A DNA stretch of 64,000 nucleotides from the NCBI GenBank assembly GCA_022606425.2, contig JAHDVF020000090.1:434001-498000 (forward strand). The letters are read 5' to 3'. The notes below the pieces were generated by a model. The model made no database searches. It was not told the DNA's origin and worked only from the letters and a program-made list of their open reading frames with translations. The translations under genes and the position numbers were made by a program. Source of the stretch: Lepidostoma basale (lineage: Eukaryota > Arthropoda > Insecta > Trichoptera > Lepidostomatidae). Positions 1 to 64,000 of the stretch are shown here, in pieces; within the stretch, counting starts at the first letter, position 1, and every line of letters starts with the position of its first letter.

Positions 1-157
1 TGGTGAATATAGAAGAAGTTTTATAACTACATACAAACATTAATATTTGATTAGGAAAACAATACGCTTTTCCAAAATACTCAATTTTTAAAAATATTCT
101 TATTGTACGGTCTCAGGTTGCCCCTCGTTGGCGATCATTGTGGAGAATGCTTTCACG

Positions 158-352
158 CTATAGTGATTTCTTGAAAAGTGTTATTGGAGTGGTTTCCATT
201 GCGTTCTCCTGGAATTTTCTGTAGGGGTAACCTTTCTTAGCTGGTGGGTTTTGGTTGTGTAGCGCCGAAAATATGCCACACGTCCTCTCCCTATCTGCTA
301 TGACCTGATTAGTGATCACATTGTTCGGGATTTTCTGTATTACGTGGACCAC
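158..352 (-). other. Unrecognised 64-codon open frame
   Basis: An open frame of mixed hydrophilic composition without low complexity. It lies inside an otherwise featureless leader region, and the frame continues upstream for some distance with stops. It could be a decayed fragment of a transposon protein. I recognise no domain or motif and assign no function. The remainder of 1-560 shows nothing else, except that the first 20 bases contain GAATATAGAAG, a 3'-tail motif seen on other repeats here (18500-18540, 20030-20066). Confidence 0.2.
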
Positions 353-560
353 TCTAGGACGCCAGAGAGTGAATTACTGGAAGAGTGTCACGGACTTACT
401 GGAAGTCTTACAGTTGTCATGCAAGGTGGCGTTTCACGATATTTGATGGATCCTTCTAGCAGGATATGTCCCACCGCGGCACTTGTAGTAATTCGTGTCC
501 CGTTTTTCATTATATTTTTAAACAAATCCTATAATGACTCCAACATACTTTAATTTTAAT

Positions 561-712
561 TGAATACGAATGAAAACGTGTTTCCGATAAGTTTTAATTT
601 ATTTATGGGAATAGCATTTGGTAACGCCTTAGCTAGGTGAAATATGTAATCATCATAAAATAAAATAACTTCTAGAAAATGTTTATTTTCATTCGTATAT
701 TATTTACTATGG
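561..712. repeat. Foldback (palindromic MITE-like) family A, degraded copy
   Basis: The left edge reads GAATACGAATGAAAACGTG and the right edge CATTTTCATTCGTATA, which are inverted. The arms contain the AAGTTTTA / TAAAATAACTTCTAGAAAA and GGAATAGC / AATATGTAATCA blocks shared with better copies at 12613-12810, 12866-13047 and 53409-53602. It encodes nothing. The family also shows a CTCCATA / TATGG outer block. Confidence 0.7.
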
Positions 713-774
713 TATTTTTAATCATTGCGCGTTAAGTTAGAATCTTTAAGGCATTTTGTTATTCCATTTATTTA

Positions 775-3550
775 CAAAAAAATGTGATTGTTGTTACATA
801 AATACAATACCTACAGAACGGACTTGGACTTGGATCTTCTGGCTTACAGAGGTTCAGCTCATGTGGCTATTCCTCTTACGTCTGATGGGAACATTGTTGG
901 AAGGTGATTTGGTGGGTTGTTAGTTTATTCGGGGGCATGATTTGTGTGGCCCGGAGTGTTCCTCTGAAGGAGAATCGATTTTGGGCGCTTGTGGCGGCTG
1001 GAAGTGTTTGGGTCGTAATTAGAGAGGTCTTTTATTGTGGGGTTGGGATGTGAAGGGAGTCCTTTGTAAAAACGTTCGGCAAGTTTCAGAATGAATTCAT
1101 CTATCATCGGGATTCCCGATTCTAGGTGCAGTTGTGTAATCCTGGTCCATGAAGGCGCACCAAGCGATAAACGGATAGCCTTATTTTGCAGGATTTGGAG
1201 TTTTTGTATGTGACTCGAAGCTGCATAGCCCCAGATTGGGGCTGCATAAGTGAAGATCGGCCTTATAACCGTTTTGTATATCAGGAGTTTATTGTCGATG
1301 CTTAGTTTACTGTTTCTAGCTAACATTGGGTAGAGGGCTGAGATTGCTTTTGACGCGGCTTTGACTTTATTTGTAATGTGTGGCCTCCATGTCAGCTTAG
1401 AATCCAAGGTAACCCCAAGGTATTTGATTGTTTTGGTCCAAGGAACGTCTTGGCCGAACATTTTTATGTTGGGAATGTTTGGAGGAATGTGTCTTTTACT
1501 GAAAAGGGTCGCTGCGCTTTTACTCGGATTGATGGTAATGCGCCAGTTTCTGCACCACACCTCTAGCACATCGGCCTGTTTTTGCACCCTGCGGGTCGCG
1601 AGAAGCGGCCTTTTAGCACTGGAGATGATGCCCGTATCGTCAGCGAATTGGGCAATGTGGGTGTTCTGATCTCGGGGAAGAGGGATATCACTGCAGTAGA
1701 TGTTGAACAGAGTAGGAGCCATTACTGAACCTTGGGGAACTCCTGCTCTGATAGGGCGTACAAGGGATTTGGCCTTGTTGATTTTGACGCTGAAAAGGCG
1801 ATCGGACAGAAAGCTGGCTATGAGTTGAATCATAGGCAGTGGGATGTTTGCTTTTCCCATTTTGTATAACAGGCCGGTGTGCCAGACGCGGTCGAATGCT
1901 TTACTGACATCTAGGGAAAAGAAAGTGGTGAATTTGCGCGTGTTAAAGTTTGTGGCAATAAGTTCAACTACACGAAGTAGCTGATGTTGTGTGGAGTGTT
2001 GGGCACGGAAACCGTGTTGAAAATCTGGAATGGTACTCTGTTCGTGAAGTGTTGTTTTGAGTCTTGATTGTATGAGTTTTTCCAACAATTTACCAGTGCA
2101 AGGAAGAAGACTAATTGGTCTATGATTTGAAGGAGCTGTTGGGTCCTTGCCTGGCTTGGGAAGAAGGATAACGTCTGCGATTTTGTAGGGTTTCGGGAAG
2201 TATCGGAGTCTAAGGGATGCGTTGAAGATCGCTGTCAGGGCACAGATGCCTTTGAGAGGGAGAGATTTGAGAATTTTGTTAGATATTGAGTCAGGACCTG
2301 GTGATTTGCGGGTATTAAGATATTTTATTTGTTGTTTCACCTCCCTCGGTGAGGTGAATGGGATCGGTGGGGATGAAGGAGTTTTGGCTAAGAGTTGTGA
2401 AACGTTAGATTCGATCGAGGCCACGAATAATGGATTGTCATGTTCGTTATTTGTCGTGAATTGATCTTCTAGGCTCGATGTAAATGTTTCTGCCCTGTCG
2501 GCGTCGGAGTACACTAATCCATTTGGACCTTGTAATGGTGTGATTCTTGAGTGGGGTTTGCGAAGATTTTTGGATAATTTCCAGAAGGCTGTCTTGTCGT
2601 CATCGTTTAATGACTCTAGATAATCCATCCAGCGGTCATTGCGTAAGTCGGTGATGGCTTTTTTGACGTCAATGTTTAGTTTGTTGAGAAGTGTTTTATC
2701 CTGAGGTTGTCGATATTTTTGCCATCTTTTTCTAATGGTATTTTTGTGGCGTATTAGCTGTTGGATATCGGCAGGTAGATTTGGTCTGTATATGTCGTTG
2801 TCTACAACTGTGGTTGCATTTTTTAGAGCAGTCTGTAGGATAAATGTCATTTCATTCGTGACCTGATCGAGAGATTCTGGGTCTGGAATTTTTGTTGGGA
2901 TTTTGATCATTTCGTGGATGATTTCGGGAAGAGAATACCAATTAATTTTATTTCTGGTGGGTAAATGGGGGTCACGGTGGAATGGTTCATCAGAGATGTA
3001 GATAAGTATAGGGATATGATCAGAGGATAGTTCGTCTACTACCTGTAGGGTGAGAGGGAGGGTAAAGTTTTTAGTCATGACAATATCGATGACGTCCGGG
3101 GAATGTTTTGGATTTTTATTGAAAATTGTCGGAGTATCGGGAGCTGTGATGAATATATCTAGTCGATTTTGGAAATAGTCGAAAAGATCTTTGCCTTTCT
3201 TATTATCTTTGAGACTGTGCCAGGCGCCATGTTTGGAATTTAGGTCTCCAGCTAGGACTGTGGGAATGTTTTCGAAGAAAATATCGTCCAGTTCTATTGG
3301 AGTGAATCGTCTACGAGGTGGAGAGTAGGCGGAAATGAATTTAAGGGGACCAGAATTTTTTGTTTGTATCACTATAGCAGTGGTTTCAATATTTATGTTA
3401 GAAGGTGTTGTTGAGGAGCAATGCTGGAGGGATCCTACAGAACGATATTACATTACTTCATTGCAATTTGATTTAAATAGGATTTTAACTACAAATCCCA
3501 TTGACCTTGTTTGGACCGAAATCGATATTTTAAAGTATATTCATGAATAG
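775..3550 (-). mobile_element. Jockey-clade non-LTR retrotransposon, 5'-truncated
   Basis: A LINE lying on the minus strand. Its second open frame is nearly intact (see the coding entry at 925-3447), but the first open frame and the N-terminal part of the endonuclease are missing or out of frame beyond about 3450. The 3' untranslated region runs from 924 toward about 775, where the minus strand becomes A-rich (ATTTTTTTGTAAATAAA). Retrotransposition copies RNA by target-primed reverse transcription, so 5' truncation is expected. No convincing target duplication was found. Confidence 0.8.
925..3447 (-). CDS. Jockey-like ORF2: partial AP endonuclease plus reverse transcriptase
   Basis: The protein encodes the copying machinery of a LINE: an apurinic-type endonuclease that nicks target DNA and a reverse transcriptase primed at the nick. 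Counting from codon 3372-3370 (a GTG; the frame is open back to a TAA at 3448-3450, so this is not a true start), the endonuclease motif AGDLNSKHGAW is at residues 41-51 and the catalytic SSDHIP near 115-120. The RT follows: NHRPISLLPCTGKLLEKL, HGFRAQHST, DVSKAFDRVWH near 488-498, AGVPQGSVMAPTLFNIY, and the active-site QFADDTG near 574-580 (about 1635-1655). KYLGVTLDSKLTW marks the thumb side. About 100 N-terminal residues of the endonuclease are absent, so this copy is probably dead, although the remaining 815 codons contain no stop. Clade assignment to Jockey is from motif style. Confidence 0.85.
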   Translation of the reverse strand, partial: YRSVGSLQHCSSTTPSNINIETTAIVIQTKNSGPLKFISAYSPPRRRFTPIELDDIFFENIPTVLAGDLNSKHGAWHSLKDNKKGKDLFDYFQNRLDIFITAPDTPTIFNKNPKHSPDVIDIVMTKNFTLPLTLQVVDELSSDHIPILIYISDEPFHRDPHLPTRNKINWYSLPEIIHEMIKIPTKIPDPESLDQVTNEMTFILQTALKNATTVVDNDIYRPNLPADIQQLIRHKNTIRKRWQKYRQPQDKTLLNKLNIDVKKAITDLRNDRWMDYLESLNDDDKTAFWKLSKNLRKPHSRITPLQGPNGLVYSDADRAETFTSSLEDQFTTNNEHDNPLFVASIESNVSQLLAKTPSSPPIPFTSPREVKQQIKYLNTRKSPGPDSISNKILKSLPLKGICALTAIFNASLRLRYFPKPYKIADVILLPKPGKDPTAPSNHRPISLLPCTGKLLEKLIQSRLKTTLHEQSTIPDFQHGFRAQHSTQHQLLRVVELIATNFNTRKFTTFFSLDVSKAFDRVWHTGLLYKMGKANIPLPMIQLIASFLSDRLFSVKINKAKSLVRPIRAGVPQGSVMAPTLFNIYCSDIPLPRDQNTHIAQFADDTGIISSAKRPLLATRRVQKQADVLEVWCRNWRITINPSKSAATLFSKRHIPPNIPNIKMFGQDVPWTKTIKYLGVTLDSKLTWRPHITNKVKAASKAISALYPMLARNSKLSIDNKLLIYKTVIRPIFTYAAPIWGYAASSHIQKLQILQNKAIRLSLGAPSWTRITQLHLESGIPMIDEFILKLAERFYKGLPSHPNPTIKDLSNYDPNTSSRHKRPKSILLQRNTPGHTNHAPE

Positions 3551-3597
3551 ACGGATCATAAGATCACCAATAAGAACAATTAAGATCCACTTGAAAT

Positions 3598-3902
3598 GGA
3601 GAAAGAAAGATTAAATGTTATAAATGTATATGGTCTGTTTTACTAATTGTCTGTGAAACTTGGACTCTGAATGTAAATATAATGAACCAGTTGGAGGTGT
3701 TTAAGAGGTGTATATACCGCAGAATGCTCCGTATACCATGGACCAATAGGCAGTTGTCCTGGCTGCGGAACACAAAAGATTGGACAGGAATACCAGAGTC
3801 CAGAACCTATTCCAAGTGGCATAGGTCAGATGTGCAGTGTGTCTTGCTGCAGTGATCGCTAAAATTAAAGAGACCTGACACGGCACCGGAAGAAGAAGAA
3901 GC
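3598..3902 (+). mobile_element. RTE-type LINE 3' fragment with (GAA)n tail
   Basis: Frames encode pieces of the C-terminal region typical of insect RTE-like reverse transcriptases: C.TWTLNVN, NQLEVFKR.IYRRMLRIPW and then WLRN.KDWTGI. It ends in the tail GGAAGAAGAAGAAG at about 3887-3901. Frameshifts separate the pieces. Close relatives in the window are 9057-9605, 40135-40376 (minus) and 46385-46590. Confidence 0.7.
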
Positions 3903-4005
3903 TCAACTTGTACAAACTCGATGGCACCGTTTAAAAAAAAGAATTAATAAGGCAGTTAAAATGTTTATGTGGACACAATTACAAGAACCAAAATGTTAAA
4001 TTGGA

Positions 4006-4146
4006 GATAAATACGAGATTCTCCAACTCAAGTTGATGGGCGAAATTAAAGGATGTCGTGGTCCTGGCCGAAAGCTACCGTCTTACTAGCGCAACATCAA
4101 AGATCCGGCTGGAATAGAAAGTGTTGAGGAGTTATTCCGGGCGGCG
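4006..4146 (+). mobile_element. RTE 3' fragment, left half of a copy split by Transib
   Basis: Translates as an RTE C-terminus: ILQLKLMGEIKG, GPGRKLPSY and RNIKDPAGIESVEELFRAA. It stops abruptly at the GCGGCG where the Transib element begins. The reading continues at 7095 with CGGCGTAAGGCAGAGCC, which aligns with the RAAQDRDRFAEVI segment of the copy at 9057-9605. Removing 4147-7094 and one CGGCG rejoins the fragment in register. Confidence 0.75.
4142..4146. repeat. Left target-site duplication CGGCG of the Transib element
   Basis: CGGCG at 4142-4146 directly precedes CACATTG. The same five bases follow CACTGTG at 7095-7099. Five-base GC-rich duplications of this form are the rule for Transib transposons (established knowledge). 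Confidence 0.85.
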
Positions 4147-4184
4147 CACATTGGGGCAGGATTCAGATTTCTCATACAATAACC
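4147..4184 (+). promoter_or_regulatory. Left Transib terminus, RSS-like heptamer and nonamer-like block
   Basis: Heptamer-like CACATTG at 4147-4153. After 22 bases comes ACAATAACC at 4176-4184, which matches 8 of 9 bases of the V(D)J nonamer consensus ACAAAAACC. Transposase is expected to bind here. The right end has an exact CACAGTG heptamer (inverted, 7088-7094) but no convincing nonamer at 12 or 23 bases, so the nonamer match may be chance. Confidence 0.5.
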
Positions 4185-4420
4185 CAAAAAATAAAAATTA
4201 TGATTCATTAAACGCTTTGTTATTATATGATGACTCAGATATATTTAGCATATGATCACGAGCAGATAGACAAGCTAGACTGTGACACGTTCGCTCTAGC
4301 ACCCCTCAATCGGAGCCGATTACTCGTAGAGGTTACACGTCCGTTATTTCAAGTCAGCGCAACACCTAGTTTCTAACATTTCTTTAGTTGTATTATTGAT
4401 AAAAAATTTAAAGTTTTAGT

Positions 4421-4766
4421 ATGGAACCTTACACGTCAGGTATGTATCCTCTTTTTCGAGTTAAATTAATTGTAATTACGGCTTGTTTTAAATGTGAAAA
4501 AATTAAACCGATTTCACATTAAAATGATACAGAGGTTTTTGTAATATTAAAAAAACATTTAGAGATTTAGTATAGAATCCCGATGAATTCCGCAAGTATT
4601 TTAATTGATTTATAATAAGTAATTGTTGTACTTTATTGATATGATCTTATTTTTTGCCACTTTTTGCACTTTTTTATAATAACAGCACATTTCGAATAAC
4701 CAAAAATGAAAAAAAAATACACCAATTTTGTATCTTATTCTGTTTTTCCTTTTCTCGCATACCTAG
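4421..4766 (+). other. Candidate first exon and intron of the Transib transposase gene
   Basis: ATG at 4421 opens a 19-nt segment (MEPYTS) ending CAG at 4439, followed by a good donor GTATGT at 4440. A pyrimidine-rich acceptor TTTTCCTTTTCTCGCATACCTAG ends at 4766. Joining 4439 to 4767 enters exactly the frame that stays open, apart from three stops, to 5989. This is inferred from splice-site consensus only. Confidence 0.35.
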
Positions 4767-6788
4767 GTACCAGCTCCAGCACTTTGTTCATGACAAAGCA
4801 TCAATTAATAACGCTTATGAAGAGTTTCGGAAAAGAAAAATTGGAAGATCAGATTGATTTCCTGCAAAAAGAAATCGTAAAACGGACAGGGTGTGTTGAT
4901 GAGTTAGGAAAAAGTGTTACGTGTGTTAAAATTTTTATTCCGTTTAAATCATGATGGGAATCAGCTCACTGGATGAAAGAAAGATTTCTCGATGTTAATA
5001 AAACGTGGCTTGATACATCCGTTTCTTTCATTCGCGCTACAAAAACATGTGGCGGTCGCCCGATGATTCCTTTTGAGGAGAGTAAAGAAAGGGTGAAGTG
5101 GCAAAAGACGGTTAATCTGAGGAATTCTGCATCTCTGCCAGACTTACTCTACGCAACACAAATGGAACTTAGAGCTGCATGACAGGCAGATGCCTCAAAG
5201 TTGGTTCGAGGTATTTTATCTGTTCCAACAGGTTCAGGTAAATTTCATCAAACTTCCAGGGAGTCTTTTGGAAACGTGTTCATGTCAGCAGGAGATGCTT
5301 TAGCACTTTTAATAGAAGCGGACTTGCCTCCACATCAGTATAACGCTATTAAGTTGAAATCTAAAAACTTATATCCTTCGTATAAAACTGTACAGGCCTA
5401 AAAAAGACGATGTTATCCAGAGCCAGAAAATATACATGTCACGGATACTTTGGTATATGTTGATTTGCAGATCATGCTTAATCTCACGATTGAGCGTTTA
5501 ATTATCACCCATCAAGATGTTGTTTTTACACTCAAACCCAAAGAATTAAATAATATGATATTATATTCCAAATGGGGAGTTGATGGAAATTCGGAGCACA
5601 GTTCACATAAACAGGCTTTTTTTGACGCAGATGCCGATGATGCAGCGGTTTTTATCACATCATTTGCCCCCTTACGCCTAGTGTCTGGTGCCAAAATTAT
5701 TTGGCAAAATCCAAGACCTGGTTCAACGAGGTATTGCAGACCTCTGAAAATAGAATTTATTAAGGAATGCACAGCAGTACCTTTGGAAGAGAAACGAAGG
5801 GTAGATGAAGAAATAAAAAATATTACCACAACCATAGTCAGACTAGATGGGCGCGTTATCGTAATCAAACATCATTTAATATTCGCAATGATTGATGGCA
5901 AAGTATGTAATGCTATCTCACATACTTCTTCTACCCAAAAATGTTACATACGTGGTGCCACATCTAAACAATTGAATTATAATATATAGATGCATTGCTA
6001 ACAAAATAAATAAAAACAGAAAATTTAGAATTCGGCATTTCGGTCTTGCACGGATGGATACGCTTTTTTTAGTGTCTTCTCCATTTGACGTACAAACTGC
6101 CTATAAAAGCTCGAGGGACAGACAAGGAAATCGTTGAAGAAACTAAGAAAAAATTCAAGCTCAGTTCAAAGAAAAACTAGGTTTGATCGTGGACAAACCA
6201 AGCCGGGCTTTGGTAACACAAACGATGGAAATACCGCCAGGCGTTTTTTTTTTAAGTGCAGAGGTGTCTGCAGAAATAACCAATTTAGATGTAGAATTAA
6301 TTAGAAAAATGCACACCATTTTAATAGTTATATCATGTGGTCATGAAATTAGTGTGGAAAAATACCGGGAGTATGCGTTACATACAGCCAGATATTTTGA
6401 AGAAAAATATCCGTGGTGTAATATGCCACCCACACTTCACGAATATTTAATACACGGACCTGAAATAATAAAAACGTCAATATTGCCGATAGGTCAATTA
6501 ACCGAAGAAGCGCAGGAAGCACGTAACAAAGATTTTAAAAAGTTTAGGGAGTACCACTCGTGGAAATCCAGCAGAGCGAATTCAAACACGGATATTTTAA
6601 ATTTTCTTTTACTCTCATCAGATCCTTTAATAACTAGTAAGAGGAAATTACCGAAAGAGGAACTAACTAGATTCCTCAAAGACGTTTTGGATCTGATAAT
6701 ACCTCCATCTACAGGGTCCTCCAGCCAAAGCGAAAATGATGAATCCGATGACAATGATGGTGTCTCAGAAATATCTGATAACGAGTAA
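4767..6788 (+). pseudogene. Transib/RAG1-like DDE transposase, inactivated
   Basis: The protein would cut at the RSS-like ends by the RAG-type nick-hairpin reaction. From 4767 to 5989 one frame runs through, broken only by TGA 4952-4954, TGA 5180-5182 and TAA 5399-5401. Landmarks match the RAG1 core in order. ALALLIEADLPPHQYNAIK and the YPSYKTVQA block correspond to the RAG1 pre-RNase H region. YSKWGVDGNSEHS carries the first catalytic Asp (codon 5582-5584; RAG1 D600-like). NPRPGSTRYCRP follows. IDGK carries the second (5894-5896; D708-like). KCYIRGAT corresponds to the RAG1 CTLCDAT zinc knuckle, but its second Cys is Arg. Region 5990-6260 is frameshifted several times (SVLHGWIRFF, QAQFKEKLGLIVDKP, NTNDGNTARRFF). 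The last frame, to 6788, holds HEYLIHGPEIIK and QLTEEAQEARNKDFKKF with the catalytic Glu near 6504-6509 (E962-like), then an acidic C-terminus. It cannot make a working enzyme. Confidence 0.85.
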
Positions 6789-7094
6789 AAAAAATATTGG
6801 TGTGTATTTATGAAGGGTTAAATGGACGTTCTTTCAAGAAACGTATATATTATGTAAAACTAAGCTGCATTTTACGTTATTAAAAATAATAAAAAAATGA
6901 CTTTAACGAGCATATAAAAATAAGACAGTATTTGACACATATTTCATTGTTATTGGAAAAATAAAGTGTTAATATTCATGACATTGTCTCTTATTTTCAT
7001 TAACCTACCTAATTACATTAAATCCTTTGATTTATAGCTATATATATAGCTTCTATGAGTTAATGACACGTTTTCATATTTTGGCCCCACTGTG

Positions 7095-7172
7095 CGGCGT
7101 AAGGCAGAGCCTTGCAAAAGTGATTGCGAACGTCGGATATACCTGATATGAAACAAGAAGAAGAAGATAATG
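7095..7172 (+). mobile_element. RTE 3' fragment, right half with (GAA)n tail; begins with CGGCG duplication
   Basis: CGGCG (7095-7099) is the right Transib target duplication. The sequence then reads as the end of the RTE copy begun at 4006: the frame gives an AEVIASVGG-like VIANVGYT, followed by the tail ACAAGAAGAAGAAGA at about 7157-7171. It has no independent 5' part. Confidence 0.75.
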
Positions 7173-8345
7173 AAATGTTAGTGCAGAAAATATAGAGAAT
7201 TCAATAAATCTTTCACGGTGGTGCTAGGGCTTCAATTTTTACGTTCTCAATTGCCTGTTTCTACGTGATGGCTAAAATGAGTCATAAATGTATAAATAGG
7301 GTATAATTTGAATATATTTTGTACAAGTGCACAGGTGAATGTGGGTAGGCTCTCGGTGCCGGTAACCAGGGTAGGGTAGGTGCACCGTTATTGCTGGCGC
7401 GGAGACTTTTATTACACGGCGGTGGCGGCCTGTCGAATCGTCAATGCTGATTTCCCGTCGGCCCCTCCTTATCTGTAATTTTATTTTAGCCTCGAGCCAT
7501 TCATTTGACAATACTCGCCACTTAGAGCACACTCCGCTGTACAATGACAGGACTAGGAGACACCGAAGGGACAATTGTATTTAGTACTACTTATCAAAGT
7601 CGAACCTTTTCGATGTTTTGCATGTACTGCGAATTATGGCGAGCTCTAAATATTTCATGACATAAAGTGCTTTAGGAAAGTATGGGTTCAAATCGTATTT
7701 TATGATTCTGCTACACCTTTGAACCTCACATTTGTACGTTTTATTAAAACAATATTTTAATTTAGCTAGTACATAAACGAACTAAAATATACAAATTGGG
7801 TATATATTTATAATAGAAGAGTAAGATTAGATTCAGAATTCGATGTGTAAACTTTTGAAACAAATAAGAAGGTTATGACAAAATGTATTAAAAAAAATAT
7901 AGGAAAATAGTTAATATTAATAATAATTAAGTATTTAAAATGCTTAAGTAAATACTTACTATTATGAATAACCTTTATAGCCACAAATTTTATTCCATAG
8001 AAACATTTATGTGATTTTGCCTGCTGTAAAAAAAATAAACAATTGACCAGAGTGCGGTCATATTTGTATTTTTGAAACGTGAAAGCATAATGAATTCCTC
8101 GCAACCGCTAATGGCGAGAGCAACCCAGGTATTAGCGCAGGGGAAACCAGAGACAATACCGCTCACTTGACGCGCAAAAAAGTACTCAGGATATTATTTT
8201 AAATTATTAGTCGGTGTATGATGAATTTATGGTTTATAAAAACATATCAAACGAAGTGAAAAAAATAACCGCCCTTCACAATATTTATTTGGAGATGAGG
8301 TCAAACTATTCTATCACGTCAAAGATTTGTACATAAATATATATG
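7173..8345. other. No gene recognised
   Basis: Mostly AT-rich, non-repetitive DNA. A more GC-rich block at about 7340-7570 has a 100-codon minus-strand open frame (7272-7574) with no recognisable motif. It could be conserved non-coding DNA. Nothing else is supported. Confidence 0.4.
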
Positions 8346-8346
8346 A

Positions 8347-8645
8347 TATCTAACTAACTAACTAACCATCACGCCGTCTCCCCGAAAGGGTAGGCAGAAA
8401 GAATGGACTGTCACACTTTTACTGATGCGGCACTCCATCCTTCTCTTTTCGCCTCGCGGGAGACGCGGTGTGATGGGTTGCGAACCTCATCGTCACCAAT
8501 AGGCATCTCCCGCGCACACTTCGATCTTTCAACATCCACAAAATAAATCTAAAACAAATAATATAAAATACAATGATATAAAATAAAATAACAAAATAAA
8601 AATAATTTAATACAAAATGTTATTTTTAGATGGTGCACATTTGTC
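8347..8645 (-). mobile_element. Non-autonomous retroelement using the TTAG-type RTE 3' end
   Basis: On the minus strand the element starts with ACCATCTAAAA and an AT-rich body (TATTTTGTTATTTTATTTTA). A unique middle follows: GTGCGCGGGAGATGCCTAT, then GGTTCGCAACCCATCACACC. It ends with the same 3' end as the RTE at 53766 (GACGGCGTGATGG then TTAGTTAG). The middle is not found in the RTE coding region. A second copy with the same architecture is at 36390-36680 on the plus strand. Confidence 0.6.
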
Positions 8646-8805
8646 TATTTAATTTATGTTCCACGAATCCACCGTTTTTTAAATTTAGCACATAATGTAA
8701 TAACACATAATGTTTTTCCGATGTTGCACATGTTGACATGGACGATCCGGACTTTTGTGTTTATTTAATTTATGTTACACGTATCCACCGTTTTTTAAAT
8801 TAGCT
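8645..8805 (+). repeat. Local direct duplication of about 45 bp
   Basis: A block containing TTTAATTTATGTTCCACGAA then CCACCGTTTTTTAAATT at about 8650-8690 recurs at about 8762-8802 with a few substitutions. It is a local duplication that encodes nothing. Confidence 0.6.
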
Positions 8806-9047
8806 GTTATATGATTTAATTAATGTATCCACTTTTTTTTATTTGGCAGTAATTAGGCACTTAAAACCAACCAACACCAGCAAGAACTTTAAAAGAATAT
8901 TGAAGAAATTATTCAAATTGTCATTGGAACAAATGAAAAATTTATTTTTACACCTGTCAAAATTCTTTATATAAACGAAAAAACTTTATATATGATATCA
9001 ATATATAATATAACGAATATGTGTGTTTTAAATGTTTTCTTAAGTTA

Positions 9048-9614
9048 AGATTACGATAAAATGCAGAATTCAGGCAGTAAGGGCTACGTTTAATACAATG
9101 AAATCACTCTTCTGCAATGATAACGTAAACTTAAAACTCCGCCAGAGAATGATCAAATGCTATGTGTGGTCTGTTTTATTGTACGGATGTGAAACGTGGA
9201 CCTTGAAAGTTAACTCAATGAACAGACTGGAAGCATTTGAAATGTGGCTCCATCGCCGAATGCTCAGAGTTCCCTGGGCAGACATGGTTACCAATACCGA
9301 AGTCCTGAGGCGAGCTAAAGTTGACAGAGAACTGTTATTAAATTATCAAGGTTCGAAAGATCTCACATCTGAGTCATATACTGCGTGGGGAAAAGTACCA
9401 CCTTCTCCAACTGATATTGGAGGGGAAAATTGAGGGACGCCGAAGGTCCGGAAAGAGGCAAAAGTCCTGGCTGCGAAACGTGAGGGAGTGGACCGGCATC
9501 CGAAGTGTGGAGGAGCTGTTCCGAGCGGCACAGGACAGGGACAGGTTTGCCGAGGTGATCGCCAGCGTTGGGGGGACCCGACAGGGTACTTGAAGAAGAA
9601 GAAGAAGATTACGA
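9048..9614 (+). mobile_element. RTE-type LINE 3' fragment with (GAA)n tail and target duplication
   Basis: The insertion spans about 9057-9605. The direct repeat AGATTACGA flanks it at 9048-9056 and 9606-9614 and continues with an indel (TAAAATG / AATGG). The coding part to 9433 reads LRQRMIKCYVWSVLLYGCET, LEAFEMWLHRRMLRVPW and VLRRAKVDREL. After a frameshift near 9340 the C-terminus continues as LILEGKIEGRRRSGKRQKSW, LRNVREWTGIRSVEELFRAA and QDRDRFAEVIASVGGTRQGT. The tail is GAAGAAGAAGAAG at about 9593-9605. This is the clearest copy of its subfamily. Confidence 0.8.
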
Positions 9615-10535
9615 AATGGCTCATATACTGTTTTAGGTCCTACGCGATAGATGACACTTTTGAATAATTGAAATATGTTATGACATGGAAAATTATACAG
9701 CCACAATCTCACTTCAACCGCTGCTATTCTTGTACTCGGGTTTCTATGATTGAACTATGTCAGGCAATTTCCCTTGTAGCGCATATCGTATTTTCATTAA
9801 GTGTATTGTGCAAAATAACCAGGAATAAATGAACTGTGCACCCGGGATACATGTGCGTGTTTGTCTTCACAAAATCAGCGTTACAGTATCGCTGATTAGC
9901 GAGGATTGTCCCCGCATTAGTCCCAATCACACATCATTATATCCGGGGCGGCGCGGCGCGGCGCGCGGTGGGGTGGGGAATACGCCTCGCCCTTGCTCAG
10001 TACGAGCGCTTCAACTCGATAGCGCTGTAACTACCCCAAATTTAGGGCATCCAAAATGAAGTGTTCGCTGAAATAGCGCACAAACAAAACAATACTTTGG
10101 CTTTCTGCAGTTTGCGGGATACCATTTCGAGTGTTTGCAATACGTCTTATTTTTATCATTGGCTCTAATCCACAAAACTATCCACATAGTGTGTTGAAAT
10201 ATTAGCTTTTTATTATGAGTATAAACCCATGTCCCCCGAATTATGAACGCGCGTTATGCCTTCGAGAATCCATTGGAAAGATTTTTTTATTAATTTTTAT
10301 TTAGGAGTATCGTGAAATGCCACTACTTATAAATACAATGTTTAAAACTAATAAATTTTGTTTAATCTTAATTTTAATGATTTATATTTAGTTATATTCC
10401 CATTGTTCTTCTAGTTTCGACATGTTCGATTTCGGTTCTGCAGCACACGACAGTTGTACGAGTAAGATTAATATTTATGATAAAAATTGTCAAATCTAGT
10501 TACATTATATTACATTATAACTTATAACTAAAAAC
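9615..10535. other. No gene recognised; short GC-rich patch
   Basis: Unremarkable DNA apart from a GCGCGGCGCGGCGCGC patch at about 9948-9968. The 76-codon plus frame over it (9829-10059) has no recognisable motif. Confidence 0.35.
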
Positions 10536-10965
10536 TAACTAACTTACTAACCATCACGCCGTCTCGCCGCAGGGGTAGGAAGAAATAATGGACCTCAGTG
10601 TTCTGTCCTGACATACTTTCTTGCTTCCTCTATATTCATACATCTTGTCATGCACGCACGTCGTTTTTTCCGACGCCTCACGTGACCGAAATTAAATATT
10701 TGATTGATTTGATCGTGTCACGTTTTCCTCGGCATTCCTCCATTTCTAGCTCCGTTCACGTCGTTTACATATACCTTCTTCACCATTCTGTCTTCACTCA
10801 TTATTTCCATGTGTCCAAACCATCTTAACGACCCTTTCATTATTTTGTTCATAACACTTGCATTCGACACTCTATCATATACAGATTTAAGACACATTTG
10901 TCTTAGAGATCTCATTTCTATTGCATTTATTCTACTTTCATCCTTCTTTTGCCAGTTCCATGCTT
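10536..10965 (-). mobile_element. RTE (TTAG-tail subfamily) 3' fragment
   Basis: Minus strand. It encodes remnants of the same C-terminus as 53766-54830: RINAIEMRSLRQMCLKSVYD, RVSNASVMNKIMKGSLRWFG, HMEIMSEDRMVKKVYVNDVN and GARNGGMPRKT. It ends in GGTTAGTAAGTTAGTTAG at the 10536 side. It is 5'-truncated, with stops and frameshifts toward the 3' end. Confidence 0.75.
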
Positions 10966-11514
10966 ATAACTAAAACATTATTATCTTGATTAATGGGAAT
11001 GAAATTTAAATAACTATAATAAAACCACTAACATATGTACGATATGCACTACATATGTACAAGATAGAGAGAAAGAAATGGAATGAAATTATTTTGTCGT
11101 ATTGTTTCTTGAATAATTATGTAAAACTCCACATAAAAAAGTAATATTAGTGATTTTTTTAGAAGTTTTATTATATAATATGCTATTATCATAACATATT
11201 TTGCCATTGATTAGATATTTGTTAATATCCTAATATAATAATCAAAACAGACGTTCTTTTTATCATTTAACTTACTTAATGATAACATAACCTAATGGTA
11301 AAATTACGTAAACAGACTTCAGACCCGAAGAATTAACCCCGGGATCGACTCCATAGAGAAATGTTTTGTTATTAAAGGGAGTTCCTGTGTATCGAGGATA
11401 TGAGATAATGTTATCTTAATAGGATAAGTAAAATTTCAGTCTTATTTGATAACTGAAAATATGAAATCATGAAATAATGCAACTCAATTTTAAACGTTAA
11501 CCATTTTAGATGCC

Positions 11515-11664
11515 GGAAAATAGACGTGCGTGTATGACTCCTTGATTGATTTGGTGGAATCTAGAGAGGAAAGTCTAGACAGATAAGCGTGACGGTTCAT
11601 CCACTCTGTCCACTTCTGCGGTAAAACGGCGTGATGGCGTGTTGTTGTTGTTGAAAAACGCACT
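11515..11664 (+). mobile_element. RTE (TTAG-type) 3' end, diverged, with (TTG)n tail
   Basis: Contains ACGTGCGTGTATGACTCC, a diverged CAGTCCATTCTTTCTGCC-like block, and GGCGTGATGG followed by TGTTGTTGTTGTTG rather than TTAG repeats. It faces the minus-strand copy at 11755-12045. Confidence 0.55.
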
Positions 11665-11754
11665 TAAATTAACGAATTAAATAACTGTGAAATTTAAAAT
11701 GTTTGCTTAGTTACAAATGATCTTTCCCCTAATATAACAGTTCCCAGCAACAAT

Positions 11755-12045
11755 GAACCATCACGCCCCGCCATTTCCTCGCAAGGGGAGGCAAAGATAA
11801 TAGAACGCCACATTTTTCTGTCTCCTCCACAGCGAGTCATATACGCACATCGATTCTTCTGACTTCTAACATGGCTAACCTGACCGTCAAAATTTGATTA
11901 ATTTGGTCATGCCATGTTTTCTTCTACCTTCCTCGCATTCGTACTCTATTTAAATCGTAAACGTATACTCTTTTTTAAACATCGACCATGCGGTATGTAT
12001 GTCCGAACCAACGCAGTCTTCCTTTCATCATTTTGTAATATTTTT
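11755..12045 (-). mobile_element. RTE (TTAG-type) 3' fragment
   Basis: Minus strand. It retains ACCATCACGCC at the 3' end, the CGACGTGCGTGCATGAC-like region and the KMMKGRLRWFGHTYRM-like segment (about 11980-12040). The simple tail is lost. It is decayed. Confidence 0.55.
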
Positions 12046-12049
12046 CACA

Positions 12050-12612
12050 TTTGATAAATGTTTTCAATGATAATTAATTACATTATGGCAAAGGTTCTCC
12101 TCCAGCGATAGTGATCGCGGCATGTAATAACTGCGGCGCCCATTATAGAGCAATACTAATATTAACATTATAGATTTTTGACAATATCGGGTTCAGTGGT
12201 GGAGAGCCCCGTACACCAGCGCGGATGTGGTTACCTCCGGCACGCCAGCCAAGCACAGCCTCAGTGTAACCAGAATTGCTAGTAGGCCACACAGTTCCTC
12301 AAACTTCTAGAATCTGTTCCCAACTCATCGTAATCTAAAAATTAAAAAAAATATATAAAAAATCTTGTAAAAAATTCAAAGTTGTTTAAACACGGTTGCT
12401 TTTCTCACAATTGCATGTGATGTGTCAATAAGTCACAATTGCATCAAACTGGCTTATCTGATGGTAAATGAATGTATCATAGTTTGGGAGATTGCTAGTT
12501 CTTTTCCTAGTTATGTAACATCTGAATGTGAAGGATTTCTTGCGTTTAATGGAACTAGAACTATTTTGACATGAAGCTATCTACGAAAAAATACAAGTTT
12601 TATATAATTTCT
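12050..12612. other. Unclassified; GC-rich block with A-rich end
   Basis: Region 12170-12330 (GGGTTCAGTGGTGGAGAGCC onward) is GC-richer than its surroundings and is followed by an A-rich stretch at 12335-12370. It may be an old SINE-like insertion, but no promoter boxes or duplications are clear. No gene is recognised. Confidence 0.25.
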
Positions 12613-12810
12613 ACTAATGAAAACGTCTGTTTTATTTTATTTTATTATATTGTAGTTTATGAGAATGACATTTCACCTTACCAAGGTATGATCAAATGAT
12701 CTTTAATAAAACCTTGGTAAGACGAAACATGTCATTCCCATAAAACACATATAATAAAATTTCAAGAAAGCAGAAAATTTCGTTCGTATTCATTTTTTAA
12801 TATGGAGTTA
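12613..12810. repeat. Foldback family A, copy
   Basis: A palindrome with arms of about 90 bp: AATGAAAACGTCTG, GAATGACATTTCACCTTACC and AAGGT on the left, then ACCTTGGTAAGACGAAACAT, GTCATTCCCATAAAA and TTCGTTCGTATT on the right. The outer block TATGGAGTT follows. It is non-coding and lies next to another copy at 12866. Confidence 0.75.
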
Positions 12811-12865
12811 AATATAAATATTGTATTTATTGTATCTTGAACAATACAAAACTCCATATTAAATA

Positions 12866-13047
12866 ATTAATACGAATGAAAATGTCAGTTTTCTAGAAGT
12901 TTTATTATATTTTAAGGGAATGACATGTTTCGTCCTTCTAAGGCATTTTCGAATGTACATTTGATAATGCCTTAGAAGGGCGAAATATGTCATTCCCATA
13001 AAATATAATAAAACTTCTAGTTAACTGACTTTTTCATTCGTATTAAT
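12866..13047. repeat. Foldback family A, best-preserved copy
   Basis: A near-perfect palindrome. The termini ATTAATACGAATG / CATTCGTATTAAT are inverted. The arms carry CTAGAAGTTTTATTATATTT, GGGAATGACATGTTTCGTCC and TTCTAAGGCATT, with their complements from about 12960. The loop is only a few bases (near 12950-12962). The left flank has ACTCCATATTAAATA, shared with 51576 and 58697. MITE-like, with no coding capacity. Confidence 0.85.
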
Positions 13048-13440
13048 TAATAAATATTGCACTTCAATATTCATATTTATAGTGTCTTGAATCGAATTGA
13101 ATTGAAATTGAATTAAATCTTTTAATAATATATAAGTATCATAGTGTTTCTTAGAAATATATATTTCTGAGAAATTTTTAATTTCCTAAGTAAATATTAT
13201 ATATGTATTAAAAATGGTTCTTAGATCACCACCACCCACGGTGAGTGACACCCCTCACTTTGGCAATCTCTGGATAAGCTGGTATATGTGACTATGCTGT
13301 GTTATAGTCAGCTAATCCAATGACGGACGCTTTGGCGGGCAGCTGTAGCGAGAGAGATTTTCAAAGAGAAATCCGCGAATCCACTCGCACAATCAAATAG
13401 CAATATTTGCATGGTGTAACACAAACAACCGTTGCGCTCA
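13048..13440. other. No gene recognised
   Basis: The first part is AT-rich. From 13210 to 13400 the composition is balanced and non-repetitive (ACCCACGGTGAGTGACACCC and beyond) with no convincing frame or splice pair. It may be host non-coding DNA. Confidence 0.3.
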
Positions 13441-13489
13441 ACGGCTGGAATCATTTCTGAAACCATGAATTTGTTCCGTTTAAGTTTAA

Positions 13490-13917
13490 GCTATCGTAAG
13501 AACTTATATGGTAAAACATTACATCACTATACTACAAAATCTGCGTTCGACCAATAATGACATGAAGTTGTCACAAGGGCTAAGATCATCAGAACAAAAA
13601 GTCTCATAAGAACCACAAAAATGAGGACCCTTCGATCCATTCTCAATGTCCCCTCTACGAGAAATTCCAAAATAAGAAAGATGTGCGATGTTGAAGATGT
13701 TGTGCGACGGGGAAGAACTAGAAGACGTTACTGGAGAGATCACGTGGAGACAGCGTATCTGGAAGAGTGATTAGTAAAGCGGCAAATAAAGTACCAACAA
13801 GCAATTGGTCTCCAGAAAGACCACTCAAAAGACGGAAAAACAGCGGGAGATCGACATCCTAGGAACGGGCTCAGAGAAATAACAGGACACATTCTAAAAT
13901 AAAGCAGAAGAAGAATA
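13490..13917 (+). mobile_element. RTE-like LINE 3' fragment, second C-terminal type
   Basis: In pieces across frames: LRPIMTY, TRAKIIRTKSLIRTTKMRTL and RSILNVPSTRNSKIRKMCDV, then RRGRTRRRYWRDHVE, ending at AGCAGAAGAAGAATAA. It matches the minus-strand copy at 26107-26503 (MKPLRAILGKTLRNRIRN; RRRFWRDHVERM). It is heavily decayed. Confidence 0.65.
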
Positions 13918-14455
13918 AAAATATTTTAGAGACGAGTATATGAATAGAATATTGCAATATAAGATAAAGAAAAACTATTACCGCGTACTAATATTTACGG
14001 TTCCGCAATGAAACCAAAGATTGGATTCAGCTATTTAACAGAAACGGTATTTTACAATCCATTGAATCGTTTCGTAGCAGTTTTTGTTGTATTCCTAAAG
14101 CTTTCCAGGATTTGGTCTTCTTACTAATGGTTGAATAAGCGCTCCCGGCTCCGACTCCAGAATGGAAAGGAGAAAGTTGTAAAACATTATTATAGCCGCA
14201 TTAGGAGTGCTTTATACTTCATCAACTGCGATTTATCTCTATGGCTCAGTTCTTTGGGAAAGGATTACACCATTCTCAACCCATTCCTTACACAGGGTAT
14301 CTAAAACATTCTCATTAAAAACATAGATGTTGCGGTAGTTTATTACCAAATGCTTGGCACCTCATCAAAATAATGTAAAACGATATGGAGCACCGTCTTT
14401 CTAAAAATGTTTTTCATTACCTAAAAGCAAACCATTTAGGTTTTTAAATAAATTT
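13918..14455. other. No gene recognised
   Basis: AT-rich DNA with no open frame, repeat or splice signal I can support. Confidence 0.3.
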
Positions 14456-14612
14456 AATTACACTTTAAATGTCGGCCACGTGAGGAGTGAGTCGGAGAAA
14501 TCGACGTGCGTGCATGACACAATGTATTATTTTTTTTAGGAAGCAAGAAAAGTATGCGAGGAAAGAACGGTGTGGCGGTTCATTATTTGTGCCTACCCTT
14601 TCTGGTAGATAG
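14456..14612 (+). mobile_element. RTE (TTAG-type) 3' end fragment
   Basis: AATGTCGGCCACGTGAGGAG, AAATCGACGTGCGTGCATGA and TGTGGCGGTTCATTATTTGT match the last 150 bp of the RTE at 54680-54830 with an 8-T insertion. The terminal repeat tail is lost. Confidence 0.65.
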
Positions 14613-14724
14613 TGTAAAGGTAAGCAATTTAGTTTAGAATTAAATTTTTCTTTGAAATTGGTTTATCATAAAAGGTTTGTCGCAACCGAAACACGACTGC
14701 GAAAAGAAAAATAAGATGTAGTGA

Positions 14725-14960
14725 AGATTCAAAGTATAATTCTATTTAAAGTGTTATTATTATTTATATTTAAATAAAAAAGAAATAAAAATAAAAACAA
14801 AGCGCAGTGTTTTTATTTTTATTTCTATTTTTTAAAATATAAATAATATAAATTTTTTTAATGTCTTACCATAAAGTGAATGCTTAATACGAAAAATGAT
14901 AATTCTATTTATTCAAATGCGAATACACACCACAAAGTAAAGGCAAATATAAAATACATT
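14725..14960. repeat. Degraded foldback of the family B/C type with 3' tail
   Basis: The AAAGTATAATTCTATTTAAA and ATTTTTATTTCTATTTTTTA arms are partly inverted. The right end is ATTCTATTTATTCAAATGCG followed by a diverged CACCACAAAGTAAAGGC tail. The tail also occurs at 18500-18540, 20030-20066 and 43020-43060. Confidence 0.4.
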
Positions 14961-15720
14961 TAGGCTTTCTTTAAAATGGAGAAATAAAGATTATAGAAAT
15001 ATAAAAAAAAACAGAAAATTATATTCCTTAAGTACGTTTTCAAAGCGTTTATAATCGCTAAATGGAGCATAAAATATAAAATATGAAAGGAATTTCAAAA
15101 TTCGAGATAAAGAAACAGAACAGTGTTAAGGTTCTTATATAATACACATTCAAGCTGGCTACTGATATGAGGATTAGTGACACGGCATAAAAGTTTTAAC
15201 TCAATTTACAGACTTCATTTTTTTGCCCTTTGAATTCAAATATTGCATTGTCAACTGGGGTTTCCTTAATGCAATATTGAGTGATTCGCAAATTGCCTTT
15301 CGTGACAATCTGCAACAGACAAGTTAGTTTTGCGGAAGGGATCGGGGACAGAGGACATACTCGTAGGGCGCACGCGGGCGGGGCCGAGGGTTGAGGGTTG
15401 AGGGTCGCCAGCCACGCAAGTCCTTACAAACTAATTGTGATTGAAGTCTGACGTGAAACATGTAAAAAAATACTCAGAGCGACTTAAGTCTCTAATTTTC
15501 AGAACCAATTACAAACAAAAACACGAAAAATATTCTTAACTGCACATAACGTATTCGACTGAACACTTAAAAAGATTATTTGAATTTAATATTGCATAAA
15601 TGCAAGATAATTCACGCTTGCTCTATTTTCTAGGTTCGTTTATTTACTGACAAGTGATTTTTGGTTTGTCAAGTTAATTAATTACGCAAATCATGTTAGT
15701 TCGTTCTTAATTCTTATTTT
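14961..15720. other. No gene recognised; GC-rich block
   Basis: AT-rich except 15335-15425 (GCACGCGGGCGGGGCCGAGG region), which has repeated GGGTTGAGGGT. No frame or splice pair is supported. Confidence 0.3.
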
Positions 15721-15724
15721 TTTC

Positions 15725-15835
15725 ATATCAGCCGCCTGTCGTCCACTGCTGAACTTAAGCTTCTCCCCACTTTCATCCATCCACGTCCAGTCATCCTTAT
15801 AATATCGTCATTCCAGCGGGCAGGGGAACGTCTAA
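15725..15835 (-). mobile_element. RTE/BovB-type LINE 3'-end remnant
   Basis: GCCGCCTGTCGTCCACTGCT followed by GAACTTAAGCTTCTCCCC and CATCCACGTCCAGTCATCC is the reverse complement of the 3' region of a widespread insect RTE (CGTCCACTGCTGAAC core). It is short and decayed. Confidence 0.5.
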
Positions 15836-15845
15836 CTGTATTGTT

Positions 15846-18268
15846 AAATGATCGACTTAAAATTAAAAACTTTGTTTGATTCGCAGTATTAGATTTTCAC
15901 GGCTGGTGCAATTATAATATATTACCTGGGATCTTGGTCACTTCGGTGTCTCGTGATATCCTATTCGATAACATTTTTTTAGAACGATTAGATTCCAACT
16001 TTATGTAGTATGGTCTTCAGACAAAGAGGATACAATGAGATATGGAAATACAATAGATCCCAAAAAAGTTTTAACAATGGAATTCCACACTCTTAACGCA
16101 TCAACTTTCAATAAAAAAACGTATTATTTGTTAAACTTATTACTGGTTGAGCGTTATTTATAGTTACATTTTTTTGTCTATATATAGACTTATCTATTCA
16201 TAAACGTGTTTCGTTTTTCATTAACTAATCAAATCCTTTCAAAGTCACCGTTTCTAGCCACTATGATTATAGTTAGATTAAGATTATAGGTAGATTTTGT
16301 CTGATATACTGAAAATTGAGGTTTAAAACAGTTTCATTATAATTTTTCAATCCTAGACATGTTTTGCCTAACTTGAGTATTATAATAAAGTGGTCGATGA
16401 AGATCTGCACATCATATGATACTGGACTCAGTATTAACCAAACGTGCCACGCGTAGGGAAATTATACACACTTCTTGCAAAACACCGTTGAGAGTATAAT
16501 GTCGCATAGTTATAATACACGAGAGGTAAGCTTAATATAATTATGAACATGATTTAAATATTCTTAAGGAAAACCACTCCCATTTTCTGTAGCACAAAAC
16601 TTGTCATTTTCATCGCCGTACACGTAAGACTGTATAATTGTATTCATATTTGCCCTTCCAAAAGAAACGTTAAAAATATAATTCCAACGTGGTCACATGA
16701 CACCTACCCACGTGGCTGACGTTATTATAATTATGTTGTCACTCTTATCGGACTCTGAGTTACATTAAAGGGACAGCGAACTTCCTATGCGTGTACGAGC
16801 ATGGAGGTGTCAAACTTGTGACGCTGATTATATTATATTATATTATAATAAACTTGAGGTAAGTGTACTAAGCTTGGACGTTGAATTATGCAGATGAACT
16901 GATATGAGGATAAAAAGTATCATATCACATACTATATTAATATAATATTTTTCTGGGTAATAAATTTATCGTTTCCCAAACCGAACAGGTGAACTGAAAC
17001 CATCTCCAATTCAAATATTGTACTTACAACATGAGATTCGTATACACCAGAAATGTTTACTTATCTACAGTAACAGAAGCTAATTTAATCTATGTGGAAA
17101 TTATAAGTAAAAACCACAAACGCCGCTCATATTATATAGCACAACTGAAAATGTTTATGCTCGTGATAGACATATCTCAGTAAGAGTAAGGTGCAATAAA
17201 CCATAAAATGATAAGTTTTTAATTTATTTAGTTTTATTGTATTTATTTTTCTTATGACTCTGAATGGTTTTGGAACCACAAAGAAAAGTTTTAATACTAA
17301 GTGTATGTTTAAATTATATTTTTTATTAGTAATGACGACAGGTTCAAATACTGAGGCATATTATATTTTCCTGGTGAGTAAATATCAGACGGAATCAATT
17401 TTCTCATAATTTCATCCATGGAACATTCCGCTGAATATCAAACTCGGGGGTTTTTATATAATACCTTTTATATAATACTTTTAGACATTTTATTACCACA
17501 AGATAAGCTCGGTTCAATTTTGTTAGTTTGTTAATAGATGGCGGTAGTTTAGTTTAGTTTAGGGAATGCAGATTTGATCCTGAATTCAGCCCGAATCTAT
17601 CAGAGCCGAGTGGATAAATGGAACACGTGGATTAAATTACACGTCCTAAATATTGTCCTTAAAAAACTTTCAGCCTATTGAATACAAAATACGTGCTTTC
17701 TAAAGAATAATTAATAAAGTATTAATACTTGTAATCTACTAAAGTCACATTATGTAAACGGTATAATACAAAAGATTAACCTTAAAAATTATGTTAATAG
17801 GAAAACATTGTAATTCACATTGAAACAACAGTTAACTTAGCTAGAACAAGAAATTTAATAAGAAATATAAGAATACCATTACTCGTGTAACTTCCTTCTT
17901 GGCTGGTTAAAAGGGGTAGTATTCAACTAGCTATTGACATAGGGCTAGATATGTAATTTACGAGCATATCTCCTAGTTGAAAGAACACACAGACTTGATA
18001 TCAGATATTAGTACCAGTACCCGATCACTCCTACCGAGAATGCATGTATACTTACTCACAAAGGATGACCGAGCGGAGCTACCCCTTTGAGAAAGAGCAG
18101 GTGATTTTTTTCTCAAGGGATATTACCTTGTTCAAACTTTACTTTGGTTTGCGTGAAAAGTCTTTGCAGAAAAATATTCTTATAACAAATCTAATATAAC
18201 ATGCAAAATATGTGGGTATTAGTATTGATCTTTCATTACATGCAAGGGTTTTTTCTTAAATGTTTAAG
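15846..18268. other. No gene recognised, about 2.4 kb
   Basis: AT-rich DNA. A foldback-like half-site is present at about 16350-16378 (CCTAGACATGTTTTGCC), and (TTTAG)3 at about 17545-17565. I see no coding frame longer than chance, no splice pair and no tRNA. Confidence 0.35.
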
Positions 18269-18269
18269 T

Positions 18270-18556
18270 ATATCCGAATTTTTGTTTGAATAAATATAGT
18301 TATATTATACTTTGTATTACAACACTTTTTGTATTTACTGAACTCAGACATGTTTCGGTTACAAGTAACTTTTATCAATATATACAATTTTAACAAGGTT
18401 AAAACTGTATATATTGATAAAAGCTACTTGTAATCGAAACATGTCCGATTTCAGTAAAAATAAAAAGTGTTGTAATACAAAGTATAACTATATTTATTCA
18501 AATATGAACCCACAACACAAAGTGAAGGCGAAAATAGAAGATATCCGAATTTTGTT
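18270..18556. repeat. Foldback family B with 3' tail and 16-nt direct repeats
   Basis: The palindromic body spans 18286-18500. Left arm: TGAATAAATATAGTTATATT, ATACTTTGTATTACAACACT, CAGACATGTTTCGGTTACAA. Right arm: the complement, with CGAAACATGTCCGATTTCAG. A non-palindromic tail follows (AAATATGAACCCACAACACA, AAGTGAAGGCGAAAATAGAA). The direct repeat ATATCCGAATTTTGTT flanks the whole unit at 18270-18286 (one extra T) and 18541-18556. It is non-coding. Confidence 0.8.
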
Positions 18557-18595
18557 CTGTTATGAAGGTTCTGGGCCAGCTTGTCTTTGAATATG

Positions 18596-18838
18596 ACGAC
18601 CTTCGTGGCAGAGTGGTAAGAGCTCTGGCTTCCATACCGGAGGTTCCAGGTTCGATTCCCGGCGATGGCAGTGTGATTGTCACACTGTCATTGGTCTGGT
18701 GTAGAATTCACGTGACAATAAAATGGCGATAGATTGGCTACCTATCACATGTCACGAGAATCAATATAATAGCTAAAAAAATAATAACTGTATACAGTAA
18801 TTGGGTTCAAACAACCTGTTGTATACATAAAAAAAAAT
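18596..18838 (+). mobile_element. tRNA-headed SINE
   Basis: The head has an A-box-like GTGGCAGAGTGGTAAGAGC and a B box GGTTCGATTCC, the internal polymerase III promoter of tRNA-derived SINEs. The body follows: GTGTGATTGTCACACTGTC (a small hairpin), GTGTAGAATTCACGTGACAA, CTACCTATCACATGT. The end is GTTGTATACAT plus a poly(A) run. Relatives are 51205-51477, 61535-61775 (minus), 62773-62991 and the fragment at 32018-32077. Confidence 0.85.
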
Positions 18839-19096
18839 ATATGTATGATTTACATAATACTTTTGAGGCAAATTATGATCACCTAAACACCTTAGAAAGT
18901 AAATATTTGCCTTCACTACTTACAATTATGTACACACTGTATCTGTACTTAATAACGATTTGATATGAATTAATATATTGTATTATATTAGGGAAATAAA
19001 ATGTACCCTACATATAGATAATACATTTTCCATTTCAAGTATTTTGTGACATTAGTGTGCATCGCAATCTAATGAGCATGATATTCGTTTTTCAGG

Positions 19097-19253
19097 TGCC
19101 GCTTTACACGCTCCTTGGCATGGCGACCGCGACCCCTTGCGACTGTGCGCCAAGTTCATGTCACCCGCGAATCTCCGCGACACCGAATGGCAGCTCGACA
19201 ACTTGGCCGCAAAGCGAGGCCAGCAATGCGATTTGATAAATAACGATAAGTGA
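19097..19253 (+). CDS. Candidate 3'-terminal exon of a host gene (unrecognised)
   Basis: The polypyrimidine acceptor ATTCGTTTTTCAG ends at 19096. With a phase-1 intron (the exon's first two bases complete a codon) the frame reads ALHAPWHGDRDPLRLCAKFM, then SPANLRDTEWQLDNLAAKR, then GQQCDLINNDK and TGA at 19251-19253. Third codon positions are strongly G/C against about 30% GC around it, which is the mark of a host exon in this genome. AATAAA (about 19323) lies 70 bp downstream. Another frame is also open (VPLYTLLGMATATP), but its composition is less protein-like. I do not recognise the family. The upstream exons are not in view on this strand. Confidence 0.55.
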
Positions 19254-19319
19254 ATGAAGATTTTTTGTACCTATCACTTGCGAAATATTTATGTTCACTG
19301 ATATTGCCTTTTATGTGCT

Positions 19320-19330
19320 AAGAATAAACC
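19320..19330 (+). terminator. Possible poly(A) signal AATAAA for the exon at 19097
   Basis: AAGAATAAACCC at about 19320-19331, 70 bp after the stop codon. Correct spacing for a short 3' untranslated region, but AATAAA is common in AT-rich DNA. Confidence 0.4.
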
Positions 19331-19509
19331 CTCAATTATTTATCATGTCTAATTATTATTTTATAATTAGCAATAATATTTTTGAAAAATTAAACGTTCA
19401 AATTCACCGATTACAGTTTCTTCTGTGCAAGTTTTATTCAGTCGTAAATGATTTATTTCGTGTTTAAGGGATTCGCTTTTAACACGAGTAGTATTCCATT
19501 ATATTTTAT

Positions 19510-19676
19510 ATGAATCAACACGCCTGAATTCTACAAAGAAGTTTTATGGGAATTATACGTTTTGCTCTGCTTTATCAAATGTTGACGAGACGAAACCTGT
19601 AATTCCTATAAAAAATGATAAAACTTCTAGAAAACAGACGTTTATATTCACATCAAATATTTACTATGGAGTTATA
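19510..19676. repeat. Foldback family A, degraded copy
   Basis: GAAGTTTTATGGGAATTATA on the left, GACGAAACCTGTAATTCC and AAACTTCTAGAAAACAGACG on the right, and the outer block CTATGGAGTT. The central arms are partly lost. Confidence 0.65.
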
Positions 19677-19689
19677 TATAATTTATTTC

Positions 19690-20066
19690 TCTTGTTCTTT
19701 TTATATACTTTGTATACACAACACTTTTATTTAAAAAAAAATTACAAAGACATATTTCGGACAACCAATCTTTCTTCAGTGATACATATTATAAAGATAG
19801 ATATTTAAAATATTATAAAATTGTTCACATGATCTGGCAGATGTTATAAAGATTTATTTTGGAACTTAATAAATCTTTATAACATCTGTCAGATCATGTA
19901 AACAATTTTATAATATTTTAAATATTTATCACTGAAGAAGGACTGATTGTCCGAAACATGTCTTTGTTTTTTTTTAATATAAGTTTTGTATATACAAAGT
20001 ATATAAAAAAGAAAAAGAGAAATAAAGCGTCATAACAACACAAAGTATGACGAATATAGAAGAAAT
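19690..20066. repeat. Foldback family C, about 340-bp palindrome with 3' tail
   Basis: Left arm: TTTTTATATACTTTGTATAC, GACATATTTCGGACAACCAA, TCTTTCTTCAGTGATA, GATCTGGCAGATGTTATAAA. Right arm: the complement, with ATCTGTCAGATCATGTAAAC, TATCACTGAAGAAGGACTGA, CCGAAACATGTC and GTATATACAAAGTATATAAA. The tail AACACAAAGTATGACGAATA TAGAAG resembles that of family B. It is non-coding. Confidence 0.8.
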
Positions 20067-22119
20067 TATTTAGGACACATTAAAAAGATTTCCATTAAGT
20101 AATTATGTTGGGCGTAATTTAATTGTACAAGCTTTCAACATATATAATTTTAATTGTTCGAATAGTATCCTCTTCCAATGGGATACTTTTTTAATGTATA
20201 TCATTTTTTTATTATCGCCCGATGGCGGCTTTGGGCTTTGCAAAGGAATATTTGAGTATTTGAGGGATTACGCTTAGTGCTTTTGTTGTGCGTATCACAA
20301 GTCATGTTCTTTGTAGTCTCTTCGGTTATTATCCTTGTTCAGCAAAAAATACACACATTTAAAGAGAAAAAAGTTTACAGATTTTTCCAATAGATCATAC
20401 AATAAAGAAAGTTGACATTGCACGTCATTAAAAAATGTTTTATTCGAAAAATTATTAAAAATAACCAATCGTAAAATTTTGATGAACATGGAAAATAAGC
20501 GATATTCAAGATTTTTATTTAATTTACAATGTGTCTTTAGTTAAGTGCGAGGCAGATTGGAATCTCGAATACCCGTTACTCTGATATTCGGCATTCAAAT
20601 CTGCCCAAAAGTCTTAGATTATTAGAACATTTAATGTTGCAGTTGAGGTATTAATATGAAATTAAAATTAAATCGATAGCTTACTCTGTAATAGTACATA
20701 GATATTTATTGAATTTTCGCCGCAAACCAATTTGAATGACAAAAAAAATCTTAAACCATATATACTCGTATGTACCTGTTTTGATAATATAAGAACTCTA
20801 TATTAAGCTAACGTTTCATTAGCTACGAAAAGTTTAGATCAGTCCTCACGAGTAGCTTTATTTTATCACAAATTTAGTATAATGATTTTGAGAATTCTGA
20901 GATAAACACTATTATGCCTGTCACTATTGTAAGAAATATTTAAAAAAAATCTTGTATAATTTTATAATATTTGGAATAAATATATAAATAAATAGCTAAG
21001 TGATTTAATAGTACCCAAAAAAACGCGCAAAATTTTAAATTGAACTCTTCTTCCAAGAACGTGTTAGGGTATTATTGCATTTATAAACGTTCTGAGAACT
21101 TCTGTCGTGTAAGTTACACCGTTTAATGACATTTCAAATGATATTAGCGCTAACACAAGATTTCCGTAAAGACCCTTGAACAGTTATCGACAACCTCCAA
21201 TTTAACAGATCAAAATTCAGCTTTAAATTTAATTTACACATAATTATGGCTTAATTTTTCGTTTAAGTCCGTAAAATGGATGTCATGACCAAAAATGTAT
21301 TCTTAACAAATTTTCATTTAGTAAAATGCGTGTCTACGCGCCCTTGAGATGATTACATCACGAAAACGGCGCTTTAAAATTCAGCATATAATTATTTTTA
21401 AAAACAAAACTTATTGGGTGCGTTTTGCTAACGATAAAATACATACGTTTATAGACAATGAATTATAGTATATATTTGAACAGGCAAAATAAAATTAACG
21501 ATTAAAATAATTCTTAAATGAAGATGATGAAAAAAGTTTGTTTATCAATTTTAAGTATTACGAGTATATCGAATGCCGCAGTCGGTCATTGAAGTTCAAT
21601 TTTCGACCCTTTCTACTCGGACTTAATACTCGTAACTAGGTTTATCAACAATTCACTTCCTCCGGTAAGACCACTCGTCGTCTCCCTATACCCAAGGGTG
21701 CGCGATTCTCCCTCTTGCTCCCAATGTAATTCGGGCCAAACTAGAACCACCTTCCAATTAATTAAAAAACAGCGAAACTAATCATTTCATTAGTATGAAC
21801 TGAACTGAAATATCTGGATATGAATACTCCTCGATCATGTTGGGTTTAATTAAAATTTTACGTAACGAACTTTTAAAGGAATTTCGAGAGTGGTCTCGAA
21901 ACTGATCAGATTTTTAGCACACGTTTCCCACACCGCACGACCGCTGGAAATATTCATATCAAAGTATGGAAGTTGTTCACTAGGGAATCTATGTCATAAC
22001 CAAGGTGAACAATTTTCATCTTTTTACTAATAAAGTAACCATGATTCTTTCTTTCTGAGCAGGTAGGCAGATGGCCGCTTATTTTCTTCTATCCATATAT
22101 TCACTTTTAGACTAAACTG
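20067..22119. other. No gene recognised; contains one 36-nt repeat
   Basis: AT-rich DNA. The only structured item is the 36-nt repeat at 21338-21373 (separate entry). Block 21590-21760 is more balanced in composition but has no supported frame. Confidence 0.35.
21338..21373. repeat. 36-nt repeat with inverted ends, copy 1
   Basis: GCGCCCTTGAG, then ATGATTACATCA, then CGAAAACGGCGCT. The ends AGCGCC-like / GGCGCT are inverted. Copies of identical length are at 44778-44813 and 47006-47041, in unrelated surroundings. Confidence 0.7.
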
Positions 22120-22566
22120 AAATGGTGTTCTTGTGCCGACCCTTATGTATGGAAGTGAATCATGGAACTGGCAAAAGAAGAATCATAGAATAAATGCAGT
22201 AGAAAGGAGATCTCTAAGACGAATGTGTGGCAAATGAAAGTGTTATGAACAAAATAAGGAAAGGGTCATTAAGATGGTTTGGACACATGGAAAGAATGAG
22301 TGAAGACAGAATGGTGAAGAAGGTATATGTAAACGGCGTGAACGGAGCTAGAGATAGAGGAAGACCGAGGAAAACGTGACACGATCAAATCAACCTAATA
22401 TTGAATGTCGGTCACGTGAGGAGTCGGAGAAATCGAAATGCGTGCATGAGAAGATGTATGAATGTAGAGGAAGCGAGAGAAGTATGTCAGGACGGAACAG
22501 TGTGGCGTTCCATTCTTCCTGCCTACCCCTCCGGGGAGACGGCGTGATGGTTAGTTAGTTAGTTAG
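22120..22566 (+). mobile_element. RTE (TTAG-type) 3' fragment with internal deletion
   Basis: Reads PTLMYGSE.WNWQKKNHRINA, VERRSLRRMCG, then an internal deletion relative to 53766. It continues with the GSLRWFGHMERMSEDRMVKK segment and GARDRGRPRKT, and ends GACGGCGTGATGG plus (TTAG)5 at about 22546-22566. Frameshifts make it non-coding. Confidence 0.75.
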
Positions 22567-22934
22567 TTAAACTAAACCGACTTTTCATAGCTTATTAACA
22601 CACCCTGATTATTTTAACGTATTGCTAGCTAGTTTCAAATCTAACCATCGAAGTATACAGTTTTGTATTTTTTCCTTGGTTCCAAAATAGTATGATCCAT
22701 GCTGGTAGTTATCTAAAGGTTATTACTATTGGAGATATTATAATGTTATCTTTCTCTACAGACCGGACTCAGTCAAGCTCTGGGGTCCATGGACTATGTT
22801 TAAATATTCCGACATTCGCCTCATGATGAACACTGGGCAGTGCAGAAGAACGTGTTCGTAAGTTTGTTCGGTAGCATTGTTGTATAGTTTAGTAATTAAC
22901 ATATTTAAAAATCTTAGTAATACAAAACAATTGT

Positions 22935-23140
22935 ATTTTATAATTTATTATTATTATTATTCTTTATCATCATGTGTCATGTCGGGTCCCCCCGATGTCG
23001 ACTATCACTTGAGAGTGCATGTCCTTGTCTTGTGCAGTTCTAAATAGTGTCTCGACTGTTCCGATCCCAGTCCAGTCACGAATGTTCCGGCGCCAAGAGA
23101 TCCGTCTTCTCCCCACACCTCGGCGACCCTCTATTTTGCT
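22935..23140 (-). mobile_element. RTE ((GAA)n subfamily) 3' fragment
   Basis: GTCATGTCGGGTCCCCCCGA, TCTTGTGCAGTTCTAAATAG, CCAGTCACGAATGTTCCGGC are the reverse complement of the WLRNIRDWTGI / ELFRAAQDKD / VIASVGGTR 3' region seen at 9440-9590. The tail side faces 22935. Confidence 0.65.
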
Positions 23141-26095
23141 CATTATGATTATTAGTTTAATTTTTCTCAGTCAGCAGGAACTCTGTCGTCTTCAAGACGA
23201 AACATAGGTTTTTGTTCTTAAATAACCTATTCTGATTATCGATTTTCCTAAAATGTCAATTTTAAAACGAGTAAACTTGTAAATACTAGTTCAATCATAG
23301 TAAACATAACTTATTAATATACTTACATAATAATAATATAACAATTTTCAATATTAATCGATGAAATCCAGTTTAAAATCTAGAAAATTAAAAATATTTC
23401 GAAATATTATTGTTTATATAAAACTTCGTATATTTATAATGAATCACATTCTCGGTATTAAGAGAAACCAAAGGAGACTTTTGCACTTTATGTAATGTAA
23501 ATAACTTAATTAGCGTGAAGTGTAGAGAGGTCTCTTAATTCGTAGAACATTGTTAAGGGCAATTATTTATCATATTCTAGGATGTAGTTCCAATTACGAA
23601 ATATTGATTTCATTCAACGTTTCTTTATGAACACATTCGACCAATTACATTAGTTTATTTAGAATTTAAAGGCATAGAACGCAAACTTACAAATAACTTG
23701 TTCAATAAATAAAGTTCACTTATACTTTAGTGGATTTTAACTAAATTATACTTGAAAAAAATTCAGTAATTTTTTATATTCATTTTTTAAAATGAACTTC
23801 TTCCATTAAGTTTCAAATAACAACGCACCTTGCTACATTTGCAGTCTAAAAGAAGGTTCGATCATAGATCGATCGACCATAGGGACGACTACAATTGCAG
23901 CTCATATCATATGTACCTTGTAAATATTTCAACAATAGATCCATACTATAATAGATACTAAATTGTTCATCTTATTATTGTGAACTGAGACTATCTGTCT
24001 GGGATGTAAATGTAGCTAGCCCCAATTTTACACAATTTTTTTACTACTACAAATGAAGCCTTCGCACAATGGGGGTTAAAAAGGCAGAATAGAAACAAAG
24101 AGATTCGACGAACGGAGTAAGTCGACTAGAAATATGATGTTTAATCACTCTTCTTTGCGAAGTAAAATAAATAATAATTAAGTGCAAAGAAGGTCGGGGT
24201 GTATTATAGTTTGAGAGGAGTACTACTTTTATTTATATTACTCAAGTAATGATGTGTGATGGCGCTGTAAATATTAAAGATAAATTACAAATAAGAAAGC
24301 ATCTGCAGTTTCCGGAGATAAATGGACCAGAAGTACAAAACAATGTAGTTTAATGCATATTAATCCAACATTTCCCCGCAATAGTTATTCTGCATCCTTC
24401 CTCTACTAAGGCCATTTCTATTCTAAACAGTTTGGAATTTTCAAAGTTTTCCCCATATCTTTCAATACATCATATTAAAAATTGTAGATTTCTATACATA
24501 ATGGAGTAATTAGAGATTTTAGGGTTCAATCTTGGGTAGTAAAGTACAAAGAGACGTAGACGTCATATTGTAAATTAAAAAGTTATCGACGTGGTATATA
24601 TGTGTGTAGCTGTCAGTTATTACGACATATACAGTATTTATTCAAATTTATTCCAAAAATGTCTCCCAGTATCTACCGCCTAGTTTAAGGAAACCTTTGA
24701 AATTAAAAAATATATAAAACACTTAAATTGTTTGAATATGGTTATTGGGTGTACGTATAACGGCTTATATCCCAATAACCCGCCGTTGAGCTCGTTGAAT
24801 TAAAATAAAACACTTTTGTAGAGCACAACATTTGCATTTATGTGTTTCATCTGAGCATCATTGTGCGTAGTTCGACACTTTAGCGAACCACCTAAAATGA
24901 ACGCCACAATGTGAAAATGGTAGATTGCAGTGCACGACCGACTCTGGAGTGGGCTTCAATGGTATTGGCGGAAACATCCGATTGTGATTTTAAATCTGGG
25001 TACATAACACGCGTCACGTGCACCGCTGCACGTCCGCGGCCGTTACACCTGCCAATTGATTACAAAGCCGACATATCCATTTGGCTTTCATTCGAAAATT
25101 TATGGATTTATTAGAGGAGAAAAATTCTTCATTTATTTGTGAATACAAATTTACTTGAATTCAGTTTTAAAAAAGAGCATACAAGTTCAAAATTTTAGAC
25201 ATTAATTAGTTAGAACATTGAAAAATATATCAATAACTGAAAGTACTTTTGTGTTCGCTACAGTCGTGACAAAGCTGCTGACGCTGTTCTTCCGTGACCA
25301 ATAATGGGTGGTTCACTTTGTCTCGAGGGGAAATATCGCGTATTTATGCGCATAATTTGCCTCCCCACGAAACATATTTTCAGAGCGGCGAGCTCAAATT
25401 TTGATACATTATTTTACTGCGAAAGCTGAAAACAATTATTTCGCCTTTTATCTATTAAAATTTCACTATCCATTGGCGCCCCGCCAGCTCGAATATACTG
25501 TATATCAAAATAATTTTAAACAGAATTTGTTATAATTTAGAAGTTAGTGTAATAAACTGAAAACTTTATTTTTATTTAAACTTATTATTACCACTAGCCG
25601 TGGGTTGTTGAAGGCATGGACGTCCCTCCTCTGATGATTTATATAGCGAGCGCGTGAATGGAGTGAGTCAGTTCTTGAGTAAAATGCTCGGCTTCAGCGC
25701 TTTCCTCTTTTAGATGAGCTAATTACATTGTACATAATTAAATCTCTTCTTAATGTTTCAAAGATAACTATAAATAAATTCAAGCTATCTCATCTTCCTC
25801 TCGGACGAGGAATATTAATTTCTTCTTGTAATCTTGAACACTAGAGCAAATTTTAATTTAGCGTGTTACATATTACATACACGTATAGCGCGTGGCATAT
25901 GATGGATGGTTCTGGGAGTTAGCCCATATAAATCATTGCTAACTCGTCCTAAAGAAGCGAAGTCAAAACTTTTATTTGAGTGAATGAAACTATCCGACGG
26001 ATTCACTTCTGATGTCGCCTGAGAAACCGATCACGATGCAAATTGAATTATAGAAAAATATACTTTCTCGAGTATTGTACCTCATATCCGAATTA
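23141..26095. other. No gene recognised, about 3 kb
   Basis: AT-rich. Slightly GC-richer blocks at 24880-25060 and 25300-25480 have no supported frame, splice pair or repeat. The 67-codon frame at 24911-25114 is not recognisable. Confidence 0.35.
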
Positions 26096-26106
26096 TTATT
26101 AAAAAT

Positions 26107-26503
26107 AATCTTCTTCTTCCTCTTTTAATAGATCTGTGGATCTGTTTTTATGGCGTCGAGGTCTTCTGGGACACAGAACTCCAACTGTCTCGCCATCTCT
26201 TCGCAGGTCTTCCGGGTTGGCGAGTTCCCATTGGCACTTGTTTGCGGCTGCTTGGGGGAGTCTATCGTCGCTCATTCGTTCTACGTGGTCGCGCCAGAAG
26301 CGTCTTCTTTTCCTGCCCCATCCGACAATATCTTCGGTATCGCAGGTCTCACGTATTACTGTGTTTCTGATTCTGTTCCTCAGTGTTTTGCCCAGAATAG
26401 CGCGAAGTGGTTTCATTTCGGCGGTTCGTACTAATGCTTTGGTTTTATTTGTGTCAGCCCTCGATTTTATATAATAGAATAAGTCATTATGGGTCTGACA
26501 CAT
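26107..26503 (-). mobile_element. RTE-like LINE 3' fragment encoding the RT C-terminal region
   Basis: A single minus-strand frame of about 134 codons. It reads TNKTKALVRTAEMKPLRAIL, then GKTLRNRIRNTVIRETCDTE, then DIVGWGRKRRRFWRDHVERM. It ends in (GAA)n (LLKEEEED; TCTTCTTCTTCC at 26108-26119). AEMKPLR...I...R..FWRDHV is the end of RTE reverse transcriptases. The polymerase domain itself is missing through 5' truncation. The 94- and 112-codon plus frames here are shadows. Confidence 0.7.
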
Positions 26504-26509
26504 GTCTTA

Positions 26510-27770
26510 CATATTCGCACTTTGCTTTCCACTCGCATATGCTTGTTTTTCCACAAAAATAATAATAATAATAATATGTATACTTAAAAAATTTATAATT
26601 ATTATTCAGAAGTGCACTCTGAATATAGTTTAGCAGGCGTTGAAAATCTGAAAAGTTATCGTGTGTACGATGACCCGAGATTTCACACTGAGGTTGTTGA
26701 CATTATATGTTAGTTGTGTCAACATTTTGGTTAGTTGGAAAAATTTACTCAATGACTGTAGGTTCATCTGATTAAACATGTCCAGTAATATATTTTCGTT
26801 TGGTTTGCATGCTGACATCACTGTATTATGACTATAACAATAGTCACAAGATGTTCAATAGTGCACAAGTAGCCAAGTAGTAATATTTCCGTTACCTTGC
26901 AGCAGTAGGTTGCCAGTGAATGCGATGCTCAATATTCCTCCAAGACACATTATTACGGGTTCCCTTTGTGAAATTTACATTTCATTATCAACAGAAGAAA
27001 CAAGAATCGCGTTACCTGATGCAGATATTCAATTTCTGTAGCATTTTGTTTTTCAAGTTCTTGTTCTATGAAAATAAATGCATTTACTTTTAAAAAAATC
27101 TAGGATTTAGATGGATTTTGTTTGAGATCTTCTATTTACTGCCCGGGTATTATTTACAACGGAAACATCCCCTGTAGTGACAAAGGATTTCTTTATTTTT
27201 TTCCCTTCTTAGCTCCCCCTCGCCTGCCGCTCAGTCCTTGGCAGCCAACTATTGTAGGTATTCTATTTTTATCTCGCAAAACCAAAAAGTCTTATTTTCC
27301 TTCATTCGACTGGTTTGAGTATCGCTGAAACTTGATTCTATCTCCATTTCCCTTATTCGTTTACATTAAATAACAATACCATTTTAATGATAGCCCAAAT
27401 ATAACTTAAGTGCATTTGATATTTATGTACAATATATTATAATTATAACATTTTTGGTAAACACAAGGAGTTAATACTTTCAAATCCCGTAATTATTAAA
27501 TAAATCTGCGTTTTTATACATATTCATTAATATGTTAAAGCTATACATTAATAAACAACAACCCACTGAAGGTTATTCCAATTTATATATATATTTTTAT
27601 AATTTGTTAAATAAGTAATAATCTTATTTGCTTAATCAAAAAAAAACTGCAATGTACATGTCGTATTAAAATAACTAAACATTACGCTGTTGCCGGTTTT
27701 CGTTTTCAGTACGTTTAAAAGATTTTTCTAATTTCCCGTAATAATCGGTACCATCAGACGGGAGGAGAGA
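26510..27770. other. No gene recognised; (AAT)n run
   Basis: A short AATAATAATAAT run at about 26560-26576. Otherwise AT-rich, with no supported frame. Confidence 0.35.
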
Positions 27771-27925
27771 AGGGAGAAGGCAGAAGAGGCCTGGCCGGTG
27801 GTCAGCCACTGGAAATCCCTTTGTGCCTTTGGGGTCCCTCGCGCGGCAAGTCGGGCCGCGTCGCACAAAGGGGGCGAGGACTGCGAGGACAGCAGCGAGG
27901 GAGGAGCGCGAGCGAGCCCCTCCAG
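27770..27925 (+). other. GC- and purine-rich island, possible 5' exon
   Basis: A sharp GC-rich block (GAGGACAGCAGCGAGGGAGG region) that ends in a donor-like CCAG|GTGAACC near 27925. A plus-strand frame from 27821 and a minus-strand frame are both open across it. It could be an untranslated first exon or promoter island. The evidence is compositional only. Confidence 0.25.
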
Positions 27926-28204
27926 GTGAACCGTTCGGAGATAAACACTTTAATACAGTCCTTAGATAGTCTATTTGAAAGCGCTCGAACTGTAATGCGC
28001 TACTTAGACAAAATTATAAGTCGCAAGCGCTTTACACTGTGTCCGGGAATTAATAGTACTCCCAAAAGGGAACGGGAAGTTCATTTGATATTTTGACTTA
28101 TTTATTTATTTACATCTGTAAACTAGATCGCTACAAAATCAGACATTTCATTTTATATTTTCATATCACATTATCGAAAACTTAAATATAAGATAAAAAG
28201 GAAA

Positions 28205-28355
28205 GACGAATGAAAAGGTCTGTGTTTTAGAAGTTTTTTGGAATTTTACGAGAATATCATCTTGATATTTTTCTCATTGCTATGGCGTTATCAAATATAA
28301 AAAAACTTCTAGAAAAGAGACGTCTTCATTCGAAATAATGATTTATTTGGAGTTT
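28205..28355. repeat. Foldback family A, degraded copy
   Basis: GACGAATGAAAAGGTCTG on the left and GAAAAGAGACGTCTTCATTC on the right, with TAGAAGTTTTTTGG / AAAAAACTTCTAG arms and the outer block ATTTGGAGTTT. Confidence 0.65.
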
Positions 28356-28710
28356 AACATCGTTTTAAAAAAAACAGTAAATACGATTCATTGTAATTGA
28401 CTTAAAAAAAATTGAATTGAACATCACAGACAATTCAAATCATATATACAACAGTGCTTACAATGATTTAAATTTGAATGAAATATTTCTTGCAAACAGG
28501 GATTTTATTTAAGCAGTCAACTTGTCGATTTAAACAGTCCATGTACATAAATTTTATTTTATATCGATAAAAAAAATTGTCTACTTAGCATATGATGTCG
28601 ATTCATTACCTTTATGGTACCAATAAATTTGGAACATCGTAACGGCGATAAGACCTTCGTACGTTACAAAAATAAGGTCATGTGTACATGTATACCTATA
28701 TTTATTTTAG

Positions 28711-28910
28711 TCAGCTTCCGCCGTGTCGCGCTTTCCTATCCGCTCTATTATCGCGATGGCGAGTGTACTCGTATGCTGACTTTATTGGCGGAACCAAAAC
28801 CCTCGGAGCAACTCGGTTCGCTTCTCTTGGCAATTCGTATCCATAAAAACACTAGAGGTTGTTCACAAGCTCGCGCCGATGCTACACACTTCCGAAAGGG
28901 CCGGCTGTAA
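28711..28910 (+). other. Possible terminal coding exon, unrecognised
   Basis: The acceptor-like TTTATTTTAGTCAG ends at about 28713. The following frame reads FRRVALSYPLYYRDGECTRM, LTLLAEPKPSEQLGSLLLAI, RIHKNTRGCSQARADATHF and stops at TAA 28908-28910. Composition is GC-richer than the flanks, but the minus strand is also open. No family recognised and no poly(A) site identified. Confidence 0.22.
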
Positions 28911-29239
28911 GATGAAAACACATTTATGATTCTCGATTCATCTATAGAAATGTTTTTCCTTAAATGACGACAAATGCTTTCGGGAATCATTGTTTCTTAA
29001 TGAAATGAAACTCCGTCTTAAAATGACATCACGTTGTGAATATTTTATATCGGCATATATTGTAAATATTATAATAAAAATATATTTTCTTAATTAATTA
29101 CTCTGTATTACTATTAAATAAGAGTTTATTTTGTCGCCGGTTAAACGCGCAAATTACCAAAAATATTATAATTATTTCATTTTCTCATTTCAACCGCTCC
29201 TTTAAGCAGCTCGTAAAGTATTTGATATTATTCTTCATC

Positions 29240-29430
29240 TTCTTCTTAAACTGGTTGAAGTCCACTAGGGCGTTCACTTGTTTGCGCAGAATTTGCTGCC
29301 TCTCGCGATATGGATTCCCAGCTATCTTTCCATCTCTTCGGGGGTCTTCCAGACATTCTCCTTCCCTCTGGTTTCCTATGTAGGGCAAAGTGCGGCAATC
29401 TTTGGGTGTCCATTCTTTCTACATCATATA
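29240..29430 (-). mobile_element. RTE-like LINE 3' fragment with (GAA)n tail
   Basis: The tail reads TCTTCATCTTCTTCTT at 29231-29246. The minus-strand frame gives GECLEDPRRDGKIAGNPYRE and RQQILRKQVNALVDFNQFK, corresponding to the RRRPRKRW.D / WR..V RTE end. It is decayed. Confidence 0.6.
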
Positions 29431-29507
29431 TGAAGTATAAAATGGAAAACCAAAAACGTTTTATTCAAGGTTGATAGACCGATAGTGTAAAACTTAATTA
29501 TTCATAT

Positions 29508-29630
29508 TTTTCTTCTTCTTCAGCCAATTCTCGTTCACTCCTAGAAAATGGCCTCCTCCACTTGCGTCCTCGCTACTCTTGTGAAGATGACTTCCAGGTT
29601 ACACCGACGTGTCGGTTCACATAGTTACAC
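29508..29630 (-). mobile_element. RTE/BovB-type 3'-end remnant
   Basis: CTTCTTCTTCAGCCAATTCT and CGTTCACTCCTAGAAAATGG resemble the reverse complement of an RTE 3' untranslated end (compare 15725-15835). No coding content. Confidence 0.4.
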
Positions 29631-30135
29631 AATAAAACGAATTTAAATCAGACTGCATGGAGCAGTTTTTTTTAAACTCTTTGAATATTTTCATTATTCC
29701 CCCCAAATGCAAGCTATCGCTCTGTATTCTCGCATTGCACAACGGAAGGAAGGGGGTAAGTAAGCTCGAACGTTTTAAATAAATCGTTCATGAAACAGGA
29801 CACTCGGAATGATTGTGTTTCAAACACACCTCTTGACATTTCCGTCGGGAATAAAAATTATCTCCCTCGTTCTTAATTCCGGGCCACCCGAGACTATGTG
29901 CGAATGGAGTTACAATTATTTAGGCTCATTCGTGCATTATGGCTTATTTTTAGCGCGGTATTGCCTATAAGCTCTAGTCTAGGAACGGAATTGTTCATTA
30001 GGTGTAACATAATTCAATCTTAATTATGAATTTTATTTATCTATGAAAAATACCAACATTCGCCATAACATATGTGAATCTACACTCCAAATTAAATCAA
30101 AAACATGATTACTTCTTTACAATAATCAAATTAAA

Positions 30136-30290
30136 TTAAATTTGATAATCATCATCTTCTTCGTGTCAAAGGCGAGCTAGAATCAGAGGAATAGCCCTAA
30201 ATGACATCCCTTCTGTTCCTTCGCAACTGTAGTGGAAGGTTTGGTCGACTTGTGTCGTTTCCATGGACATCTTCCCTTAAATTTGATAAT
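30136..30290 (-). mobile_element. 127-bp RTE 3' end with 14-nt target duplication
   Basis: TTAAATTTGATAAT occurs exactly at 30136-30149 and 30277-30290. The insert 30150-30276 on the minus strand ends GACACGAAGAAGATGATG, an RTE-style (GAA)n tail. It is an extreme 5' truncation, encoding at most a short C-terminal piece. Confidence 0.7.
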
Positions 30291-30317
30291 AACAATATAT
30301 AATATGGAAGGAAAATT

Positions 30318-30525
30318 AAACTTTCTGTATATTTTATTGCCAACAAAATAATATATTATACATTACCCGTTTCGTATATATCAGGTGTACCATATATCCA
30401 TCTTCAGGTGTTACTATTACTGATATAGTTTTACCTGAAGGTGGAGTACATCTACAAAACATGCAGTGTATATTATTTTAATTGTAATAAAATTTCGTTT
30501 TATATACGAGTAGAGTAAAATTTTC
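30318..30525. repeat. Foldback family D
   Basis: Imperfect inverted arms. Left: CTGTATATTTTATTGCCAAC, TATACATTACCCGTTTCGTA, CCATCTTCAGGTG. Right: TTTACCTGAAGGTGGAGTAC, AAACATGCAGTGTATATTAT, TAATAAAATTTCG. Same layout as families A-C but a different sequence. Non-coding. Confidence 0.55.
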
Positions 30526-30593
30526 CTTCGAAATAAATTCCACAGTGGTATAGAGACAATATGTAATAACTATTAGTTTATTGATGTTTTTAT

Positions 30594-31906
30594 TTAACCC
30601 TAGAAAGATAATCATATTGTGTAGTACGGAAAAGATAGTCATGCGTAAAATTGACGCATGTGTTTTAATTAGCTGCAGATCGAGGTTTATTAATTTATTT
30701 CAATAATTTTTTTGTGATTATTTATTTACACATATATAAGAATAATTTATTTATTTAAAAAAAAAAAAAACTTTAAACTTCTTCTATAAATCAATGAAAT
30801 TCTTTAACACTTACTCTTTCATACGAAAACTTATTTTTTACTACAATAATCAGTCTTTTTTTAGTACAAAAGCAACAATTAGCATATCTTATATATGTAT
30901 ATATTAGGAACACATAGTTATATAAAAATCAGTTACAAACAGCTTTGGCACATATCAACGTTATGTTCACAACATTTTTTTTTTTACTTTTTTTGCAGGA
31001 CGCATTTGCCTTTCGCCTTATTTTAGAAGGGCAAAACGAACAATAAATACGTTTTTTTGCTACTGGCTTATCGGTATTGTTTTCCGATGTACCAGGTACT
31101 TTATTTGGCATCCTATTAAAGATATTATCTCGCAAATATCTCTTCAAAGTAGGTGCTTCTAAACGTCTACGCATAAACGAAGAAGACAGACCCAAGCTAA
31201 GATTTTTCACAATTTTTTTGCGACTTAGAGGCTTTTCTCCTTTGTTGTTAACATTGTGGCTGTAAATTATATATGCGTTTATACAGGCAATGTTTATCAT
31301 TCCATACAAGAAAGCCATTGGCCATCTATTCGTCTTCCTACTCTTTTGTTTGATTATAATACATAATTGCCCGTCTAAGATTACACTTCTACTTGGCGTT
31401 GGCTGTTCTCCTTGTACCTCATCAATAAAAGCTTCTTCTGTGTCGCTCTGGGCGTCATCTTCACTTTCGTGGTCCGCTACTTCACTATCGGTATCCTCAC
31501 CGGGAAGCTCGTCATCATTTTGCATAAGAGTGGCCAGGATATGGTCTTCGTCCAAGTTCCTACTCCCCATTCAATTATATTTTTACCTAAATATCTATAA
31601 AAAGAAAATTATAATATAAGTTATGGTATAAAATACTTACAGATACATAAAATAATAAAACTATCATTATAAGTCAAAATCATCAAAGTCACGTAAAAGA
31701 TAATCATGCGTAATTTTGACTCACGCGTTCGTTATATTTCAAAATCGGTGACACTTACCTTATCGACATGTACCCCACACGGCAGCTCTCAGCGACGAAT
31801 GAGATGTCTTAAACGCACAGCTATGGATTCACGCGATTTAGAAAGAGAGAGCAATATTTCGCAAACGCATGCGTAAATTTTACGCAGACTATCTTTCTAG
31901 GGTTAA
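30594..31906 (-). mobile_element. piggyBac transposon (IFP2-like), internally deleted, TTAA to TTAA
   Basis: The element is 30598-31902 (1305 bp; autonomous IFP2 is about 2.5 kb) flanked by TTAA at 30594-30597 and 31903-31906. Left end: 13-bp TIR CCCTAGAAAGATA, 31-bp spacer, 19-bp inner repeat TGCGTAAAATTGACGCATG (30642-30660). Right end, read inward: CCCTAGAAAGATA, 3-bp spacer GTC, TGCGTAAAATTTACGCATG. This 13-31-19 / 13-3-19 asymmetry is the signature of piggyBac. The gene between is shortened (see next entry). Both ends look intact, so it could be moved by a transposase supplied from elsewhere. Confidence 0.93.
30929..31570 (-). pseudogene. piggyBac transposase, N- and C-terminal ends fused by internal deletion
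   Basis: 213 codons against about 594 in IFP2. Residues 1-66 are the acidic N-terminus (MGSRNLDEDHILATLM, then DDAQSDTEEAFIDEV). After VILDGQ the frame passes through a short junction (LCIIIKQK) and resumes with SRKTNRWPMAFLYGMINIAC, which in IFP2 lies just after the third catalytic Asp (D447). All three catalytic Asp residues (D268, D346, D447; from memory of IFP2) are therefore absent. The basic stretch CPSKIRRKANASCKK, near the known nuclear-localisation region, is present. The expected C-terminal cysteine-rich tail (CCEHNVDMCQSC) is one frame off because of an 11-base T run at 30975-30985 on the plus strand. It cannot catalyse transposition. Confidence 0.9.
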
Positions 31907-32017
31907 ACAGAATTGTTCTATATAAAAATGTAAATAAGGATTAAATTATATTTTTGTATATTCAATTCTAGGGATTGGTTTGCAGCAAAGTGTAATGTTT
32001 TTGCTGGTTTTTGGGAT

Positions 32018-32077
32018 GTCACTTGGGCCTTTAATATGTAAGTTTTCCGATGCTTTCCACATTTTTGTGTATAACAT
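32018..32077 (-). mobile_element. SINE 3'-end fragment
   Basis: The reverse complement contains GGCCCAAGTGA and ATGTGGAAAGC, matching the last 60 bp of the SINE at 51205-51477 (CATGTGGAAAGCAATGGGAA; GGCCCAAGTGAAAC). No head is present. Confidence 0.6.
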
Positions 32078-33600
32078 GATTACATATTTAAATTTTAAAG
32101 TTTTTTTTGACAATGCGTAGGTACTCTGTGTTTTTATAATTAATGTATCGTGTAGAATAATTGATGTTCGTTTAGGTCATATTGCTCTGTAAATTCAAAA
32201 TATCTATGTGGAAGATTCTAAATTAGTTCTAAAGTGTAGTACAATACTTCAATAGTATACCTGTACAGTGTACATATATGAATACTTATACTTTTTAACT
32301 TCTTCAGTATTACATATGTTTTGATTTCTGAAAGGCTTACTTCTAATATGTATAGGTATGACCTTATTTGCGATGTGTATAGTCTTAAAGTTATTATTAG
32401 AATTTAAGTTAAGAGTAATATCGAGAAAATATCTATTTCTGTATATAAACAACTTAATAATACTAAAATGCGTAGGTTGACAAGGCCCAAAATAGTTAGG
32501 CTCATGTAGATACGAAACTAAAGTAATGTTGTTGATATAGGTATGTTATATAGTAGGAATAGTCGGTGAAGAGTGTGTAGCAGTTAACATAAGATGGGTA
32601 TTGCGAGTATTAGCGTCCCGCACCGCGCCGCGCCTCGCAGGTAGGTACCAGGAGGGCCTACTGTAAACCAGAACTGTATACGTATATCTAAAGGCCATCG
32701 ACCCGCGGATGAATTCGCGAACGATTCCAGCGGAACATCGCGGATGCCTCTCCATTAGCCTCCATAGGTACACCGTACGTGCAATCTCTCGAAATCTGTA
32801 ATAACTACTTTCATTATTATTCGGTGTTTTCTGATTCGTCCCATATTATAGTGCCGAGCACCTCAATATCTAATTTAATCTCATTTTATGCATGATGATC
32901 ACTTCAGTTAAACACATTAGATACGTTTTAATTGTAAATATTGTATGGCCAAGTGATTATCGTTCTCAATTGAATCGTGACTCAATTGAATACATTCGCA
33001 TTGATATCGCAATAAACGGTTCGTTAAATTATTGCAATACGCAGACGTATTTCGCACAGATAACCTCAGCGACTCGACTGTCGGTAAAGGCGTGCGAATA
33101 GTGTGCGCCAAATAATAGGGCAAATAGTTCGGCTCTTCGCCTCTAGGTAGCGCAAGTGGTACCGAAATGAAATCGTGTTTACGGTACCTACTAGAGATAC
33201 GCCAAATTTAAATGGGAAGTCATTATTTTAAACTCTTCATATTAAGATATTAGATCTCCGCATATTCTTCTTAATAGATTTTAATGTTCCGGCCGGCCAG
33301 ATGAATTAGATAACAGTTTCAAATAATAGTCCGAACAGTAACCGATCCATATTAAATTGCACATCACTTCATATCGCGAATCATTTAAGCACGCTCTCGA
33401 TATTCGGTTCTGAGCAAAACTAAATCCACGCTCTTTTATTACTCGCATCTGTGTCGGCGGGGGGCTTTAGCCTCACTACATTAATTACACAAATTAATTC
33501 GTTTTCAAAATTTTCCTTCGAATTTACTCTACTTTCTGTTGTGAGTTCATATTTGAGTCAATTTATTTAATAGTAGAAAACGCTTGTACAGGTAATCATA
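32078..33600. other. No gene recognised; GC-rich island at 32600-32780
   Basis: Island 32600-32780 contains ATGGGTATTGCGAGTATTAG and CGCGCCTCGCAG|GTAGGT, a good donor consensus. A short 5' exon is therefore possible, but no acceptor partner is visible and the minus strand is open too. The remainder is AT-rich without features. Confidence 0.25.
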
Positions 33601-33629
33601 TTAAAATGTAAAAAAAAATCAAATAAACT

Positions 33630-34190
33630 TGTTTTATTTCATTTCTAAACGATTTTAGAAGACCTAACTTTTTTTAAATTTGGTAAAATCTCCTCCATTT
33701 AAAATTTTTCCTATTTGTACTAATATTTTATCTTCTGGTTCCATCCAAATGTTCAAACGAAAGCATCTTTCAGGCTGGACCACAAATGATTCAAATATAC
33801 CAATCTCTCTGATAATTTTCTTTATAGAATTGTGAGATTTTAAAAACAGTACAACATGTTTATCATTTGCAAAATTGAATAATTTATGAAAGAATAATCA
33901 CCACAAACAAATGGCTCTAGTAACACATGCTTTTGAATGTAGTGTTTTTTTTACTATCTAATGCAAGTTAATAAACTATATCATTAATTATCTTTGCTTA
34001 TTGGATATGAACGCTTAAGACATTTTAAAAAGTTAATTGAGCTGTCTGGAGCATAACATGTCAGGAGGTGAATATGTAGTTCGTGGTCGTGATTAAAAAG
34101 TGTTGTGCAGGAATGAAATCTCATAATACGCAGGTTTTTGCACGCAATTAAAACAAAATTAAAAAAAGAGACGCGGCAACGCTGCATACA
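33630..34190 (-). pseudogene. Decayed minus-strand coding region, family not recognised
   Basis: In 3' to 5' order on the plus strand, the last frame (33664-33891) reads LFNFANDKHVVLFLKSHNSI, KKIIREIGIFESFVVQPERC, FRLNIWMEPEDKILVQIGKI and LNGGDFTKFKKS, then stop (33664-33666). A frameshift upstream, the frame YIQKHVLLEPFVCGDYSFI continues at about 33895-33950. Further upstream HELHIHLLTCYAPDSSINFL lies in 33984-34100. A minus-strand AATAAAA near 33630-33640 follows the stop at correct spacing. The composition is clearly protein-like. It may be a transposon gene or retropseudogene. I make no functional call. Confidence 0.4.
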
Positions 34191-34388
34191 AGCAGCCGAA
34201 TTGGGTGAAAGTGTCTAGCTCAGGAGGGCTCAACCCGTGGCCGTGGTCTCAAATCTAACAACATCTTTTGATACACCATAACAATCACCCTCAAATTAAA
34301 AAATAACAGTATTTTTCTTGTATTGTAATATTATATAATCCCTTTCGACAGCTGAGAATGCCAATTTAAAATATTTAAAAGATTATTT

Positions 34389-34985
34389 AAATTAACTAAC
34401 TAATCATCACGTCGTCTCCAAAACAGGTAGGCAGAAATAATGGGCACTCACATTGTTCTATCCTGATATACTTCTCTTGATTCCTCTACATTCATACACC
34501 ATCTCATGTACGCACATCGATTTCTCCTATTCGTCATGTGGCGTGGCTGATATTTAAATTATAATAGATTTGATCGTGACATGTATTATTCGGTCTTTTT
34601 ATATTACTTTTTTTCCGTTTACGTCGTTAACATATAATTTATTTATCATTCTTTCATTTCATGTGCAAAATCATGGTAATGGCCCTTTCATTATTTTGTT
34701 CATAACATTTTCATTCGCACTGCATTCACTTCTTATATTTACAGTTGACACTCATTCATATACAGATTTATCATGCATTATTCTAAGATATATAATTTCT
34801 ACTGCTTTGTTATACTTACATCCTTATTTCCAATTCCGTGCTTCACTTTTATGCGTACGTTTCTGGATAGACTTTGCATTCGTCTAAGAGATATAATTTC
34901 TACTGCATTTATTCTACTTTCACCCTTCGTTTGCAACATTCCATGCTCCACTTCATATAAAACAAACAATCGGTGAACAAAGTTT
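34389..34985 (-). mobile_element. RTE (TTAG-type) 3' fragment with internal duplication
   Basis: The 3' end AACTAACTAATCATCACGTC faces 34389. Fragments of RINAVEIISLRRMQSLSRN and the MNKIMKG segment are readable. The RRMxxS / RINAVE block appears twice (about 34780-34830 and 34870-34920), so an internal duplication is present. Many stops. Confidence 0.65.
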
Positions 34986-35589
34986 GTCATAATCTGTATA
35001 CGTATTTTTTTGGATACGTAAAAGTACGTGTCAGTAAGGTGTGAAAGGAGTCAAATCTTAAAGACGTCCCGGTGCGGTAGGTAGACGTGAAACTCGGCGC
35101 GGTCCGGTTGAGCGCCCCCGCACTTTTCGGCCGTCCGATGAGCCAGACGCTAGACGGCCAAAAGGCCAAGTAACGGCCGCCTTCGTCTGTTTATTCGCTA
35201 AATTTTTGGCCTTGTCTAGTCGCGCCTAACATCTGCGGGAGGGTACCTATTCGCTCACTCCGTAGGTACATACCTAACCTACACACGCACGGACACACAC
35301 ACACACGCCAAGTACTCACGACCGAAGGTACTCAGTTTCTGCGCGCAAAATTACCCTTTCGTGTAATTCGATCTCAATTTAAGTTATTTTTTATTAAACA
35401 TTTTACGATTTTATTATTAAATTTTACATTACAAATTAAATTGCTATATACTGTTATATTTTATCTCGTAAATTGAAGTCGACAAAAAAATACATACTCT
35501 TTTACAAATATGGGATGCTGAATGAAAATAGTGTAAAGTGATCTCACAGACATCAATAATTCACATATAACGAAAATTGTCGAAATGTG
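34986..35589. other. GC-rich block and short CA run; no gene supported
   Basis: 35040-35360 is GC-rich with CGGCGCGGTCCGGTTGAGCG and an (AC)n run near 35290-35306. It could be a promoter or 5' untranslated region. No frame or splice pair stands out. Confidence 0.25.
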
Positions 35590-35619
35590 CGGAAAAACAA
35601 GGTATGATACCTTGACCTT

Positions 35620-35850
35620 ATATAGAAGTAAGAGAGGAATGTAAGGTGGATAAATGCGTCATAAATAAAATTAAGAAAGCGTTACTCAAAAGGTTTGGAC
35701 GTATGGAACGAATGGATGAGAGAAGAATGGTTACAATTATATATAATATAAGAGCTGTGTAAATGGAGAGTTATGTCAGGATAAAACAGTATGGTGGTCC
35801 ATCTTCTATGCCCACCTCTCCTGGGCGTGATGTTTAGTAAGTCAGTTAAA
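35620..35850 (+). mobile_element. RTE (TTAG-type) 3' fragment, strongly decayed
   Basis: AAAAGGTTTGGACGTATGGA and AGAAGAATGGTTACAATTAT correspond to the RWFGHMERMNEERMVKKLY segment of 53766. The last part, TATGGTGGTCCATCTTCTAT and GGGCGTGATGTTTAGTAAG, is the 3' end. Confidence 0.6.
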
Positions 35851-36029
35851 AAGATTTCACATTAATAAAAGCTTATGGTTTCGTTAAATATTAATACATA
35901 TTTATTGTAATATATTTGTATTATAATATATTTGCAATTACATTATCAACATTTTCAGCGAAATGAAAAAATAACTCAAACAATGGAGAATAAAAAAAAA
36001 TTACCGGGTTTGTTCACCTGGTACAAATA

Positions 36030-36245
36030 ATATATTTTTTCTTCTTCTTATTCTTCTTAGCCTTGTGGCCTGTTCCTAAAACGAATGGACTCTCAGCTGT
36101 TCGTTCATCTCTTTGGTGGTCTGCTCTGGAGTCGTCTGCCTTGGGATTGGCCGTGCACACCATGAGAGGGAGCTGGATGGATCTATTCTCCTCACGTGTG
36201 TAATCCAATATCTTCTACTTTGCCTTCCTCTCCTAACGACATCTT
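36030..36245 (-). mobile_element. RTE-like LINE 3' fragment with (GAA)n tail
   Basis: Tail CTTCTTCTTATTCTTCTTAG at 36039-36058. The minus strand reads GRQSRRYWITHVRRIDPSSS and RPIPRQTTPEQTTKEMNEQL, corresponding to the RRR.W..HV.RM RTE C-terminus. The 64-codon frame at 36014-36208 is an alternative reading of the same segment. Confidence 0.6.
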
Positions 36246-36389
36246 CCTATTATTAATTTATTTTAGGGAGATAAAATCATTTTTTTCGAATTATGTATTA
36301 AGCATTTAATACTGCACGTAAGATTAATTTTGATAAATATTGAATATATTTTATTTAGTCTTTAAAATACACATTTTATTTTAGTCTAC

Positions 36390-36680
36390 AACCATCTAAA
36401 ATGAACATTATGTGTTAAAATATTTTTATTTTGTTATTTTATTTTATTTTATATCATTGTATTTTATACGATTTGTTTTAGATTTATTTTGCGGATGTTA
36501 GACGATCGAAGTGTGCGTGGGAGATGCCTGTTGGTGGCGATGAGGTTCGCAACCCATCACACCGCGTCTCCCGCGGAGCGAAAAGAGAAGGATGGAGTGC
36601 CGCACGGTTAAAGTGTGGCAGTCCATTGTTTCTGCCTACCCTTTCGGGGAGACGGCGTGATGGTTGGTTGGTTGGAGATA
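36390..36680 (+). mobile_element. Non-autonomous retroelement with RTE 3' end, copy 2
   Basis: Same order as 8347-8645 in the opposite orientation: ACCATCTAAAATGAACATT, an AT-rich body, GTGCGTGGGAGATGCCTGTT, GGTTCGCAACCCATCACACC, then TGTGGCAGTCCATTGTTTCT and GACGGCGTGATGG. The tail is (TTGG)n instead of (TTAG)n. Confidence 0.6.
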
Positions 36681-36806
36681 AAATCTTTTTTGCTAAATTA
36701 AAATCGAGTTCTAAAGGGTTAAGTACTCACACAGACGTACACGCACACACAGCCACCTCGAGAGATTAGTATTAGGTAGTGGTACAGTCTCCGCACGGCG
36801 GGCGCA

Positions 36807-36971
36807 ATGCCTTCCGAATTGGCGGGCGAGGAAATAATGAACGCAGCCACCGCGCTCTGGCGGCAGAGAAGGGCACTGCTGCGACGGTTCTGGAATCGGA
36901 CTGCGATCATCGTCCATCCATTTTCATACGGATTTTTTTCAGATTTAAAACGCCAATCCCTCATTTACTAA
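36807..36971 (+). other. Candidate 54-codon small ORF in GC-rich island
   Basis: ATG in the context GCGCAATGC opens MPSELAGEEIMNAATALWRQ, RRALLRRFWNRTAIIVHPFS, YGFFSDLKRQSLIY and TAA at 36969-36971. The N-terminal half is G/C-rich at third positions. The antisense strand is also open, and no family is recognised. Confidence 0.2.
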
Positions 36972-39900
36972 TATCAAAATATTAGAAGATAATATTTAAT
37001 TATTATAAGGTTCTCTAATGTTTTACTAAAATCTCTAAAATTATGATGTTATAACATAGAAAAGCAATGACACGCTTATAAGACGTAGGCAGAAAACGCT
37101 AGTTTATGATTTATTCACAACCTTCATAGATTCATATATCGGTGTTAATGCTAAAACATATTTCCTTATTTTGCTTTCCATATTTTTCATAAACAAATTT
37201 ATGTTCAGCTAAAAATTACGTGGTTTTTGTCTTTACTATTTTTAATTTCATTTCAGCAAGCACATATTATTTAGTAATGTCAGATTAAATAAAAATCCCT
37301 GTGATTATAAACAACAGTTTTTAGTGTTACTGTAATATTATTCCTTACATTTTAATTCAGATGGTAAATTAATATATAAAGACAAGAGATGGCGCTAGGT
37401 GTCACGGTGCACACCTCACAACATCCACAACGGTATAATAATGTATAATAAATAACGGAAATTAATAACCATATTCGGCATTAAATCTGGATAAATTGTG
37501 TTCAGGATCGGAATACATGTTCGGTTTTGTTATTATAATGTTGTAGACGAAACAGCTAACTCCCAAGGGATACACACCACGAGACGTAACATTTGTTCTT
37601 TCGTCGGGATTGTATTATAACATATGTTGATGGATTGTCCATCGCCTTGGCCCGTTGGCTACTACTCTAGAAATACACCGGACGTATCACAGAACTTATT
37701 CAAAATATTTATTTAAATACAACTAAAATAAATACCATATTGGCTGCCATAAGAATTTTTAACAACAGTTTTTATCAGACGAAACTCTTAAGGCGGTTTC
37801 TTTTCTCTCGCATACGGATGTAATACGTTATGACAATCTTCTTTTATCTGACCAATTTTCATAAATATTTTTTACTGTTTAAACTTTTTGCATTTTATAA
37901 ACTGCCACAATAATCCAAATCGTATTTTTATGTGGTGTGTTGAATTTTTGTGTAATTGACCGTTCATAGCGTTACGTCCTGTATATCCCATCTAAAAATA
38001 TTCAAACAATACTAAAATGAATTCGATGGAAACGATTTATTTTTCCTGCGTGAGAATGATGTAAAATAGAACGGATATTCAAAGTATTTTCAATCGGTAA
38101 TGAATATCGGGATAGCACGTGTTATTGGGTGCATCTTCTAACCGTGCGATGTGTACTTGCCATTAGTCTGATGTCCATTACGATTATTGAATTTGCATTT
38201 ACAGATGGTTATATTACTTATTACAAGCAGTGAAATGTTTACAGTGTTTTAAGAGCTCCCTTTGATTAAGTGCTTGATTCTAGAAAATATTGCTTCGCTC
38301 ACTCAAATGCTTGCAATAATAATAAATTAGAGTACAGGTAGTTATATATTATATTTCATCTGTATATAAATAATATATAACTTAAAAACTACTAGTGCAA
38401 TGGTATATTAAAAATTGTAACTCCGCTCTTCCCGTTACTCGGGGTGATTTTTAAAACATTTAAAGTCAGGTGTTTCGCTGGTTGGAATCTTCTTCATATC
38501 CCTTTGTACATTCGTGATTTGGGGTCTTCCTGTCCTCTCTTTCTATTAGCTACGAAAATCCTCTTTTTACGACATCGTCGTGGAGTTGTCTAATAATTTT
38601 ACTTCCTATCGGAGCCTTGATTCTGATAATTGTTCGGTTATGGGTTCAACCTTGAATCGTCCCCCCAAGCATTATTGTTACTGTATTGTTGCTAATACAT
38701 AATTAATAAATAAATATTTCTCGTTTATGTGTATATTTCACCTCTAAAAGGCTTCCGAATTTTGCCTTAAACCTCTCGTGAATTCGTCATTATATCGTCG
38801 TATTAGAAACATATATTATGGCTCGGGGAACAGTGTCTCGGTAGCCCAATGTCGTCTCTGCTAGATCTTAGTGCACGGGGCATTAGGTATCATTCAAAAC
38901 TGTCTGAGATATGTATTAGTTCTCATATATTGTATAATAATATGTGTAAGGTGTTCTAATCGTAATTTTTCACCACAAAATAATAGGTATTGGTAATAAT
39001 ATAATCTATAAGATTGTACAGGTCGATAATTTATGGAGTGGAATAACATGTAAATATGTACATTTGAGTCAAAGCTTTTTGTGATACAAAGTAGAAACAT
39101 TAAAATAGTAAGAATACTATATTATGCTAAATAACATTTCTTATTCTATCACTATAATAACTAGGTATACCCGCTAAAATAATAATCTATAATATACACT
39201 TTGCAGAAACTTATTAATGGAATAATACATGTATTGTTTAGGATTAAATCTAGACTAACTTTTATTTAGGGTGTGTTGTATTATTGTATATACTTTAATT
39301 ATTTTAGTATCTATATTAGCTCTCGATAAACGCTTTCAAACATATATTTCACTAAATACAATATTTTGGCAAAATTGGCTTCACCGATTTAAAATGACAA
39401 TTAGAACATAAGAGTTTGTATGTACGAGTATGTTAGATACCCAAAGCCGAAAAGACTTCTCTTTATCGCCAATGCACGTTTACCGTTCTTCTCAATCACG
39501 CTTATAGGTTCTTAGTACTTTTAACATACGTTTGGAAGGAGAGCGCCGTGGATAATCCTTTGGTAATTAATAATTGATCCTACGCCTCAGTGCGACAAAT
39601 ATCTGAAGGTAGAACATTTGAAATGCGCATATTTGATGTGATTGGCGCATCCGGTGGGTTGTGGTTCCACTAGTGTAGAAAATTGACATTTTTAAAAGTA
39701 ATTTTTGTATCAGCAGTAAAAGCCACGCGGCCTGACAACTGATAAATCATTGCAGGGGGTGGGGGGAGGGGACACATTTTGGGAACCATCTGACTGAACG
39801 AAAATATTTATGACGGAATTTTTGAACATTCATCGAAGTGAATGACAGTCGGAGCTGAATTATATAGAGGCTGTCATGTCCCCGCCTGCAGCGGACTCTA

Positions 39901-40130
39901 TAAAAATAATCCGAATGCTTTAGTAGTATTACCTTTTCGAGAGCGAGTATTTAGTGCAGATTTCAAAAAATGATAATTTAAATACTATCGATGTTTTATA
40001 GATTACACTGAGGGAAGCCCTTGCAAAATTCAAAATTTGTTCAGTTTTTTAAATAACAAAATATTGGCTCAGGAATTGTAGAGGAATCATTTCACGGGGG
40101 CCGACATTACTTTAAATGGGAAATTGCAGA
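36972..40130. other. No gene recognised, about 3.2 kb
   Basis: AT-rich DNA. 38480-38660 may hold a decayed minus-strand RTE end (KAPIGSKIIRQLHDDVVK, then a GRPQ.TN segment), but this is weak. Nothing else is supported. Confidence 0.3.
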
Positions 40131-40134
40131 GAAT

Positions 40135-40376
40135 AATGAATATTTTTCGTCTTCATGTGCCTTTTCGGGTCCCCCCAACGTTGGCACCATCACCTCGGCG
40201 AAACCGTCCCTGTCCTGTGCCGCTCGGAACAGCTCCTGCACACTTCGGATGCTGGTCCACTCCCTCACGTTTCGCAGCCAGGACATTTGTCTACTACCGG
40301 GCCCTCGGCGTCACTCAACTTTCCCCTCCAATTTCAGTTGAAGAAGGTGGTACTTTTCCCCACGCAGTATATGAAT
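40135..40376 (-). mobile_element. RTE ((GAA)n subfamily) 3' fragment
   Basis: The reverse complement of the last 240 bp of the copy at 9057-9605. Shared blocks: GGGTCCCCCCAACGTTGGCA, CCCTGTCCTGTGCCGCTCGG, AACAGCTCCTGCACACTTCG, GTACTTTTCCCCACGCAGTA. It encodes WLRNVREWTSIRSVQELFRA-type sequence on the minus strand. The simple tail is reduced. Confidence 0.75.
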
Positions 40377-40379
40377 AAT

Positions 40380-42990
40380 CCGAGTATTAGCGATAAGGTG
40401 GCAATAATCTACCTTATAAACGCCCAATTATTAAGTAAGCTTGTTAGAACCAATTCACGTAAAAATATTTATAGAACCATTTCTTGTCAAAATTTTATTC
40501 ATTAAAAGCTTTTATCAAAACTACCGAATGATATCCTAAAATATTTTTACGTTTACTCAGCTTAAGTTTAGATAAAGTTAAAATAAAATAATCACCTAAA
40601 TATGGGAATGGTGCGTCTGTTTCAATATTGTGTTCTTTGAAGGTACATGCGAGTATGCAGGTAACATCATTGGTTTTCATTACTTGTCGCGAGGTTTGTT
40701 TTGATTACGGATGTGTAAAATCACATGTCTATGTGTAGGCTTAGAAAATATTTAACGCTCGTTAAAATGTTATTTAAATGACGTAATGTCGTGGTAAAAT
40801 CGTAATATAGTGAAGATAGTTCATAAAATAGCAAATTTCAAATAGTCGGTTGGTTTTAGTCTGATTACGATGGAACTCGCATAATGTAAGTGAGCTCTCA
40901 TGAAAATTCGAATACTGTATTGTGTGCGAAAATATTCATTCTACGATATTGTGTTTGAACTATTGTGTTGTTCATGTTTTTAATGAATTTCTGTAATTTA
41001 TTTTCTATTGCAAAAGCGTATTGTTTGTTATAACTATTTTTACTCCATATTTGTCACAAATGCTAAAAAAAATGTATTTATGCGATTACATTAATGATTT
41101 CAGATAAACAAAAGGTGTGAAATTATTGTATATTATTCTTCATTTTCATGCTGAAATATTATGTAATTAACAATAATCAGTTGGGATATTTTTAAGAATA
41201 TTATATATTGTAGTATAATATTTCGAGTATAACTATTATAACATATTATATTATTTATAGAGTTTGATTGCTTCCATATTTTCTTAGGTTAACTTACTTC
41301 TATCTTTTGTAGTTTTTTAATAATCTTTAAAATTCAACGTAAATAAAAATGAATATATAAAAAATATACGTAACTTAAAAATTTTACAACTATCAAAATT
41401 TTCAATAATAGTAAAAAAATTGTACGATTACATATCAATATAAGAATCTCTAAGGTTTATTAAAATAATCAAATTCAGGTTTAAATTATCAAAAATAAAT
41501 ATAAAAAAAACAGTTTTAAATGTAGTATCTGTCCATAATAAATCATCAAAAGAAAGTGTGCGTTTTATTTACAAAAAATAACACTTCTTTTTTACTGAAT
41601 TCCATGCATCTATCTGGATTTGGAGAGGGGGGAAATACACAGTTTTTACAATATTGGGCGATAAAAAACTACGAATAATAGTCTTGTTGGTGTTTAACTA
41701 GGTATATTCACTGAATTTAGCTTTACATTTTAAAGTTGATTAATACCTGAAGCCTCTGATAACCTGGATTTTTATAAAAAAATATAGCCTCTTAAATACA
41801 TATGAGTAATTTAAACTCAGTATTATTATTAGCTTTCTTAAATGAAATAATCGGCAATATTTTGGAAGATTTGACTAGATGTTTGCTGGATGCGATGACG
41901 ACTCAAAGAAGTAAACTATCTTAGACTGGGCAAAAGATTTGCACAACAAAGAGCCCTACAGAAAATAATGAAATATTTATTGGCTTATAACTCGGCGTGT
42001 AAATAATTTAAGTTGAGCCGAATGAACCGAGAAATCACAAATCAACCGGGCAGAGCTGATAAAGGAATTGAAAATGAAGCCGACAGATCGAAACCAACGA
42101 CCGCACGAATGGCAGAAATGTGACATTACGCACACTAATGCGCGGAATATAATTTGAGCCCTCAATGGGCAGACCGATATGTATTGGATTCACGAGTTGA
42201 AAATATCCCGAGCGGGGGATGCTGTTACTCAACACATATTAGTTAACCGGATTAAAGTGTCGCTCAAAGCTGTCACTGGACGGTAAATAATCGCAAATAT
42301 AAATTGCAAACAGCAAACATCATAATCGGTCCCCTAACCGCGGTTATTTTGTCACAATCTGCGATATTCTCTCAATCGACTCTGGAGCGGCCATATTGGA
42401 CACAGTCCTAAATGGTTATTAATGTGCGGCAGTTTCCACTTTTGGAAACTCATAATATTACCTATTTAATCTCCGCCATGCAGCCGGAGCATGTGATGGA
42501 TGCTCCCCCGTCCCCGTCCCTCCCGCTTTTCAAAATAAATATTACGATATTTGCGCATGCAATCGTTCAAGTTGACGTTTGTTCAGATAGTAAAAAAAAT
42601 CCGTTAATCAAAGTTTGTGTAAAATAAACAAAATTAGAAAAAGCTATAAGAAAAAAAAAATCTCTCTTGAAGAATAAGTGCATTGTAATCTTCGTGGATG
42701 TAAATTGTTCATTGCATCAAAAATAAATTTCATTAATATATTTTGTGGACGTTTGGTTTTACAATAACATTTGGACATTTTTCTTTGTTTGAAAACTATT
42801 AAACACTTTAAATAGATATAACCGTAGCAACGTTGACGAGTATTTCAAATATCAATTGACATTTTAATCAATTTCAATCGAAATTTAAAAAATGTGCACA
42901 TTTTAACAAAATTGGAAATAGAAAACCCCACATTATTTACTACAGCCTTTTTTAAAATTGTGCGTTGAAAACATTGTGTCACAATGTGAT
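40380..42990. other. No gene recognised, about 2.6 kb
   Basis: AT-rich DNA. Short chance frames only, with no repeat structure I can name. 42340-42560 is more balanced in composition. Confidence 0.35.
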
Positions 42991-43019
42991 TGTGGCAATG
43001 TAGTGTTGTAAAAATACAA

Positions 43020-43470
43020 AGTTTAATTCTATTTATTCAAATACGAATCCACACAATGTAAAGCGACTTCACTGGGCCACTGGAAAAGGCAGAAATGCGA
43101 ATGTTTAGGTGGTTCGCTGGCGTATCGCTGAGAGATAAAATAAAAAGTTCACGCATTTGCGGTAGTCTGGGACTCACGGATATAAATAGTAAGCTAGAAA
43201 AAAGGCAGATAAGATGGTACGGGCATATAAAACGGAGACCACCAGACCACACAGTCAACAGAGTTCTGTCTGTGAATCTTCCTCGTCAACCATCCAGAAG
43301 AAGACCCAGAGAAGGCTTGAGTGAGGGTGATACTCAGAACCGTGCGAGATATAGCCTGAGATCGAGAAGAACCGACCCCGACAGTCAATACAGACGATGA
43401 GTTGGGATAGCGCCAGGAAGAAGAAGATTCAAATACGAATCCACAAAAAAAGTGTGGACGGATATAGAAA
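43020..43470 (+). repeat. Repeat tail motif interrupted by an RTE insertion, 19-nt direct repeats
   Basis: ATTCAAATACGAATCCACA occurs exactly at 43035-43053 and 43427-43445. It is part of the 3'-tail motif of foldback families (compare 18495-18540). Outside the insert the motif continues as TAATTCTATTT on the left and GTGTGGACGGATATAGAA on the right. The insert is the RTE fragment described separately. Confidence 0.75.
43054..43426 (+). mobile_element. RTE-like LINE 3' fragment with (GAA)n tail
   Basis: The frame to about 43400 reads LEKAEMRMFRWFAGVSLRDK, then RGSLGLT-like ICGSLGLTDINSKLEKRQIR, WYGHIKRRPPDHTVNRVL, RRRPREGLSEGDTQNRARYS and stop at 43398-43400, followed by GGAAGAAGAAGA. AEMRMLRW...R..RWYGH is the RTE C-terminus. 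The duplication at 43035 / 43427 bounds it. Confidence 0.75.
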
Positions 43471-44777
43471 AAATACTCAATTTATTTCATATGAAATAAT
43501 ATTTAACAATGATTATTTACAGAAAAACAAATTACTTTAATGACTTTACATATAAAAAAAGTCCACAAAAGTACCGAAAAAACTTTAACAAAGTTTAATC
43601 ATGATGCACAGACTTGATATATTAGAAAGAGGTTTGTGTTATCCGCAATTAGATAATCCTAAATAAACACAGGCACATACACTCGTAATACATTCGCGAC
43701 GTTAATTAATCAAAGTTGGTGAGAAAATCATAGGTCGAGTGTCGAGCGCCTCGCTTGCCTGGGTGTAAATGTTTAACGCAAGTTCATCTGCGAACCAAAG
43801 CTCGGGATGATGGGAAGCTGAGTGAAGTGTAAATCATCCTGATCTCCCCCGCCCCTCCACACCGGCCCCTAACTCCTACACGTTAATTGCAGGAGGGGGT
43901 AGCTCATGTCTCACCTAGTAACTTCGCAATTCCTGTTCCTGGAGCAGTCATTACCGCACACCAGATTAGCGGTGGAAATAGTATTGCGGCATATATAATA
44001 CTATTTAAATCATTACTATAACAATAAGTGGGTTAGCATACCGACAATTATTATATATTGGTTTCAAATGTTTGACTTGTCCAGTATTAAAAATATATTT
44101 ATAAAAGAAAAATCAATTAAAAATCTATCATATTATAAACATCCCAGGAGAATTTAAAAAAATACTTTTCGAAATTGCCATGTTTTTGTATGATAAGTGA
44201 AACAGTTGATGTCATCGAAAAATATAACTAAAACATTGTCTCCAGGTAAATTTGATTGTGAATACAATTATAACATTTAAATTCATGTTTACATTAAAAT
44301 TTGTTAAAAATATGTCACTAAAATCGTGTAAATTAAAATTCCAACAGTTCAGACCGAGTCCTCTGAAGAGGTATTTATACCCTACAGTAAACGGGTAATC
44401 ATACTATTCCTGCAGACAACGAGTTAAGATAATCACTTTCCCAGCAATGTAAAGCCGATATAAATTAAATTTTCAATGATACTCGAAACTGTTTACAAAA
44501 GAGAAATATACCAATTTGAGTGGACTTCATTTTGCTATCAATTTTACTTGTTATAAAACCAACATTTAAATAGTATGACTTTTCTAAATTAAGATTAACT
44601 ATAGAAAGAAAAACTAATATTAAAAAGATAAATAAAACTTTTATAAACAGTATTATTATTTTGAAATATAAATTAGAATTATTTTTAAAACAAGAACTAA
44701 AATAGTTATAATAATACCTGATTATTTTATAAATGGTCAGAAAGTAATCAGGCAAGAAAATATCTTTAGAAACAGTT
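43471..44777. other. No gene recognised
   Basis: AT-rich, with a C-rich block at 43840-43900. The 96-codon minus frame at 44465-44755 is compositionally biased (F, I, K, N rich) and is not supported as a gene. Confidence 0.35.
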
Positions 44778-44813
44778 GCGCCCTTGAGTTGATGACATCA
44801 CAAAAAAGGTGCT
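44778..44813. repeat. 36-nt repeat, copy 2
   Basis: GCGCCCTTGAG, TTGATGACATCA, CAAAAAAGGTGCT. Same length and ends as 21338 and 47006, with a few substitutions. Confidence 0.65.
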
Positions 44814-44993
44814 TTAAGTGTATTCTTATTATATTTTGATGATGTAAATATTTATATGTTAAGACTTCCAATACAGACAAATATTACATTTCATGTAACA
44901 TATGAACTCGTGGAGATAGTGCTCATACATACACACACAGAGTAATTGCCGCGTTGATAGAGAGAGTTTTATCTTCAATATTCACTCTCTGAT

Positions 44994-44997
<4 letters not shown>

Positions 44998-45041
<44 letters not shown>

Positions 45042-45051
45042 CACACACACA
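44998..45051. repeat. (CA)n microsatellite
   Basis: About 20 CA units at 44998-45037, then an imperfect continuation with ACTCACACACACA to 45051. Confidence 0.95.
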
Positions 45052-45334
45052 AGTCAATATTGGGATTTACTTAGTCGCTGATGGACAATACTCCGGAATA
45101 AGGTCACCGTGGTCGCGTACTGGACACTTCTGGAGGATAATGTCAATTTAAAAAATATGTTTCAAACAGTTAATCAAATATCGGCTATTTAGTTTATAGC
45201 TAAGTATGATTTTAATTTCAAATATAATATTAAAAAATAATTTGTACAGAAATATATATTTTTTGAATTTTTTAGAAAGTATATTTAATTAAATCCATTG
45301 ATTTTACTCAAATCTCTTGATGGGAGTTCATTTG

Positions 45335-45465
45335 AAATAATAATTAAATGAAACGATGTTAATAAGAACTACTTCTACTCTGTCGTCGACGCCAGTGAGC
45401 GCGGCGAAACCGGTCGCAGTCCAAATAAAGACAAAAATGGAAGTATTTCTTAAAAAATATTGTTC
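45335..45465. repeat. Foldback family E, one arm collapsed
   Basis: AAACGATGTTAATAAGAACT, GTCGTCGACGCCAGTGAGCG, GGCGAAACCGGTCGCAGTCC, AAATAAAGACAAAAATGGAA. The second half is the reverse complement of the copy at 60835-60975. Non-coding. Confidence 0.6.
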
Positions 45466-45775
45466 CATTTAGTTATTACTATATTTATTTTATATTTGCC
45501 CAAAACTCTAAAAATATTAATAAGTAAGTTTAAGTATGTTAATTTCATTAAAATAATTAAAAAGAAATAAAAAAAACGGACACGTAGAAATGATTATTTA
45601 TATATATTTTAGATTGACTTATTTTCTAATATTGTATATTAGGTAAAAAGTATGATACAAACGTTGATTGCATATGTTGAAAATGTACTATATATGTGGG
45701 GCTATTGGGAAATTTCGTATTACAATTGTACGGAATTGCATATAATTGACGTGAATACGCGTTGAGTGTTTTCAG

Positions 45776-45959
45776 AATGTTTGCGACTAGCGGCGAAATT
45801 AGCGCGACTTGTCCCTACCGCCCCCTCCAAGTACTCGTGCGAGTACCCCCCCAAGTACAGCGCCCCGCGCGTCCAGCGGCGCCCATCCGGCCCACGAGGG
45901 GGCGCTATTCTCTGATGGCGCGGACGTCGCGACGTCTGAAAATGAAAGCTTTCACAAGG
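45776..45959 (+). other. Exon-like GC-rich island with splice consensus at both ends
   Basis: The acceptor TTGAGTGTTTTCAG ends at 45775 and the donor CACAAG|GTAGGT begins at 45960. GC content is far above the flanks. Three readings are partly open: an ATG frame (MFATSGEISATCPYRPLQVL); CLRLAAKLARLVPTAPSKYS leading to CEYPPKYSAPRVQRRPSGP and then a stop; and, after early stops, SSGAHPAHEGALFSDGADVA to the donor. None is clearly the true one. It may be a host exon, but no family is recognised. Confidence 0.35.
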
Positions 45960-46384
45960 TAGGTGCCTTTCAGCTAACTTTGTAAACAATGATTAAAGAA
46001 GTTAGAGAAATTGCGTGTTGATATAATACAATTTTTTTATGTTTGCGGCGTCAAAGGAATTTAAATTTATAGATGTAAAATAATAAAACACTTTATATTT
46101 AACCAATAAGTTATTGTATAATAAAATTAGAATTAATCACTTTTATACAACGTTATAAAAGTGTTTAATTCTTATTTAAAATATGTCAAATTACCAAGTA
46201 ATAGCTTCTTTTCAAAGTTTATTATATAATAATTGAAGTCAACTAGTTTCGCTTGTACCAAAGCTTTACAAGGGAGATATAATTACATATAATATTATAT
46301 AAAATTACATTAAAAGGAATTTGTCGAACATAATGTATTTATATATATATACGTATATTTTTATACAAATTAGCTAAGGGTAGA

Positions 46385-46590
46385 AAAAACCCACCTCCTT
46401 CGACTGATATTAATGGGTAAAATGGAGGGACGTCGGAGAGTTGGCAGAAGACAGCTATTTTGGGTGCGGAACATTAAAGATTGGACAGGAATTACAAGAG
46501 CTTAGAACTTTTTCCAAGTGGCGCAGGACAGAGATGCCTTTGCTGCAGTGATCGCCTACGTTGGGGGATCTGACATGGCACCGAAGGTAA
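46385..46590 (+). mobile_element. RTE ((GAA)n subfamily) 3' fragment
   Basis: LILMGKMEGRRRVGRRQLFW, VRNIKDWTGITRA and FQVAQDRDAFAAVIAYVGGS in frame. It matches 9400-9590 and 3700-3900. It ends at ATGGCACCGAAGG with no long tail. Confidence 0.7.
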
Positions 46591-46640
46591 TTTTACAAGT
46601 CATTAATATTTTTAATTTCCTGTTATCAAAAAATATTTTT

Positions 46641-46720
46641 GTTTCTTCTTCTTTTAGTGTCATGTCAGGTTCTCCCGCCGTTGACTATCACTAGATATTA
46701 GGCGTCTCTGTCACTGGAAT
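46641..46720 (-). mobile_element. RTE ((GAA)n subfamily) 3'-end fragment
   Basis: TTTCTTCTTCTTTTAGTGTC, ATGTCAGGTTCTCCCGCCGT is the reverse complement of the 3' terminal 80 bp of the same subfamily, in head-to-head contact with 46385-46590. Confidence 0.6.
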
Positions 46721-47523
46721 GGCCCCATTTTTGTATAAGCAGTTTAATTTGAAGTCAGAAGATAATGACTATGGTTTGAATGACGTATATTTTGACGGCT
46801 CCACTACCAGCGCCTTCCCCTGCCCCAGATGCCCCAGATTGTGTGGGTCCAGGATTGGGCTCTTTAGCCACATGGGGACCCACGACCTTGATGGACAGTC
46901 TTTCTTGGACACTTGGGATAGCCGATGATGATGATAATGAGTTTGAGAAAATTGACAAAAAAAACCTCTTAAAATTGACAAATAATTCTTCAACAGGTCA
47001 TATTAGCGCCCTTGAGGTGAGCTATTCACGAAAACGGCGCTATACAAATTAGCCTAATTATTATTATTATTATATTAGGTAGGAAAAGTTGAATCATAAT
47101 ATTATATTGAATGATCGCGTTAAAATAGTTTAACAGATAAAATAGATATTAATTCATTCTAATTCGATCATATTTGCTTATATCATTGTTCAAGAAACAA
47201 TAAATAAAATTCAAATTCTTGAATAGCGCATCTCTGCGATTTAAAATTAAAAATTTTCAGTACCTAGTAGGTATTGATTATTTGAAATTTTGTGAGAAGT
47301 TTTGACAAGTATCCATACCGGTGCTGTAGGTATTTGCCATTTCCTCGTACTTCTTGATTAAAATGTCGCCCTACATAGAGCCTCTTTTATCCCTGATAGG
47401 ACGTATTTCCCTTTGGCCGCCGCTTGCTGCTACCTGGCGGCTGTCTCCGTGTGGAGGTTGACCCGGTTTTAATTACTTGGTGATGGGGAGATTAGGGGAT
47501 AGGGTGAGCGCTGCCCTATTACG

Positions 47524-47524
<1 letters not shown>
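46721..47524. other. No gene supported
   Basis: Both strands have open frames across 46719-47052 (CPRCPRLCGSRIGLFSHM on plus resembles a C2H2 finger), but the GC block is short and no splice pair is evident. The 36-nt repeat at 47006 lies inside it. The finger-like CPRCPRLCGSRIGLFSHMGT reading may be a decayed RTE-associated segment. Confidence 0.3.
47006..47041. repeat. 36-nt repeat, copy 3
   Basis: GCGCCCTTGAG, GTGAGCTATTCA, CGAAAACGGCGCT, preceded by A so that AGCGCC and GGCGCT are inverted ends. Confidence 0.7.

Positions 47525-47592
<68 letters not shown>
47525..47592. repeat. (CA)n microsatellite
   Basis: About 34 uninterrupted CA units. The antisense frame over it is a (VC)n artefact. 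Confidence 0.97.
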
Positions 47593-47593
<1 letters not shown>

Positions 47594-49394
47594 CACGATC
47601 CTTCATAGTAGTTACTAGGCTGTCACGTGCTTTAGTAAACGTAAAATATTTATTCGCGTTGAAAGGAATTCTCGCATTGTTTACTAAAGTTAGAATGCTG
47701 TAATCACAAGATATTTTTTTCTTTAAAAACATGCAGTTTGTTATCGGTCTCAACATAATAACCAATTAAAATGTTTGGTATTTAATCTATTCAGGAAAAT
47801 GGAACAACTCAATAGTCCCTAATTGTAATCGCTACAAATATTATTAATTTTCTTATTATAACGTAAAATATATGCTTTTGACAACCTTAAGGCGTTAACA
47901 CTGTAGAATTTCATGAAAACATGTATTATGAATGAAAACACTGTGTTTTAATGGATAATAATTCGTCAAAATAGCTGTGTTAAAATTTATGGAAGATCTC
48001 ATAGAATAATCGATTGATTTATATGGAAATATATGATAATTATAATATAACATCAACCTCTTGGTCGCTGCTAATTGTCATATTGAATGATATTAATTTG
48101 AGTTATCTTTAAGTTGAGCTATTTTATCCATAAACTTGTCAAGACAGATGTTTATCAATCAACGTTGACATCAAAAAGTATTAAAATCAACTGGATTGAC
48201 CTGATTAGAACAGTTATCAAAACAATTTCATAAGCATAAAATTAATGAATAATAGATTTTAATATGACAATTGTCTTTTGAATTAAAATAATATTTAAGT
48301 ATCATAGCGTTTCCGAATATAGTGGATATTCCAAAACAGACACGTATTCCATTTCTTCTATATCATTTCGAATAAAGCACTTTATTTGTGGTATGGCATT
48401 ATTAAAAATAATATTAAAACATATTTATTAGTTTTTACACCACTTTCTATTTGTAAAAACGAACCGAATTTGCTCCCGCCGGAACTTACTCCCGTCAGGG
48501 TTACACTGTTTCTATATTCTGTATTATGACTTCGAAATTCGCCATCACCTTGTTTGTGGACTCACATTTGAACATTTTATTTAAGAATAATTGTACTATC
48601 ACAATATATTATTGGACTTTTCACGAGTAAGTTTTGGGCAACAGATATTTTTCTTCAGCGTACTTTAAAAAAAAATTCTTTAAATAGTGCGAGCATACTT
48701 TACGCAAGAAGGAGGATGCGGAATTCAGTATCAAATGTCGAAGTCTTATTCATTTCGGTTTTCAAGTTTCGGGTTATTAAATATTCCTCTTATGGTTTTA
48801 TATTCGGTTCACACGCGAGTGCGATTTGATTAAGAAGTCTTAAGTCCTTTTAGTGTGTGTGAAGAGACATACCTGAATGATTATAAAGGATGTTTTACAA
48901 CGAATGCAAGAATTAATGTTGTTATTTGAAATTTCATGGTATGTAAGAATGGTCACCACCCCTTAGGGGCTTGCCCGCGTTACGAGTTCTAGATTATACA
49001 ATGCGAGGAGGAAGGAAGGACAAAATAAAAATTTACTGCGAAATGTATAGATTTATCGTTGTTTCGAAATCTCCCTTATGTTTAATGCCAGACGCCTGTT
49101 TCATCCTCGTAAAGTGAAATTCTTCCGTGTACTTTTTAATAGAGCAATTTGTTCTGAAACTTCGTGCCAGTTGAATTATTGAGCACTTTACACTCAGCAC
49201 AGACTTTATAAATTTAATTTAAAATTGCATACCGGATGTGCTTCACATATTGTCTAACTGCTATATTTTATACCAATACATACGTACACGCTTCAAAATA
49301 TCAAAACACGATTGCTCCATTGCAATATCAATTTATAACATATTTGTCTGTTTGTGGAAGCAAACCCTAGAATTATAATTAATATGTTCATAAG
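47593..49394. other. No gene recognised
   Basis: AT-rich, non-repetitive at the level I can see. Confidence 0.35.
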
Positions 49395-49510
49395 TTAACG
49401 ATGTGAACGGAGCAGAAAGTAGAAGAATACCGGAGATAACGTGGTATGATCGGAGAAATCAATGTGCCAGCATGACACGTTGAATGAATATTGAAAGAAA
49501 AGTGTGTCAT
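49395..49510 (+). mobile_element. RTE (TTAG-type) fragment, short
   Basis: GTTAACGATGTGAACGGAGC and ATCAATGTGCCAGCATGACA correspond to the VNDVNGTRNRGRPRKTW and CMTRCMNVEEARE segments near 54615-54760. No tail. Confidence 0.55.
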
Positions 49511-50148
49511 CAAATTAAATTACATGTTTAAATCAGCTTTTATATAAATTTATTAGGGCCTAGTTTGGAGATAAGTATATACTTTATTAGATTTACACCA
49601 CCGCGACCATGTAACCGTACATTGCAAAAATCAATACACCCAACAAATGTTCTACTTATAAGATAAATTTACTAATAAGTAAGAAAAAAAACCTACTTAT
49701 TATCATAGAATAATATAGCGGCCTTGAAGCCGTGCTTTGCAAAGGAGAAAGCTCTTTTAAAGCTTCTATAAGTACATAAATACAGGTCCAGGAATAAAAG
49801 CTCGTTTCAAATTTCCGTAATGCTATTCTGCTAAACTTTCTTTCTCACTACGAGATTTTATTTCCTTCAATATTGAGTTCCGAGATTATTTTACGCGAAA
49901 TATTACTGCATACGAATAATATTATCATTTTATTCGTTTATTTGAAATATACATGTTCCGCTGTTTTTTCAGTTGGATACTTTACATAAAGCGTGTTAAG
50001 TAAACTGACTTTTTAAATGAAAATAGTGTTTCAAAGGAAATAACTAAGCCGCATTAATACTCTAGACCAGTATTTGATATTTAAATAATATATATTTAAA
50101 TATCGTGACGGATGCTGTAGAGACTTATACACTGTAAAAACCAAAGGA

Positions 50149-50454
50149 CTACTTAGAACTACTGAGATGATTCATAAAAACTCTCCGAGATTGTGTCCGT
50201 AACGTAGAAACAAAAAAAATGAAATAAAGGACATCCTTCGGTGGAGTAGATCCAAAAGAATATAATAGAGGGACCATGTAGCCACAATGGATAGTTATAG
50301 ACTCGCATATATGGTACAGCCGCTTACGAAATCTCCTCCGGACACTGTCCATCTGTAAGACTATCTTAGGAATGGAGGGATAGTTGGACCTTATCATCTC
50401 AGGATACATGATTTTTGTGTCAATCGTCAGATTTATTAACCGTCGCGTTGCCAT
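50149..50454 (-). other. Unrecognised 101-codon open frame
   Basis: Reads MATRRLINLTIDTKIMYPEM, IRSNYPSIPKIVLQMDSVRR, RFRKRLYHICES. Its first codons lie inside the left copy of an inverted repeat (50436-50470) whose partner is near 51000-51030. It may belong to a decayed transposon. No family recognised. Confidence 0.25.
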
Positions 50455-51030
50455 GTGGTCAATTGAGTTTCCACTGCCAATTTAAAGTTGATTTTCTTAA
50501 AACCTATGGACCCTAATATTATAAAAAAAATTGTAATCCTCCATTAAAGTGTTCTCAATATTTCGTAATAAAAAAAAAGCAAAAAATTACTTCCTTCATC
50601 CCAAAAAAATTTTTTTTCTAAGACTGCCCTCACCTTCATTCGTGTTAAGGTAGAATTTGTTTTGCTAATATTTACAACTTTATCAAAAGTGACAAATACT
50701 TACTCGCTGTTTTGAACGTATTATAAATTATATGTTTGGCCTTTTCATAGGTACGTAATAATACCGACTGTGGACGGAAACGCAGCACGCAACTTAATAA
50801 TATCAGAACTGTGAAAATATTAATACTTTACCAAAAGGGACAAATATTAATACGTACTCGTTGTCTTGAACGTACTATACATTTTGCCTAGGTGCCTTTA
50901 TCATACGTAAAATCTCGTAAAGTTTCGCCCCGCCGGCCGCCGGCCACAAGACAAGTTTATACTTGGTGTCAGTCGCTCGTATGCTGTGACGCATTCTGAA
51001 ACTGAATTGACCACATGGGAGCGAGCGTTT
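50436..51030. repeat. Inverted-repeat-bounded segment with an internal tandem duplication
   Basis: CCATGTGGTCAATT at 50450-50463 and AATTGACCACATGG at 51006-51019 are exact inverses. The match extends imperfectly to about 30 bp (GAAACTCAATTGACCACATG versus GAAACTGAATTGACCACATG). Inside, a block with CAAAAGTGACAAATAC and TTGAACGTATTATA (50680-50760) recurs about 145 bp on (50830-50915). Confidence 0.55.
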
Positions 51031-51204
51031 TGTTTTGAACACGGTACGTTAAGGGTTAAAAGAAAAACAATAACGAGGAAGGTATTGGGTGAAAGCAGTA
51101 TACAGGTATAACGGGTTAAGGAAAATTAAATTGGATTACGCTGGTATCATTCATTTAATATATATTTTTCAACGTACAATATAACTTAATAATCTTTTTT
51201 ATAC

Positions 51205-51477
51205 AACCACGTGGCAAGCTCTATGACTGCACATGCCAAAAGTCCCGGGTTCAATTCCCAGCGATGGTAGTGTGATTGTTACACTATCTTTGGTCTTGCT
51301 TATAATTCACGTGACAATAAAATGACAATAGATTATCTACCTATCACATGTGATGAGGAACAATAATTTATTAGTTGTGTACAGTTATTGGGTTTATATT
51401 ACCTGCTGAATACACATGTGGAAAGCAATGGGAAACTATTACATTAATAAAAGGCCCAAGTGAAACCTTAAAAAAAC
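51205..51477 (+). mobile_element. tRNA-headed SINE, longest copy
   Basis: A B-box GGTTCAATTCCC at about 51248-51260, GTGTGATTGTTACACTATC, the body CACGTGACAATAAAATGACA and the 3' part CATGTGGAAAGCAATGGGAA with GGCCCAAGTGAAAC. It is a diverged relative of 18596-18838. The A box is degraded. Confidence 0.7.
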
Positions 51478-51575
51478 AGCAAAGATGTTAATTAACTTCA
51501 AACCTATCCCTAGGTTTGAAACTAAATAAAGATAAAATAAAAATAAAAGTATTTATTGATGCATTGTTTGTTGAA

Positions 51576-51726
51576 CAATGATGTAAAACTCCATATTAAA
51601 TAATGAATAAGAATGAAAACGTCAATTTCTAGAAGTTTTATTATATTTTATGGGAATGACATGTTTCGTCCTTCTAAGTCATTATCAAATGTTACATTGA
51701 AAACTGACGTTTTCATTCGTATTAAG
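51576..51726. repeat. Foldback family A with one arm deleted
   Basis: CAATGATGTAAAACTCCATA, GAATGAAAACGTC, CTAGAAGTTTTATTATATTT, GGGAATGACATGTTTCGTCC, then directly GAAAACTGACGTTTTCATTC. Most of the right arm is missing. Confidence 0.7.
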
Positions 51727-52333
51727 TATTTATTGATGCTTACAGTTTTAATTTGTTAAACTCTATTAAATAATTAATGTATTATAAAATGTAAGCTAAA
51801 ACAGAATCAATTGAGTTTTCATTATCTTGTACATTAGTTTAAAAAAAGATTTGAAGGTCTCGTTTGCTCGAAGAAATGATTCACATGTATACTTCTCTTG
51901 AGCAAGAAGTTAATAAATGTCAATTATCGTAAAAAGAAATAATTGTATCGCGTTGGTCTGGAAGGAAACAAATATGATATGATGAGGTTTGTATCGGCTT
52001 CCGATAATATTTCGCGCAGCCCCTCGAGACCTGGAGGGAATTACAGGCGGCCCGGCCCGGCCCGGACACGGCTCGTACACGACTAATTGAACGCCACAAG
52101 TGCCGCCCGCTCGTAGCCCCAGGGCTTAAATCCAATACCAATAATAATGGTTTACTTCATTGAACTGACAACTGACCTATTTCAATTCCCTTAGCCGAAG
52201 AAATTAAGACGAAGCGGTCTTCTATTTCCACTGATGCATCTCTAAGTCTATTTTTTAATTACTTCCATCATAAGTTGGATAGAATCGAAGCACTGGGAAA
52301 TTGTTAGTTCGTATATGTTGATAAAACCTGTTT
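51727..52333. other. No gene supported; GC-rich block at 52010-52130
   Basis: GGCCCGGCCCGGCCCGG lies within 52050-52066. A 73-codon minus frame crosses it without recognisable motif. Confidence 0.3.
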
Positions 52334-52477
52334 TTAGTATTTTATAGATTTGGTTCTATTTTCATCATACTCTTCAGATTGCCGGATGGCCTCAAACATC
52401 TCAATTTCTTCAGACTTTTTAAGGGATTCCTGATAACTTCGACATCTTAAAGAGTATTCATCATTTCGTATCCAGTC
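52334..52477 (-). other. Short protein-like open frame, unrecognised
   Basis: Forty-seven codons between two stops: DWIRNDEYSLRCRSYQESLK, KSEEIEMFEAIRQSEEYDEN, RTKSIKY. Charged and helical in character, unlike translated AT-rich filler. It may be a last exon or a transposon remnant. No acceptor is clear. Confidence 0.3.
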
Positions 52478-53400
52478 TTAGCACAGACTATTTTATCTAC
52501 AAATATGCAGTACCAACCTACCAATAGTGATGCCGGTGGGAAGATCGATTAAACTGCTGTTCTTGATGAAACAATGTTTGAAAGGAAAATACCCCAAATA
52601 TTGTAAAGTATTCAGCGTCGTACTTGTTTATATAAATGCTAAGTCGATGCATTAATGTATATTAATATTTGCAATATAGATGTCTATTTGGAAAATCTAG
52701 AATTCGAAATGTGATCTAACTGAAAGTTGAACATTGAAGTTCTCTCTGTGATATTTGGTTCTAATTAAATTTCCGATAAATGAGACAGAATAATAATGCA
52801 AAAAAGATTATATTAACCAGAAATATTTTGTTTGTCTCGCGGGAATACTTGGGACCACAATAGTTCAATTTAAAACTTATTATTTCGAATTATGGAAATT
52901 CACACAAAACTGGCTGTAAACTATTGTTGTAACTTCTGTAACGACTCGTGCTCTCGGGTGATACGGTTAATATGGTGCAGAAAAATACATAGAATTCTAC
53001 GACTTGTCGGGTCCTATGAGTCTCTTCGCGTAAGGTGAAATAGGGATGTTGTGAACACGGTATGTCTGCGATATCAACTTCATTCATTTATTAGCAAACT
53101 ATTAATAATATTCAATTTCAAATAATTAAAAAACACCAAACAAATCTTATGATTTGTTTGTGCTACAATATATCCTTACGAAAAAATGTAAGTGCTATAC
53201 TCTTGGTTTTTGAATTTCGTGTTTAGTAACTGTATTTCTTTATTAGATTTACCGAAAAACTGCGTTGTTTGATTTCTTTTATAATGATCGAAGCACAACA
53301 ACATAGTACGCGCACTTTAAGAATCAAGAAGAAATCGTTCCAACATAGATAATCTACGCACATTAACGAGACACCATTATTATATCTAGAACTGAATCGA
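52478..53400. other. No gene recognised
   Basis: AT-rich DNA with no supported frame or repeat. Confidence 0.35.
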
Positions 53401-53408
53401 AGTAATCT

Positions 53409-53602
53409 AATTAATACGAATGATCTGTTTTCATAAGAGAAGTTTTATAATAATATATGAGAATGACATTTTTCGCCTTGCTAATGCATTGTCCAATATT
53501 TGATAATGCCTTGCTAAGGTGAAACATGTAATTTTCATAAAATATAATAAAACTTCGAGAAAATCGTCGTGTTCATTCGTATTAATTATCTAAACGGAGT
53601 TT
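53409..53602. repeat. Foldback family A, good copy
   Basis: AATTAATACGAATGATCTG / TTCATTCGTATTAATTA ends. Arms: AGAAGTTTTATAATAATATA, GAATGACATTTTTCGCCTTG, then GATAATGCCTTGCTAAGGTG, AAACATGTAATTTTCATAAA. The outer block CGGAGTTTCGCATAAT is present on the right. Confidence 0.75.
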
Positions 53603-53765
53603 CGCATAATTGATCAACGAATAATAAATAATGATGAGTTATCATTTGTGAAACGAATATGAATCCAGTTTACATTTTGCTGAAACTATCGAAGTTTTTG
53701 GACCAGTTTAAAAAAATATTTATATATTGGGACTTGGGGAGCATTATAATTATTATAATTAATTA

Positions 53766-54830
53766 TATGGAATAAGTACAAAACTGATCACGGCCATTAA
53801 GTCGCTATACACGGAAAGCACTGCTAGTGTCAGAGTAAATGGAGATCTTACAGCCTGGTTTGATATCAATAAAGGTGTCAAACAAGGTTGCGTAATGTCC
53901 CCGTGGTTATTTAATCTGTATATGGACAATTGTATGAGAGAGCTGAAAGGGTTGGATGTAGGTGCCAAAATGAGCGGAGTGTCAGTAAGCTGTCTCTTGT
54001 ATGCGGATGACGCTGTCCTACTTGCAGACAACGAGCATGAACTACAAGTCCTGGTGAATTGTATGTATGAGGTATGCATGCGAAATGATCTGATGATGAA
54101 TGTTAATAAGTCCAAGGTAATGATTTTTGAAAAGGAAGAAACCACGACAGTCTGCAACATTAGCGTGAATGGTGAAAACTTGGAGCAAGTAGTTGAGTTT
54201 GTGTATTTAGGTAGTATGTTTACAAGAGATGGGAGAGTGGAGAGGGATATTGAAAGAAGGGTTGGGGCAGGCAACAAAGTGAATGGTGCACTTAAAGTTG
54301 TCATCGCAAACAAAAACCTATCCAAAAAAGCTAGAATGGCAGTGCACAATGGTGTTCTTCTACCGACCCTTATGTATGGAAGCGAAGCATGGAACTGGCA
54401 AAGGAAGGATGAAAGTAGAATAAATGCAGTAGAAATGAGATCTCTTAGACGAATGTGTGGATATTCTGTGTATGATAGAGTGTCGAATGAAAATATAAGA
54501 AGTGAATGCGGTGCGAATGATGGTGTCATGAACAAAATAATGAAAGGATCATTAAGATGGTTTGGACATATGGAAAGAATGAATGAAGAAAGAATGGTAA
54601 AAAAATTATATGTTAATGATGTAAATGGTACCAGAAATAGAGGAAGACCAAGGAAAACGTGGCACGATCAAATAAATCAAATATTGAATGTCGGCCATGT
54701 GAGGAGTCAGAGAAATCGACGCGCGTGCATGACACGATGTATGAATGTTGAGGAAGCGAGAGAAATATGTCAGGAAAGAAAGGTGTGGCAGTCCATTCTT
54801 TCTGCCTACCCCTTCGGGGAGACGGCGTGA
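53766..54830 (+). CDS. RTE reverse transcriptase, C-terminal two-thirds of the RT domain to the stop
   Basis: An open frame without stops from about 53766. YGISTKLITAIKSLY and GVKQGCVMSPWLFNLYMDN (RT block B) are followed by CLLYADDAVLLADNEHEL with the YADD active site at 54003-54014. Next come NVNKSKVMIFEKE, FVYLGSMFTRDGRVERDIER, and the C-terminal domain: LPTLMYGSEAWNWQRKDESR, RRMCGYSVYDRVSNEN, GSLRWFGHMERMNEERMVKK, RNRGRPRKTWHDQ, ending KVWQSILSAYPFGETA at 54830. The endonuclease and the N-terminal RT blocks are missing through 5' truncation, so it is inactive alone. An antisense 258-codon frame here is a shadow. Confidence 0.85.
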   Translation, partial: YGISTKLITAIKSLYTESTASVRVNGDLTAWFDINKGVKQGCVMSPWLFNLYMDNCMRELKGLDVGAKMSGVSVSCLLYADDAVLLADNEHELQVLVNCMYEVCMRNDLMMNVNKSKVMIFEKEETTTVCNISVNGENLEQVVEFVYLGSMFTRDGRVERDIERRVGAGNKVNGALKVVIANKNLSKKARMAVHNGVLLPTLMYGSEAWNWQRKDESRINAVEMRSLRRMCGYSVYDRVSNENIRSECGANDGVMNKIMKGSLRWFGHMERMNEERMVKKLYVNDVNGTRNRGRPRKTWHDQINQILNVGHVRSQRNRRACMTRCMNVEEAREICQERKVWQSILSAYPFGETA

Positions 54831-54856
54831 TGGTTAGTTAGTTAGTTAGTTAATTT
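53766..54856 (+). mobile_element. RTE-type LINE, 5'-truncated, (TTAG)n tail; best copy in the window
   Basis: Begins abruptly at about 53766 inside the RT palm and ends GACGGCGTGATGG plus (TTAG)5 at 54832-54856. Its coding part is uninterrupted (see next entry). Related fragments: 10536, 11515, 11755, 14456, 22120, 34389, 35620, 49395, 55316 and 59645. The last 190 bp are almost identical to 59645-59836. No clear target duplication was found. Confidence 0.85.
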
Positions 54857-55315
54857 AAAATTAAGTTTAATATTATTTAGCTCCTATTTCATTGAATATC
54901 ACAAGACCAACTTAAGAAATATTCGAGTATTTTTGAATGTGATAAAACATCCTTATTGTCATGTCGTATAAGGTTATCCATGTAAAGGGCGAATTAGAAG
55001 GGGGAATGGAAAGCGACGGGCCGTCTGCTCAGCCTCAGGTGCGGCGCCATTCTTTGCCGCCGACCCCGTCCGGGGCGCGGGGGGGACCTTGCCGTGCATT
55101 CTACCCCCGACATCAAGATTCCGCATAGCCAATGGAGCGGTGATTTATGGCCGAGGTACACTCGTATAATACGAGTACCATTGCTACTAAACGAGGAAGA
55201 CAGTTCGCTCTTCGGCATTTTCAGAGGGAAATTTGACACAAATTCTGATTCCTTTCGGAAACTGCGTAAATCATGAGAAGAAGAGTCAAGTGCGTTGTAT
55301 AAAAACATTATATAT
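54857..55315. other. GC-rich block 55000-55110; no gene supported
   Basis: GCGGCGCCATTCTTTGCCGC and CCGTCCGGGGCGCGGGGGGG; open frames on both strands lack motifs. It may be host regulatory DNA. Confidence 0.25.
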
Positions 55316-55670
55316 TTACTAACTAACTATCATGCCGTCTCTCAGAAGGGGTAGGCAGAAATAGTGGACCGCTAACTGTTCTTTCCTGACATACTTCTCT
55401 CGCGTTCTCAATACATCGTGTCATGCACGCCCGACGATTTATCCAACTCCTTCGATTTGATATTGATTGCCATGATTTCCTCAGTCTTCCTCTATTTCAA
55501 GCTACGTTTACGTCGTTTGCATATGTTACACTTACTTCAACATTATAATTTCACTTATTCACCATCTTATTGGCCTGCGTTCACTTCTTTCGTTTGTTAC
55601 TCTATCATATTTGTTATCTTCTTATTAGTGACTATGTCATAAACAGATTTACTACACAAATTTTACTAAT
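55316..55670 (-). mobile_element. RTE (TTAG-type) 3' fragment, decayed
   Basis: The 3' end TACTAACTAACTATCATGCC faces 55316. GTAGGCAGAAATAGTGGACC and GACATACTTCTCTCGCGTTC match the reverse complement of 54730-54830. Further in, only CGTTTACGTCGTTTGCATAT and scattered matches remain. Confidence 0.65.
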
Positions 55671-55714
55671 TACTTACTATATGTAATAATTAATGAACTA
55701 AATACAGCGGGGAC

Positions 55715-55806
55715 TTGGGAGAAGGCAGACATCTTGGCAGTGGAATACAAGGCATTGGACAGGGATGAGGAGTGTTAAGGACTTGTTTCAAGTACTATTA
55801 GGCGAT
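55715..55806 (+). mobile_element. RTE ((GAA)n subfamily) short fragment
   Basis: Frame reads RRQTSWQWNTRHWTGMRSVK and DLFQVLL, the WLRNVREWTGIRSVEELFRAA block. No tail. Confidence 0.5.
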
Positions 55807-57677
55807 TATTTAAGTTATTTTTTTTAATATGCCAACCTATAATTTGTTTTTCATTTGGTCAAACATAGTGGATATTTGATGTTGTGTTATGATCTGGAAG
55901 AGACGACGTGTTACGTTAAAATATTAAGACTCCAAAGTTTTACTTGTACTGAAGAATGGCACAAAAATGTTGATAGATAGCGGCTTTGAATTAAATTGAA
56001 GTAAATATTGGATGTACAGTCAATATGTTACGTTTGTAAATCGTTTTCACCTAGCCGGAGCATGGCGGTTATCCGCAGAGTAATTGCATTCCAGACACAC
56101 CCATTACATCTCTGTAAAACAACCTCCCCTCGCAACTAATTGTTCTCCTCTGCATCGCTAATGTTAAAACAACTGTTTCTGTATTTGATGGGGTGGAATA
56201 ATTTCTCTCGCCCGCAGATTGTGCTGGTATCAAACTATTTTGTCCAAATAATTAATCTAATAAGTAGGATTATGTTTCATGTAATGCCATTATTATCATT
56301 TGAGGCCGGATACAATTCGCGATGGTCATGATATTTTGTATAAATGGAAAACAAATAATATAACCGACAGATCCACACACTGTGTTCTCAACTTCTCGCT
56401 AGATACAAAGGAAAACAAGTTATTAATTGCGAAAACCATTACTTTTAGAAAACTGAATGCAAATTGACTTGGATATATTAAAAAACAACGCTGATGAATC
56501 TTCGACTCGTAGAGAATTTCATTTGTTCATTATCTTCCTTTCTTTCCAAGTAAATATAAACTATTCTCTTATGTATTAGTCAAATGGAAAATCTTCCCAC
56601 GTCCTCAGCGCGTTGAGTATTCAGAATAGAGCATCTTCATGCGTCAAAATTAGAAGAATTGTATTAATATTCCCTATTCGCAGTGATCACCAGTGTGATA
56701 GATTTCTAGATTAATCATACTCATTGCACTTTTTAAAATTGATTTATTTTTAAATTCCCATGAAATCTAATATTTGTTCTATTTAAATAATGATTATATC
56801 TCTTTGATTCCCCCATAGATTATTTTGGTATATCTGGTATGACTAGACCTTATTGTAAAGTATCATAATTAATGAAATAGTTCACAAAAGTGTCACTCAC
56901 ACTTTTAATTGAAAAAAATTCGGAGTGGAGACCGCGAGAAATTGTTTGTTTAGGGAGATTCTGGTAAAGGACCTGGTACATACCATGGAGGAGCGTAGGC
57001 TTGATTTATAACCGATCGTAAAAACTGCAAACATTGTGAAACTTCTTAATTGCTCAAAAGGCAAGGAGCACTTTGATTAAAATAAAGTTTTAATGAAATA
57101 GTTGTGAAGGGAATATCATATTGCTATACGATTCTTAAAAAAATAAAAAATAATGGGTATTCTCGGATGATGAATATTTAACTTAGAAAATTTATTTTCC
57201 GCCCGGTTTTCTTTATTTTCAAAATAAAACAGCACACAAATGAAATAAAATAGATTCTAGAGATACCCGTATAGTAGAAATATGACTATCCAAAGTAAAT
57301 ATTAGACACGAGCTCGATAGGAAATATGAAACACTCGAGGCGAGGAATCGACGTGGAAAATCAACACGCTAAGCGATGTAACGCAGTTCAAGCTACGTCA
57401 TAACACGAGGCGACTTAAACGGAACAAACCAACGTAGAAGGGAAAAATTAAAAGATGAAAGGAACATTTCAAAATGATCGTATTATTTAATTGCTTCCAG
57501 TTAAACAAAAAATAGTATACCTTAAGAGGAACCAATATTGTGGATTATATGTAATTTGGCGATTTTAATAGTATATTCGCAGAGCTCTTCTAAAAGTCTT
57601 GGTTAAATTTATTTTGTCCCAGCATAGGCTTCACCTAGTGTGGTAATTATACTATATATGGCGCAGTTTTATTATAA
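55807..57677. other. No gene recognised
   Basis: AT-rich with no supported frame. 57290-57440 is more balanced but unstructured. Confidence 0.35.
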
Positions 57678-57864
57678 TTTTTTTTTTTTTAAAAGACTAA
57701 CCCCAAGGATTTAAATCAATGGTCTTAGAATTTATTTTACAATCTTCAATATGAGGAGAAAATAGCTCATTATCATGAAGAAGAAATCGGGTAGTGTCCA
57801 GGCTCGAACCCATGTCCCCTGGATCAGGAGCCAAGCGTTCTGTCACCTAGACCACCACCCGATT
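57678..57864 (-). mobile_element. Second tRNA-derived SINE type, head plus poly(A)
   Basis: Minus strand: an 80-nt tRNA-like head (57785-57864), about 95 bp of body, then a 13-base A run (57678-57690). In the head the first 8 bases AATCGGGT and last 8 ACCCGATT pair as an acceptor stem. GTGGTCTAGGTGACAGAACG is A-box-like and GGGTTCGAGCC is the B box. The anticodon arm can be drawn with loop CTCCTGA, but stems have mismatches, so it is a SINE head rather than a working tRNA. Confidence 0.65.
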
Positions 57865-58335
57865 GTACTATAAAAATAGCAAATGTAAAAAGATAAACAT
57901 TGTGTTTCAATACTTTCGTATGAAGCATTTAATTTATGGTGTGCTATTTACAAAAACAATTAAAAATCTTGTTTTTATCTACTTCATTTTTCCCAAACCA
58001 ACCGATTTCGTACACAAAACGTGACAAAAATAAAACAAGTGAAAGTGTTTTAAAATTATTTTTAATTGTACTTCAATAAATACACATTGAGTTTACCTAG
58101 AATGTTTGGCGTGCGTGATTTTTGTTTTTTTTTGTGGAATGTATAAATGGTGCACCAGTTAAACCTTTAAATAAGGTATATTACAAAAGTTTTAAAGGCC
58201 ACGTGGGTTTAGCGTCTCAAAATATTTATGTGTAAATATAATTTAAAACAACGTCTCAATGAAGTAAAATTAGTTTTGTATCCGTTATAAAATAGTGTAC
58301 CAGAAATAAGCTCGCAGCCTTCATAACATGTTTCA
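57865..58335. other. No gene recognised
   Basis: AT-rich DNA without supported features. Confidence 0.35.
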
Positions 58336-58429
58336 GGAGATCTCTGGCAAATACTAACTTCCCCGATTACTTTGACGGCCGCTGACGCAACTGAGGAAAC
58401 TTGGTCCGGCAGCGGTGAATGGGTGGTGT
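58336..58429 (+). other. Weak terminal-exon candidate
   Basis: The acceptor-like CATGTTTCAG ends at about 58335. The frame DLWQILTSPITLTAADATEE, TWSGSGEWVV is then open to TGA at about 58427-58429, within a GC-rich block (58360-58460). No poly(A) signal close by and no family recognised. Confidence 0.18.
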
Positions 58430-58696
58430 GACAGTGCGGACGGAGCCGGGCGGGGCGACACGATACAAACTCGCTGACATATGAATAACAACTTGTTTTT
58501 CTTCCTATTTACCTTTCCCCCTTCACACGGAGACTAAAAACATCTCCCACTCGACTCGATGACTTTGGGTCACAAATAACAAAAGTTTGTTTTCTTCAAT
58601 ACAAATCCAAATGAGTAATAATCTATATAATAATATCTTATTTTTCACATTTTTCCATTAGACAAGTCTTAAGTGACTCAGTTTTGTTTCTTGGGA

Positions 58697-58765
58697 CAAT
58701 GATGTAAAACTCCATATAAAATAATTAATATGAATCAAAACGTCTATTTTCTAAAAGTTTTATTC
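58697..58765. repeat. Foldback family A, left end only
   Basis: CAATGATGTAAAACTCCATA, AATTAATATGAATCAAAACG, CTAAAAGTTTTATTC. The rest is absent. Confidence 0.6.
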
Positions 58766-59628
58766 AAATAACTTGAAACTGTTTAATTACAGTAAATACT
58801 GTGTCAGATTTCTAAATATTATATATTGATATTTTTTCTTTAAAAATTTACATATTTAAAAGCGCAAATAATGGAACAACATTAGAACTCTTTGAAGTAC
58901 GGTTTACTTACGATGACCACCTATGTAATACTAGAATAAGTTCCTAAGATATAATAATCCTCGTGTTAACTGAGTCAGCGCACCTGCCCACAATGTGAAC
59001 CGATTTTTCTCTCTGATTACGGAAGCCGAAAACACTTTTTGTGGTTGGAGGGGAAAACTTCCCAGAAAGTTTAAGCGAGGATCATTAGCATTTTAATTCA
59101 AGAGGAGGAATAGATCTTCCGTAACGTTTTCAGGAAAGATTTTTTTATTATTTTAATCATGTTCACGTGACAGGCGATTAGTTTCGGTTCTGGAGAAAAG
59201 CCTTGTGATGTGTTCTTAAAATTATTATAATTCTGTAGGTGGGCGGAGGACTTCCGATAGTCATTATTCATATTTAAGGTTAACTGTTAAAATATGGTAT
59301 TAAATTATACGAACAAGGAAGTTGCCTCCACGTGTGGTGTTAATATAACAGCCGTCGCCTTTGGAATCGATGAAAAGTCGGCCAATCTTCTCATCGTCAT
59401 AAAGGGAACGGCAAGAGAAATAGAAGAGACGAGATTCTATTAACCACTTGTTTGGAATGTACGTATAAAGGATTCTTCCGCAGTATTGACGTACATGTAC
59501 GTTCATACAGCCTACGTCTTATTTTAAATGGCATGCTTATAATTTTGAATAAAACATATTTAACATTTTTTTATAAACACTACATAGATTTATCAATGAC
59601 ATGTTTAAACATTTGTAATATATATTTT
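58766..59628. other. No gene supported
   Basis: A 68-codon minus frame at 59300-59506 and an alternative frame over the same bases are open but not recognisable. Confidence 0.3.
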
Positions 59629-59855
59629 AAGATACGAAAATGAATCACGATAAAATAAATCAAATATTGAATGTCGGCCATGTGAGGAGTCAGAGAAATC
59701 GACGCGCGTACATGATACGATGTATGAATGTTGAGGAAGCGAGAGAAATATGTCAGGAAAGAAAAGTGTGGCAGTCCATTCTTTCTGCCTACCCCTTCGG
59801 GGAGACGGCGTGATGGTTAGTTAGTTAGTTAGTTAAGATATGAAAAAAATCAGTA
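59629..59855 (+). mobile_element. RTE (TTAG-type) 3' end, near-identical to 54665-54856
   Basis: The insert is about 59645-59836. Over 190 bp it differs from 54665-54856 at only a handful of positions, including GCGTACATGATACG for GCGTGCATGACACG. It ends in (TTAG)5. The flanks TTAAGATACGAAAATGAATC (left) and TTAAGATATGAAAAAAATC (right) form an imperfect target duplication. Confidence 0.85.
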
Positions 59856-60495
59856 AACAATGCGGAAAAAAACATCCTTACGAGACTAGCATGCCATTAA
59901 CAAGAAGAAGAAGATGAAGATTATACGAACCATTTATTACGTCTGTTTCGGCCAAAATTATCATAACAATGACTAGATGCCGTATTCGGGTATTCGATAT
60001 TTAATCAGCTTCACAAGATCGAGGGAAGTTAGACTTATTATGGGGCCAAGTTGATTGTGTATTTACGTGGCCCCTCTAAGTAATGAATGTGCGAGTGCAG
60101 TGCAGGTCCGCGCGGCACAGCCGATATGGTTTAATGATTACTCGCGATTCTAATTCCGTATTTCCCAGCCGGCCGCGGGACGCCGCATCCAGGAAAATAT
60201 TATACATGCCGCCGCCACTGCATCTCATGCAAGCGAATTAGTCGGAGGAGACAAATCCGAGGCGATCGCAGAGGCGCCCTCCATACTTTTAGCTGATTGT
60301 TTCGTCGCCGTTTCAAAAATAATTTTTGGTCGCCATTATAGTATTGCTGTTTTCTCTTCCGATCGAACTTCTACCAATATCGTAGCCTATCACTTAAATA
60401 TGATTGGTCAACTGTAGTCTCAATATAGTTCTGTCTATGAATACTCTTTCATTGTTATTTCTGAAAAATTTCGCATTTACTATCGTTAGTATTTA
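59856..60495. other. GC-rich blocks; no gene supported
   Basis: 60090-60290 contains CGCGGCACAGCCGATATGG and GCCGGCCGCGGGACGCCGC. It may be host regulatory DNA. No frame or splice pair is supported. A short AAGAAGAAGAAGATGAAGA run is at 59900-59918. Confidence 0.25.
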
Positions 60496-60499
60496 TCCG

Positions 60500-60780
60500 T
60501 TAGTTAGACACTGAGGACGATAGCAGGCAAGACACTGAGAGATATATGAGGGTATTATAAGATGGAGCAGACAGCGAAAAACGGACTGGTACGGTCGTGT
60601 TAAAAAAATGGACTCTACCAGACTCCCTTATATTGCATTGCATAATCAACCTCATGGGACTCGTCCTCGTGGAAGACCTCCTAAAAGATGGAAGGACAGC
60701 TGGGAATCTACCTCACAGGAGGAGCAACTCTTTAGAGAACAGACCACATAGGTCTACAATAAGGAAGAAGAAGAAGTATT
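60500..60780 (+). mobile_element. RTE-like LINE 3' fragment with (GAA)n tail
   Basis: The true coding frame is 60584-60751: DWYGRVKKMDSTRLPYIALH, NQPHGTRPRGRPPKRWKDSW, ESTSQEEQLFREQTT, stop. GRPPKRWKDSW is the RTE C-terminal signature. The tail GGAAGAAGAAGAAG is at about 60763-60776. The 61-codon frame at 60597 is a shifted reading. Confidence 0.8.
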
Positions 60781-60834
60781 AATCCGTATAATTTCTTTAT
60801 CAATGCATTTATTAGTTCATCTTAAATCCGAAGA

Positions 60835-60975
60835 TTTCAAATATGATAATAATTAAATAAAACGATGTTTTTTAACTACTTCCACTTTTGTCTTTATTTA
60901 GACAGCGACCGGTTTCGCCAGGCTCGCTGGCATCGACAGACTGGTCCATATTTCAAATGTTTTTGATTTGAAAAA
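60835..60975. repeat. Foldback family E, half-element
   Basis: AATAATTAAATAAAACGATG, CTACTTCCACTTTTGTCTTT, AGACAGCGACCGGTTTCGCC, GGCTCGCTGGCATCGACAGA. The reverse complement of the right part of 45335-45465. Confidence 0.6.
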
Positions 60976-61534
60976 TGAACCATCACACAACACCTTTTTG
61001 TTGTGAAATGATGCCATATTTTTTATTTCCTCTTTTTTGGTGGTTATCAGCTAAGTATTAGATATATAATAATAATAATACCATTATATAGTGTTTTAAT
61101 AATATAATCTCCCAAACGATCGAGATATTTTGTACTTACGGGTATGTATAGCCACACCCGTTATAACAATATTTAAATATGTTGGGTAGTTTGATTAGAT
61201 TCGTAGTGCCCCAGACCTAACGCGCCGTCTTTGAGGAGCATCCCTCCTAATGGAACTGCAGGAACAGATTGGACATGTAGTCAAATGAGTTCTATTCCCC
61301 GCACCGCGCAGGCGCTAATTGTATTGTGCAAGCTTCATCAAACCAAACTTTTATATGTATTTCAAATTAGGCTGCGTAACCCTGGAGACGAAGAGGGAAC
61401 ACTATTATGTATGTGTTTTGAATAGTTATATTTACGTTCATCTTGTGGTACTTAAACATTCAATTCATCATCTTGTGGTTGTACGGAAACAAAAAATGTT
61501 TTTGCACCCATTCTAAAATTGTTGCTGGTTCATG
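60976..61534. other. No gene recognised
   Basis: An AATAATAATAAT run near 61066-61080. Otherwise unstructured. Confidence 0.35.
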
Positions 61535-61775
61535 GAATGCCACTTGGGCCTTAAATATGGTAGTCTCACGTTGATTTTACAATTATATACATAATTGTAT
61601 TTATTGAATCTCATTACATGTGATAGATAGCTAGTCTATCGCCATTTTTGTCGTCAAATGAATTTTGCCAGATCAATGACAGCGTGAGTATTTTTTCAAA
61701 CTGTCGCTGGGAATGGAACCCGGGACCTTCGATGTGGCAACCATAGCTGTTGCTACTCTGCTACAAAGGCCAGCA
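61535..61775 (-). mobile_element. tRNA-headed SINE, diverged copy
   Basis: Minus strand: TTGTAGCAGAGTAGCAACAG and GGTCCCGGGTTCCATTCCCA (B box), GCGATAGACTAGCTATCTAT, CACATGTAATGAG, then GGCCCAAGTGGCATTCCATG at the 3' end (61540-61560). Same family as 18596. Confidence 0.7.
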
Positions 61776-62772
61776 ATACACAAAGCTTATTTATAATATT
61801 CGTATTCGATCTTTGTATTAAATATTAATGTTCTAGAAAATAATTGAAATATTTTATTCTCACTTTATTATCGCCTTACTTATTACTTTTGTACAAACCA
61901 CGCCATCCCGCTATCCACTTAGGAAGGGCGGAGTTTACTCAAAATTAAAAAAAAAAAATTAATATTTTGTATAAAAGGAAATTTGTTTTCATTTGTTTTG
62001 AAGACAATAGTCCTCGCTTCATTATTCCGTCTCACACTCACCCTGACGCCTCCATCATACTTCCGCTGTTTCTCGCCTTTAATGTCATCACTGGTCTGAG
62101 GAGCTCTTTGTATTATACAATATAATATAATAAAATAGAATAGATAAATATTTGCTCTGCTTAGCGCCGGCTCGTGTCACTCGCCGTAGCACTATAGTAG
62201 ATGCCAAATCTCATATTTTCAGAATTATTATTGATAATAAGTTACTCACTTCGTCGAAAAAAGTTTTTATGTACTTATTATTAGCAAAGGAAACGTAATC
62301 CAAACATCTTATTCCAGAAAGATTGATAAGAAGCACAACTATTAAATACAGAGAAATAGTCAAAAAGTTTAAATAAAGCTTTAGTGCGAGAGACCGACCC
62401 TTACGGTGTTGATCGCGGTGAAGCAATTGGTATAGGAGGCACGAAAGTACACATTTTAATTAATTTACTAAGCGCCATCGTGTTTGGAAGGGTAGACCGA
62501 TTGCATGGACCGCCTCATCGCTGATAAAATTAACGAAAAAATCAATATTTATTATTATTATTTCCCAGCATTTTGTTTGTAATAAAACACTAACTGGCTA
62601 AGTTAAATGTTTGCGCTCATAAGTCTTTCAAAAACAATAAATAAACTTGGTAAAACAATAACAATGTTTAACCATTTCTTTTAGGCATTACTGAAAAAAA
62701 GTTGAGTGTTCTTGAAATATTACTCTATTATATTTTGTGGTAGATAAATATTATGCCTTGCTAGGGCAAAAT
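61776..62772. other. No gene recognised
   Basis: AT-rich DNA. The 71-codon minus frame at 62211-62426 is hydrophobic without motifs. Confidence 0.35.
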
Positions 62773-62991
62773 TGTCGACTTCATGGCAGAGTGGTAAGAG
62801 CTCTGACTTCCATACCGAAGGTCCCGGGTTCAATTCCCGGCGATGGCAGTGTGATTGTCACACTGTCTTTGGTCTGGTGTAGAATTCTCGTGACAATAAA
62901 ATAGCGATAGATCGGCTACCTATCACATGTCATAAGAATCAAGTATACAGTAATTGGGTTCAAACGACCTGTTGTATACAAGAAAAAAAAA
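62773..62991 (+). mobile_element. tRNA-headed SINE, good copy
   Basis: ATGGCAGAGTGGTAAGAGC (A box), GGGTTCAATTCCCGG (B box), GTGTGATTGTCACACTGTC, GTGTAGAATTCTCGTGACAA, CTACCTATCACATGT, GTTGTATACAAG plus A run. Close to 18596-18838. Confidence 0.85.
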
Positions 62992-63044
62992 ATTAATAAT
63001 AATTGCCGTAAAGAATAATATGTTTTCTAGAAAACTTTATAAAT

Positions 63045-64000
63045 AAATAAGAGTTTATTATTTTTTATTATTTTTATTATCGAGGGTAACAAACAGCAAT
63101 TACAGTATATGAGTATAAACACATAGAGACAACAAAACAAGGCCAATAACATGCTACCACAAATATTATATAACAACTGACATAAGGTTAAATATATAAG
63201 AGTAATAAAGTAACACTTTGATAAGATAAAGAGAAAACTATTAGTAATAATGAATTAAAAATAAAATATAATTTTAAAATGTAAAAGAAAAAAGAAAAAG
63301 ACAAGAAAAGAAAAAAAAAATAGAGTAACTAATTTCATTCGCCCCGAAGGGTTGCTCCAACCATTTTTTTAAAATCACTTTCATTAAGATGGAACACATC
63401 GATGTTACTAAAGCACTTATTGTACGTGTCGCACGTCCGGTACACCGCCGCACTCTGAGCGTAGTTAGTCCGATAAGCAGGAAGGTGGAATATTTGGTTC
63501 GCAGTGTGTCTTGTGCGAAGCATAGGGGTATTCAGTAATAATTTACTAAGAAGTTCGGAGTTGTCTATTTTGAAGTGAATGATTTTGTGAAGCAACATCA
63601 TATCATTAATTGTTCGCCTATTTTCGAGAGAGTCCAAGGAATAAAAATTAAGGGCAGAATTATAATTCGCAAATGACCTGCACATTTTGAAATTAATGTG
63701 TTTAATGAAAATTTTTTGGACTCTTTCGATGCGTTGAATATGCGCTGCATAGTAAGGAGACCAAACGGGAGATACGTATTCGAGTAGTGAGCAAACCATG
63801 GTTGTATAAAGAACTTTGAGGGCTGTGATGTTCTGAAAGGGTTTGCATGTAGGCAATATGAATCCTAATGTCCTGTAGGATTTGTCTAAAATGCCATCAA
63901 TGTGACTTACGAAAGTTAGTTTCGAGTCCATTGTGACTCCAAGATCTCGCACGCGATCTGAGTTAGATAATCTTGTGTTATTAATAAAATAGTCATGATT
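63045..64000 (-). mobile_element. CR1/Jockey-group LINE, 3' part, runs off the right edge
   Basis: Minus strand. The 3' untranslated region spans about 63334 to 63045 and ends in an ATAATAAAAATAATAAAAAA-like A/T-rich terminus. The coding part continues to the window edge (see next entry). Confidence 0.75.
63335..64000 (-). CDS. LINE reverse transcriptase C-terminal region, partial at window edge
   Basis: The frame is open from the window edge (NHDYFINNTRLSNSDRV) through RDLGVTMDSKLTFVSHIDGI, TLGFILPTCKPF, LEYVSPVWSPYYAAHIQRIE and RVQKIFIKHI to the stop at 63335-63337. DLGV..DSKL.F..HI followed by LEY.SPVW.P marks the thumb and C-terminal region of CR1/Jockey-group reverse transcriptases. The active-site part lies outside the window. 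There is no internal stop in 222 codons, so this is a fairly young copy. Confidence 0.8.
   Translation of the reverse strand, partial: NHDYFINNTRLSNSDRVRDLGVTMDSKLTFVSHIDGILDKSYRTLGFILPTCKPFQNITALKVLYTTMVCSLLEYVSPVWSPYYAAHIQRIERVQKIFIKHINFKMCRSFANYNSALNFYSLDSLENRRTINDMMLLHKIIHFKIDNSELLSKLLLNTPMLRTRHTANQIFHLPAYRTNYAQSAAVYRTCDTYNKCFSNIDVFHLNESDFKKMVGATLRGE

Follow-up and report, generated by a model that had tools for sequence, protein, structure and literature searches.

A full-length Transib-superfamily element from a dead, recently mobile family in the trichopteran Lepidostoma basale, most likely mobilised in trans

Transib elements are cut-and-paste relatives of the V(D)J recombinase, and the link to RAG1 is itself textbook knowledge. 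Nick-hairpin chemistry is established for Transib. Many non-autonomous families are deletion derivatives, and the idea of "vertical inactivation" holds that dead copies multiply at the expense of the active element. For the solved Transib transposase of PDB entry 6pqn we assume an origin in Helicoverpa zea and an active enzyme, and the N in the names of the Transib N1 to N3 elements of Anopheles gambiae presumably stands for non-autonomous. The legend to Fig. 2 of PMC8355894 names these three elements. Descriptions of Transib and RAG transposition include duplications of 5 bp and ends that start with CAC (PMC8355894, PMC4411706, PMC3276498, PMC7204232). The RAGL transposons have both features, and for the protostome RAGL group the end consensus is given as CACTWMCAAAC... 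(PMC7204232). In Drosophila, the modal duplication of hopper and transib2 is 5 bp (532/533 and 7/7 sites), and both prefer the target motif CCANTGG (PMC3276498).

In this study, we have analysed a stretch of 64,000 nucleotides of L. basale DNA (the window; C1517:434001-498000 in the 768.8-Mb assembly that we searched) which contains, at 4147-7094, an element of the Transib superfamily. Based on our results, we consider this element to be a full-length non-autonomous Transib of a dead, recently mobile family that was mobilised in trans, most likely by an intact sister like the one on contig C1304 (probability about 0.92). Like the Transib of 6pqn and its kin, it has a transposase core homologous over both halves, CAC-starting ends and GC-rich 5-bp duplications; unlike the solved transposase of 6pqn, that of the window copy is broken. 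With RAG1/RAG2 and the RAGL transposons (ProtoRAG, protostome RAGL) it shares RAG1-core similarity in the C-terminal part, CAC ends and 5-bp duplications. However, its ends, judged by eye, do not fit the protostome RAGL consensus, and its match to Transib is much closer than that to RAG1L. The comparison with the non-autonomous N1 to N3 elements of A. gambiae is instructive on both sides: as with these, movement would depend on a transposase supplied in trans, but members of the window family have kept essentially their full length and are damaged by point changes, and an open-frame sister with the same ends is present in the same assembly. What is new is that the window copy is dead, that its family is likewise dead and that the family multiplied after the gene break; otherwise, this is a well-resolved Transib of familiar type.

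The original prediction had recognised a Transib-type, RAG1-related element, and comparison with 6pqn bears this out. The translations of 5450-5986 and 6183-6785 match this transposase with E values of 1.3e-28 and 1.2e-37, and the first half of the coding region, with stops written as X, does so at 4.8e-39. Matches of the C-terminal part to chains of RAG1L and RAG1 are far weaker (RAG1L 6b40, E 0.0017). Searches of Pfam with five pieces of the element gave sub-threshold matches only: RAG1 with the C-terminal part (E 0.0029, under the curated cut-off), Nup98_GLEBS (0.015), Trep_Strep (0.037) and DapB_C (0.29); the piece 4973-5179 alone found nothing in the PDB. Against a profile of 674 positions made from 88 Transib relatives of 620-715 aa, the window element covers positions 1-667 in three frames, with matches that span 4790-6755. 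The remaining listed ORFs on the element are short, and no RAG2-like gene was noticed in this list. An enclosed gene at 4767-6788 with RAG1-core-like blocks in the correct order had also been proposed. The order of the blocks is indeed kept; the gene itself is a pseudogene that runs through three frames with stops, and 4767 would be the start of its second exon. Its first exon is probably one of 19 nt at 4421, with an intron after it, as the sequence of relatives suggests (Table 1). Within the broken frame, three acidic codons stand at columns invariant in 88/88 relatives, and we take these to be the catalytic DDE triad. Among Transib proteins that carry an organism name, those of Macrosiphum euphorbiae come closest, with 68% and 52% identity, and in a tree of 35 rows the window sequence groups with two other sequences and Macrosiphum (support 100/99). 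For the RT ORF next to the element, none of the 120 matches listed that carry such a name exceeds 40%. A search for Transib relatives in viral contigs returned 56 pattern stretches, of which none was confirmed.

Table 1. Positions, in the window, of the element, its coding remnants and its insertion site.
Feature	Position	Strand	Remarks
Left part of interrupted retrotransposon-like 3' fragment	3901..4146	+	RTE label from the original prediction
Left target-site duplication CGGCG	4142..4146	.	Exact 5-bp duplications also at 29/29 other full-length copies
Complete non-autonomous Transib-superfamily element	4147..7094	+	2948 bp
Left terminal inverted repeat CACATTGGGGC	4147..4157	+	Heptamer CACATTG (other copies: CACAATG)
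A-rich nonamer-like block ACAATAACC	4176..4184	+	22 bp past heptamer
Putative first coding exon (MEPYTS, then base 1 of the G codon)	4421..4439	+	19 nt; relative P0109 has MDPSTSG at same place; C1304 has same exon and donor
Putative phase-1 intron, GT...AG	4440..4766	+	Frame resumes at 4769; from sequence
Transib transposase pseudogene	4767..6788	+	Three frames; profile 1-501 (4790-6256), 397-468 (5956-6159), 442-667 (6078-6755) of 674
Premature stop	4952..4954	+	Stop in 29/30 copies
Premature stop	5180..5182	+	30/30 copies
Premature stop	5399..5401	+	26/30 copies; gap in codon in other 4
Asp codon, presumed first catalytic position (KWGxDG)	5582..5584	+	D in 88/88 relatives, 29/30 family copies
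Asp codon, presumed second catalytic position (M[IV]DGK)	5894..5896	+	D in 88/88 relatives, 30/30 family copies
CxxC with Arg in place of its second Cys	5951..5953	+	30/30 copies; Cys in 88/88 relatives
Premature stop	6007..6009	+	29/30 copies
Premature stop	6070..6072	+	30/30 copies
Glu codon, presumed third catalytic position (EARNK)	6516..6518	+	E in 88/88 relatives, 29/30 family copies (1 gap); aligned to RAG1L 6b40
AATAAA, possible polyadenylation signal	6888..6893	+	Second at 6960-6965
Right terminal inverted repeat CACAGTGGGGC	7084..7094	-	Heptamer CACAGTG; forward-strand reading GCCCCACTGTG
Right target-site duplication CGGCG	7095..7099	.	
Right part of interrupted fragment, GAA-rich tail	7100..7168	+	

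The 11-bp ends of the element, CACATTGGGGC and the reverse complement of the right end, CACAGTGGGGC, differ by one base. Both start with CAC and have a heptamer that is RSS-like by what we take to be the RSS heptamer consensus. The end pattern CACA(T/G)TG, as originally proposed, was right to admit T and G at position 5 and has to be widened to A, since left ends are CACATTG or CACAATG and right ends CACAGTG. In the window, 149 convergent pairs of CACWNTG heptamers lie 100-8000 bp apart, and identical 5-bp flanks are found only at the 4147/7094 pair (1 observed, 0.23 expected). A second Transib pair, at 24065/24913, was considered and rejected, as its flanks are unlike. The A-rich block near the left end scores 8/9 against the RSS nonamer consensus as we assume it to be, a score of uncertain significance, and with its spacer of 22 it is suggestive of an RSS-like arrangement; at the right end no partner was found for it, the best candidate scoring 6/9 with a spacer of 10.

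The decisive support for the boundaries comes from outside the window. Allowing up to 3 mismatches, 25-mers from the left and right ends were found at 183 and 185 places in the assembly, respectively, and the reversed controls at none. In a DNA search, 40/40 scored matches (of 194 candidates; the window included) cover positions 1-2948 of the element at 98-100% identity. Among the 100 left ends listed (of 183), 39 read CACATTG and 61 CACAATG; the 100 right ends listed (of 185), where exact matches come first, are all exact, with CACAGTG. The exact left 11-mer occurs 88 times in the assembly (control 37), and we examined 69 of these occurrences: the window, eight loci of which seven were unrelated and one (on C92) was an element copy also taken as L009 (L001-L008), and 60 fetched loci. 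The copy on C1304 is one of the 19 outside the 69 and was read later. Thirty of the 61 loci examined have no element match and 31 have the element, 29 at full length and two in pieces (L015 and L043); the latter were dropped, and the window and the 29 full-length copies form our alignment of 30 copies. This base-by-base alignment thus represents 30 of ~183 copies, all but the window chosen by an exact CACATTGGGGC left end, while the CACAATG subtype is known from rows of the search table, whose protein-search matches show stops, and from the ends of one copy, which was read on both sides and has the duplication CGCTG.

All 29 full-length copies have the identical two ends and exact 5-bp duplications. 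As the loci were picked by the left 11-mer, an invariant left end is built into the sample, whereas no such choice was made for the right end and the duplications. The exact boundaries and the CGGCG duplication proposed from the window alone are correct in letters and coordinates, and the genome copies settle them independently; continuation of the ends beyond these bases in other copies was looked for, and the copies stop there. The duplications are CGACG (7), CGGCG (6), CGCCG (5), CGTCG (4) and CGCTG (3), with CGGCT, CAACG, CATCG and GGGCG once each. The length of 5 bp is that of hopper and transib2; since CCANTGG is preferred by these two Drosophila Transibs and 22/29 of the duplications here are CGNCG, the site preference of our family differs from theirs. 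Only one pair among the 29 copies (L033 and L069) has 40-bp flanks that are more than 60% alike, and these two may not be independent insertions. Segmental duplication as the origin of the copies was rejected, as the flanks otherwise differ.

When the assembly was searched at the protein level, with 84 matches from the 64 candidates scored (of 2165), one uninterrupted close relative came up, at C1304:36070-38073. Its frame has 702 codons from stop to stop, 676 of them past the putative acceptor, and reaches 977 bits against the profile of the 88 relatives. The element that carries it has CACATTGGGGC at its left end, GCCCCACTGTG at its right end and CGCCG on either side. Its identity to the window element is 92.9% over query positions 1-2728 and 88.8% over 2735-2948, and between these two parts, past the stop codon, it has an extra stretch of 747 bp, which counts against a role as the source. 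With such ends and such a frame, it is plausible that C1304 is the source acting in trans. The enzyme could instead have been provided by another open Transib of this genome, on C610 (746 aa), C373 or C1205 (both 721 aa), or by a source since lost. The frames of these three are likewise uninterrupted, but they are more distant, with 50% and 42% identity to query P0100 as compared to 65% for C1304, and we regard an origin of the enzyme outside the C1304 lineage as unlikely, albeit worth keeping in mind. Sixty-four of the 2165 protein candidates were scored, and other sources may therefore exist; among the open-frame elements, C1304 is the one whose ends were read.

The damage to the transposase is common to all 30 aligned copies. 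The five premature stops and the cysteine replacement of Table 1 recur through the aligned copies, and the profile is not matched in a single frame by any of the 30: the window copy and 29/29 others are broken and an intact transposase frame is absent. The window copy and its family, in the 30 aligned copies, are transposase-dead. These copies differ pairwise by 1.07% on average (0.17-1.80%), with 291 singleton variants and 58 shared ones. Their tree is star-like, its tips making up 90% of the length, and the singletons show no bias by codon position (69/55/62, p 0.46). Star-like divergence of this kind, even over codon positions, means that the copies multiplied after the gene broke. Moreover, copies that each have their own site could not have broken identical codons independently, and the enzyme therefore came from elsewhere.

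Comparison with C1304 extends this history further back. Between the family and C1304 there are 144 near-fixed substitutions (in at least 27/30 copies), and those in frame are again evenly spread by codon position (32/25/32, p 0.57). Of four indels in frame, two are near-fixed and frameshifting. Using outgroups, 32-33 amino-acid changes were assigned to the family lineage as against 3-8 to that of C1304, with 24-28 undecided. The family lineage changed by ~5% before the burst and by ~0.5% per copy since, and we infer that the founder lineage had probably been broken already for most of this ~5%. We would give even odds to the fuller reading that a dead full-length Transib lineage had been carried along as a passenger over a time several-fold the age of the burst before an intact sister amplified it to ~180 copies, position 5 of the heptamer being free (A, T or G).

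The same shared defects bear on the possibility that these are ordinary fossils, in which each copy was autonomous at insertion and decayed independently later. Premature stops and frameshifts are indeed typical of most inactive, fossilised transposons (PMC4411706), but here each of the five stops recurs in 26 to 30 of the 30 copies, and the cysteine is lost in all of them, among insertions with their own duplications and, one pair excepted, with unlike flanks. Because separate decay would not strike identical codons, we reject it for the 30 aligned copies and consider it very improbable. Hardly more credible is a functional gene in which introns or recoding account for the shared stops and shifts. 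The 5' end does offer a good intron candidate (4440-4766), but the stops lie within conserved peptide blocks with no gap, are of three kinds (TGA, TAA and TAG) and are missing from the 93%-identical C1304 frame, and the variants are without codon-position bias.

For the mobilisation in trans of a family already dead, the most likely course of events is as follows. Nonsense changes, frameshifts and the replacement of the conserved cysteine would have cost the founder its transposase but not its two ends, and it would then have been cut and pasted ~180 times by a transposase made elsewhere, most likely in an intact sister element such as C1304. The transposase of the intact lineage would bind the ends of the dead copies and cut at CAC, presumably through RAG-like nick-hairpin chemistry, and insertion, mostly into CGNCG sites and with 5-bp staggers, would leave a 5-bp duplication each time. 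The family deserves attention as a clear and recent case in which a trans-mobilised dead family and an open-frame sister are found in one genome, and as an example of dead copies multiplying at the cost of an active element. Its ~180 natural insertions, with exact ends and sites, can serve to study which targets are chosen (mostly CGNCG) and which heptamers are tolerated (CACATTG, CACAATG and CACAGTG). If the lineage was indeed a long-term passenger, it would also show, as an experiment of nature, what range of RSS-like ends is acceptable to a living transposase of the RAG1 family and how a source is titrated by its dead copies.

The window copy itself appears to have inserted into an old retrotransposon-like 3' fragment, which the original prediction had described as an RTE fragment split by the element. 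When the two flanks are joined with one CGGCG and compared with four similar fragments of the window, the scores are 44, 36, 32 and 23, and random right flanks equalled the joined flanks in 2, 4, 34 and 122 of 2000 trials, respectively; for the fourth fragment the right flank by itself scores as high as the joined flanks (23 and 23). The best-scoring cut in this comparison is not unique, and the fragment match leaves the exact boundary unfixed. On its own, the split-fragment (empty-site) argument is thus of moderate strength: the joined flanks do resemble other fragments of the window. The RTE label is tentative, and the ORF at 9044-9430, beside one of the similar fragments, had no Pfam match. 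Elsewhere in the window, Rfam gave one weak tRNA match.

At least three further uninterrupted Transib-like frames were recovered from the same assembly by a protein search in which 64 of 2165 candidates were scored, and these frames represent more distant lineages. The open-frame Transib relative on contig C1304 carries an extra 747 bp between its stop codon and its right end. Two of the full-length genome copies of the window's own family, L033 and L069, sit on separate contigs and share the duplication CGCTG, and their flanks are alike (70% and 90% over the 40 bp compared), which may reflect either insertion into a repeat or duplication of the region.

Features located in the window and elsewhere in the assembly
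Feature	Position	Strand	Evidence
Transib-like open frame, 746 aa	C610:922305-924293		protein search
Transib-like open frame, 721 aa	C373:243855-245828		protein search
Transib-like open frame, 721 aa	C1205:54357-56330		protein search
815-aa open frame, endonuclease and reverse-transcriptase domains	window 925-3372	-	Pfam RVT_1, E 2.4e-42
311-aa ORF, reverse transcriptase C-terminal part	window 53895-54827	+	RVT_1, E 4.2e-11
piggyBac-type element, internally deleted	window 30594-31906		both ends and transposase ORF
213-aa ORF of piggyBac-type element	window 30932-31570	-	piggyBac transposase 6x67, E 3.2e-81

Going by its named matches, the 815-aa frame is jockey/X-element-like, and its uninterrupted length suggests that the element was active recently. 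At 3600-3900, immediately upstream of the fragment interrupted by the Transib, another retrotransposon-like 3' fragment with a GAA-rich tail at its end was read by eye.

The window also holds a piggyBac-type element with an internal deletion: each of its two ends is an exact match to the piggyBac-type end motif TTAACCCTAGAAAGATA, and its ORF fuses N- and C-terminal parts of the transposase. Finally, a weak tRNA match at 18599-18670 (30.8 bits, E 0.019) is possibly the head of a tRNA-derived SINE.
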